From contig JALNLN010000015.1 in the NCBI GenBank assembly GCA_023267855.1, positions 1 through 38,202 of the forward strand: a stretch of 38,202 nt of DNA, in the 5' to 3' direction. Numbering within the stretch: position 1 is the stretch's first letter; every line of letters begins with the position of its first letter. A model generated the notes under the pieces. That model was not told the origin of the DNA and did not search any database. It saw only the letters and a list, made by a program, of their open reading frames with translations. This stretch comes from Candidatus Geocrenenecus dongiae (lineage in GTDB: Archaea; Thermoproteota; Nitrososphaeria_A; Caldarchaeales; Wolframiiraptoraceae). The translations under genes were made by a program, and so were the position numbers. Below are positions 1 through 38,202 of this stretch, piece by piece.

Positions 1-470
1 ATTATCAGTTCTTTCTCCGTTAAGATTAGTCCACCGATTCTATCAAAATCGCTTGGAATCCAGCTATACTTTCTTAAGTCGACCTCAAGATAGCGTTTAT
101 TCGGCTCAATACTTATTTTTAACACACCATTCTTAAAGCTGAATAGTGTATTCTTTATGTAAACGCTTTTCTTAGTTATCCTAGGCTTATCTTTAGCTTT
201 CTTCTTATTGTAGAGCGTTATCCAGCCCTTAACCAGTCCAATGACCGAGTTTATTGCAGAGTCGACGTAGTGTCTAGAATATCTCCAATCTTGCAACAGC
301 TCATCCCTAAGCCTCCTCCTATCCCCAGCTTTTAAACTAAGGTGGGCTTTACCAGAAACCTTAACATGCGAGAAGGTGAAAGCTAAAGCTTTTTGCTTAA
401 CTTTGAAGTATTCTTCAATTAGATCTTTCGGAGCATCTACTGGGATCTTGTAGCTTTTAACTGTCTCCAC
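1..470 (-). CDS. tnpB: TnpB-like protein (IS605/IS607 OrfB), N-terminal part, cut by the window edge
   Basis: The minus-strand frame from a GTG at 470 stays open to the left edge (about 156 codons), so only the N-terminal part is present. My translation begins VETVKSYKIPVDAPKDLIEE and continues with a basic, aromatic-rich segment (LLQDWRYSRHYVDSAI, then LVKGWITLYNKKKAKDKPRI) and a beta-rich stretch (NGVLKISIEPNKRYLEVDL). This is the usual N-terminal pattern of archaeal TnpB, the RNA-guided nuclease of IS200/IS605 and IS607 elements. The RuvC and zinc-finger parts, and any omega RNA, lie outside the window, so activity cannot be judged. The GTG is chosen because an in-frame TGA lies at 477-479. 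The gene overlaps the small HTH gene upstream by 34 nt, as tnpA and tnpB do in IS607 elements. Confidence 0.8.
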   Translation of the reverse strand, partial: METVKSYKIPVDAPKDLIEEYFKVKQKALAFTFSHVKVSGKAHLSLKAGDRRRLRDELLQDWRYSRHYVDSAINSVIGLVKGWITLYNKKKAKDKPRITKKSVYIKNTLFSFKNGVLKISIEPNKRYLEVDLRKYSWIPSDFDRIGGLILTEKELI

Positions 471-622
471 AATCTTTCAACCTCACTCTTTGGATAACGG
501 AGCTTACCTGTTGGAAGCTTGACAGCTCTAATAATACCCTTCTTCTGCCACTTCCAAAGAGTCTTAACCGATATACCGAACTTCTTAGCAACCTCAGAGG
601 GACGTAAGAGTTCTTCTTCCAT
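437..622 (-). CDS. MerR-like HTH protein matching only the DNA-binding domain of IS607 TnpA
   Basis: A 61-residue protein. Almost the whole chain is one winged-helix domain (EVAKKFGISVKTLWKWQKKG, then a GKLRYPKSEVERL wing), the pattern of the N-terminal domain of IS607-family serine recombinases. The recombinase catalytic domain that should follow is absent: the frame stops cleanly at 437, inside the start of tnpB. The ATG at 622 is preferred over the TTG at 646 because an AT-rich TATA-like box (645-655) lies about 26 bp upstream, fitting a leaderless transcript. It may be a truncated tnpA in a non-autonomous element, or a stand-alone regulator kept with TnpB. The domain assignment is firm; the role is inference. 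Confidence 0.75.
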   Translation of the reverse strand: MEEELLRPSEVAKKFGISVKTLWKWQKKGIIRAVKLPTGKLRYPKSEVERLWRQLKATRSQ

Positions 623-644
623 CAAAGAGTTAATAGAGTTGAAC

Positions 645-655
645 AAATATTTAAA
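645..655 (-). promoter_or_regulatory. TATA-like box for the HTH-tnpB pair
   Basis: The minus strand reads TTTAAATATTT here, centred about 28 bp upstream of the ATG at 622. This is the spacing expected for leaderless archaeal transcription. Confidence 0.4.
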
Positions 656-660
656 CCTAC

Positions 661-999
661 CTATTCCGAAACTGCTGACTGCGGCATTATTGTAATGATT
701 TTCTCTAACCTTCCAGCTTTATAACCTGTCTCTTCTTCTAATTCTCTTACTGCACATTCATAATCAGTTTCTCCGGTTTTCAGAGTTCCGGCAGGTATCT
801 CTAGAATCTATTTCCCAACTGGATGTCTATACTGTTTTATTAACAAGATTTTACTATTAGATTTTATTGGCAGGATTGCTGAAGCCCCTGGATGCTCCAC
901 TACTTCTCTAATCTTCACTCTCCTATCTAAGATCTCATCTACTCTAAGTTTAACAGTCTTCCCAGAGTAAACCATCCTACTAGAAACCCTTTTAACCAT
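661..999 (-). pseudogene. Broken Nudix hydrolase (ADP-ribose pyrophosphatase-like)
   Basis: The frame encodes an ADP-ribose pyrophosphatase-type N-terminus (ILLIKQYRHPVGK), is interrupted by TAG at 808-810, and continues in the same frame as ILEIPAGTLKTGETDYECAV and RELEEETGY. That is an intact Nudix box (G-x5-E-x7-REUxEExGU). Family members commonly have an acidic or aromatic residue where the TAG sits, so one base change (for example TGG to TAG) would explain the stop. The frame ends at 661, soon after the Nudix box, so the last 40 or so residues of a normal enzyme are missing. The end lies just upstream of the HTH-tnpB unit, suggesting the insertion removed the 3' part. The start is the ATG at 999 (an upstream TTG at 1008 is possible). 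Two independent lesions make loss of function likely. A sequencing error could explain the stop but not the truncation. Confidence 0.8.
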
Positions 1000-1060
1000 A
1001 CTTACCAAAAAGGAAACCTAAGAGAAAAACATTACAATAAGTTCATCAATACTATAAGGT

Positions 1061-2164
1061 ATGGTTAAGACTTCTCTTAAAGATTTTAAACCATACGAAC
1101 GTGAAACCCCTATCTGGAAGATAGCTGAAGAATATGGTCTCAAAGAGAGTCAGATAATTAGAATGGATACAAACGTATCGCCCTACCTCTCTACCAAATG
1201 GTTAAAGAAACTACAATCTAAGCTTCTCGAGATAGAAGTAAACCAGTATCCAGACACAAGCTATAGATCACTGGTAGAGGCAATCTCAGAATACACCAGC
1301 GTTAAACACTATGATAGAATAATTCCAGTGAATGGTGCAGATGAAGGTATAGAAATAGTTTGCGAAGCATTTCTCGAACCTGGAGGAGAAGTGGTAATCT
1401 CTACACCTACATACGATTACTTTAGAGTTTCAGCAGAAATACATGGAGGAAGAATAGTTAACGTAGAAAGGATGGAGGATTTTAGAGACAACGTAGTTGA
1501 GATAACTTCATCTATAAGTGAAAAAACGAATATCGTTTTCCTCTGTAATCCAAACAACCCTACTGGAAATTCTGTAAGATACGATGATCTAATAGAAATA
1601 CTGGAGAATTCTAAAAACTCCATAGTCGTGGTGGATGAAGCATACTATGAGTATTCTGGAAAAACATTCATAGAATTGACAGAATCATACGATAACCTGG
1701 TAATAATAAGAACTCTATCAAAAGCTTTTGGACTTGCAGGTGCAAGAATAGGATACATTATAACATCAAAGAAGACGGCTGGAGACATCAACCTTGTTAG
1801 ACCTCCGAATAGTTTAAGCACAATATCTGTAGAACTAGCGGTAATAGCTTTAAGAGACATAGAAACAGTGAGGAAGAACGTAGCAAAAACAATAAAAGAA
1901 AGAGAAAGAATGAGAGAACTATTAAGAACAATAAAAGGTTTAGAAGTATATCCATCAGAAGCAAACTTCATACTCTTCAAGACTCTTGAGTGGAAGCCTT
2001 CAGAAATATATAGAAAACTACTGAAAAGAGGTGTCATGATAAGAAATCTAGAAAACATTCCTAAACTAGAAAAACATCTAAGAGTAACAATCTCACTGCC
2101 AGAACACAACAACAAATTCCTAAAACTACTAGAAAAGATACTGAAAGAAACACCTCCAAGTTAA
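1061..2164 (+). CDS. hisC: Histidinol-phosphate aminotransferase-like PLP enzyme
   Basis: A 367-residue fold-type I aminotransferase of the HisC subfamily, cytosolic, transferring an amino group between glutamate/2-oxoglutarate and histidinol phosphate or a related substrate. Visible signatures are CNPNNPTG (residues 162-169), the PLP-ring Asp in DEAYYEY (about 192) and the Schiff-base lysine in TLSKAFGLAGARIGY (Lys221). The C-terminal small domain has EANFILFK and an Arg for the substrate carboxylate (HLRVTISLP). Length is normal. No other his gene is in the window, so the substrate is not fixed by context; archaeal HisC homologues can also serve aromatic amino acids. It lies divergent from the Nudix pseudogene and ends 75 nt before a tRNA gene. 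Confidence 0.85.
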   Translation: MVKTSLKDFKPYERETPIWKIAEEYGLKESQIIRMDTNVSPYLSTKWLKKLQSKLLEIEVNQYPDTSYRSLVEAISEYTSVKHYDRIIPVNGADEGIEIVCEAFLEPGGEVVISTPTYDYFRVSAEIHGGRIVNVERMEDFRDNVVEITSSISEKTNIVFLCNPNNPTGNSVRYDDLIEILENSKNSIVVVDEAYYEYSGKTFIELTESYDNLVIIRTLSKAFGLAGARIGYIITSKKTAGDINLVRPPNSLSTISVELAVIALRDIETVRKNVAKTIKERERMRELLRTIKGLEVYPSEANFILFKTLEWKPSEIYRKLLKRGVMIRNLENIPKLEKHLRVTISLPEHNNKFLKLLEKILKETPPS

Positions 2165-2239
2165 ATAAAACAATTAGAGAAATACTCCTAAACCAAGACT
2201 TATTACCAAGAATAAACTTCTAGAAAAATAGAAGATAAA

Positions 2240-2345
2240 GGGCCCGTGGCCTAGAATGGATAGGGCGCCGGCCTGCGGTAAAACATGTTTACTAGTAAAG
2301 TTTGTAGATAGCCGGTAGTCGGGGGTTCAAGTCCCCCCGGGCCCA
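2240..2345 (+). tRNA. tRNA-Arg(GCG) with a 31-nt intron
   Basis: Acceptor strands GGGCCCG (2240-2246) and CGGGCCC (2338-2344) pair fully. The D-arm is 2249-2266, the anticodon stem is CCGGC (2268-2272) with GCCGG (2311-2315), and the T-arm is GGGGG-TTCAAGT-CCCCC (2321-2337). The loop reads C-T-GCG-G (2273-2278), then the intron, then A38 (2310). Anticodon GCG (2275-2277) decodes CGC/CGU as arginine. CCA is not encoded and the discriminator is A2345. Acceptor and T stems match those of the tRNA-Arg(UCU) at the other end of the window. Confidence 0.93.
2279..2309 (+). other. tRNA intron at 37/38 with bulge-helix-bulge splice motif
   Basis: A 4-bp central helix forms between CTGC (2273-2276) and GTAG (2304-2307), with one G-U pair. 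It is flanked by 3-nt bulges G2277-G2278-T2279 and A2308-T2309-A2310. Cutting after the second base of each bulge, the rule for the archaeal splicing endonuclease, removes exactly 2279-2309 and restores a normal 7-base anticodon loop. Inside, AAA pairs with TTT and a small TTTA/TAAA hairpin closes the intron. Confidence 0.85.
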
Positions 2346-2467
2346 CACTATATAGAGGTTAGAGAACAATCTTGTTGAAGTTTTGTAGTTAGAAATCTGT
2401 GTCGCAGTGGTTGAGATGAAGTTTTTCAAGGCATGGTTAATGTGTGTTTATAGGTTTGGAGAAACGG

Positions 2468-2475
2468 TTATAAAT
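2468..2475 (+). promoter_or_regulatory. TATA box for the DUF1294-like gene
   Basis: TTATAAAT, centred 28 bp before the GTG at 2499 and 37 bp before the ATG at 2508. Transcription would start near 2497, giving no leader or a very short one. Confidence 0.55.
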
Positions 2476-2507
2476 TTTTTAGGTTTCCTAAATTAAGGGT
2501 GTTAAAC

Positions 2508-3302
2508 ATGGATTCTACACCTCAGTCTGGAGGTGAGTCTGAAAAAACGGAAGTTGAAGGCAAAGCTAAGAAATTATTAGAGAACTTTACGATAACAGTA
2601 TTTACATGGATTCCTAGAGTGTTTCTAATAATTTTCTTGCTTTCTTTCTTATTTTATCTCTGCTACAAAATGTACTCACCTGAACTGGTTCCTAGAGTGG
2701 CAGTTGAGAATGTTCTTTATCTCATCAAAAAGATCCTGGAATTCTTATACAGTTATGTGAATATTACTGCAATACACATAATAGCTCTGGTAGTGATATG
2801 CATTCTGATATCAACTGTATTTAACTGGAAGTGGGTTTTAGGTTATATTATGATTGTGTTTACAGTGCCGATAGGGTTAGCATATTTATCAACTTTGATT
2901 GGGGGATTCTTCACATCAACATTACAACCAGTAACAAGCTACACTATAAACGATTTACTAGCATTCGGCTTCATGAAGATGTTCCAATTAAACTATATCT
3001 TCTTCAAGTTTGTAGAAGAATGGGTTGGACAGCAATTATACATATTCTTGCTACTACTTGTCTTAATGTCATCTCTAGGAGTCTTAGTGATATATGTGGA
3101 TAAGAAGATGGCTAAGAATTCAGGTAAAAGAATAGATGAAAAAGATTTCGTTAGATATGGATTACTAGGTGGAGGATTGGGAATAATTCTCGGAGTATTC
3201 TTATTTAAACATAAGATCAAACATCTATGGCTACTATCACAGATAGTTTTGGTAACATTCTCCACACTATACATCCTTATAGGATACATTCTAGGTTTGT
3301 AA
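2508..3302 (+). CDS. Polytopic membrane protein with a C-terminal DUF1294-like domain
   Basis: A 264-residue membrane protein of unknown function. Hydrophobic segments lie at about residues 35-57, 83-102, 107-133, 172-196 and, in the last 50 residues, two more. The C-terminal third (from YVDKKMAKNSGKRIDEKDF, then GGGLGIILGVFLFKHK) carries the D-K-x-x-A, R-I-x-E, GG-x-x-G and F-x-H-K pattern I know from the small DUF1294 membrane family. In bacteria that domain is usually free-standing or follows a cold-shock domain; here it follows three or four extra transmembrane helices. The ATG at 2508 is preferred, but a GTG at 2499 is equally placed for leaderless initiation. No neighbour suggests a role. 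Confidence 0.75.
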   Translation: MDSTPQSGGESEKTEVEGKAKKLLENFTITVFTWIPRVFLIIFLLSFLFYLCYKMYSPELVPRVAVENVLYLIKKILEFLYSYVNITAIHIIALVVICILISTVFNWKWVLGYIMIVFTVPIGLAYLSTLIGGFFTSTLQPVTSYTINDLLAFGFMKMFQLNYIFFKFVEEWVGQQLYIFLLLLVLMSSLGVLVIYVDKKMAKNSGKRIDEKDFVRYGLLGGGLGIILGVFLFKHKIKHLWLLSQIVLVTFSTLYILIGYILGL

Positions 3303-3464
3303 ACTTCTACTAAGTTTTAGAACACCTTCAAACTAATTGAGAAAAAGCTGTATGAACACAAAGGAGAGTTTTTAGGGAGTCTTTCAGAAAATGTTAGCAT
3401 TTTTAGATTTCTGTAGCTAGTATGTAGGAGAGATTTTTATCTTAGCTTAAATTTTTCTTACTTG

Positions 3465-3513
3465 GTGATGATAACCGCATCGTCTGAGTAGTGATGATGG
3501 ATCAACCATCTGA
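3465..3513 (+). ncRNA. C/D-box guide sRNA, both guides fitting 16S rRNA
   Basis: Boxes in order: C GTGATGA (3465-3471), 12-nt guide (3472-3483), D' CTGA (3484-3487), 3-nt linker, C' GTGATGA (3491-3497), 12-nt guide (3498-3509), D CTGA (3510-3513). Perfect consensus boxes and equal 12-nt spacers are the archaeal sRNA architecture bound by L7Ae, Nop5 and fibrillarin for 2'-O-methylation. The D guide is complementary to GGUUGAUCC, the conserved 5' start of archaeal 16S rRNA. The D' guide is complementary to ACGAUGCGG, found in the conserved GUAAACGAUG region of 16S. By the N+5 rule the modified bases would be the first U of GGUUGAUCC and the U of ACGAU. The boxes are seen directly; the targets are recalled from memory of rRNA sequence. 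Transcript ends are not defined. Confidence 0.88.
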
Positions 3514-3590
3514 TAAAACCTTTATTCTCTACTTCTATTTTAAATGTGAATGATAGATATTCATAGGTATGGCCTAAATAATTTAATATT

Positions 3591-3599
3591 TCTATCCAA
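3591..3599 (+). promoter_or_regulatory. TCTATCCAA element shared with the guaB upstream region
   Basis: The same 9-mer is at 6788-6796, upstream of guaB. Here it ends 62 bp before the pyrF start codon and about 35 bp before its TATA box, a plausible activator or repressor position. This could be chance in AT-rich DNA. Confidence 0.25.
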
Positions 3600-3633
3600 C
3601 GTATTTACGTAGATATATTCTGCATAGCTAAGG

Positions 3634-3641
3634 CTTATAAG
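3634..3641 (+). promoter_or_regulatory. pyr operon TATA box
   Basis: CTTATAAG, centred about 25 bp upstream of the pyrF ATG at 3662. This predicts a leaderless message for the pyrFEKD operon and supports that start. Confidence 0.65.
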
Positions 3642-3661
3642 ATGCATTTTCAATTATTGGG

Positions 3662-4396
3662 ATGGGTTCTGTGGGTTCAGACCCCAAGGAAAGAAGACCA
3701 GTAAAACTTTGGGAGATTGCAAGGAAGAAACAAAGTAGGCTCATAATTGCACTCGACGTTTTTAATAATCTCCGGCTTAATGGTAGAGAAGTGATAGAAA
3801 AGTATAGTAGGCTCTTAGAAACTTGTAGAGATTTTATCGTAGGTGTGAAGATTGGTCTACCACTACTACTAAAGGCTGGTTCTAGAGATATACAGGACTT
3901 GATAGAGAAGTTTAAAGAAGATTTCTACATGATTGCAGATTTCAAGCTTGCAGATATACCTGAAATCGTAAATATATCTTTGAAGATTATTAAAGATATA
4001 GGTTTCGATGGTTCGATAATCCACCTTTTCCAGGGAGGATTACAGAAAATCTCTCTAGACACCTTAGATCTCTTCGGAGTATTAATCATGAGTCATCCTG
4101 AAGCTAAGTTACTAGAAGAGAATATAGATCGTTTGATAATAGAAGCGTCATCGAATAAGATCGTGGGTGTAGTTGTAGGAGCAACTAAAGAACATTTCAT
4201 ACGTGAAGTTAGAAGAAAACTTTCAGATAAAACAATAATCTCTCCGGGAGTGGTAACACAAGGTGGAGAAATAGGCGCTTCTCTAAGATGTGGTTCAGAT
4301 TTTGAGATAATAGGTAGAGCTGTAACATTTTCCGAAGATCCCCTACCAATACTTAGAAGAATTGTAGAGGTTGAGAGGCATGTCCTTAAAAAATAG
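3662..4396 (+). CDS. pyrF: Orotidine 5'-phosphate decarboxylase
   Basis: Converts OMP to UMP, the last step of pyrimidine synthesis. A 244-residue TIM barrel. The catalytic DxKxxD motif is DFKLAD (residues 93-98: Asp93, Lys95, Asp98). The phosphate-binding parts are VVVGATKE and the SPGVVTQGG loop, with a final IIGRAVTF strand typical of archaeal PyrF. About 25 residues precede the first barrel strand (RLIIALDV), slightly longer than usual, but the leaderless promoter fits this ATG. First gene of a tight pyrF-pyrE-pyrK-pyrD operon; its last 17 nt overlap pyrE. Confidence 0.92.
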   Translation: MGSVGSDPKERRPVKLWEIARKKQSRLIIALDVFNNLRLNGREVIEKYSRLLETCRDFIVGVKIGLPLLLKAGSRDIQDLIEKFKEDFYMIADFKLADIPEIVNISLKIIKDIGFDGSIIHLFQGGLQKISLDTLDLFGVLIMSHPEAKLLEENIDRLIIEASSNKIVGVVVGATKEHFIREVRRKLSDKTIISPGVVTQGGEIGASLRCGSDFEIIGRAVTFSEDPLPILRRIVEVERHVLKK

Positions 4397-4970
4397 AGTA
4401 ATCGAAATACTGTTATCTATCGGGTGTGTAAAATTCGGCGAGTTCATTTTAAGCTCTGGTATTAAAAGTAATGTGTATGTAGATTTGAGAAGGATAATCT
4501 CCTATCCAAGAGAATTCAAAGAAATAGCATTAATATCTTCAGAATTTTTGAGAAATCTAGAATTCGACGTTATAGCTGGTGTAGAGTCTAGTGGAATACC
4601 TTTGGCAACATCTCTTTCCCTCTTCTTATCTAAACCATTGATATACGTGAGGAAAGAATCGAAAAACCATGGATTAAAGAAGATGATTGAGGGAGAATAT
4701 AGTCAAGGTCAGAAGATATTGGTTGTAGATGATGTTTCTACAACAGGCAGCTCTATAATTAAAGCTGTAGAAACATTAAGATCAAATGGATTAAGAGTTT
4801 CAGAAGCATTTGTAATTGTTGATAGAGGGGAGGGTGCTGTAGAAAGACTTAGAGAGATAGACGTCAATCTCAAATACATCGTAACCCTGGAAGAATTATT
4901 AGGCAAGCTTAAAGAAAGAGGTGAAAAATCCAGCTTAGAAGTTAGAGGTGTATGTAATGGTTCTACGTGA
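4380..4970 (+). CDS. pyrE: Orotate phosphoribosyltransferase
   Basis: Joins orotate and PRPP to form OMP, the substrate of the preceding pyrF product. A 196-residue type I phosphoribosyltransferase with the PRPP-binding motif ILVVDDVSTTGSS (about residues 113-125). An SSG loop follows the IAGVESSGIPLA strand, and a flexible-loop lysine region (RKESKNHGLKK) covers the active site. The ATG at 4380, inside the end of pyrF, fits the family N-terminus; a TTG nine bases upstream is less likely. Its 3' end overlaps pyrK by 14 nt, so the four pyr genes are probably translationally coupled. Confidence 0.92.
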   Translation: MSLKNRVIEILLSIGCVKFGEFILSSGIKSNVYVDLRRIISYPREFKEIALISSEFLRNLEFDVIAGVESSGIPLATSLSLFLSKPLIYVRKESKNHGLKKMIEGEYSQGQKILVVDDVSTTGSSIIKAVETLRSNGLRVSEAFVIVDRGEGAVERLREIDVNLKYIVTLEELLGKLKERGEKSSLEVRGVCNGST

Positions 4971-5787
4971 CCCATACATCCCGGCAACGATAATAGAAAT
5001 AAATCAACTAACAGAAAACATAAGAGAATACTGTGTTAAGTTAGATAAGAGTATTGATCCAGAACCAGGTCAGTTTGCTATGATATGGATACCGAAGGTA
5101 GGAGAGATCCCTATAAGTTTCGCAGACTGGATATGTGAAGAGAAGATAGCCGTTTTCGTGATAGCGAGAGTTGGAAAAGTGACAGGATACATTCAAGAAA
5201 ATTTTAAGACTGGCTCAAAAATGTACGTACGTGGACCACTCGGTAGAAGCTTCACAATAAGAGAAGGAGCTAAATGTTTATTGATGGGGGGAGGATACGG
5301 TCTCGCACCACTATACTATCTAGCAAAGAAGCTCTTAGAAAAGAAATGTAGATTAAAAATTATACTAGGCTTCAAGAATGGTTCAGACGTTTTCTATGTG
5401 AATAAGTTTAGAGTTTTAGGAGATACCGAGATCTCAACTGAAGATGGTAAAATTGGAGTGAGGGGTACTTTGATAGATGTTTTAGAAAAGGTAATGAACT
5501 CTGAGAGATACGATATGGTGTATGCGTGTGGAAGAGAAGAACTTCTCATAAAAATTGCTTTAATCTGTAACGCTAAGAACACTCCTCTCGAAGTATCTAT
5601 GGAAAGATTGATAAAATGTGGACAAGGAGTATGCGGGACATGTGTTATCGAACCCTCCGGATTGCTTGTCTGTAGAGATGGACCAGTATTTGATGGAAAG
5701 ATACTATTAGAGATTAAGAATCATTCATCTGAGAATTTTACTAGATCTATAAAGATTGTCTGTAGAGGTGCTTCTGATGCTAAATAA
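4957..5787 (+). CDS. pyrK: Dihydroorotate dehydrogenase electron-transfer subunit (PyrK)
   Basis: A 276-residue ferredoxin-reductase-like protein that carries electrons from the PyrD FMN through a [2Fe-2S] cluster and FAD to an acceptor (NAD+ in bacterial class 1B enzymes). The FAD domain shows GPLGRSF (93-99), a nucleotide-binding GGGYGLAPL follows at about 111-119, and the C-terminal cluster motif is Cys221, Cys226, Cys229 and Cys239 in CGQGVCGTC...LVC. Start is ATG 4957, with GTG 4948 possible. It overlaps pyrE by 14 nt and pyrD by 11 nt. Whether NAD+ is the acceptor here cannot be told from sequence. Confidence 0.9.
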   Translation: MVLRDPYIPATIIEINQLTENIREYCVKLDKSIDPEPGQFAMIWIPKVGEIPISFADWICEEKIAVFVIARVGKVTGYIQENFKTGSKMYVRGPLGRSFTIREGAKCLLMGGGYGLAPLYYLAKKLLEKKCRLKIILGFKNGSDVFYVNKFRVLGDTEISTEDGKIGVRGTLIDVLEKVMNSERYDMVYACGREELLIKIALICNAKNTPLEVSMERLIKCGQGVCGTCVIEPSGLLVCRDGPVFDGKILLEIKNHSSENFTRSIKIVCRGASDAK

Positions 5788-6709
5788 ACCATGTACAGTA
5801 GATATGAAGGTATGTTTGAAGAGCTTACATCTTATAAATCCGACAGTACTTACTTCAGGTGTACTCGGAGTATCTTATAGCTTAATGAAGAGAGTTGAAG
5901 AAGCAGGTGCAGGAGCCATAACAACAAAAACCATTACGAAAGAACCTCGTGAGGGATACTGGAACCCCGTCTTCGTAGATTTAGGATACGGATACGTAAA
6001 TGCTATTGGCTTAAGAAATCCTGGAGTAGATGTTTTTAGAGAAGAAATTAGAAGAGCGAAGAAGATAATCAGGATACCTATAATTGGAAGTGTTGGAGGA
6101 AGAGATCTAGATGAATTTGTATATGTGGCTGAAGAAATGCTTGAAGCTGGATGCGATAGTTTAGAATTAAATCTTTCATGTCCTCATGTAAGTGGTTATG
6201 GTGGAGACATAGGATCTGACGTAGAGCTTACATCAAAGATTATTAAAGAAGTAAAGAGTATTTCTGAAAAACCTGTTTCAGCTAAACTCTCTGCTTCTCA
6301 CGCAAAGAAGAATTTCATAGAAAAGTATATTGATGCTGGGATAGATATAATTGCAGCGATAAACACTTTAAGAGCAATGGTTGTAAACATAGATTCTATG
6401 ACCCCTGTGCTCTCAAACATTGTGGGAGGGTTGTCAGGTCCATGTATAAGACCTATAGCTTTAGCGGTAATCTATGATATACATCGAGAGTTTCCAGACA
6501 TTCCTTTAATAGGTGTAGGAGGAGTTGAAGATTGGATGAGTGCTGTAGAGATGATATTAGTTGGAGCTTCAGCAGTAGGCATAGGATCAGCGATAGCTAA
6601 GAAAGGGTTAAGCATCTTTAAAGAAATAGTTAAAGGTTTAGAGAAATACATGGAAGAGAAAGGATTCAGATCTGTAAAAGATCTTACTGGATACATTCAT
6701 AGAAACTAG
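5777..6709 (+). CDS. pyrD: Dihydroorotate dehydrogenase, catalytic subunit
   Basis: Oxidises dihydroorotate to orotate with FMN. A 310-residue TIM barrel of class 1. The catalytic base position reads NLSCPH with Cys135, as in class 1 enzymes; class 2 enzymes have Ser there. Other signatures are SAKLSA, IAAINTL and the C-terminal FMN-phosphate loops GVGGVEDW and VGASAVGIGSA. Pairing with pyrK makes it a class 1B-like complex. ATG 5777 is chosen because AGAGGTG (5764-5770) is a well-spaced Shine-Dalgarno sequence; the frame stays open upstream to a TTG at 5756. Last gene of the pyr operon. Confidence 0.92.
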   Translation: MLNKPCTVDMKVCLKSLHLINPTVLTSGVLGVSYSLMKRVEEAGAGAITTKTITKEPREGYWNPVFVDLGYGYVNAIGLRNPGVDVFREEIRRAKKIIRIPIIGSVGGRDLDEFVYVAEEMLEAGCDSLELNLSCPHVSGYGGDIGSDVELTSKIIKEVKSISEKPVSAKLSASHAKKNFIEKYIDAGIDIIAAINTLRAMVVNIDSMTPVLSNIVGGLSGPCIRPIALAVIYDIHREFPDIPLIGVGGVEDWMSAVEMILVGASAVGIGSAIAKKGLSIFKEIVKGLEKYMEEKGFRSVKDLTGYIHRN

Positions 6710-6787
6710 CCTCCGTAGATCTAGATAGACTACAGGTAACCTTAACAATACTTAATTAATTATAGATTAATAATAAGTGGAAATATC

Positions 6788-6820
6788 TATCCAATTTCTA
6801 GTAATGGATATATGTTGGAT
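6788..6820 (+). promoter_or_regulatory. guaB promoter region: TATA box inside an ATCCAA/TTGGAT inverted repeat
   Basis: A TATA-like GATATATG (about 6807-6814) lies roughly 32 bp before the GTG start of guaB. It is bracketed by ATCCAA and TTGGAT (6815-6820), a perfect 6-bp inverted repeat. TCTATCCAA here also occurs upstream of pyrF (3591-3599). The arrangement suggests an operator overlapping the promoter; no regulator is proven. Confidence 0.35.
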
Positions 6821-6842
6821 TGTTTTTTTAAGTTAGGGATTC

Positions 6843-8300
6843 GTGGTTAAGATAATTGAGAATGTAGGATTATCTTTCGACGATGTCTTACTAGTCCCTA
6901 GAAAATCAGACATACTTTCTAGAAAAGAGATAGATACAAGTACTTTCTTTTCAAGGAGGATCAGAATAAACATACCTATAGTTTCAGCTGCTATGGATAC
7001 TGTAACAGAATCCAGTATGGCCATAACTATGGCTAGAGAAGGTGGTATAGGTGTAATACATAGGTTTATACCTCCGGAGAAGCAAGCTGAAGAAGTTGCA
7101 AGAGTAAAAAGAGCTGAAAACGTAGTGATAGAGAAGCCTGCGACAGTATCTCCAGAAAAAACTATTAGAGAAGCTAAAGAAATAATGAAATCTCTTGGAA
7201 TAAGTGGTTTAATAGTAGTTGATGCTGAAGGTAGATTGCTCGGAATACTGACTCGTAGAGACATATTATTCGTAGATGAGAACATGAAGGTCTATGAATG
7301 CATGACTCCTAGGAAAAACATGATTGTAGCGAAATCTGGAATATCTTTAGAAGAAGCAAAAGAGATCTTTAAGAAATATAAGATTGAGAAACTTCCACTT
7401 ATAGATGACCAAGACCGTGTTAAAGGGTTGATAACTTGTGTAGATCTATTGAAGAGAGAAGCGTATCCGAATGCAGCTAGAGATAGTAAAGGTAGACTGC
7501 TCGTAGCAGCAGCAATAGGTGTTAAAGAAAGTGAAGTGGAGAGAGCGAGGTTATTGATAGAAGCTGGAGCAGACGCATTAGTGATAGATGTAGCTCACGG
7601 ACACTCAACTATGTGTATCTCAATGATCAAGAAACTTAGAAAGATTTATGGAGATAGTATAGAGATAGTTGCAGGAAATGTTGCCACACCTGAAGGTGTT
7701 GAAGAACTTGCAGCAGCTGGAGCAGATGCTGTTAAAGTTGGTGTAGGACCTGGATCAGTATGTACGACTAGAATAGTTGCAGGTGTAGGTGTACCTCAGC
7801 TATCAGCTATAATCAATTGTTCTGAAGCTGCTGAGAAAATGGGTATACCGATAATTGCAGATGGAGGGATAAGAGAAAGTGGAGACATAGTGAAAGCATT
7901 AGCTGCAGGTGCGTCTAGCGTGATGATTGGTAGGCTTCTGGCAGGAACAGATGAAAGTCCAGGAACGGTTATAATTAGAAATGGTAGAAGATATAAGATG
8001 TATCGTGGAATGGCTTCTGTTTACGCTATGCTTGGGAGAGAAGCTAAATTTAGAGAAGATCTTTCTGAAGCATTAGTAGATGTATCGGAATACTCTTACT
8101 ATGCTGAAGGTGTAGAAGCATACGTACCATACACAGGTTCTGCTTCAGATATAATCAAGAGGCTTGTAGCTGGTTTGAGATCTGGTATGAGCTATCTAGG
8201 TGCGAGAAAAATTGAAGATCTAAAGAAGAACGCCATCTTCGTAAGATTGACTGAGGCAGGTTTAAGAGAAAGTTTACCACATGATGTTGAAACAGTTTAA
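6843..8300 (+). CDS. guaB: Inosine-5'-monophosphate dehydrogenase
   Basis: Oxidises IMP to XMP with NAD+, the committed step to GMP. A 485-residue enzyme of normal length: N-terminal barrel part with [15 protein letters not shown], a CBS pair inserted at about residues 92-205, and the catalytic loop [12 protein letters not shown] with Cys307. The IMP-phosphate motif is [11 protein letters not shown] and the flap holds [10 protein letters not shown]. The GTG start is used; the family normally begins a few residues before the first beta strand, as here. First gene of guaB-purA-purB, with purA starting 3 nt after its stop. Confidence 0.93.
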
Positions 8301-8303
8301 GAT

Positions 8304-9557
8304 ATGTCTGGGATAGTTGTTCTAGGTCTCCAGTGGGGAGATGAAGGAAAGGGAAAAGTTTCATATATACTATCAAGAGACGCAGACTACGTTGTAAGAT
8401 TTCAAGGCGGAGCAAACGCTGGTCACACAGTAGTATTAGATGATGGTAGAGAACTTAGATTCAACATGCTTCCAGCCGGATCAGCAGCAGGAGCAGTTCC
8501 ATGTATTGCATCTGGAACAGTTGTAGATCTAGATGAACTAGAAGAAGAAGTAAACTTGCTCAGATCCATCGGAGTATATAGGAATCTACTCATAAGTAAG
8601 TGTGCGAACATAGTTTTACCTATCCATAAATCTTTAGATCGAGCATTAGAAGAAGCTAGAGGTAAAAGATCTGTGGGAACAACAGGTAGAGGTATAGGTC
8701 CAGCGTACTCAGATAAAGCTCTAAGAATAGGGCTGAGGGTGGAAGACGTTCTAGATCCAGAAGCTCTATCATCTAGACTCGAAGTCTTGAGAAGTATCCA
8801 TAAAGTTTATGGAGATGTCGAAGGCTACATACTTCAGAAATCTTCTATCTTAAGAGAGAGTGTATGTGATCTAGAACTAATCTTAAATGATGTTATAGAT
8901 GGTGGTGGAAAAATAGTGTTTGAAGGTGCTCAGGGAACTTTACTAGACATAGATCATGGAACGTATCCATATGTAACATCATCAAATACAACCATTGGAG
9001 CTGTTTCAACCAGCTGTGGCGTGAGCTTAAGGAAGATATCAGAAATAGTTGGAGTAATGAAAGCTTACACAACAAGAGTCGGTGAAGGCGTATTCCCAAC
9101 AGAGTTAAAAGATCAGATTGGAGAACGTTTAAGAGAGGTGGGTGGAGAGTATGGAACGACTACAGGTAGACCTAGAAGAGTTGGGTGGCTCGACATCCCT
9201 CTCCTCAGATACGCTGTCAAGATAAATGATGTAGACTGGATAGCATTAACCAAGATAGACGTCTTGAGCGGATTAGATAAGATAAAAATATGTGTAGAAT
9301 ATGAAGTAGAGGGAAGTAGGATCGTATTAGCACCACCTAGAGTAAGTCTCCTAGAAAAAGCTAAACCAGTACTCATCGAAGTTGATGGATGGACTAAACT
9401 CAGTAGAGATGAATGGAGAAAGATTTCAGAAAAAGGTGTAGACGCTCTTCCAGAAAACGCTATAAGATACATCGAGATTGTAGAAGAACTTTTAGGAAAA
9501 CCAATAAAATTAATATCCTGTGGTGCTGAAGCTGGGCTAGTGGTATGGAGAACTTGA
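8304..9557 (+). CDS. purA: Adenylosuccinate synthetase
   Basis: Joins IMP and aspartate using GTP to form adenylosuccinate, the first step from IMP to AMP. The P-loop-like motif GLQWGDEGKGK is at residues 8-18, followed by FQGGANAGHTV (IMP binding), TTGRGIGPAYSDK, FEGAQGTLLDIDHGTYPYVT, and the C-terminal TTTGRPRRVGW and LTKIDVL parts. At 417 residues it is bacterial-length; several archaeal PurA proteins are shorter, near 340. It starts 3 nt after guaB, placing both IMP-consuming branches in one operon, and overlaps purB by 13 nt. Confidence 0.93.
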   Translation: MSGIVVLGLQWGDEGKGKVSYILSRDADYVVRFQGGANAGHTVVLDDGRELRFNMLPAGSAAGAVPCIASGTVVDLDELEEEVNLLRSIGVYRNLLISKCANIVLPIHKSLDRALEEARGKRSVGTTGRGIGPAYSDKALRIGLRVEDVLDPEALSSRLEVLRSIHKVYGDVEGYILQKSSILRESVCDLELILNDVIDGGGKIVFEGAQGTLLDIDHGTYPYVTSSNTTIGAVSTSCGVSLRKISEIVGVMKAYTTRVGEGVFPTELKDQIGERLREVGGEYGTTTGRPRRVGWLDIPLLRYAVKINDVDWIALTKIDVLSGLDKIKICVEYEVEGSRIVLAPPRVSLLEKAKPVLIEVDGWTKLSRDEWRKISEKGVDALPENAIRYIEIVEELLGKPIKLISCGAEAGLVVWRT

Positions 9558-10954
9558 ATCCACTAAAATCCATAACACCCATAGATGGAAGATACAGAGA
9601 GAAACTTGAAAAACTAGAAGAATACTTCTCAGAATACGCTTTCATAAAAGAGAGATTGATAATAGAAGTAGAGTATCTAGTAAAATTCTTGGAAGAAGTT
9701 GAACCATCTATTCTTAAAAATCTTCCAGAAAACTGGAAGCAAATCTTAGATAACATTATCATAGAATTCGATTTAAGAGAAGCTGAAAAGATCAAGGAAG
9801 TGGAGAGGAGAGTTGGACACGATGTCGTCGCAATAACGATATATCTTAGAGAAAAGTTAAGACAGATCGGGCTTGAAGACATCACACGGTTCATACACTT
9901 CGGCTTAACATCTGAAGATGTAAACAATATTGCTTATTCGACATTACTGAGGAAGTTCAATAGAGAAGTTTTCATACCCATGATTATGAATTTTCTAGAT
10001 AAACTTGAGAACCTCGTTTTAGAACACGTATCTACAGTTATGGTTAGTAGAACGCACGGTGTACCAGCTGTACCAACAACATTAGGAAGATTTTTAGCAA
10101 ACTATCTATATAGAGTAGCGAGAATATCTGTTGACATAGCCTCAACAATTTTTCCAGCTAAGATAGGTGGAGCTGTCGGAGATCTGAATGCATTAACCTT
10201 AACATATCCAAACATAGATTGGCACAGTTTTATAGAATCTTTTATAAAATCTAGAGGGCTAGAATATTTCCCAGCATCAACCCAGATCCTCCCCCACGAT
10301 GAAAACTCAAAATACTTCTCTAAGATAGCTATACTAAACTCCATAATTTCAAATTTCTGTAGAGATTTATGGTTCTTATCTCTTCTAGGATATGTGTCAT
10401 TCCATCCATTAGAATCAGAGATACATTCATCTACAATGCCTCATAAATCGAATCCAACTCTACTAGAGAATGCTGAAGGAGCTCTCGATCTAGCTTCAAA
10501 CATACTCTCATACATGTCCACTAGACTTATCTCCAGTAGACTACATAGAGATCTCTCAGACTCAGTAATAAAACGATTCTACGGTCTACCACTCTCTCTA
10601 ACAATACTAGGATTGATAAATCTCTGCTTAGCTCTAGATAGAGTAAGAATAAACAAAGACAAGATAGAGAAAGATCTGAAAGAATATCCAGAAGTACTAG
10701 CGGAAGCTTACCAAGTTGTATTAAGAAAGAAGGGGGTAACTGAAGCCTACGAAATAGTAAGACATACATTAAGAGAAGAGAAGAAGGATGTCATAAATAG
10801 ATTAAGAAAAATTATCCCAGCGGATCTACTAGATGAATTAGAGAAAATAAGCTTGGAAAACTATATTGGAAAAGCTGTTGAGATAACTTTTAAACTCTTA
10901 GAAAAGACTAGAGAATTAAAAGAAACTATGCTCAAGAAGATAGATGTAAAATAA
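9545..10954 (+). CDS. purB: Adenylosuccinate lyase
   Basis: Splits adenylosuccinate to AMP and fumarate, and SAICAR to AICAR. A 469-residue fumarase/aspartase-superfamily helical protein. Signatures are TPIDGRY near the N-terminus, RVGHDVVA, the catalytic-His segment SRTHGVPAVPTTLG, and SSTMPHKSNP (near residue 300). At 469 residues it is in the E. coli PurB size class. Overlap with purA implies coupled translation. Confidence 0.92.
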   Translation: MENLNPLKSITPIDGRYREKLEKLEEYFSEYAFIKERLIIEVEYLVKFLEEVEPSILKNLPENWKQILDNIIIEFDLREAEKIKEVERRVGHDVVAITIYLREKLRQIGLEDITRFIHFGLTSEDVNNIAYSTLLRKFNREVFIPMIMNFLDKLENLVLEHVSTVMVSRTHGVPAVPTTLGRFLANYLYRVARISVDIASTIFPAKIGGAVGDLNALTLTYPNIDWHSFIESFIKSRGLEYFPASTQILPHDENSKYFSKIAILNSIISNFCRDLWFLSLLGYVSFHPLESEIHSSTMPHKSNPTLLENAEGALDLASNILSYMSTRLISSRLHRDLSDSVIKRFYGLPLSLTILGLINLCLALDRVRINKDKIEKDLKEYPEVLAEAYQVVLRKKGVTEAYEIVRHTLREEKKDVINRLRKIIPADLLDELEKISLENYIGKAVEITFKLLEKTRELKETMLKKIDVK

Positions 10955-11058
10955 GCTTCGGATCTTTTATAACGTCATTAAGCTGAAAACAACTTTGTAG
11001 GTCATGGAGAGATACTCTAGGTACTTGTAATACCGTTTCCTGTTTAATCAGATATTAT

Positions 11059-11068
11059 GCTTTTATGC
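11059..11068 (+). promoter_or_regulatory. TATA box for the HTH-phosphoribosyltransferase gene
   Basis: GCTTTTATGC, centred about 31 bp ahead of the ATG at 11095. This predicts a leader of only a few bases and transcription separate from purB, which ends 140 bp upstream. Confidence 0.45.
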
Positions 11069-11094
11069 TAGTATAGAATAGTGTAATATAGTTC

Positions 11095-11802
11095 ATGAAG
11101 AAGATTGAAGAATTAAAGTATAGGCTGAATTCTGTAGAAGCTTTAACAATTCTGAAGAGAACAATGCCGTATGATCATCTTTCATCACTTCTCAAAATTC
11201 CCCCTACCGCCTTGAGTAGATATGTTAATGGCCACGTCGTACCAAGTCTAGAAACTGCTAAAGCAATATACAGTATATTTAAGAAAGAGTACCTGATAAG
11301 AGAAGTTAATTCTAGACTAGTTGTAGATGAATTTGGAGCTATAGACAGTAGCCAGATAATCCACAACCCGACAATACTAAAACACATAGTTATGGCCGAG
11401 TATGAAAAAATGAATTCTATGAAGATTGATAAGGTTCTAACGCTAGAAGCAGACGGCATACCAGTCGCATACCAAATAGCATCAATGCTTGGAAGAGAAG
11501 TAGCTGTAGCGAGGAAAGTAAAGAAACTTGGAGTAAGAGATTTCATAGAGATAAAACAAGTCTTCGAATCAGGTACATACAGATACATTTATCTTCCAAA
11601 AGGATCTATAAAGAAGGGAGACTATGTTTTGATCACAGACGACATAGTGAGAACGGGAGCAACGATAAAAGCGTTGATGAACCTATGTAAAGAGGTTAAG
11701 GCTAACGTTTCTGGAATATTCACTATAATAGCTTTGAAGAAGATAAATGAGAAATTAGAAGAAGAACTAGGAGTACCCGTAATATCTTTTACAACATTAT
11801 AG
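11095..11802 (+). CDS. HTH domain-phosphoribosyltransferase regulator (GfcR-like)
   Basis: A 235-residue fusion. Residues 1-70 hold a helix-turn-helix (LSSLLKIPPTALSRYVNG). The rest is a type I phosphoribosyltransferase domain with the PRPP motif VLITDDIVRTGAT near residue 185 and an LTLEADGIPVAYQIA strand-loop. Archaeal proteins of this architecture, annotated as orotate phosphoribosyltransferase-like or GfcR, are transcription regulators thought to sense PRPP or sugar-phosphate state; bacterial PurR is an analogue. Lying just after guaB-purA-purB and near the pyr operon, it is a good candidate regulator of these genes. Whether it also catalyses base salvage is unknown. Confidence 0.8.
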   Translation: MKKIEELKYRLNSVEALTILKRTMPYDHLSSLLKIPPTALSRYVNGHVVPSLETAKAIYSIFKKEYLIREVNSRLVVDEFGAIDSSQIIHNPTILKHIVMAEYEKMNSMKIDKVLTLEADGIPVAYQIASMLGREVAVARKVKKLGVRDFIEIKQVFESGTYRYIYLPKGSIKKGDYVLITDDIVRTGATIKALMNLCKEVKANVSGIFTIIALKKINEKLEEELGVPVISFTTL

Positions 11803-11849
11803 ATTAGCTTATAGCGTAATGACTGGATGGTTTTATGATGAATCTAGGT

Positions 11850-12719
11850 TTAGGGATTGGTTTTTCTAATAGCTTCAGCTACTCTAACTACATCTACAGC
11901 CTCTGGAACATCGTGAGTTCTAATAACATGGGCTCCCAAGAAAACAGCTATTGCTTCTACACCCTTACTTCCAAATAATCTATCTTCAGGTTTCTCTTTA
12001 CCAGTTAAGATGCCTATGAAAGATTTTCTCGAAACACCTATTACTATAGGTCTACCCAGTCTCCTAAACTTCTCTAGAGATCTTATAAGCTCTAGATCTA
12101 TCTTCCACCAATCTATACCAGTATCTCTATGGAAGCCTATGGCTGGATCAATAGCTATCCTGTTTATATCAACATTCTTCTCTAAAGCTATCTTTAATGA
12201 TCTTTCGAGAACTTTTAATGTTGATTCTACGGCTTCTCTTGGAGATGATAGTTTCCCAAGATTTCTAGCACATATTATCAATGATAAATTGTGTTCGGCA
12301 ACTATCTCAGCTATAGCTGGGTTTGAGAGCCCTGTAACATCGTTTATTATCTCTGCTCCTGCTTTCACAGCTTCTAGAGCTGGCTTAACTCTATGGGTAT
12401 CTGCAGATACAGGTACATCTATAGAAGATTTTACTGCTTCGATAGCTTCACGTATTCTTCTAGCTTCCTCTTCTTCATCTATGTATGTTTGTAGATATGG
12501 TGCAGTAGACATGGCTCCAACATCTATTATGTCTGCACCCGATTTAACCATGTATAAAGCTGTCTCAACTATTTCTTCATAACTCATCTTTATAGATCCT
12601 TTATAGAAAGACTCTGGACTAACATTTATAACACCGATTATTCTCGTCGGCAACCTATCTCCAGCTTCTACTCTACCTAGAAAACCTCTAATCAAGGATA
12701 CCGGTGCACCCCACTTCAA
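11850..12719 (-). CDS. folP: Dihydropteroate synthase family protein
   Basis: A 289-residue TIM barrel of the pterin-binding family: IGVINVSPESFYKG at the first strand, DIIDVGAMSTAP, VPVSADTHR, EIINDVTG, and the C-terminal VSRKSFIG and IRTHD motifs that contact the pterin and phosphate. In bacteria it joins p-aminobenzoate to hydroxymethyl-dihydropterin. In archaea homologues are linked to folate or methanopterin synthesis, with the actual substrate often unproven. The start is a TTG at 12719; no in-frame ATG lies near. Transcribed divergently from the tRNA thiolase gene with a shared AT-rich promoter of 54 bp. Confidence 0.82.
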   Translation of the reverse strand: MKWGAPVSLIRGFLGRVEAGDRLPTRIIGVINVSPESFYKGSIKMSYEEIVETALYMVKSGADIIDVGAMSTAPYLQTYIDEEEEARRIREAIEAVKSSIDVPVSADTHRVKPALEAVKAGAEIINDVTGLSNPAIAEIVAEHNLSLIICARNLGKLSSPREAVESTLKVLERSLKIALEKNVDINRIAIDPAIGFHRDTGIDWWKIDLELIRSLEKFRRLGRPIVIGVSRKSFIGILTGKEKPEDRLFGSKGVEAIAVFLGAHVIRTHDVPEAVDVVRVAEAIRKTNP

Positions 12720-12728
12720 GAATATTGA

Positions 12729-12762
12729 CTATAAAATATCTTCAAATATTTTTATTCTTAGA
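12729..12762. promoter_or_regulatory. Shared divergent promoter, folP-like and tRNA thiolase genes
   Basis: The 54-bp gap is almost wholly A/T. AATATTTTTATTC (about 12746-12758) sits about 22 bp before the plus-strand ATG at 12774, and TATTTTATAG on the minus strand precedes the TTG at 12719. Both genes appear to start leaderless or nearly so from overlapping boxes. Confidence 0.45.
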
Positions 12763-12773
12763 TTTTTGCTAGA

Positions 12774-13703
12774 ATGGCTGAGTGTAGTAGATGTGGTAGG
12801 AGTGGTGAGGCTCTCTATAAATTAACTAATCTACCAGGATTGATTTGTAAAGATTGTTTTATCACGTATTATGAGAAGAAGGTTAAGAATTGTGTGATTA
12901 AGTATGAAATGCTTAGAGGAGTGAAGAATATTGGGGTCGCTGTTTCTGGAGGTAAAGATAGTATGGCTCTAGCAAGAGTTCTATCAAGACTTTTCCCAGA
13001 TATCCATCTCAAGCTCATACACATAAATCTTGGAATACCCAGTTATTCAAATGAATGTCAGAAGATCGTTGAAAAATTTGCAGATGAAAATTCTATAGAT
13101 TTGATAATCTATAATATTAGAGAACTTGAAGGCTACTCAATAGATAGCTTCTCTAAACTTCCCTATGTAAAGAGAATGTGTGGTGTATGTGGTATTGTTA
13201 AGAGATATCTCATGAATAAGATAGCATATGAGAATAGGCTTGATGCACTCGCTACAGGCCACAATTTAGATGATACTGTAGAGACCTTGTTTAAAAGTTA
13301 TCTAAAAGGTGATATAGAAGAGATTGTTAGAATAAGACCCCTACTACCTAGCACGCATCCAAAACTTGTAAAGAAGATTAAGCCTCTAATAGAGATGACG
13401 GAGAGAGAAAACCTACTCTACGTAACCCTAACAAACACTATGCATGTTGATGTAAAGTGTCCATTCTTTAAGGATTCAAGAATGATGAAGAGAAAGAAGC
13501 TCATATCTATGCTTGAAGAAGAGATAAAGAACTTCAAGTACATTTTCTTTAAATCTCATCTTAAGAAGATTCAGCCAGTACTCAGTAAAGTTATCGTGGA
13601 GCCGGCTTTACGTGAATGTAAGGTTTGCGGTATGCCAACCATTAAAGATGTTTGTAGCTACTGTAAGATTACTTCAAAAATGGTTACAGTGGTTGAGAGA
13701 TAG
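12774..13703 (+). CDS. tRNA 2-thiolation enzyme, TtuA/Ncs6 family
   Basis: A 309-residue adenylating sulfurtransferase that makes 2-thiouridine in tRNA (position 34 or 54). It has an N-terminal zinc finger (CSRC with CKDC), the PP-loop SGGKDS (58-63), TGHNLDDTVET, and a C-terminal zinc finger (CKVC with CSYC). Cys135 and Cys138 (CGVC) plus Cys229 (VKCPFF) match the three cysteines that hold the [4Fe-4S] cluster in TtuA-type enzymes. Which uridine is modified cannot be decided here; a ubiquitin-like sulfur carrier would be expected elsewhere. Its stop codon abuts the next ATG. Confidence 0.85.
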   Translation: MAECSRCGRSGEALYKLTNLPGLICKDCFITYYEKKVKNCVIKYEMLRGVKNIGVAVSGGKDSMALARVLSRLFPDIHLKLIHINLGIPSYSNECQKIVEKFADENSIDLIIYNIRELEGYSIDSFSKLPYVKRMCGVCGIVKRYLMNKIAYENRLDALATGHNLDDTVETLFKSYLKGDIEEIVRIRPLLPSTHPKLVKKIKPLIEMTERENLLYVTLTNTMHVDVKCPFFKDSRMMKRKKLISMLEEEIKNFKYIFFKSHLKKIQPVLSKVIVEPALRECKVCGMPTIKDVCSYCKITSKMVTVVER

Positions 13704-14315
13704 ATGAGTTCTAAGAGAGATCTTGAGAAAAAGATATTGGATAAGATTGTTGGAGGATTCGTAGATTTCATTGTATCTAGAAAGGTAGAGCCAAACTTCT
13801 TAACATTCCTTGCCTTCATCTTTTCTCTAACATCATCTCTATTCTTCTACATATCCAGATACTTCGACATAGCCCTATGCTTCGCATCAATGTTGCTTCT
13901 AATCTCAGGTTTTATAGACGCTATTGATGGAATGGTTGCAAGGAAGAGTAATAGAGAAAGTACTCTAGGTGCTTTCCTAGACTCAACGCTAGACAAGATA
14001 GGTGAATCATCAGTATTCATTGGGATAATTATGTCTGGAAGAACATCATATTTCTGGACATCTTTAGCGCTCGCTACTTCCATACTCATAAGTTATGTGA
14101 GAGCTAGGGCTGAAGCTCTTGGAGTAGACTTGAGGGGGGTGGGATTCATGGAAAGGGCTGAGAGAATAATACTGATAGTTGTAGGCGGTTTCCTAGAATT
14201 CGTATTCAAAGGGTTGCTGGACTGGGTTATGATAGCTTTAGCAATACTTTCTCTTGTAACCATAGTTCAGAGAATCATTTATGTTACTAGCAAGCTCAAT
14301 CGTAAGCTTTCTTAA
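13704..14315 (+). CDS. CDP-alcohol phosphatidyltransferase (archaetidylinositol-phosphate synthase-like)
   Basis: A 203-residue membrane enzyme with about six transmembrane helices. The family motif D-x2-D-G-x2-A-R-x8-G-x3-D-x3-D is fully present (DAIDGMVARKS, then GAFLDSTLDKIGES; about residues 70-100). Such enzymes move a phospho-lipid group from a CDP-activated lipid to an alcohol. The archaeal length and the ERAERIILI helix suggest archaetidylinositol-phosphate synthase, but the alcohol cannot be proven from sequence. The ATG follows the upstream stop directly, so the two genes are likely co-transcribed. The 3' end overlaps the converging gene by 20 bp. Confidence 0.85.
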   Translation: MSSKRDLEKKILDKIVGGFVDFIVSRKVEPNFLTFLAFIFSLTSSLFFYISRYFDIALCFASMLLLISGFIDAIDGMVARKSNRESTLGAFLDSTLDKIGESSVFIGIIMSGRTSYFWTSLALATSILISYVRARAEALGVDLRGVGFMERAERIILIVVGGFLEFVFKGLLDWVMIALAILSLVTIVQRIIYVTSKLNRKLS

Positions 14316-14640
14316 AAATTATGCTTCCATTCTTAAATTCCACATCATAGATTTCATTAACTTCTAAACGTACCCCAAGTAATTCATACTCTTCTTCTGT
14401 TAAGTAGAGTGTTATCTTAGGTTTAGTTATTTCTCTGGTAAACGGCATGAAACCCAGCTCTTGAAGATGAAACATCAGGTCTTGAAGAACTTGGTGTATC
14501 ATGAAAGAATCTCCCATCATATCTGGTGTTCTAGCTTCCTTCAAGATCTTCTTCTCTTCAACCAGTTCTATTATCTTTCCTCTCCTACCAGTTTCTGGGT
14601 CACGCATACTAGATACTCTATGTACTCTTACCAACACCAT
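14296..14640 (-). CDS. Small conserved protein of unknown function (possibly arcadin-1-like)
   Basis: A 114-residue soluble protein. The N-terminal half has DPETGRRGKIIELVEEKK, a helical middle holds MMGDSFMIHQVLQDLMFHLQ, and the C-terminus is ITLYLTEEEYELLG followed by a short beta pair. Size and the last motif recall arcadin-1 of the archaeal crenactin (actin) cluster, but this is a low-confidence memory match and no crenactin gene is in the window. It lies 9 nt after gcvH on the same strand and is probably co-transcribed with it. Confidence 0.65.
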   Translation of the reverse strand: MVLVRVHRVSSMRDPETGRRGKIIELVEEKKILKEARTPDMMGDSFMIHQVLQDLMFHLQELGFMPFTREITKPKITLYLTEEEYELLGVRLEVNEIYDVEFKNGSIIFKKAYD

Positions 14641-14649
14641 GTTCTTATT

Positions 14650-15075
14650 TCACTCTTCAACACGCATTTCTTCTAAGTCCTCTATATATCTTCTGTATTC
14701 ATCTGGATCCATAAGGTCTTCATATTTTATTTCTTCAAGAAGTTCTAGAACAGCTATCCATCCTTCACCGTAAGGGTCTTCATTAAGTAATTCAGGGTTG
14801 TCTATAAGCTTACTATTTACTTCTACGACTTTTCCAGAAACTGGTGAATATACGTCTGCTGAAGCTTTAACAGATTCTATGGTAGCGAGTGTTTCATTAA
14901 CCTTAACCTTCTGTCCAACATTAGGAAGCTCGACGAATATTATTTCTCTAAGCTTCTTCTGAGCATAATCTGTTATACCAACCCTAACTTTATCTTTCTC
15001 CACCTTCACCCATTCATGCTCTCTAGTGTAATAGTATCCACTAGGTACTTCAAACTCTTCCGACAACTCCAACAC
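14650..15075 (-). CDS. gcvH: Glycine cleavage system H protein (lipoyl carrier)
   Basis: A 141-residue lipoyl carrier that shuttles the aminomethyl group in glycine cleavage. The N-terminus has YYTREHEWV and VGITDYAQKKLREIIFVELP. The lipoylation lysine lies in ATIESVKASADVYSP, and GEGWIAVLEL is near the end. A GTG at 15075 opens the frame, but GAGGTG overlaps it, so a TTG two or three codons further in could be the true start. No gcvP, gcvT or lipoate ligase is in the window. Its neighbours are uncharacterised small proteins and, further up, an acyl-CoA dehydrogenase-like gene, so its partner here is unclear. Confidence 0.88.
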   Translation of the reverse strand: MLELSEEFEVPSGYYYTREHEWVKVEKDKVRVGITDYAQKKLREIIFVELPNVGQKVKVNETLATIESVKASADVYSPVSGKVVEVNSKLIDNPELLNEDPYGEGWIAVLELLEEIKYEDLMDPDEYRRYIEDLEEMRVEE

Positions 15076-15150
15076 CTCAGCATTCTCGATGAAGAAGTAA
15101 CCTATAAATTTATAGTGAGGACATTAAAATGAAAAACGAGCTCTTCAAAT

Positions 15151-15543
15151 CTACAATTCATCTTTTTTAAGTATATCTGAAAGCAATCTATACTCTCCAT
15201 CTTTATAGAATTTTATACTTGTTTCTAATCTTACACGTAACCCTAAGCTTTCGAACAACTTTAACAATGCCCCACCAGGTATCTCTCCACTTAAACTTCC
15301 TTCTAGAATCTTCTTAGCTATAGCTACTACTATCTTCTTCGTAATCTCTGGGTAATCTCTAAGAGCAACTTCAAGAACCTCGTCTCCCCTATCAACTAAA
15401 TGTTTCTGGACTATTTCTAAAGCTTTCGAAAAATCTAATTCTCCAGACTTCTCTTTAGACTCAACAGGACGTTGAGACATCATCTGCTTCAACTTCTTCA
15501 ATCTGAGCAATTTCAATTCTAAGCTCTCATCCATATCTACCAA
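15151..15543 (-). CDS. Conserved hypothetical protein, basic helical N-terminus
   Basis: A 130-residue protein I do not recognise. It starts with a charged helix (ELKLLRLKKLKQMMSQRP), then a predicted helical block (FSKALEIVQKHLVDRGDEVL, DYPEITKKIVVAIAKKIL) and ends in an alpha/beta part (GGALLKLFESLGLRVRLETS, FYKDGEYRLLSDIL). There are no cysteines, no signal peptide and no membrane segment. It sits between gcvH (75 bp downstream) and the acyl-CoA dehydrogenase-like gene (113 bp upstream) on the same strand. Codon use resembles its neighbours, so it is likely a real gene. Confidence 0.65.
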   Translation of the reverse strand: MVDMDESLELKLLRLKKLKQMMSQRPVESKEKSGELDFSKALEIVQKHLVDRGDEVLEVALRDYPEITKKIVVAIAKKILEGSLSGEIPGGALLKLFESLGLRVRLETSIKFYKDGEYRLLSDILKKDEL

Positions 15544-15656
15544 TACATGTATAGCATCTTCAATTTAAATCAATAGTTTAGGTAGATATAAGTTCCATAA
15601 AACATGTCACAAAAAGAGGTTATAGGAGGAGGATCTCTAGTAGGAGCATTATCTTT

Positions 15657-17150
15657 CTACTTCTTCTTTAAAGCTTCATCTAGATCGTAATCTCTATCTC
15701 TTTCCAATTCTTTTTTAATCTTCTTTGCTTCAGATTCTCCAGCCGCCTCAGATAACATCTTATCTGTAGTTTTCTCTATAAGATTAGCTTTCCTGTGTAT
15801 TCTTCTACTCAGCCATTCTTCGTAACCCCCCCACTTGAAAGGCCCATAAAGACCTTGAGCTATGTCTAGTAAGTCTCTTTGCGCTCCTCCAAGCCACATC
15901 TGTATGATCTTGAAGTCTCGATAATATTTCTCAACATTCATCTCGAAAGAGTATCCATAGGAGCCCATAAGCTCCATAGCTTTGTTTGTACAGAACATGG
16001 CTGCTTCTCCAGCAAATGATCTGGCAGAAGAGAATTTTGCAATCATGTGAGGTTGCCAGGGTTCACCGTAAACGTCTGGTCGTGAAGCTTGCCAAGTCAC
16101 TGATAGATAATACTGTCTCGCTAAATCTATCATACGATACATCTGTGCTAGTATAGAAGCAAATAGAGATCTTTCTCTAACAGGTTTTCCAGCAATCTCT
16201 CTATCCTTCGTCCACTCTAAAGCTATCTCTAACACTGCAGTTGATATGCCTGTGAGTCTCGCAGCACCAGCTAATCTACCTAACCCCACAATATACCCTT
16301 TAATGATCTTTGCTCCATCGCCGGGCTTAGTATCGATACGGTACTTTGCAGGAACCTCCACATTTTCAAACCACATATCTACATTCTCATCTGTTAAACA
16401 GAAACCACATTTCTTGTATGGTTCTCCAAAACTCATACCTTTAGCATTATATGGTACATATACTATTCCAGCTACTTCCTCACCTCTTGATGGATCTTCA
16501 GATACTACAATCCAGTAACCCAGGTGTCCAGCAAATATCTCAGGCCACTTTTCACGCCACTTATCCCAGTATTCAGGTTTAGCTGCAGGCCCAGGCCATA
16601 TCTTATGCCCATTTAAAATATATGAATCGCCCTGCTTCTTAGCTATTACAACATTTAGTGTTCTAAATTCTAAAGATGGGTCTTCTATATTAGCTCCACC
16701 TTCTGGTTCTGTAATACATACACAAGCTATGTAAGGTACTTTTCCAGTAAGTTTTGGTGAGAATTCTTCTAGTAAATCTCTTCTAGCATGGACACGATTG
16801 AACATTATAGAAACTATCCAGTGAATTTTACCAACCAGTGTACTTAACCCTGGATCTCCTCTAGAGAGTTCTTCATTTATCATCTGTCTAACTACTGGTG
16901 AAAATCCTCCTCCACCATATTCTACAGGAAGATTAGCAGTAGTTAATCCAAGTTTATGACACTTATAGTAAAGTTCATACAGAGTCCTATGAGCAAGTTC
17001 TTCATCTCTATGCCATCCGCCTTCTAGATCCTGTCTCCTTGGAAATACCTCTTTCTCCGTAAATTCTCTTATACTCTTAGCTATCAATAATTCTTCATCA
17101 GTACAAAAACATCTAGGATACTTATGTTCAGGTTCAAGAAGCAGATACAA
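15657..17150 (-). CDS. Acyl-CoA dehydrogenase-family flavoprotein lacking the canonical catalytic Glu
   Basis: A roughly 497-residue flavoprotein of the acyl-CoA dehydrogenase fold, about 100 residues longer than usual because of an insert (WDKWREKWPEIFAGHLGYW) and a charged C-terminal tail. The N-terminal helical domain has ANLPVEYGGGGFSPV, the FAD/substrate strand reads VCITEPEGGANIED, and MELMGSYGYSFEMNVEKYYR precedes the active-site segment. That segment, normally IYEGT with the catalytic base, is QMWLGGAQ here, so Glu is replaced by Leu. The alternative base position of isovaleryl-CoA dehydrogenase (LERL) is LGRL. The protein may act on an unusual substrate or not be a dehydrogenase. A TTG at 17150 is preferred because GAGGTG (17158-17163 on this strand) is well spaced; an upstream TTG is at 17171. 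Divergent from the lactonase operon. Confidence 0.8.
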   Translation of the reverse strand: MYLLLEPEHKYPRCFCTDEELLIAKSIREFTEKEVFPRRQDLEGGWHRDEELAHRTLYELYYKCHKLGLTTANLPVEYGGGGFSPVVRQMINEELSRGDPGLSTLVGKIHWIVSIMFNRVHARRDLLEEFSPKLTGKVPYIACVCITEPEGGANIEDPSLEFRTLNVVIAKKQGDSYILNGHKIWPGPAAKPEYWDKWREKWPEIFAGHLGYWIVVSEDPSRGEEVAGIVYVPYNAKGMSFGEPYKKCGFCLTDENVDMWFENVEVPAKYRIDTKPGDGAKIIKGYIVGLGRLAGAARLTGISTAVLEIALEWTKDREIAGKPVRERSLFASILAQMYRMIDLARQYYLSVTWQASRPDVYGEPWQPHMIAKFSSARSFAGEAAMFCTNKAMELMGSYGYSFEMNVEKYYRDFKIIQMWLGGAQRDLLDIAQGLYGPFKWGGYEEWLSRRIHRKANLIEKTTDKMLSEAAGESEAKKIKKELERDRDYDLDEALKKK

Positions 17151-17171
17151 AACATTACACCTCTTAATCAA

Positions 17172-17272
17172 ACACTACTTTCCAGAATTGCTATTTAATA
17201 TTTTTATTTACAATATATAAATAGTAGTAATGTATATATAGTAGATTTTAAGTTTTTTATTGAGGTTTTGGT
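17172..17272. promoter_or_regulatory. Divergent promoter region, acyl-CoA dehydrogenase-like gene and lactonase operon
   Basis: A very AT-rich stretch. TATATATA at about 17233-17240 fits a plus-strand TATA box, and a GAGG (17262-17265) sits ahead of the lactonase ATG at 17273. AATATTTTTATTTA (17201-17214) could serve the minus strand. No clear operator is seen. Confidence 0.4.
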
Positions 17273-18088
17273 ATGGGTGTCAAGAATATATACCTTTTAG
17301 ATTTCGGCATTCTTTCAGGAGAGTTGGGATGGTTTTTACCTGATCCAGCTGGTTGGACAGAAACCGTTGTTGAAAAGAAGCCTAAGATACCTGTATGGAC
17401 AGATATACCTGTAACTGGAGCAGTTATAGAACATACAGATGGAAGAGTGTTGATAGATAGTGGTAGTCATCCTGAAGCAAAAAAAGTTTGGGGACCAGTA
17501 TGGGAAGTATTTCCAATGACAAAGTTCACTGATGAAAATCGGTTAGAGAATCAATTAAAACTGATTAATTTAAAGCCTGAAGACATAGATTATGTTGTTT
17601 TTACACATTTACATCTAGATCATGCAGGTCAAGCATACCTCTTCAAAGATCTCAAGAAACCTCTAATCGCACATAAGAAAGAATTAATGTGGGCAGTATA
17701 CTTACTGTATCTCGGGAAAGCTGGTGCATACCAACCTGTAGATCTTGAAGCATTGAAAGGAGGAGAATGGTTTACTTTTGAAGGAGAAACATTCGAACTT
17801 CTTCCAGGCATAGAATTAATGTTTGTTGGAGGGCACACTCCTGGAAGTATTATAATAAAAGTAGAAACAGAAGCTGGGAACAACTATATCTTTACAGGAG
17901 ATTTCATACATCTACCTGAAGAACTTGAGAAAGAATCAAAGGGATGGTTGCTTGGAGATGTAGATGAATACATAACTGGTCTAAGAAAGATAAAATTATT
18001 GGCGAAGAGACCTCGGACAAATCTAGTAATAAGCCATGATCCCAAATTATGGGAGAAATATCCCAAAGCACCTAAAGCTCTCAGATAG
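17273..18088 (+). CDS. Metallo-beta-lactamase-fold lactonase, AiiA/BlcC (AttM) family
   Basis: A 271-residue cytosolic dinuclear-zinc hydrolase. Metal ligands are HLHLDH (His112, His114, Asp116, His117), His in GGHTPGS, Asp in FTGDFIH and His in VISHDP. The stretch FTDENRLENQLKLINLKPED before the first motif and the PGIELMFVGGHTPG segment closely follow AiiA and AttM/BlcC, which open N-acyl-homoserine lactones or gamma-butyrolactone. It is followed 27 nt later by an iron alcohol dehydrogenase gene, the same pairing as blcC-blcB of Agrobacterium, which favours a small gamma-lactone such as gamma-butyrolactone as substrate. The substrate is inference from context; the fold and metal site are clear. 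Confidence 0.83.
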   Translation: MGVKNIYLLDFGILSGELGWFLPDPAGWTETVVEKKPKIPVWTDIPVTGAVIEHTDGRVLIDSGSHPEAKKVWGPVWEVFPMTKFTDENRLENQLKLINLKPEDIDYVVFTHLHLDHAGQAYLFKDLKKPLIAHKKELMWAVYLLYLGKAGAYQPVDLEALKGGEWFTFEGETFELLPGIELMFVGGHTPGSIIIKVETEAGNNYIFTGDFIHLPEELEKESKGWLLGDVDEYITGLRKIKLLAKRPRTNLVISHDPKLWEKYPKAPKALR

Positions 18089-18115
18089 ATAGATAAGTCT
18101 TAGATGAGGTCAGAA

Positions 18116-19381
18116 ATGTTCGAGCCATTTTATTCTTCTCCAAACGATACTATATTTACTATTAGAAATGTTCAAGCAAAGTTTGGGGAAGGTGTTAGTT
18201 CAGAAGTAGGTTACGAGGCAAGAAGACTTGGAATCAAGAAAGCATTAATAGTCACAGACAAGAATATAAATGAGAATACTAAGATTCCTTCAAAGATAAA
18301 AGAATATCTTGAGGAAGCTGGTGTTAAAGCTGAAATATTTGATGGTACGCATATAGAACCTATTGATACAGAAGTTATCAAAGCTATAGAATTTGCTAAA
18401 GGAAAAGATTATGATGGATTTATAGCTGTTGGTGGTGGATCATCTATAGATACAGCTAAAATGATAAATCTGTACGTAACTTACCCTACACCTGATTTCA
18501 AAGATTATATCGCACCTCCAACAGGTGGGGGAAAACCTGTTCCAGGTCCTCTTAAACCACTGATATGTATTCCTACAACTGCGGGAACTGGAAGTGAGAA
18601 TACTCCTGTTGCTATTGTAGATCTAGTTAAGGAGAAATTGAAGGTAGGGATTTCCCATCCATATCTATTACCTTCCTTTGCTTTGCTAGACCCCGTCCTT
18701 ACAATTTCTCTTCCACCTTACTACACTGCTTCAACAGGTATAGATGCGCTCATGCATTGTATAGAATGTTATACTGCTATTCCATACTACGCTAGACCTA
18801 GACCAGCATCTCCAGATAAAAGACCAGTTTACATAGGCTCTAACCCCGTTTCAGACATCTTTGTAGAGAAAGCGATAGAGTTAATAGGAAAGTATTTGAG
18901 AAAAGCGTACTATAATCCATATGATATAGAAGCGAGAAGGAACATGCTTTTAGCAGCACATCTAGGTGGTGCTTTCGGGAACGCTGGAGTACATATCTCA
19001 CATGCACTAGCATATCCAATAGCTGGTAGAAGACATGATCTACCACACGGTATAACCGTAGCTATAACAGGACCGGCCATGCTTGAATTTCTTGAACCAA
19101 TAGTTCCAGAAAGACTTGCTAGGATAGCTCAACTCTTAGGAGAAAAAATTGAAGGACTTAAAATTAGAGAAGCAGCTGCTCTAGCTAAGGAAGCTTTGAT
19201 AAAATTGATGAAAGATCTTAATCTACCCTCAGGTATAAGTGAATTCGGTTTTGAAGAAAAAGATATAAGAGAACTCTCTGAAGGAGCAATACTACAACAA
19301 AGATTACTGGCAGTAAGCCCTAGACCTGTAACTATAAATGATATCTCAGAGATCTACAAGAAAAGTTTACACAACTGGTAA
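18116..19381 (+). CDS. Iron-type alcohol dehydrogenase, hydroxyacid-oxoacid transhydrogenase (ADHFE1) subgroup
   Basis: A 421-residue group III alcohol dehydrogenase. It has the NAD-binding GGGSSIDTAK, PTTAGTGSE, a metal-ligand helix DALMHCIECYTA, and His in HISHALAYPIAG and LPHGI. The segment SNPVSDIFVEKAIELIGKYL, then EARRNMLLAAHLGGAFGNAG, VHISHALAYPIAG, is characteristic of the ADHFE1 group. Those enzymes oxidise 4-hydroxybutyrate to succinic semialdehyde while reducing 2-oxoglutarate to D-2-hydroxyglutarate. ATG 18116 is favoured by TGAGGT 5 nt upstream; ATG 18104 has no such site. It forms an operon with the lactonase; a D-2-hydroxyacid dehydrogenase lies 0.7 kb downstream. Substrate is inferred from subgroup and neighbours. 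Confidence 0.82.
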   Translation: MFEPFYSSPNDTIFTIRNVQAKFGEGVSSEVGYEARRLGIKKALIVTDKNINENTKIPSKIKEYLEEAGVKAEIFDGTHIEPIDTEVIKAIEFAKGKDYDGFIAVGGGSSIDTAKMINLYVTYPTPDFKDYIAPPTGGGKPVPGPLKPLICIPTTAGTGSENTPVAIVDLVKEKLKVGISHPYLLPSFALLDPVLTISLPPYYTASTGIDALMHCIECYTAIPYYARPRPASPDKRPVYIGSNPVSDIFVEKAIELIGKYLRKAYYNPYDIEARRNMLLAAHLGGAFGNAGVHISHALAYPIAGRRHDLPHGITVAITGPAMLEFLEPIVPERLARIAQLLGEKIEGLKIREAAALAKEALIKLMKDLNLPSGISEFGFEEKDIRELSEGAILQQRLLAVSPRPVTINDISEIYKKSLHNW

Positions 19382-19414
19382 TAAACAAAAGAAGTTCCTA
19401 AATATCGAAATCAA

Positions 19415-19429
19415 TTTTTAATATTTTTT
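19415..19429 (+). terminator. T-rich terminator candidate after the alcohol dehydrogenase
   Basis: Two T-runs (T5 then T6) lie 34-48 bp after the stop. Archaeal termination needs little more than such oligo-T stretches. No strong hairpin is seen. Confidence 0.45.
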
Positions 19430-19490
19430 ATTACGTTAATTATAAAAACTAATATAAAAGCTTAGAATTGAAGGAGGCTATTCATACTAT

Positions 19491-19502
19491 AAGCATATGC
19501 TT
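19491..19502. repeat. Perfect 12-bp palindrome upstream of the CBS gene
   Basis: AAGCATATGCTT, about 77 bp before the CBS start and 35 bp upstream of its TATA box. It could be an operator or a chance palindrome in AT-rich DNA. Confidence 0.3.
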
Positions 19503-19536
19503 GTAAAGATTATGAGAAGCTGTTACTGTCTGTTTA

Positions 19537-19545
19537 GGTTTATAT
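19537..19545 (+). promoter_or_regulatory. TATA box deciding the start of the CBS gene
   Basis: TTTATATAA lies only a few bases ahead of the first ATG at 19549 but about 38 bp ahead of the second ATG at 19579. The second start is therefore the likelier one. Confidence 0.5.
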
Positions 19546-19578
19546 AACATGGTTTTCTTCTATAGTCGAGAGTTGTCT

Positions 19579-19983
19579 ATGAAGAGGTTTCAGATTGCTA
19601 ATATAACTGTAGATGAAGTTATGACGAGGAACTTGGTTACCATTACTGTTGGTAGTAGTGTAGAGGATGCTGTAAGAAAGATGATTGAATATGATGTTGA
19701 ATGTCTACCTGTTGTAGATTCTGAAGGTATACTACACGGTTTAATCACTTTTAGAGATATCGTCACGAAAGCCGTGTTAAGTCATAAAGATGTAAAAGAA
19801 CTTAAAGTTGAAGATATAATGACTAGAAACCCTATCACCTGTAGTCCTAAATCCACAATCCTAGAAGTCGTTAAGATAATGAAGAATAAACATTTAAGAA
19901 GAATTCCTGTCGTAGATTCTAATAATAAGTTGATGGGCTTAATTACAGATTTTGATCTAACAATTATAGGATGGGGGAAGTAG
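19579..19983 (+). CDS. Tandem CBS-domain protein
   Basis: A 134-residue protein made almost entirely of two CBS domains. Each opens with a VDEVMTRN or VEDIMTRNP motif, followed by VEDAVRKM or LEVVKIMK and the VVDSEG/VVDSNN strand with LxGLIT. CBS pairs bind adenosine nucleotides (AMP, ATP, SAM) and act as sensors of energy state, alone or bound to an enzyme. It lies between the transhydrogenase and the FAD dehydrogenase on the same strand with its own promoter, so it might report energy status to this cluster. That link is inference only. Confidence 0.85.
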   Translation: MKRFQIANITVDEVMTRNLVTITVGSSVEDAVRKMIEYDVECLPVVDSEGILHGLITFRDIVTKAVLSHKDVKELKVEDIMTRNPITCSPKSTILEVVKIMKNKHLRRIPVVDSNNKLMGLITDFDLTIIGWGK

Positions 19984-20061
19984 CAAGCAGTACACTGCAT
20001 TCAGAAGTATTTCTCAAAAAGATAAATAATAGGATTGCTTACTGATTGTCTTGAAGAGTTT

Positions 20062-21465
20062 ATGAAGACTTACTTTAACAAGGTTTCTAGAAGTGATTTA
20101 GAGTTTTTTGAGAAATTGTTAGGTAGTAGGAATGTTTCTACTAGTGAAGAAGAATTGGTGGTGAATTCTATTGATGCTTTTCAGGGAGATTTCTATAGAG
20201 CAGATGTAGTTTTATGGCCTGAGACTACTGAACATGTTGTAGAGATACTTAGGTATGCTGATCAGCATCGTATACCTGTTTACCCCAGAGGTGGTGGAAC
20301 AGGATTGACTGGAACAGTTCCAGTATATGGAGGAATAGTTCTCAGCATGTTAAAGATGAATAAGATAGTTGAGGTCTACGAAGAAGATATGCAGGTAACT
20401 GTTGAAGCTGGAATGATATACGAAAAGCTCAACAAGGAGCTCGAGAAGTATGGCTTATTCTTTCCCCCAGATCCTTCAAGTGGATCTGTATGTACTATTG
20501 GAGGTATGGTTGCTTCTAATTCATCTGGATTAAAAGCTGTAAAGTATGGTACGACGAGAGACTACGTTCTAGGATTTGAATTAGTCTTTGCAGGTGGAAG
20601 GAAGATGAAGCTTGGATCTAGAACATTCAAGTACTCTACTGGATACGATTTAGCGAGAATGATGATCGGGTCTCAAGGAACTCTAGGAGTCTTCACAGAG
20701 ATAACACTTAGATTAAGAAAACTGCCCCAAGATTTTAAGACAGCTCTAGCATTCTTTCCAACAGTAGAATCTGCAGTAAAATCAATCTGCAAAATAGTTA
20801 GAACTGGTTTAGATGTAGCTGCACTAGAATTTGTTGATGAACCTTTAATCAAGAATATTTCAGAGTATAAGAAGATATCTTTTCCTGAATCTAAAGCAAT
20901 GGTCTTGGTTGAGGCTCATGGTTCAGCACGTTATGTAGAAGACGTGTTGGAGGGGTGTTGCAACATATTTAGAGAGAATGATGCTGTTGATATTTGGATA
21001 ACTAGAGATCGTGAGGAGAGAGAATTTTTCTGGTCGGCTCGTAGAAGTGTTTACCCAGTCTCCCTGAGGCATAGTAGGTATCTTGTTATAAGCGATCTAG
21101 TTGTACCGATCTCGAAACTCTTAGAAGCCGTATTGAAGACTTATGCTATAGCTGAGAAATATAAGATAAAAGCTTCAGTTATAGGTCACTTCGGAGATGG
21201 AAATATACATGTTCACTGGTTTTTAGGAGATAATAGAGAACTTTTACCCATAGCTCATAAAGCTAATGATGAATTAGCTGAATGGGTAATAGATGTCGGT
21301 GGAGCTGTATCTGGAGAACATGGGATAGGAACTGAGAAGAAGAAGTTTATGAAGTTACAGCACGGTGAAGCCTACGATCTCATGCTACAGATTAAACGTC
21401 TGCTCGATCCTAAATGTATACTCTCACCTGGAGTAATCTTTGATGTAGATGAAGTAATACAGTAG
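20062..21465 (+). CDS. FAD-dependent D-2-hydroxyacid dehydrogenase (GlcD/D2HGDH family)
   Basis: A 467-residue VAO/PCMH-type flavoprotein. The FAD pyrophosphate loop is PRGGGTGLTG, followed by FFPPDPSSGSVCTIGGMVA and the KYGTTRDYVLG segment. The C-terminal catalytic domain carries GHFGDGNIHVHWF and SGEHGIGTEKKKFM, both hallmarks of glycolate, D-lactate and D-2-hydroxyglutarate dehydrogenases. ATG 20062 is chosen; an AT-rich box near 20020-20030 suits it, while the frame is open from TTG 20035. The Fe-S gene follows after 26 nt, as in glcD-glcF. With a 2-hydroxyglutarate-producing transhydrogenase nearby, D-2-hydroxyglutarate is a reasonable substrate; D-lactate or glycolate cannot be excluded. 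Confidence 0.85.
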   Translation: MKTYFNKVSRSDLEFFEKLLGSRNVSTSEEELVVNSIDAFQGDFYRADVVLWPETTEHVVEILRYADQHRIPVYPRGGGTGLTGTVPVYGGIVLSMLKMNKIVEVYEEDMQVTVEAGMIYEKLNKELEKYGLFFPPDPSSGSVCTIGGMVASNSSGLKAVKYGTTRDYVLGFELVFAGGRKMKLGSRTFKYSTGYDLARMMIGSQGTLGVFTEITLRLRKLPQDFKTALAFFPTVESAVKSICKIVRTGLDVAALEFVDEPLIKNISEYKKISFPESKAMVLVEAHGSARYVEDVLEGCCNIFRENDAVDIWITRDREEREFFWSARRSVYPVSLRHSRYLVISDLVVPISKLLEAVLKTYAIAEKYKIKASVIGHFGDGNIHVHWFLGDNRELLPIAHKANDELAEWVIDVGGAVSGEHGIGTEKKKFMKLQHGEAYDLMLQIKRLLDPKCILSPGVIFDVDEVIQ

Positions 21466-21491
21466 TATGTTTCAATATAAAGGTGGATGAT

Positions 21492-22736
21492 ATGACTATA
21501 GAGAAACATAATGGAGAATATTTGGACCTACTTTTACAAGATGTGTTTAAATGTGTTAGATGTGGTTTCTGTAATAGTGTCTGTCCAACATCAAACATAT
21601 CGATCTCATACATGGGTTCAAGAACATCACGTGGAAGAATAGTGATACTCCAAGCATATTTCTCAAACATATTAAACAAGCCTATAGAGAGTGATGAGAT
21701 ACAGGAAGCTTTTGACTATTGTTTTGGGTGTCGTAGATGTTTAGATATATGTCCTGCAGGAGTCAAGATACCTCAGATAGTATGGAGAGTGAAATCCCTC
21801 AAAGCTAGGAAGAGACTTCTACATAGATTTCTTTTCTCAAACTATGGTTTACTTGAAAAAATTTGTTCTAAGATGCCGAAATTATCAAATACCTTTCTCT
21901 CCAGTTCTCTTGGAAAAACAATGCTAGAAAGATTGTATGGGATAGATAGAAGGGTTAGTTTTCCAAAATTTTATGAAGTGAGTTTGGAGAGCTGGTTCAG
22001 AAGGAGGAGGTTTCAGAATAGTGGTGGGAGAAAACTCTCATACTTCGTAGACGTTTTTACAAATTATCATGAAGTAGATCTTGGAATAGAAATCGTAACA
22101 ACACTTGAGAAACTAGGTTACAGTATCAGTATTCCTCCGCAGAAAGAGGCTGGCACAATACTTTTTGAAGAAGGATTAATAGAAGAAGCATTAAAGATAG
22201 CAAGATATAACATAGAAAATCTGTATAAGTCTATTGTAAATGGTTCAGTAATCTTGACTAGCTCTCCTGCAGCTTACCTAGCCTTAAAGAAAGATTACCC
22301 TGAGTTCCTTGGAGATGAAAAGTCTAGAATTGTTGCAGATAATACTTTCGATGTTCTCGAACTACTACTAAGAGACGTTGAAGAAGGTCGAGTAAAATTG
22401 GATAGTAGAGAAGGATTTAAGATAACCTACCATCATAGTTGTTTTACTAAGGCTTCTGGATTAACGAAAACCATAAAGAGACTTCTATCTTACGCTGAAT
22501 ATGATTTAAAAGAAGTTGATCAGTGTTGTGGAATAGCTGGACTATGGGGGATGAAGAAAAAACATTTCGATCAAGCTATTGAAGTTGGTTCAGGATTGTT
22601 CAGCGAATTGAAGAATCTTGCGATTCCTGTCACTTCTCAAAGTGAAACATGTAGACTTCAAATAAGACATAATACAGGAATAGATGTTAAACATCCATTC
22701 CAGTATATTTCAGAGATTATTGAGCCCCGTCCATAA
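21492..22736 (+). CDS. GlpC/GlcF-like Fe-S subunit with a degenerate first CCG domain
   Basis: A 414-residue electron-transfer partner of the preceding flavoprotein. Two [4Fe-4S] motifs lie near the N-terminus: CVRCGFCNSVCP and CFGCRRCLDICP. The C-terminal CCG domain is intact (HHSCFTKA, then VDQCCGIAGLWG). The first CCG-like half has lost its cysteines: FVDVFTNYHE stands where CxxN is usual, and QKEAGTILFEEG stands in place of CCGxP. It probably keeps both cubane clusters and one cysteine-rich site. ATG 21492 is supported by AGGTGG just upstream (21481-21486); a GTG at 21483 is possible. Electrons probably go to the quinone pool or a soluble carrier; no membrane segment is seen. Confidence 0.85.
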   Translation: MTIEKHNGEYLDLLLQDVFKCVRCGFCNSVCPTSNISISYMGSRTSRGRIVILQAYFSNILNKPIESDEIQEAFDYCFGCRRCLDICPAGVKIPQIVWRVKSLKARKRLLHRFLFSNYGLLEKICSKMPKLSNTFLSSSLGKTMLERLYGIDRRVSFPKFYEVSLESWFRRRRFQNSGGRKLSYFVDVFTNYHEVDLGIEIVTTLEKLGYSISIPPQKEAGTILFEEGLIEEALKIARYNIENLYKSIVNGSVILTSSPAAYLALKKDYPEFLGDEKSRIVADNTFDVLELLLRDVEEGRVKLDSREGFKITYHHSCFTKASGLTKTIKRLLSYAEYDLKEVDQCCGIAGLWGMKKKHFDQAIEVGSGLFSELKNLAIPVTSQSETCRLQIRHNTGIDVKHPFQYISEIIEPRP

Positions 22737-22755
22737 TTTTCATTTAACTGATCTA

Positions 22756-24201
22756 CTAATGCATTGGTCTACTCTGGATTTTAATGTTTCTTAATCTAAC
22801 ATCTGGTCCTCCAAACCATACAGGTATTGCTTGTAGGGGTTCACTCTTACCACAGTATCCTGCATTAAACTTAACCTTCTTGCCTATCGCATCTATAGAA
22901 CTATAGAAATCTTTCGTAGTTATCTCCAGGACAGGGTTTCTAACAGGTTTCCCAACTTCTCCATCTACTATCATATATGCTTCTACACCTACGTATCTCT
23001 GATTCCATCTCTTATCATCTATATTCCATTCTTGGTTTGACTTAATGTATACTCCTAGCTTAATGTCTTCGATTAGTTCTTCAAACGTGTAGTCTCCAGG
23101 CTTCATGTACGTATTCGCCATTCTCACTATTGGTTCTCTATCGTATAAGCTCGCTCTAGATGCACCGTTACTCTCAACACCGAAGATACTTGCAGTCTCT
23201 CTATTATGGAGAAGTTCTCTTAGAAAACCGTTCTCTATTAAAATTCTCTCCCTAGCTTCCACACCTTCTTCATCGTAGAGATAGTAACCGAAAGAATGTG
23301 GAATCCTAGGATCATCCACAACAGTCACGATGTCTGATCCTATCTTAGTACCAAGCATATCTGGCTTAATGTATGTTTCACCTGCTTGTGCTGCTTCCCT
23401 TCCCAGAACTCTATCTGCTTCAGCCGGATGACCTGCAGATTCATGGCATATCAATCCGACAATTTCTCCACCCACTACAACATCAACTTCTCCTTTAGGT
23501 GGTTCAATGCTTTCTAGCAATACTCTACATAAGTTCTCTACTTCTTCTACCATAACATCGTCTAGCCTCCATCTCTCTATCGCTTCCCATCCTCTCGATT
23601 CTCCTAGCTCTCTGTATCTCTGTAAAGTTCCATGCTGTGGACTATAAAGTGTTAGTATATAGCTCGCCATCGTTCTAGGAATAACATGCTTAACATCTGC
23701 GCCATCACTGTTAACTACATGTTTCTCTAAATCCCATTTCTCAAATGTTAGTAATCTAGAAGGAATTTTTACACCAATCTTCTCTGAAGCTTCAACAACA
23801 AGTTTATCTATATCTTTCATATAATCTATCTTATCTTCTATTGATATGTTTTCCCATTTTATTCTCGGTTTAACTTCTACTCTTCCACTAGAAATCTTCC
23901 CACCAGCTAGAGATACGCCTCTAGAAATCATCTTAGAGGAAGTCCTAGCCATAGAAACAGCACTACTCACAATTTTCTTTACAGCTCCTATCTTCAAGTC
24001 GCTTGTCGAAGCAAATCCAAGAGCATTTCCAACAAGTACTCTTACAGAAATACCTCTAGAAATAGATGAGGCTGAAATTTCTGGAACACCATTCTTTAAC
24101 ATGATAGATTCAGTAACATCTTTCTGATACCTAGCTTCAGCATAACTTGCACCAAGACTTAAAGCATAATCTACAGCTTCCCTAAGCAAATCATCAAACA
24201 T
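22756..24201 (-). CDS. tldD: TldD family metalloprotease
   Basis: A 481-residue TldD/PmbA-family protein. The zinc motif HExxxH is CHESAGHPAEAD (His253, Glu254, His258), inside the conserved run that continues ADRVLGREAAQAGETY. The usual C-terminal GYCGKSEPLQAIPVWFGGP is present. TldD works with TldE/PmbA as a heterodimer that degrades unfolded peptides or processes small peptides; no tldE is in the window. ATG 24201 is preferred to the TTG at 24222: a TTTAAG box lies about 25 bp upstream, fitting leaderless transcription. It converges with the Fe-S gene across 19 bp. Confidence 0.9.
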   Translation of the reverse strand: MFDDLLREAVDYALSLGASYAEARYQKDVTESIMLKNGVPEISASSISRGISVRVLVGNALGFASTSDLKIGAVKKIVSSAVSMARTSSKMISRGVSLAGGKISSGRVEVKPRIKWENISIEDKIDYMKDIDKLVVEASEKIGVKIPSRLLTFEKWDLEKHVVNSDGADVKHVIPRTMASYILTLYSPQHGTLQRYRELGESRGWEAIERWRLDDVMVEEVENLCRVLLESIEPPKGEVDVVVGGEIVGLICHESAGHPAEADRVLGREAAQAGETYIKPDMLGTKIGSDIVTVVDDPRIPHSFGYYLYDEEGVEARERILIENGFLRELLHNRETASIFGVESNGASRASLYDREPIVRMANTYMKPGDYTFEELIEDIKLGVYIKSNQEWNIDDKRWNQRYVGVEAYMIVDGEVGKPVRNPVLEITTKDFYSSIDAIGKKVKFNAGYCGKSEPLQAIPVWFGGPDVRLRNIKIQSRPMH

Positions 24202-24546
24202 CTCAAGAAATAACAAAAACAACTTAAATTAATCTATTTCTCAAAAATCCCTCAAAAAGCTTGACTTTAAAGATACAAGTATAAGAGGATTACTATTTCC
24301 ATAATTTTAACTCTGAATACCTCTCATCGTAAGAAAACTATCAGCGCTCAAGATCCCTATCATCCCTCTCGGGGTCAGCCTGGTCAGACACATCATCTAA
24401 ACATATTTAATTAATCATCCGTTCTTAAATTTTTCTACAATTTATTTCTCTTCCAGTATTAACGAATATTAGATGTCAGCTTATATATTCTGGGTTTTGC
24501 CTCGAGAAGTTAGAGAAATACGGTATGCTTGGAGTATGGGTAAGCT
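24202..24546. other. 345-bp intergenic region with a C/D-box sRNA
   Basis: No supported protein gene. It holds the tldD promoter at its left end, a probable minus-strand C/D sRNA (24341-24396) with its own TATA-like box at about 24424-24432, and a plus-strand TATA box CTTATATAT (about 24480-24488) for the UPF0201 gene. Confidence 0.5.
24341..24396 (-). ncRNA. Probable C/D-box guide sRNA (tRNA targets suspected)
   Basis: On the minus strand: C ATGATGT (24396-24390), 11-nt guide, D' CTGA (24378-24375), 11-nt linker, C' ATGATAG (24363-24357), 12-nt guide (24356-24345), D CTGA (24344-24341). C and C' each deviate slightly from RUGAUGA and the D'-C' linker is long, so it is weaker than the sRNA at 3465. 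The D guide is complementary to GCUCAAGAUCC, which reads as a tRNA-Leu(CAA) anticodon loop. The N+5 base would be C34, a sensible methylation site. The D' guide is complementary to CCUGGUCAGAC, which resembles a tRNA D-arm. A TATA-like AAATTTAAG lies 28 bp upstream. Targets are inference. Confidence 0.6.
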
Positions 24547-24981
24547 ATGTTAAGAGGTTGGAGTGTTATTTTTATGTGGTTTGGGGGGTCTGGCTTGTTG
24601 AAGATTAGAGTTGAAGCTGAAGTTTATCCTACTGAAGATAGAGAGAAAATTGTTAGAGCGGTTAAGAATATATTCCCATCTCTTGAATTGAAGAGTGAAG
24701 TTATCGGTGACGTTGAACTGGTTTTCGGAGAAGGAGAAGATTTATCGATTCTAGAGAATCTGAAGAATATGTTGAAGATGAGGAAGATTAGAGCTGCTGC
24801 TAGAAATATACTTAAACAATCTATCGTAGATGGTAAACTGGTCTTCTACATAAATAAGCAGGCGGCGTTTACTGGACACGCATCTTTTACAGAACCGTTT
24901 ATAGAATCTCCACTTCCACCTATAAAAGTAGAAGTAGAAACAGAGAACGTGGAGGAGATTATAAACTGGATGACAGAGTAG
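24547..24981 (+). CDS. UPF0201 (DUF54) family RNA-binding-like protein
   Basis: A small archaeal protein of up to 144 residues. The family core starts KIRVEAEVYPTEDREKIVRA, then NIFPSLEL, and runs through the basic MRKIRAAARNILK to the conserved KQAAFTGHASF and a final acidic strand. UPF0201 structures resemble ribosomal L5-type RNA-binding folds; the function is not established. The start is uncertain. The TATA box near 24484 fits ATG 24547, but the family usually begins close to KIRVEAEV, where a TTG at 24598 follows a G-rich Shine-Dalgarno-like run. Converges with rnz across 10 bp. Confidence 0.82.
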   Translation: MLRGWSVIFMWFGGSGLLKIRVEAEVYPTEDREKIVRAVKNIFPSLELKSEVIGDVELVFGEGEDLSILENLKNMLKMRKIRAAARNILKQSIVDGKLVFYINKQAAFTGHASFTEPFIESPLPPIKVEVETENVEEIINWMTE

Positions 24982-24991
24982 AGTAGAAGTA

Positions 24992-25915
24992 CTAGACTTT
25001 GTAGGGGACTTCGTAGCTTAGCAAGTCTTCTGCAAGATAACTTTCAGGGAAAATCTCTAATGCTTCTTCAAGTAGTTTTCTCGGATTCTTCTCAAATCTT
25101 GGACTTAAATGAAATAAATACAGTCTTTTTACACCTGCCTTTCTAGCGATTAGGGCTGCTTGTCTAGCTGTTGAGTGCCCTTGCTCTAAGGCTTCTTTCT
25201 CATAACTCGAGTCGAACGTTGAGTCATGTATTAAGACATCTGCATCTTTAGCGAATTCCGCAATCCTATCGTTTGGTGCGGTATCTCCCGTATATACGAT
25301 TATTCTTCCAGGTCTAGGTGGACCCACAGCATCTTCAGGTCTAATCACTTTACCCATCCATTCTACAGATTCACCTCTTTGCAGTTTGCCCCATAGAGGA
25401 CCTCTAGGTAAACCAATTGATTCAAGATATTCTACATTCATCTTTCCAACCCTCTCTTTCTCTCTAAACCTATATGCATATGATTCTACGGTATGATCAA
25501 CTCTAAGAGCCTCGACAACATAATTCCTCCCCTCATCTACAACTCCTTCTCCACTTACCTCTCTTACATATATCTGGAAAGATACTCTTCCATATCTTGT
25601 TGCTTCAAACATTTTTACGTATTCTCTAGTTCCAGGTGGACCTATTATTAGTATGGGGTCACGTCTATCCAGCATTGAGAGTGTGTACAGTAGTCCAGGT
25701 AATCCGAGAACATGATCTCCGTGTAGATGGGTGAGAAATATTTTGAATTTACGTTTAAACCCTACACCTGCCTTCATCATCTGTCTCTGCGTTGACTCAC
25801 CACAATCAAAAAGTATTAGCTCTCCTAGAAAGTTTAAGGCAATCGATGGTAAGCCTCTTGTTACACTCGGAATTCCGCCGCCTGTGCCGAGGAAGGTTAA
25901 CCTCATAGTACTCAT
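24992..25915 (-). CDS. rnz: Ribonuclease Z (tRNA 3' endonuclease)
   Basis: A 307-residue metallo-beta-lactamase-fold RNase that trims tRNA 3' trailers so CCA can be added; neither tRNA gene here encodes CCA. Motifs are FLGTGGGIPS at the N-terminus, the zinc site THLHGDHVLGLPG, VDHTVESYAYRF, YTGDTAPND, HDSTFDSSYEKEALEQGHST and LFHLSPRF. Length matches short-form archaeal and bacterial RNase Z. Last gene of the minus-strand alaX-prs-trmG10-rnz set; its ATG overlaps the upstream stop by 4 nt (ATGA). Confidence 0.92.
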   Translation of the reverse strand: MSTMRLTFLGTGGGIPSVTRGLPSIALNFLGELILFDCGESTQRQMMKAGVGFKRKFKIFLTHLHGDHVLGLPGLLYTLSMLDRRDPILIIGPPGTREYVKMFEATRYGRVSFQIYVREVSGEGVVDEGRNYVVEALRVDHTVESYAYRFREKERVGKMNVEYLESIGLPRGPLWGKLQRGESVEWMGKVIRPEDAVGPPRPGRIIVYTGDTAPNDRIAEFAKDADVLIHDSTFDSSYEKEALEQGHSTARQAALIARKAGVKRLYLFHLSPRFEKNPRKLLEEALEIFPESYLAEDLLSYEVPYKV

Positions 25916-26943
25916 GTGAACACCATTATCTTCCTAACAAGACTCTTATGTATCTTTAAAGTATATTTTTCTAGGATTCTGTAACCTGAATCTAATGCAT
26001 AGTCTTCAATATTAGACCATGTTGGAGCGGCCATAGATATTCTGCCTCCATTTCTTAATAGATCTCTAGAGTTTTCAAAGAATTTCTTCATTAGCTCTTC
26101 CAGAGATTTGTCTGGTATTGTTGTAGATCTTCCGTATGGTGGGTCTGTTACTATGCCGTCAAAACCTTTCCTAAATGGTGGTTGTCTAGAATCTCCGATA
26201 ACAATATTTCCACGGCCTGGGGTATAGTGGTAGAGGTTTTTGAGGGATCCTCTAGCTATCCACTTCTTTAACTCAACACCATACGTTTCGTAGCCTAGAA
26301 GTATTGCTTCTATAATTATCCCGCCTGTTCCAGAGAATGGGTCAAGTATTCTACCTCCAGGCTTTGTTCTACTTAGGTTTACGAGACATCTAGCAGTATC
26401 AGGCTGCATAGCAGAAGGGAGTTTGAAAGGTCTCCTACCAGCAACTCTATCGTAAAAGAATTTCTTGGGTTTTATCTCAACTAGAACACCGATGTATGTA
26501 GTGTTTTCCTGAGCTATGAAGAGTATTGTGTATTCCGGGTTTTTAAGATCTACCGAGATTGCTGGTACATTTCTTAAGATTACTTCTCCGAGATTTTTCT
26601 CCACTCTTGGAACATCTACATCTGTAGATCCTAGAGATATTCCTCTAACAGCTATCTTAGATTTGGGTGGCAATATCTCACGAAAACTCTGTATATCTAG
26701 AGAATTGATAATCTCTTCTTCAATAGTTGGTGATCTTGAGATTAAAAGTGTGGAGAGTTTTGTGTAAGCTGTTCTCAGAACAGCTTCTCTAGCACAATCC
26801 TTCTCAGTCTCTATGATCACTACTCTCCCGTTCTTCTCTAATATCTTATGATTTGGATCTAGAACCTCTAGTACAGCTCTTAACTCTGCAAAGGGGATTT
26901 CCTGATGGAATCCTGAGAGAAGAAATAAGTATTTACTAGACAT
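25912..26943 (-). CDS. tRNA (guanine10-N2)-methyltransferase, TrmG10 type
   Basis: A 343-residue enzyme. The N-terminal half (about 1-150) is a THUMP-like RNA-binding region; the C-terminal half is a Rossmann methyltransferase with the SAM motif LDPFSGTGGIIIEAILLGYE and the catalytic TDPPYGRST, the D-P-P-Y signature of N2-guanine methylation. Archaeal proteins of this build make m2G/m2,2G at position 10 of tRNA, which stabilises the fold at high temperature. Overlaps prs by 8 nt and rnz by 4 nt, so it belongs to a coupled operon of tRNA-related genes. Confidence 0.88.
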   Translation of the reverse strand: MSSKYLFLLSGFHQEIPFAELRAVLEVLDPNHKILEKNGRVVIIETEKDCAREAVLRTAYTKLSTLLISRSPTIEEEIINSLDIQSFREILPPKSKIAVRGISLGSTDVDVPRVEKNLGEVILRNVPAISVDLKNPEYTILFIAQENTTYIGVLVEIKPKKFFYDRVAGRRPFKLPSAMQPDTARCLVNLSRTKPGGRILDPFSGTGGIIIEAILLGYETYGVELKKWIARGSLKNLYHYTPGRGNIVIGDSRQPPFRKGFDGIVTDPPYGRSTTIPDKSLEELMKKFFENSRDLLRNGGRISMAAPTWSNIEDYALDSGYRILEKYTLKIHKSLVRKIMVFT

Positions 26944-27814
26944 CTAGTTCTTTCTTTAAAGTTTGAGCTATCAAACTTGTTACAGTGAATTCAGCATACT
27001 TGTTTGGAACAGTATCTGAAGCTATTAATCTTTCAGCTCCAGCTTTGAATATCTTTTCATCTGCATTATTAACGAGAAGTGCGTGGATACATGTTGCAAA
27101 TATCTTCGTAAACCCTTTATTCTTTAACTGTTTTATCAATTCAATCATAGTTCCACCTGTACTAATTATATCATCAACTATTACTACTTCTTTTCCAGGT
27201 ATGCCGTCAAGTTCCACCTTAACCATTCCAGAAACTTTATCTCTCTCAGATCTGGCAGCAGTATACTCTACCTTAAGTACTTCAGCAACCATTCTGGCCA
27301 TATCTAATCCTCTCTTACCTACAGAAACTATGACTGGATTTGAGAGCCCACATTTTTCTAAATGTTTTGCTAAGACGTTCTCAGCTCTTAGATCCACTAT
27401 CGCCAGCGGAGACTCAGGAATAATCCAAGGACAATGTATGTTGACTGTGTATAGTTTTTTTAGGCCAAGTTTATGGAATGTTTTCAATATTGTCATAAAG
27501 CTTACTGCTTCTCCTTCTAGAAACCTTCTATCTTGACGTGCATATGCAATATAGGGTGAAACTAGTTCAACAGATTCTGCTCCAAGATCTATCAATGTAT
27601 CTATGGCCAACAGTGTCTGGACTAGGTGGACATCCTGAGGTGGATGCATCCCCTGGACTAAGACAACTTTTTCATCTTTCACTTGTCCAGGTACTCTAAT
27701 ATAATTCTCTTTATCTGGAAAGAATTTATGCTCTATTTTAATGAAATCTGTGCCGAGTTCTTTAGCGATTTTTGAAGCAAATTCTATAGAAGATGGTCCT
27801 GCTACTAACTTCAT
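26936..27814 (-). CDS. prs: Ribose-phosphate pyrophosphokinase (PRPP synthase)
   Basis: Makes PRPP from ribose 5-phosphate and ATP, feeding pyrE and other phosphoribosyltransferases in this window. The 292-residue length fits the archaeal form. Visible are the ribose-5-phosphate/PRPP loop VVIVDDIISTGGTM, the ATP-binding YIAYARQDRRF with the following flexible segment, and VNIHCPWI. ATG 27814 is preceded by a purine-rich GGGAGAG. It is the second gene of the minus-strand set, 19 nt after alaX, an unusual companion for tRNA genes. Confidence 0.92.
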   Translation of the reverse strand: MKLVAGPSSIEFASKIAKELGTDFIKIEHKFFPDKENYIRVPGQVKDEKVVLVQGMHPPQDVHLVQTLLAIDTLIDLGAESVELVSPYIAYARQDRRFLEGEAVSFMTILKTFHKLGLKKLYTVNIHCPWIIPESPLAIVDLRAENVLAKHLEKCGLSNPVIVSVGKRGLDMARMVAEVLKVEYTAARSERDKVSGMVKVELDGIPGKEVVIVDDIISTGGTMIELIKQLKNKGFTKIFATCIHALLVNNADEKIFKAGAERLIASDTVPNKYAEFTVTSLIAQTLKKELDV

Positions 27815-27833
27815 TCTCTACTCTCCCTCGAAA

Positions 27834-28541
27834 TCACTCTAACTTTATCTCAATTCTTTTATTAAATCTACCTTTGTTTATTGTTTTTATTATCCTAATT
27901 CTGCCTATTTCTCTTGTATTTGAGACATGTGTTCCACCATCTATCTGTGCATCAAATCCTTCTATCTCTACAACTCTAAGTATAGGTATGTTGGGTATAA
28001 GTTCTGGTTTAATTCTTATGAGAGAAGGATTTCTAAGAAGTTCTTCTCTAGGTATGAATTTTATCTTTACAGCTCTAGCTTCTTGTACAATTTCGTTAGC
28101 CTTATCTTCTATAACCTGTACTTTCTCTTTACTTAGATCTTCAAGTGTAAAATCTATCCTAGCTTTATCTTCACTTATCTGGCTTCCCGTTACTACTGAA
28201 CCATATAGATTGTATACTACTCCGGAGAGGACGTGGAGCGCTGTATGGTATCTCATATACGTGTATCTTCTATCCCAGTCTATTACGCCTTTAACGATAT
28301 CTCCTGGAGTAAGAGTTTGTGCTCCTTTTACGACATGGTAGACTTCATCATCTTTCTTAAACACATAGTTTACTTCATACTTCTCATCACCATGTATCAG
28401 TAACCCTTTATCACTTGGTTGACCACCACCTTCAGGGTAGAATGCAGTCTTATCCAGAACCACACCTTCTTCAGAGATCCTTAATACATGGGCTTCAAAT
28501 TCTTTCAAATAACAATCTAAGAGATATAATAGCTCAACCAT
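27834..28541 (-). CDS. alaX: Alanyl-tRNA editing protein AlaX
   Basis: A 235-residue free-standing homologue of the AlaRS editing domain that hydrolyses Ser (or Gly) mischarged on tRNA-Ala. Signatures are TAFYPEGGGQPSDKG near the N-terminus, the zinc-binding HxxxH in RYHTALHVLSG, and IDGGTHVSNTREIG, where the usual second metal motif CxxxH keeps the His but lacks the Cys. The length matches the AlaX-M class. First gene of the operon running down to rnz. Confidence 0.9.
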   Translation of the reverse strand: MVELLYLLDCYLKEFEAHVLRISEEGVVLDKTAFYPEGGGQPSDKGLLIHGDEKYEVNYVFKKDDEVYHVVKGAQTLTPGDIVKGVIDWDRRYTYMRYHTALHVLSGVVYNLYGSVVTGSQISEDKARIDFTLEDLSKEKVQVIEDKANEIVQEARAVKIKFIPREELLRNPSLIRIKPELIPNIPILRVVEIEGFDAQIDGGTHVSNTREIGRIRIIKTINKGRFNKRIEIKLE

Positions 28542-28631
28542 AACTATACCATAAATAAGATTGGGAATTCTCGGTAAAAACGTTTTCCCGTGAGTGTTCT
28601 TCTTGAAGATTATGTAGAAATATTCCTTTAA

Positions 28632-28645
28632 TACAGCATGCTGTA
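28632..28645. repeat. Perfect 14-bp palindrome in the phosphatase promoter
   Basis: TACAGCATGCTGTA, just downstream of a TATA-like CCTTTAATAC and immediately upstream of GAGGT and the ATG at 28658. Its position over the expected transcription start suits a repressor operator. Confidence 0.4.
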
Positions 28646-28657
28646 GAGGTAGGTCTG

Positions 28658-29155
28658 ATGAGTTTTGCTGGAGAAATCTACAGGAAGATGAGGTCTATAT
28701 TCGAAGATTCTCCTCAGAGATTTGGTTGGGTAGATTATTTTGTAGCTGGATCAGGTAGACCGGTAAGTTACGAACAAGTAAAGTGGGTTAAGGAGAAAGG
28801 GATCTCAACGATAATATCATTGACAGAATCACCTTTACCTGAAGATTGGGTTAAAGAATTGGAGATTAAGTATCATCACTACCCTATCAAAGACCATTCA
28901 GCACCAGACCCACATCTCTTAAAAGAAATAGTTGAAAAGATAATTGAAGAAATTGAGAAAGGTGGTAGAGTTCTGGTACACTGTGCCGCAGGTCTAGGTA
29001 GAACAGGAGTGGTTCTTGCATCATACCTAATAGTTAAAAAGAAGATTCCTCCAGAAGAAGCAATAAAGATTGTCAGGGAGATTAGACCTGGATCTATAGA
29101 ATCACACCAAGAGAGATCCGTATATGAGTTTTATGAATTGATAAATACAAGCTAA
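28658..29155 (+). CDS. Dual-specificity protein phosphatase
   Basis: A 165-residue cysteine phosphatase. The P-loop is VLVHCAAGLGRTGVVLA (HCxxGxxRTG), preceded by the general-acid loop HYPIKDHSAPDP with the expected Asp, and followed by a C-terminal helix typical of small archaeal DSPs. These enzymes remove phosphate from Tyr or Ser/Thr residues; the target is unknown. A GAGGT Shine-Dalgarno (28646-28650) lies 8 nt before the ATG. The gene stands alone between the alaX operon (divergent) and hel308 (convergent, 38 bp). Confidence 0.88.
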   Translation: MSFAGEIYRKMRSIFEDSPQRFGWVDYFVAGSGRPVSYEQVKWVKEKGISTIISLTESPLPEDWVKELEIKYHHYPIKDHSAPDPHLLKEIVEKIIEEIEKGGRVLVHCAAGLGRTGVVLASYLIVKKKIPPEEAIKIVREIRPGSIESHQERSVYEFYELINTS

Positions 29156-29193
29156 CATAATCTCGTACTATTCAGAAAAATTATTCTAGAGAT

Positions 29194-31335
29194 TTAAGTG
29201 TTTAATTGTTCTAGAATGCTTCTCGCAATTTTTTCTCCTATTCCGAGTATTCTTTTAAGATCTTCTACTGTAGTTGCTTTTAGTTTTTCTATAGAAGTGT
29301 ATCCAGCTCTATAGAGTGCTCTAGCTCTAACCCTTCCTATACCTCTAAGTCTCACCAATGGTAGAAGTTCTTCTCTAACGCCATGTTTAATTCTTTCTGA
29401 GAGTATTTGGAACGGTGTCACGTACTTGCTATGTCCTGAAATTTTAGCTATCTGAGATGCAGAGTAAGCTATCCATTCAGCAGATTCTCTAAGCGCAGCC
29501 ATGTCTCCAGGCTGGATACCAAATCTATCATATAACTCTGAGTCGGGCATCTCCTCTATCCATGCTTCTAGAACCATCGCTAATCTAACTGCATCTAGAT
29601 ATTCTTCATAAAATTCGTCATCTCTGTTCGGGATCTTTACGAGCATACCATTCTTCTTTCTCTCTAAATATTCTTCAAGAATATGTACTCCAAGCTTCTT
29701 CATAGGTATTCTAGGAATTTCAGGTGTCAAGGCTATTAGATGTAATAAACCAAAATTGCTTGGTCTCTCATATCCTTCATCTAAATTTCTTAATATAATT
29801 AATGCTGTGAGAGGATCTATGTAGAGTTGGGAGACTCTGACACCTAACTTAGTAGCTTTCATAAACCCATCGTCAACTTCGATAAACCTACCCCTAGATA
29901 GAAATTCCACTATATTCTCTACTTTCTCTTTTATCACTCTAGAGCCATACAAGTACCCTAGATACGTTTCTCCAAAGAATTTTAGTAGATCTCCAAGTGT
30001 ACCTATATTGCTTGTAGCTATCATTGATAGTACATGTACTCTTAGATGTTTCTCAGAAGCAAGTCTAGAAACAATCTTCTCTAAATCTCCTTTAACATAC
30101 CTCTCCATAATATATTCTTTCTCTTCTTTGTTCTTTGCAATCGTAACTGCGTATCCAACTTCATCGTAGAGCGGTCTTCCGGCTCTACCACAAAACTGTT
30201 TATACTCAATGACTGGTATAGACTGATATCCATATCCAGGAATATATCTCTTAACTTCTGTTATTAGTACTAGTCTAGCTGGTAGGTTTACGCCTGCTGC
30301 AAGTGTTGGTGTAGCAACAACTGTTTTTAAGAATCTTGATCTAAATGCTTCTTCAACTATCTTCCTCTGATGGTAGGATAGGCCGGCGTGATGGAAAGCA
30401 ACACCATTCTCAATGAGTTTAGCGAGGTTTTCTGTAAACCCACTTCTCTCTTCAGCGAGAATTTCTTCAGCATACTCTTTAAGCTTCTCTCTATCTTCCC
30501 ACGAAATTAAATCTAACCTTTCACTAAAAGTTCTAGCTATCTTTAATGCATATTCTTCTGCTTTCTTTCTCGTAGAAGTGAAGATAAGTGTCTGCCCACC
30601 TTCCAGAAGGATATTGAGAACAGCGTTTACAACACTACTCCTATCAAGCGGTTTAAGCTCTTTCACCGTTCCATCAATAAACTCTATTCTACTGTCGATG
30701 AGTACTCCTTCTTTCAGCGGTACTGGTCTCCAATCTGATCTAACTATCTTAGCTTTTAGCCATCCAGCCAGATCTCCAACATTACTTATAGTTGCACTTA
30801 GAGCTATGTATTGGGCGTTCGGTATGGTTTTCCTCAATCTTGTGATAACCATCTCAAGTGTAGGTCCACGGTCAGGGTCTCCGATAAGGTGGAGTTCGTC
30901 TACAACCACTAGAGTTACATCCTTCATCCAGCTTGCTCCATGTCTTAGTAGACTATCCACTTTTTCATTTGTAGAGATTATGACGTCGTATGCTTCAAGC
31001 CACGGGTCTGATGAATCGTAATCTCCAGTAGAGATAGCTACCTTAAATCTTGTTCCTTCACAGAGAATTTCATTTACATCTAAAATCTTCTCAGAAGCTA
31101 GTGCTCTAAGTGGGACGAGGTAGAGTATCTTACCACCTTCAACTAGATGTATTGAGGCTGAGAAGAAGGCTATCAAAGTCTTACCAGAGGCGGTAGGTGT
31201 AGAGACAACAATATTCTCTCCTTCAAGTACTCCAGCTTTAATAGCTTCTACCTGCGGTGGATAAAGTTCTAAGATACCTTTCTTCTCAAGATTCTCTACG
31301 ATAAATTTTGGAATTGATAAATCTTTGATTTTCAA
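29194..31335 (-). CDS. hel308: ATP-dependent DNA helicase Hel308
   Basis: A 713-residue superfamily 2 helicase that unwinds forked DNA at stalled replication sites. It has a Q-motif region (LYPPQVEAIKAG), Walker A in STPTASGKT, motif II as DELH (usually DEIH), SATISN, motif IVa FHHAGLSY, motif V ATPTLAAGVNLPAR and motif VI QFCGRAGRP. The C-terminal domains follow, with a helix-hairpin-helix (LRGIGRVRARALY, then ILGIGEKIARSIL) that acts as a brake. The start is a TTG at 31335, 2 nt after the mcm stop, so translation is probably coupled to mcm. A complete-length enzyme. Confidence 0.93.
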   Translation of the reverse strand: MKIKDLSIPKFIVENLEKKGILELYPPQVEAIKAGVLEGENIVVSTPTASGKTLIAFFSASIHLVEGGKILYLVPLRALASEKILDVNEILCEGTRFKVAISTGDYDSSDPWLEAYDVIISTNEKVDSLLRHGASWMKDVTLVVVDELHLIGDPDRGPTLEMVITRLRKTIPNAQYIALSATISNVGDLAGWLKAKIVRSDWRPVPLKEGVLIDSRIEFIDGTVKELKPLDRSSVVNAVLNILLEGGQTLIFTSTRKKAEEYALKIARTFSERLDLISWEDREKLKEYAEEILAEERSGFTENLAKLIENGVAFHHAGLSYHQRKIVEEAFRSRFLKTVVATPTLAAGVNLPARLVLITEVKRYIPGYGYQSIPVIEYKQFCGRAGRPLYDEVGYAVTIAKNKEEKEYIMERYVKGDLEKIVSRLASEKHLRVHVLSMIATSNIGTLGDLLKFFGETYLGYLYGSRVIKEKVENIVEFLSRGRFIEVDDGFMKATKLGVRVSQLYIDPLTALIILRNLDEGYERPSNFGLLHLIALTPEIPRIPMKKLGVHILEEYLERKKNGMLVKIPNRDDEFYEEYLDAVRLAMVLEAWIEEMPDSELYDRFGIQPGDMAALRESAEWIAYSASQIAKISGHSKYVTPFQILSERIKHGVREELLPLVRLRGIGRVRARALYRAGYTSIEKLKATTVEDLKRILGIGEKIARSILEQLNT

Positions 31336-31337
31336 GG

Positions 31338-33359
31338 TTATGTCAGCCTATATACTCCAGGCTTAGGCGTGAATATTTTACCATCACTCAACAATCTATT
31401 TAACAACATTCTTATCTCTTGTTCTGTTAATCCACATTCTTTTAATGCTTCTCTAAGTTCAGAATCTTCAACGTATCCCTTCTTTTCCTGCATTTCTCCA
31501 ATCGTTTTTAATACTAGCGTAAACTTGTCTCTAATACTCTTAGGTTTACCTGTTAAGATAACGTCTATGTCTGGTTTCCCTGTCTCTACATCTATACCTA
31601 CTTCTGCTAGACTCCTCTTCATCAAGTCTATAACATCTAGTACGTCTTCTTCTGTAACGTATTCTCTTAAAGCAGCTCTCGCCCTAGCTTCTGAAAGTCT
31701 TATTAGAGATTCCAGTTGACGTGCAGTTATAGTTATAGTCGATGTCTGCTGGTACATGCTCCTCATCTGTAGATAGAAGTTCTCTACGAGTTTAGCAGCT
31801 CTAGGTGTAAGCTCAGGCTGTATTCTTTTAGAGTATGCAATATATTTCTTGAGAACTTCAGGTTTTATGGGAGGCTCTACAGGTACAGTAGACTTACTCT
31901 GAAGATTAAGTATATGTGCAGCTATCTTTTGATCTTGTTCAGGTATAGGTTCGTCTCTAAGAACAAATATTAAATCAAATCTAGAAAGTATCGTTATTGG
32001 TAGATTAACGTTTACAGTAAATGGCTCGTAGGGGTTGTATCTGCCGAGCTCGGGGTTTGCTGCTGCAAGTATAGATGTTCTAGCATTTAATGTAGCTACA
32101 ATACCTCCTTTCGCAATACTAATAGTCTGCTGAGCCATCGCTTCATGTATAGCTACTCTATCTTCAGGTCTCATCTTGTCGATCTCATCTATACAGCAGA
32201 CACCCATATCAGCTAAGACAAGAGCGCCTGCTTCCAGAATCATGTTCCCTCCTTTATCTTTTACAACCGCCGCAGTTAATCCTGCCGCAGTCGACCCTCT
32301 ACCCGACGTGTATACTCCTCGAGGCGCTATCTGTGCAGCATATCTCAATAGCTGACTTTTACCCGTTCCAGGATCTCCAACCAGTAAGACATGTATATCT
32401 CCTCTAACCTTTACACCGTCTGGAAATTGTTTCGTTCTCCCTCCGAAGAGTAGTAGCATGATCGCTTTCTTAATATGTTCTAAACCGTAAATTGATGGTG
32501 CTATACTATCTATCAGTTTCTGATGTATATCAGGACTCTTAGCCATTTCCTTAAACATTTTTTCTTCTTCAGGCGTTATCTGAAGAGCCTCAGGCTCCTT
32601 ACTTGCTGTTTCTATACTTATAGCTTCAAGATAGAGTTTAGATGTTCTTAAAGGTGTCTCCATAGTTCTTTCTTGTATAGCGTAGAGTATTCCGACAATT
32701 ATTACTCTATCTCCGGGTCTAGCTCTATCAACAAGATCTCCTTTCAAACCTACATCTATGCTTCTAGGTAGCTGACCAGGTGGTAGATCTTCAGGCTTCT
32801 CCTGCACTCCTATAAGCTGGTAATCATAATACTCACTCTTCTCCTCAACTATATCGAATTTCTGCTTCTTCCCACGGCACTTAAAACTATTGCATGCTTC
32901 TGGGAGAACAAGTTTTTGAGATTCTTGTGGTATCGTCTGCTCAGTCCCGCATACCCTACATTTAAAGACAGCTGTTTTAAGTATAGGTTTAACTGCACTT
33001 GCTCTAACAACTAGACCGTCTATCGCTATAAGCTTCTTTAGATGTATTGTCCTGATATCTCTTATCAATAATATTTCTGGTAGATTATAAATCCTAACTC
33101 TAAATTCTCTAGTTATGTTAGCGTACTCTGGATCTTCTATTCTGAGCTGATTCCATGCAGCTCTCTCAAATAGAGGCAGATACTTTAATGGCTCATTGAC
33201 TAAGAGGTGGCTTAATTCTTCATCAAAAACTATTATATCATTGAAATCTACTGGGATGCTAGTAAACCTCTGAGCCGCAGCTCTGGATATTATCGATCTA
33301 TATTTTTCCTGTTTAAAGAATTCTATCATCTTCTCTTCTATCCCAGTGAAGCTACTCAT
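31338..33359 (-). CDS. mcm: Replicative DNA helicase MCM
   Basis: A 673-residue replicative helicase subunit. The N-terminal domain has a zinc motif (CRVC...CNSFKC, with a C-terminal Cys in place of the second CxxC spacing). The AAA+ domain shows Walker A GDPGTGKSQLLRY, Walker B CIDEIDKM, sensor I ILAAANPELG, and the arginine-finger segment LSRFDLIFV. A winged-helix C-terminus follows (about 600-673). A single hexamer-forming MCM is the archaeal norm. GGAGGT precedes the ATG. It starts 8 nt after the gins23 stop. Confidence 0.95.
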   Translation of the reverse strand: MSSFTGIEEKMIEFFKQEKYRSIISRAAAQRFTSIPVDFNDIIVFDEELSHLLVNEPLKYLPLFERAAWNQLRIEDPEYANITREFRVRIYNLPEILLIRDIRTIHLKKLIAIDGLVVRASAVKPILKTAVFKCRVCGTEQTIPQESQKLVLPEACNSFKCRGKKQKFDIVEEKSEYYDYQLIGVQEKPEDLPPGQLPRSIDVGLKGDLVDRARPGDRVIIVGILYAIQERTMETPLRTSKLYLEAISIETASKEPEALQITPEEEKMFKEMAKSPDIHQKLIDSIAPSIYGLEHIKKAIMLLLFGGRTKQFPDGVKVRGDIHVLLVGDPGTGKSQLLRYAAQIAPRGVYTSGRGSTAAGLTAAVVKDKGGNMILEAGALVLADMGVCCIDEIDKMRPEDRVAIHEAMAQQTISIAKGGIVATLNARTSILAAANPELGRYNPYEPFTVNVNLPITILSRFDLIFVLRDEPIPEQDQKIAAHILNLQSKSTVPVEPPIKPEVLKKYIAYSKRIQPELTPRAAKLVENFYLQMRSMYQQTSTITITARQLESLIRLSEARARAALREYVTEEDVLDVIDLMKRSLAEVGIDVETGKPDIDVILTGKPKSIRDKFTLVLKTIGEMQEKKGYVEDSELREALKECGLTEQEIRMLLNRLLSDGKIFTPKPGVYRLT

Positions 33360-33367
33360 CTTCTACG

Positions 33368-33892
33368 TCAACCTCCACTTGGAGAGACATATCTTAACCA
33401 CTCATCTACGATACTTCTGATGGTTTGGTATAGTACTTCTTCTTCACGTGTAAGATTCTGGATTAGTGATGGATCTATTCTCTTTGCAGCGAATCCTATT
33501 ATCTTGTGCAGTCTAAGAGAAATTATGTCCATGAGTATGCTTTTTAGTTGTGGATCACGTTCATATTCCTGCTTCATCTCTAGATAGAAGTATCTAGATA
33601 CTTCTTGGAGTTCTCTAGGATTATTCTTCTCTTTCCACTCTAATTGTTTCAAGAACATTAAATCGTTGCTCTTCTCTTCTCTCTCCACTAAACCTGCTTC
33701 TACAAGTTTAGGTATAATCCATCTAGCAATAGATAAAGTTGTCCCCTTCTTTAAATTCTCATAAATCTGACCTGGAAGAGTAAGCCTCTGAGTATCCTTA
33801 GATATCACTATCTTCTTCTCCGAATTCTCATACTCTATCTCGATCAACTTCAACAATCTTCTAAATTCTTCAACCAACATCTCTATACCCAT
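33368..33892 (-). CDS. GINS complex subunit, Gins23 type
   Basis: A 174-residue protein of the replisome factor that joins MCM and Cdc45/RecJ-like protein. The small beta-rich B domain comes first (residues 1-70, ending LKKGTTLSIARWIIPKLVEA, the G-x-x-x-x-x-x-x-W pattern of Psf2/Psf3), followed by a helical A domain (85-170, with LRLHKIIGFAAKRIDPS). B-before-A order marks Gins23 rather than Gins15. Placement directly before mcm, as in Sulfolobus, supports this. ATG 33892 or the fifth codon ATG could be the start. Confidence 0.82.
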   Translation of the reverse strand: MGIEMLVEEFRRLLKLIEIEYENSEKKIVISKDTQRLTLPGQIYENLKKGTTLSIARWIIPKLVEAGLVEREEKSNDLMFLKQLEWKEKNNPRELQEVSRYFYLEMKQEYERDPQLKSILMDIISLRLHKIIGFAAKRIDPSLIQNLTREEEVLYQTIRSIVDEWLRYVSPSGG

Positions 33893-34058
33893 ATCCAGAA
33901 TAAACCTCTACATACTAGAATATAGCTTGGGAGAGAGTGCCATGAAAATGGAATAGACCTTAAAAATACCTTAATAGATACTCTTAGATGCTTTCAATAC
34001 AAACCTAAGATAAAGCCCCCCACTTTCTAAAAATACTCAGAATATTCTTCTGTAAAGT

Positions 34059-34481
34059 TTACTTAATTTTTTCTAATATTATTGCTGGACATATTTTTGT
34101 CACCCCGTCTATTTTTTCCAGTTTCTTTATGAAATCTGATAGTTGTTTCATGTTTCTGAACCAGCATTCTATCAGTATCATGTGATCTCCAGATGAAGTA
34201 TAGAGGCTTACAACTTCTTTCATGTTCTGTAACTCTTCTAGCGTTTGGATAAGTTTTTCAGGAGAAGAATCTAAACCGATAAGTGCATGAACTTCGAATC
34301 CAAGCTTCTTTAAATCAACTTCTATAGTAAACCGTTTTATAATATTCTCAGATTCTAGTTTCTTAATTCTCTTTCTTATAGCTGCTTCTGTTACACCAAA
34401 TGTCTTTGCTAATTCAACATAGGTTCTCCTCGAGTTTCGTAGTAATTCCTGTATTAATTCTAGGTCCGTAAATCGAACCAT
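34059..34481 (-). CDS. Lrp/AsnC family transcription regulator
   Basis: A 140-residue regulator: N-terminal winged HTH (ELIQELLRNSRRTYVELAKT, then FGVTEAAIRKRIKKLE) and a C-terminal RAM/ligand domain (VHALIGLDSSPEKLIQTLEE, then MILIECWF). Such proteins form octamers that bind amino acids or other effectors. The gene is divergent from a peroxiredoxin across 53-62 bp, and two AATCGAAC repeats 21 bp apart overlap its own start. An inverted GTTCG/CGAAC site precedes the oxygen-reductase genes. It may thus regulate itself and the oxygen-response genes. Confidence 0.88.
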   Translation of the reverse strand: MVRFTDLELIQELLRNSRRTYVELAKTFGVTEAAIRKRIKKLESENIIKRFTIEVDLKKLGFEVHALIGLDSSPEKLIQTLEELQNMKEVVSLYTSSGDHMILIECWFRNMKQLSDFIKKLEKIDGVTKICPAIILEKIK

Positions 34482-34499
34482 AAATATTAATAATCGAAC
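34471..34499. promoter_or_regulatory. Two AATCGAAC direct repeats between lrp and the peroxiredoxin gene
   Basis: AATCGAAC at 34471-34478 and 34492-34499, exactly 21 bp (two helical turns) apart, so both face the same side of the DNA. The first overlaps the lrp start codon region. Candidate Lrp operators. Confidence 0.5.
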
Positions 34500-34507
34500 T
34501 AATTAAT

Positions 34508-34515
34508 AAATTATA
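34508..34515 (+). promoter_or_regulatory. Peroxiredoxin TATA box
   Basis: AATTATAA, directly after the second CGAAC repeat and about 32 bp before the ATG at 34544. GGGGTGA (34532-34538) supplies a Shine-Dalgarno sequence and fixes this ATG over the GTG at 34535. Confidence 0.5.
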
Positions 34516-34543
34516 AGGAATAGAGTGTATAGGGGTGAATAGA

Positions 34544-35206
34544 ATGGAAGCAGTTGAACTGGGAAAAATTCCTATGATCGGAGATAAAATGCCGAGCTTT
34601 AAGGCTAGGACAACTAAAGGTGTAATCAATTTTCCAGAAGACTATAAAGGGAAATGGGTTGTATTGTTTTCGCATCCAGCCGACTTTACTCCAGTTTGTA
34701 CAACTGAATTCTATGCATTCCAGAAAAGATACGAGGAATTTAGGAAACTAAACTGTGAGCTTATCGGTCTAAGTATAGACCAAGTTTTCAGCCATATACA
34801 ATGGGTTAAATGGATTAAGGAGAAACTTAACATAACCATTGAGTTCCCAGTTATTGCTGATGATATGGGTAATATCGCAAAAATGCTTGGAATGGTTCAC
34901 CCAAAGAAGGGAACAAATACTGTTAGAGCTGTCTTTATAGTCGATCCAGAAGGAATCGTAAGGGCGATATTCTATTATCCACAGGAACTTGGAAGGAACA
35001 TAGATGAGATACTAAGAGCTGTAAGAGGACTACAGATAGCAGATAAATCTAAAGTAGCGATCCCAGCAAACTGGCCGAATAATGAACTTATCGGTGATAA
35101 AGTAATAGTTCCACCAGCAACTGATGAGAAAACAGCAGAAGAAAGATTAAAACAATACAAAGGATACGATTGGTGGTTTGTATACAAAGAACTTGAAAAA
35201 CAGTAA
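34544..35206 (+). CDS. Peroxiredoxin (Prx6 type) without resolving cysteines
   Basis: A 220-residue thiol peroxidase that reduces H2O2 and alkyl peroxides. The peroxidatic Cys lies in [13 protein letters not shown], with the supporting Arg in the [17 protein letters not shown] region. The long C-terminal arm ([20 protein letters not shown]) is as in archaeal decameric enzymes. There the arm normally ends CxDWWFC, carrying two resolving cysteines; here the sequence is GYDWWFV, so both are lost. The only other Cys is in KLNCELIG. It is therefore likely a 1-Cys enzyme needing an outside thiol. Divergent from lrp; followed by the cydAA' genes. Confidence 0.9.
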
Positions 35207-35236
35207 ACCATAAACTCTACATTTCATCTCCAATTA

Positions 35237-35242
35237 TTTTTT
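35237..35242 (+). terminator. T6 terminator candidate after the peroxiredoxin
   Basis: A T6 run in an AT-rich stretch 31 bp after the stop codon, ahead of the separate cydA promoter. Confidence 0.4.
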
Positions 35243-35276
35243 CAAGTATAGTATTTTCAAGAACAAGTTTAGAGAG

Positions 35277-35302
35277 GTTCGAAATCCGAACTCAAACTTT
35301 AT
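35277..35302 (+). promoter_or_regulatory. GTTCG-N5-CGAAC inverted repeat next to the cydA TATA box
   Basis: GTTCG (35277-35281) and CGAAC (35287-35291) form a perfect inverted repeat sharing the half-site seen twice at lrp/peroxiredoxin. A TATA-like CTTTATTA follows at about 35297-35304. The position just upstream of TATA suits an activator, or a repressor blocking TFB. Confidence 0.5.
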
Positions 35303-35365
35303 TACCCCTGAAACTTAGAAGAAAATATCGAAATTCAGAAGATATGAGATGCGGAGGTTTCTGGA

Positions 35366-36856
35366 ATGGATCTAAGAGGAATACTTGATCTATCAGCGCT
35401 GGGAATATACATGCATTCAATAACAGTTGCTATAGTTATAGGATTCTCCGTTACATTAACTATAATAGAGTTTTTAGGCATAGTAAAACGAGATCATAAT
35501 TACATGAAACTAGCTAAACAGATATCTCTCGTAATAGTAATTGCGTTTGTATATGGAGCAGCTACTGGGACATTGGTAGAATTTGGACTCGTACAAGTAT
35601 GGAATGGTGTGATACTAGGGATAGGATCATTCTTCTTCACCCCGCTCTTCCTAGAATTGGTAGCTTTCACAATTGAGGCAACATTATTAGTCGCATTACT
35701 ATATACCTGGGATAAATTCAAGAATCCCTGGATTCATTGGATGATAACGATTACTTACACCGCTGGCGCATTATTTTCAGGAGCATTGATAACTTCTGTA
35801 AACTCTTGGATGCAGGCACCCTGGGGAACTGGAGAAATAGTTAAAACGATTTATCCATGGGCTCCTGTGTACGGTCCTCTACTAGTAAATACAGATTTCT
35901 TGTTATCTGTTAAAGAAGCATTAGTAAGTATGAAGGTAAGTTCTACGGGTTCTGGAGCAACTTTAATCAACCCAAATGTACTGAATACGTTAACTAATTC
36001 TTACGGTGAGTTATTGAAAGATGTATGGGTATCTTTAACGAGCCCTTATGCTTTAACGAGTATAATACATCAACTTCTCGCTACAACGATAGTGGGAGTG
36101 TACTGGATAGCAGGAGCGCTCGCATATAATGGGTTAAGAAAGAAAGAGAAAAGAGAAAACTATCTAAGATTGTTCAAGACTATTGCATTGGTAGGCTCGA
36201 TACTATTGATTGTTCAAGGAGTAGAAGGACATGAACAAGGTTTAATGGTGTACATCTATCAACCAACTAAATTTGCAATGATAGCTGGTTTAGAGAAGTC
36301 TGGACCATATCCGGCGGCAGGTCTAACGATCTTCGGAGACATAAATTACGTATTCAAAGGATTCGACTACTTGATACAAGTCTCTGAGAATCATCCAAAC
36401 CCGGATCTTAAGATAGGGGGTGTACCAGTTAAAGAAATAGCTTTAGCAGATACTTTGAAAGCTTTTGAGAAACTTCCATTAGTGAAGACTCTATACGAAG
36501 TTAAGATTGGCTTAGCGGCTGTATCCCTCTTAATCTCATTAATCATTATAAGCTCATTCGTTTTCAAGAAGTTCTGGCGTGGGAGAGAGAAAATACTATT
36601 CTATTTTGGGTTAGCTATGTTCTTTATCGCTCCCGCTATGGCTGGACTTGGATGGGCGGTAAGAGAAATCGGTAGAAAACCTTGGACGGTATACGGTTTG
36701 CTCTATCCAGAAGAACTCGTTACACCAAATCCGATAGGAATAGAAGTAGTACTTACTATAATTGGTGGACTACTATTAGGGCTACTCATGACCTTTACAA
36801 CGATATATCTGGTTTTGAAGAAGCCTCCGAGATTCTTAAAGATGGGTGAGGTATAA
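35366..36856 (+). CDS. cydA: Cytochrome bd-family oxygen reductase, subunit CydA
   Basis: A 496-residue membrane protein with about nine transmembrane helices. It keeps the haem-ligand His17 in LGIYMHSI, a Glu pair in LELVAFTIEATLL, a second His in IIHQLLATTIVG, NSWMQAPWG, and the GRQPW-like REIGRKPWTVYG near residue 440. It would reduce O2 to water using quinol. GCGGAGGT (35349-35356) is a strong Shine-Dalgarno sequence before the ATG. The next gene is not cydB but a second CydA-like protein, the arrangement known as CydAA' in archaea, whose characterised member (Caldivirga) carries only b-type haems. Confidence 0.9.
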   Translation: MDLRGILDLSALGIYMHSITVAIVIGFSVTLTIIEFLGIVKRDHNYMKLAKQISLVIVIAFVYGAATGTLVEFGLVQVWNGVILGIGSFFFTPLFLELVAFTIEATLLVALLYTWDKFKNPWIHWMITITYTAGALFSGALITSVNSWMQAPWGTGEIVKTIYPWAPVYGPLLVNTDFLLSVKEALVSMKVSSTGSGATLINPNVLNTLTNSYGELLKDVWVSLTSPYALTSIIHQLLATTIVGVYWIAGALAYNGLRKKEKRENYLRLFKTIALVGSILLIVQGVEGHEQGLMVYIYQPTKFAMIAGLEKSGPYPAAGLTIFGDINYVFKGFDYLIQVSENHPNPDLKIGGVPVKEIALADTLKAFEKLPLVKTLYEVKIGLAAVSLLISLIIISSFVFKKFWRGREKILFYFGLAMFFIAPAMAGLGWAVREIGRKPWTVYGLLYPEELVTPNPIGIEVVLTIIGGLLLGLLMTFTTIYLVLKKPPRFLKMGEV

Positions 36857-37968
36857 TGGATGTAACTTTGCCTTTAACGATTCTAGGATTAATACTGCTG
36901 ATCCATTTAACATTCGTAAACATAAACATTGGTCTGGGATTCTATAGTGTAATTCTTAGATGGAGGTCTCTATCAGATATTGAGGCAGCTAAGCCTGCGA
37001 GAAAAGTCTTCAAGTTTCTTGTTGCCACAGAAGTTGTTTCAGGTGTTTATGGAACAATGATAACAGTTGTTTTAGCAGGGTTCTGGCCCACTCTAGTAAA
37101 CATTGCAACAATAATTTTATTCATCCCCCTACTGGTAAGCATCACAGGAATAATAGTTAGATTAACATCTATAGCTGCTTACTGGTATACTTGGGATAAA
37201 GTTGATGCGAAAATACATTTAGCCATAGGGTTGGTCATGGCCTTCTCAGGTCTAGCTATCCCCGCAGGATTTAGATACATATTCGCCTTCATAGACAACC
37301 CTGCTGGTTTAACGAGCCTAAACCCGATCTCTGGAAATACTATAGAAGCTTTAATGAATCCAGTCTATCCTCCACTTCTACTACATACATTTTTCGGAGC
37401 ATTATCCATCGGGTTCCTAGCTGCTTCAGCTGGTCTGGCATGGTCGTCGAAGATAGATAAAACAGTTGAAAGATGGAGTGGATGTGCAGGTCTTCTCGGA
37501 GGTTTGATGATTATACCTCAGGGGCTGACAGGTTTCTGGTTCTGGAGTGTGCTTAGCTTCTATTCACCATACTTATTCGCTAGCTTAAACAAACCATTTC
37601 TACCTCTTCAAAATTCGTTAATGGATGTTTCATACTTCTTCCTTGGAATGGTTCTACTGTCAATAGTTATCTTGGTGTTCGGGATAGCCCATTATTATCA
37701 ACCATATAGAAGATGGACTGCATATATTCTCGTCCCTCTATCTATAGCTGCGCTAATATTTGGAGAGATAGCGCACGATATCGGTAGGCTACCATATATG
37801 GTTATAGTGGGAGAGGCAGGAGTGCCTGTGGAAATATTCATCAACAGATTAATCTTCATAGAACCAACTCTAATAATATCAACGGTGTCAGCTATACTAT
37901 TCTTCACAGCAATCTTCATAACGTTACTATACCTATACCTTATCAAAGGAATACTTGAAGAATCATAA
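36856..37968 (+). CDS. CydA-like second subunit (CydA')
   Basis: A 370-residue membrane protein with about nine transmembrane helices, homologous to CydA rather than to CydB. His17 (LLIHLTFVN) and a later His (LLLHTFFGAL) stand at the haem-ligand positions, and HDIGRLPYMVIVG echoes EIGRxPWxVYG. YWYTWDKVD matches LYTWDKF of CydA. Where CydA has its paired Glu, this protein has FIPLLVSITGIIVRLTSIAA with none, so it has probably lost part of the oxygen-reducing or proton site. The start overlaps the cydA stop by 1 nt (TAATG), so equal synthesis is expected. Confidence 0.85.
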   Translation: MDVTLPLTILGLILLIHLTFVNINIGLGFYSVILRWRSLSDIEAAKPARKVFKFLVATEVVSGVYGTMITVVLAGFWPTLVNIATIILFIPLLVSITGIIVRLTSIAAYWYTWDKVDAKIHLAIGLVMAFSGLAIPAGFRYIFAFIDNPAGLTSLNPISGNTIEALMNPVYPPLLLHTFFGALSIGFLAASAGLAWSSKIDKTVERWSGCAGLLGGLMIIPQGLTGFWFWSVLSFYSPYLFASLNKPFLPLQNSLMDVSYFFLGMVLLSIVILVFGIAHYYQPYRRWTAYILVPLSIAALIFGEIAHDIGRLPYMVIVGEAGVPVEIFINRLIFIEPTLIISTVSAILFFTAIFITLLYLYLIKGILEES

Positions 37969-37986
37969 ACATCAACCTCTACAATA

Positions 37987-37992
37987 TTTTTT
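37987..37992 (+). terminator. T6 terminator candidate after cydAA'
   Basis: A T6 run 19 bp after the stop codon of the second subunit; the only clear T-tract before the tRNA gene. Confidence 0.4.
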
Positions 37993-38109
37993 ACTACATC
38001 GTCATTAAGATGTATCATCCTGAAACCTCAACCCCAAATAGAACGAATAATCTAGACCAGAAGAAAAAGTAATATTTTAAACTACATAGAAACAGAAGTA
38101 GAGTATGAT

Positions 38110-38184
38110 GGGCCCGTAGCTCAGCATGGATAGAGCATCGGCCTTCTAAGCCGGGGGTCGGGGGTTCGAGTCCCCCCGGGCCCG
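38110..38184 (+). tRNA. tRNA-Arg(UCU)
   Basis: Acceptor GGGCCCG (38110-38116) with CGGGCCC (38177-38183). The D-arm is 38119-38136, the anticodon stem TCGGC (38138-38142) with GCCGG, and the loop CTTCTAA with anticodon TCT at 38145-38147. The T-arm is GGGGG-TTCGAGT-CCCCC (38160-38176). No intron and no encoded CCA; discriminator G38184. It decodes AGA/AGG. A TATA-like ATATTTTAAA lies about 26 bp upstream. Confidence 0.95.
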
Positions 38185-38202
38185 CATTGAGAGACAGATT
38201 CC

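What the first reader, a model, noticed from the sequence alone, without database searches (positions are those of the whole stretch)
17273..22736. Possible archaeal gamma-butyrolactone/4-hydroxybutyrate module coupled to D-2-hydroxyglutarate oxidation
The sequence shows an AiiA/BlcC-type lactonase followed closely by an ADHFE1-type iron dehydrogenase, the same pairing as Agrobacterium blcC-blcB. Downstream lie a CBS sensor, a GlcD/D2HGDH flavoprotein and its Fe-S partner. A coherent scheme is lactone to 4-hydroxybutyrate, then transhydrogenation with 2-oxoglutarate to succinic semialdehyde and D-2-hydroxyglutarate, then FAD/Fe-S oxidation back to 2-oxoglutarate with electrons to respiration. 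It would oxidise 4-hydroxybutyrate without free NAD. I do not know this set described in archaea. No succinic-semialdehyde dehydrogenase is in the window.
Basis: partly seen in the sequence, partly recalled or inferred. Interest (0 to 1): 0.7.

Follow-up and report, generated by a model that had tools for sequence, protein, structure and literature searches.

The report
Archaeal lactone-to-semialdehyde oxidation gene module
A hot-spring archaeon carries, next to each other, a gene for a lactone-opening enzyme and a gene for an unusual iron alcohol dehydrogenase related to human ADHFE1; the same pair turns up in many unrelated archaea and some bacteria beside aldehyde-oxidising enzymes, so it is probably a general lactone-degrading module, although the proposed coupling through D-2-hydroxyglutarate is not supported by the active site of the neighbouring flavoprotein.

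Summary
The genes are real. The window belongs to an aigarchaeal MAG of the genus of Candidatus Geocrenenecus. The order lactonase-ADH-flavoprotein-Fe/S is conserved in two congeners, lactonase-ADH in a third; the CBS gene occurs only here.
Haloarchaeal and Deinococcus plasmids have the pair too; Halobacterium hubeiense has lactonase-HOT-SSADH in tandem. Elsewhere AOR or ALDH genes adjoin it. This supports lactone -> hydroxyacid -> semialdehyde -> acid, 4-hydroxybutyrate being the likeliest substrate.
The ADH is ADHFE1-like: it has HOT insert 1 and is sister to two-insert HOTs (97/93), but lacks insert 2. Agrobacterium BlcB is outside that group, so the blc match is analogy.
The D-2-hydroxyglutarate arm is weak: the flavoprotein keeps the general 2-hydroxyacid catalytic residues, but all four C5-carboxylate contacts differ (Thr390->Tyr, Lys401->Ile, Tyr432->Ile, Asn443->His). 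The lactonase has His for catalytic Tyr194. Coupling remains possible: GlcD-type genes adjoin this ADH in three genera, and HOT adjoins fused FAD/Fe-S genes in two actinobacteria. Verdict: new variant of a known kind.

The parts
17273..18088 (+). AiiA-type metallo-beta-lactamase-fold lactonase (271 aa); HxHxDH and the other metal ligands intact; His where AiiA has Tyr194 and GcL has Tyr223
   Evidence: orthologues in 15 of 398 genomes
18104..19381 (+). HOT/ADHFE1-like iron alcohol dehydrogenase (425 aa), 15 bp after the lactonase; HOT insert 1 present, insert 2 absent; proposed 4-hydroxyacid (4-hydroxybutyrate) oxidation
20035..21465 (+). GlcD/LctD-type FAD-dependent D-2-hydroxyacid dehydrogenase (476 aa, or 467 aa from 20062); general catalytic residues intact, D2HGDH C5-carboxylate residues not conserved
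21483..22736 (+). GlpC/GlcF-like Fe-S electron-transfer subunit (417 aa), presumed partner of the flavoprotein
19549..19983 (+). two-CBS-domain protein, present only in this genome between ADH and flavoprotein; probably a later insertion, not a core part
15657..17171 (-). acyl-CoA dehydrogenase family protein (504 aa), divergent neighbour conserved within the genus; relation to the module unknown
17172..17272 (.). AT-rich divergent intergenic region between acyl-CoA dehydrogenase and lactonase, presumed promoter region
   Evidence: sequence only

Best explanation
A small lactone-catabolic module. The MBL enzyme opens a small lactone (most likely gamma-butyrolactone or a near homologue) to a 4-hydroxyacid. 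The ADHFE1-like Fe-ADH oxidises the hydroxyacid (most likely 4-hydroxybutyrate) to a semialdehyde (succinic semialdehyde). An aldehyde oxidoreductase encoded elsewhere in the genome, probably one of the eight AORs, makes the diacid (succinate). The neighbouring GlcD-type flavoprotein and its Fe-S subunit oxidise a D-2-hydroxyacid and pass electrons to an Fe-S/quinone acceptor; whether that 2-hydroxyacid is made by the ADH as a transhydrogenase product, and whether it is D-2-hydroxyglutarate, is open, and the pocket argues against a canonical D2HGDH. Shown here: gene order, conservation, family placement, recurrent pairing, active-site residues. Inferred: substrates, direction, coupling, and which aldehyde oxidoreductase serves.
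For: The pair recurs across 8 genera of the phylum, adjacent in 6; P for co-occurrence about 1e-9 by genus, ignoring relatedness above genus. It also occurs in haloarchaea and Deinococcus with lactonases of only 25-29% identity to this one, so the association was probably made more than once. Halobacterium hubeiense has lactonase-HOT-SSADH in tandem. AOR genes adjoin the pair in three g117 genomes and adjoin the ADH in G026; an SSADH-like ALDH adjoins the pair in G328 and an ALDH overlaps the ADH in G299. In G126 a HOT-like homologue lies beside sucCD, with an HpaB-family gene in the same 20 kb (67-bit match; reading it as 4-hydroxybutyryl-CoA dehydratase is mine). Two actinobacterial HOTs have fused FAD/Fe-S neighbours, one of them also an SSADH. 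ADHFE1 oxidises 4-hydroxybutyrate and its worm orthologue 3-hydroxypropionate by transhydrogenation (PMC5125639, PMC10096224).
Against: No enzyme assayed. The ADH lacks HOT insert 2. The lactonase lacks the catalytic Tyr (His instead), so its substrate may not be a gamma-lactone. The window genome has no adjacent SSADH or AOR, and its only ALDH is MMSDH-like. The natural source of the lactone is unknown. G120 and G392 have the lactonase without this ADH; g4, G026, G126, G161, G108 and G285 have the ADH without the lactonase; congener G004 has neither.
Confidence: 0.55

Rival explanations
1. One reading: the ADH is a 4-hydroxybutyrate:2-oxoglutarate transhydrogenase and the flavoprotein/Fe-S pair re-oxidises D-2-hydroxyglutarate, so 4-hydroxybutyrate is oxidised without free NAD.
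For: ADH sister to canonical HOT; HOT directly followed by fused FAD/Fe-S (YdiJ-like in M. dioxanotrophicus, 442 bits, cut-off 1350) in M. dioxanotrophicus and R. ruber YYL; GlcD-type gene within 1 kb of the ADH in three genera (g1, g99, g127; the last two are one family) where 0.07 are expected; the same metabolic pairing is shown in C. elegans (PMC10096224).
Against: Window flavoprotein has Tyr/Ile/Ile/His for the four C5-carboxylate residues Thr390/Lys401/Tyr432/Asn443 of D2HGDH, and Lys401 is essential in the human enzyme (PMC7801405); it scores below LctD, LDHD and GlcD. Most genera with the pair have no adjacent flavoprotein.
Confidence: 0.2
2. Same lactone/hydroxyacid oxidation, but the transhydrogenase partner is another oxoacid (pyruvate or glyoxylate) and the flavoprotein re-oxidises D-lactate or glycolate.
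For: Flavoprotein pocket pattern is closer to D-LDH/GlcD (PMC7801405, PMC10589216); the single GlcD-type flavoprotein of the genome sits in this cluster.
Against: Known HOTs are described with 2-oxoglutarate in the papers read; there is no direct evidence for pyruvate or glyoxylate as acceptor.
Confidence: 0.15
3. The ADH is a plain NAD(P)-dependent 4-hydroxybutyrate dehydrogenase/SSA reductase, as expected in dicarboxylate/4-hydroxybutyrate-cycle archaea, and the flavoprotein is an independent lactate/glycolate dehydrogenase that happens to share the cluster.
Against: No 4-hydroxybutyryl-CoA dehydratase family hit in the window genome, so no cycle; the lactonase implies the oxidative direction; flavoprotein neighbours recur in three genera.
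Confidence: 0.25
4. An archaeal propionate shunt: acyl-CoA dehydrogenase, enoyl-CoA hydratase, a thioester hydrolase (the MBL), HPHD-1-like ADH and MMSDH convert propionyl-CoA through 3-hydroxypropionate to acetyl-CoA.
For: Divergent acyl-CoA dehydrogenase conserved in the genus; the genome's only ALDH is MMSDH-like; one clear enoyl-CoA hydratase; worm HPHD-1 is the ADHFE1 orthologue (PMC10096224).
Against: The hydratase lies in its own operon with acyl-CoA dehydrogenase, thiolase and hydroxyacyl-CoA dehydrogenase genes, as read from the translations; the window's acyl-CoA dehydrogenase is not beside the pair in the other genera examined; the MBL is AiiA-type, and the pair sits with SSADH in Halobacterium.
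Confidence: 0.1

Closest known systems
Agrobacterium blcABC (attKLM) gamma-butyrolactone operon
   Same: AiiA-type lactonase next to an Fe-ADH; predicted lactone -> hydroxyacid -> semialdehyde (pathway in PMC3907764)
   Different: BlcB lacks the HOT insert and lies outside the HOT-like clade; lactonase only 25% identical to AttM with His for the catalytic Tyr; no SSADH in the cluster, a flavoprotein/Fe-S pair instead
Halobacterium hubeiense pSTJ001 lactonase-HOT-SSADH operon (L095)
   Same: lactonase and HOT-like ADH in tandem, archaeal
   Different: adds SSADH; lactonase about 27% identical with the usual Tyr; no flavoprotein
HOT + D2HGDH in animals (human ADHFE1/D2HGDH, C. elegans HPHD-1/DHGD-1)
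   Same: HOT-type ADH functionally paired with a D-2-hydroxyacid flavoprotein
   Different: ADH lacks HOT insert 2; flavoprotein lacks the D2HGDH C5-carboxylate residues; a separate Fe-S subunit is present
HOT + fused FAD/Fe-S on plasmids of M. dioxanotrophicus and R. ruber YYL
   Same: HOT adjacent to an FAD/Fe-S oxidoreductase; SSADH nearby in M. dioxanotrophicus
   Different: fused, YdiJ-like protein; no AiiA-type lactonase annotated nearby

Membership tests
HOT subfamily (cd08190) of Fe-ADHs | insert 1, 19 residues between helices alpha5 and alpha6 (PMC5125639) | tested here: met
   window residues IPYYARPRPASPDKRPVYIGS, absent from BlcB and other Fe-ADHs
HOT subfamily (cd08190) of Fe-ADHs | insert 2, 13 residues between helices alpha8 and alpha9 (PMC5125639) | tested here: not met
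   absent in window and congeners; present in a 14-row sister clade (100/99); absent also in haloarchaeal proteins annotated as HOT
HOT subfamily (cd08190) of Fe-ADHs | grouping with HOTs and not with ordinary Fe-ADHs in a tree | tested here: met
   sister to two-insert HOTs 97/93 with insert columns removed; butanol and glycerol dehydrogenases were not in the tree, but score far lower in NCBIfam
HOT subfamily (cd08190) of Fe-ADHs | 4-hydroxyacid:2-oxoacid transhydrogenation without added NAD(P) | not testable with these tools
   needs purified enzyme
AiiA-type AHL lactonase / BlcC | HxHxDH plus His, Asp, His metal ligands | tested here: met
AiiA-type AHL lactonase / BlcC | catalytic Tyr194 (AiiA) / Tyr223 (GcL) | tested here: not met
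   His in the window and all thermoproteotal orthologues; Y223F costs more than 100-fold for some AHLs in GcL (PMC11423328)
AiiA-type AHL lactonase / BlcC | NCBIfam equivalog cut-off (AhlS, AttM, AiiA) | tested here: not met
   90, 85 and 67 bits against cut-offs of 475, 390 and 375
D-2-hydroxyglutarate dehydrogenase | 2-hydroxyacid catalytic residues Arg386, His434, His441, Glu475, His476 | tested here: met
   with PMC7801405
D-2-hydroxyglutarate dehydrogenase | C5-carboxylate residues Thr390, Lys401, Tyr432, Asn443 | tested here: not met
   Tyr, Ile, Ile, His in the window
GlcD/LctD/LDHD-type D-2-hydroxyacid dehydrogenase | catalytic residues present with a non-carboxylate pocket | tested here: inconclusive
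   fits at three of four positions, but His at the Asn443 position is polar, not hydrophobic; TIGR00387 377 bits, below its cut-off
blcABC-type operon | lactonase + 4HB dehydrogenase + SSADH together | tested here: not met
   no SSADH in the cluster; present in the Halobacterium relative
DC/4HB-cycle SSA reductase | co-occurrence with 4-hydroxybutyryl-CoA dehydratase | tested here: not met
   no PF11794 hit in the window genome

The most novel reading that the evidence does not exclude
A widespread archaeal lactone-oxidation system in which an ADHFE1-like enzyme moves hydride from a 4-hydroxyacid to a 2-oxoacid and a dedicated GlcD-type flavoprotein/Fe-S pair re-oxidises the resulting D-2-hydroxyacid, so the hydroxyacid is oxidised without free NAD(P) and its electrons go straight to an Fe-S/quinone carrier, with tungsten AORs finishing the aldehyde.
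Probability: 0.25. Interest if true: 0.75.

Novelty: new variant of a known kind. Interest (0 to 1): 0.5.

Why it matters
The Fe-ADH survey read here says that the activity of HOT proteins outside animals is unknown (PMC5125639). A conserved lactonase-HOT pair beside SSADH, ALDH or AOR genes in archaea of two phyla and in some bacteria gives a direct, testable function for them, and heat-stable enzymes suited to structural work. No description of this pair in archaea was found in the papers searched, but most subscription papers are not held.

Tried and rejected
The named genome scan with the ADH found only three congeners. 4-hydroxybutyryl-CoA dehydratase was sought and not found, against a DC/HB cycle. 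The propionate-shunt idea was tested through acyl-CoA dehydrogenase, enoyl-CoA hydratase and MMSDH contexts and lowered. The CBS gene was dropped as a core part because congeners lack it. Two family scans failed on frame errors and were repeated. Literature searches for an archaeal lactonase-HOT pair, and for HOT in THF degradation, found no description. The sigma-70 promoter/terminator scan is uninformative for an archaeon. No structure was predicted: it would not decide the substrate.
Full report
Observation. The ORFs are as described and their families are right at the broad level. The window is contig C33 of a 1.44 Mb genome; its close relatives are MAGs named Aigarchaeota archaeon SKYB24, Candidatus Geocrenenecus huangii and Nitrososphaerales archaeon KUA_Bin06. 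Geocrenenecus belongs to Wolframiiraptoraceae (PMC9246946). In G001 and G003 the order acyl-CoA dehydrogenase (divergent), lactonase, ADH, flavoprotein, Fe-S is kept; in G002 the lactonase-ADH pair sits at a contig end; a fourth congener, G004, has neither lactonase nor ADH hit. The CBS gene is missing from the congeners' clusters, so it is probably an insertion in this genome.

The lactonase-ADH pair. Searching 398 genomes of the phylum, the lactonase (E at most 1e-30) was found in 15 genomes of 9 genera and the ADH (E at most 1e-70) in 24 genomes of 13 genera. Eight genera have both. They are adjacent in six (tandem in the window genus, G144 and G328; divergent neighbours in G388, the g117 genomes and G228). 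In G348 both genes lie at contig edges in the orientation a divergent pair would give; in G299 they are on different contigs. Hypergeometric P is about 1e-9 by genus, and about 0.02 adjacent pairs would be expected by chance. These figures ignore relatedness above genus.

Outside the phylum. The closest plasmid homologues of the ADH are annotated 'hydroxyacid-oxoacid transhydrogenase'. On haloarchaeal plasmids the lactonase precedes HOT in Natronococcus, Haladaptatus and Halobacterium hubeiense, the last followed by an NAD-dependent SSADH. In Deinococcus wulumuqiensis HOT is followed by an AttM-annotated lactonase. These lactonases are only 25-29% identical to the window's, so the association probably arose more than once, or is very old; I could not tell which.

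Aldehyde-oxidising neighbours. AOR genes adjoin the pair in the three g117 genomes and adjoin the ADH in G026; an SSADH-like ALDH is divergent from the pair in G328; an ALDH overlaps the ADH in G299 (the AORs of two g117 genomes are assigned by likeness to the one scanned). The window genome has eight AORs and one ALDH, MMSDH-like (431 bits, cut-off 448.5). So a separate SSADH is not required, although which enzyme serves is unknown.

ADH identity. Insert 1 of the HOT subfamily is present; insert 2 is not (definition in PMC5125639). With insert columns removed, two-insert HOTs form one clade (100/99), and the window genus is its sister (97/93); BlcB and ordinary Fe-ADHs fall elsewhere, with long branches that make BlcB's exact place unsure. 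I therefore call it HOT-like, not HOT.

Flavoprotein. Human D2HGDH holds the C5 carboxylate with Thr390, Lys401, Tyr432 and Asn443, and mutation of Lys401 abolishes activity; D-LDH and GlcD mostly lack these residues (PMC7801405). At those positions the window has Tyr, Ile, Ile, His, while Arg386, His434, His441, Glu475 and His476 are kept (alignment based partly on chain fragments printed; residue numbers mapped by me through the mouse LDHD numbering of PMC10589216). The congeners agree. The best solved relatives are LctD, LDHD and GlcD. Against dismissing coupling: the window genome's only GlcD-type flavoprotein is this one; such genes also adjoin the ADH in G228 and G299 (one family, a different flavoprotein subfamily that lacks the Arg), with 0.07 lineages expected; and HOT directly precedes a fused FAD/Fe-S gene in M. 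dioxanotrophicus and R. ruber YYL, which I know as ether degraders; their THF route via gamma-butyrolactone and 4-hydroxybutyrate is from memory. In C. elegans the ADHFE1 orthologue and D2HGDH are shown to be partners (PMC10096224).

Lactonase. All metal ligands are present, but every thermoproteotal orthologue has His where AiiA and GcL have the conserved Tyr (role of the Tyr in PMC11423328). The protein is lactonase-like; AHL lactonase activity should not be assumed.

Conclusion. Shown: a conserved pair, its family placement, its recurrent aldehyde-oxidising neighbours and active-site residues. Inferred: gamma-lactone/4-hydroxyacid substrate, oxidative direction, coupling to the flavoprotein. 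D-2-hydroxyglutarate as carrier is the weakest link.

Noticed in passing
19549-19983: Two-CBS-domain ORF sits between ADH and flavoprotein only in this genome; in congeners the two genes nearly abut.
   Followed up: yes
L124 and neighbours, G007:C6:173871-175318: The sister genus carries a broken copy of the acyl-CoA dehydrogenase, in several pieces with stops (43-69% identity).
   Followed up: partly
L023 (G002:C14), about 1604-2417: The lactonase copy in G002 matches in two pieces in different frames, with a stop reported; a frameshift or an assembly error.
   Followed up: no
15151-15543: 130-aa ORF conserved in the genus (57-58% identity) beside a glycine-cleavage H gene, with no Pfam or NCBIfam match.
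   Followed up: no
17273-18088 and thermoproteotal orthologues: Conserved His at the AiiA Tyr194 position across the whole thermoproteotal lactonase group; Tyr in haloarchaea, AttM and GcL.
   Followed up: partly
L090:11983-16127 and L092:8010-12430: HOT followed by a fused FAD/Fe-S protein on plasmids of M. dioxanotrophicus (4-base overlap) and R. ruber YYL.
   Followed up: partly
G000, eight sites: Eight aldehyde:ferredoxin oxidoreductase genes in a 1.44 Mb genome, fitting a tungsten-using lineage.
   Followed up: partly
L117:6689-11523: Separate beta-oxidation-type operon: acyl-CoA dehydrogenase, enoyl-CoA hydratase, thiolase and hydroxyacyl-CoA dehydrogenase, with ETF-like genes on the other strand next to it.
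   Followed up: partly
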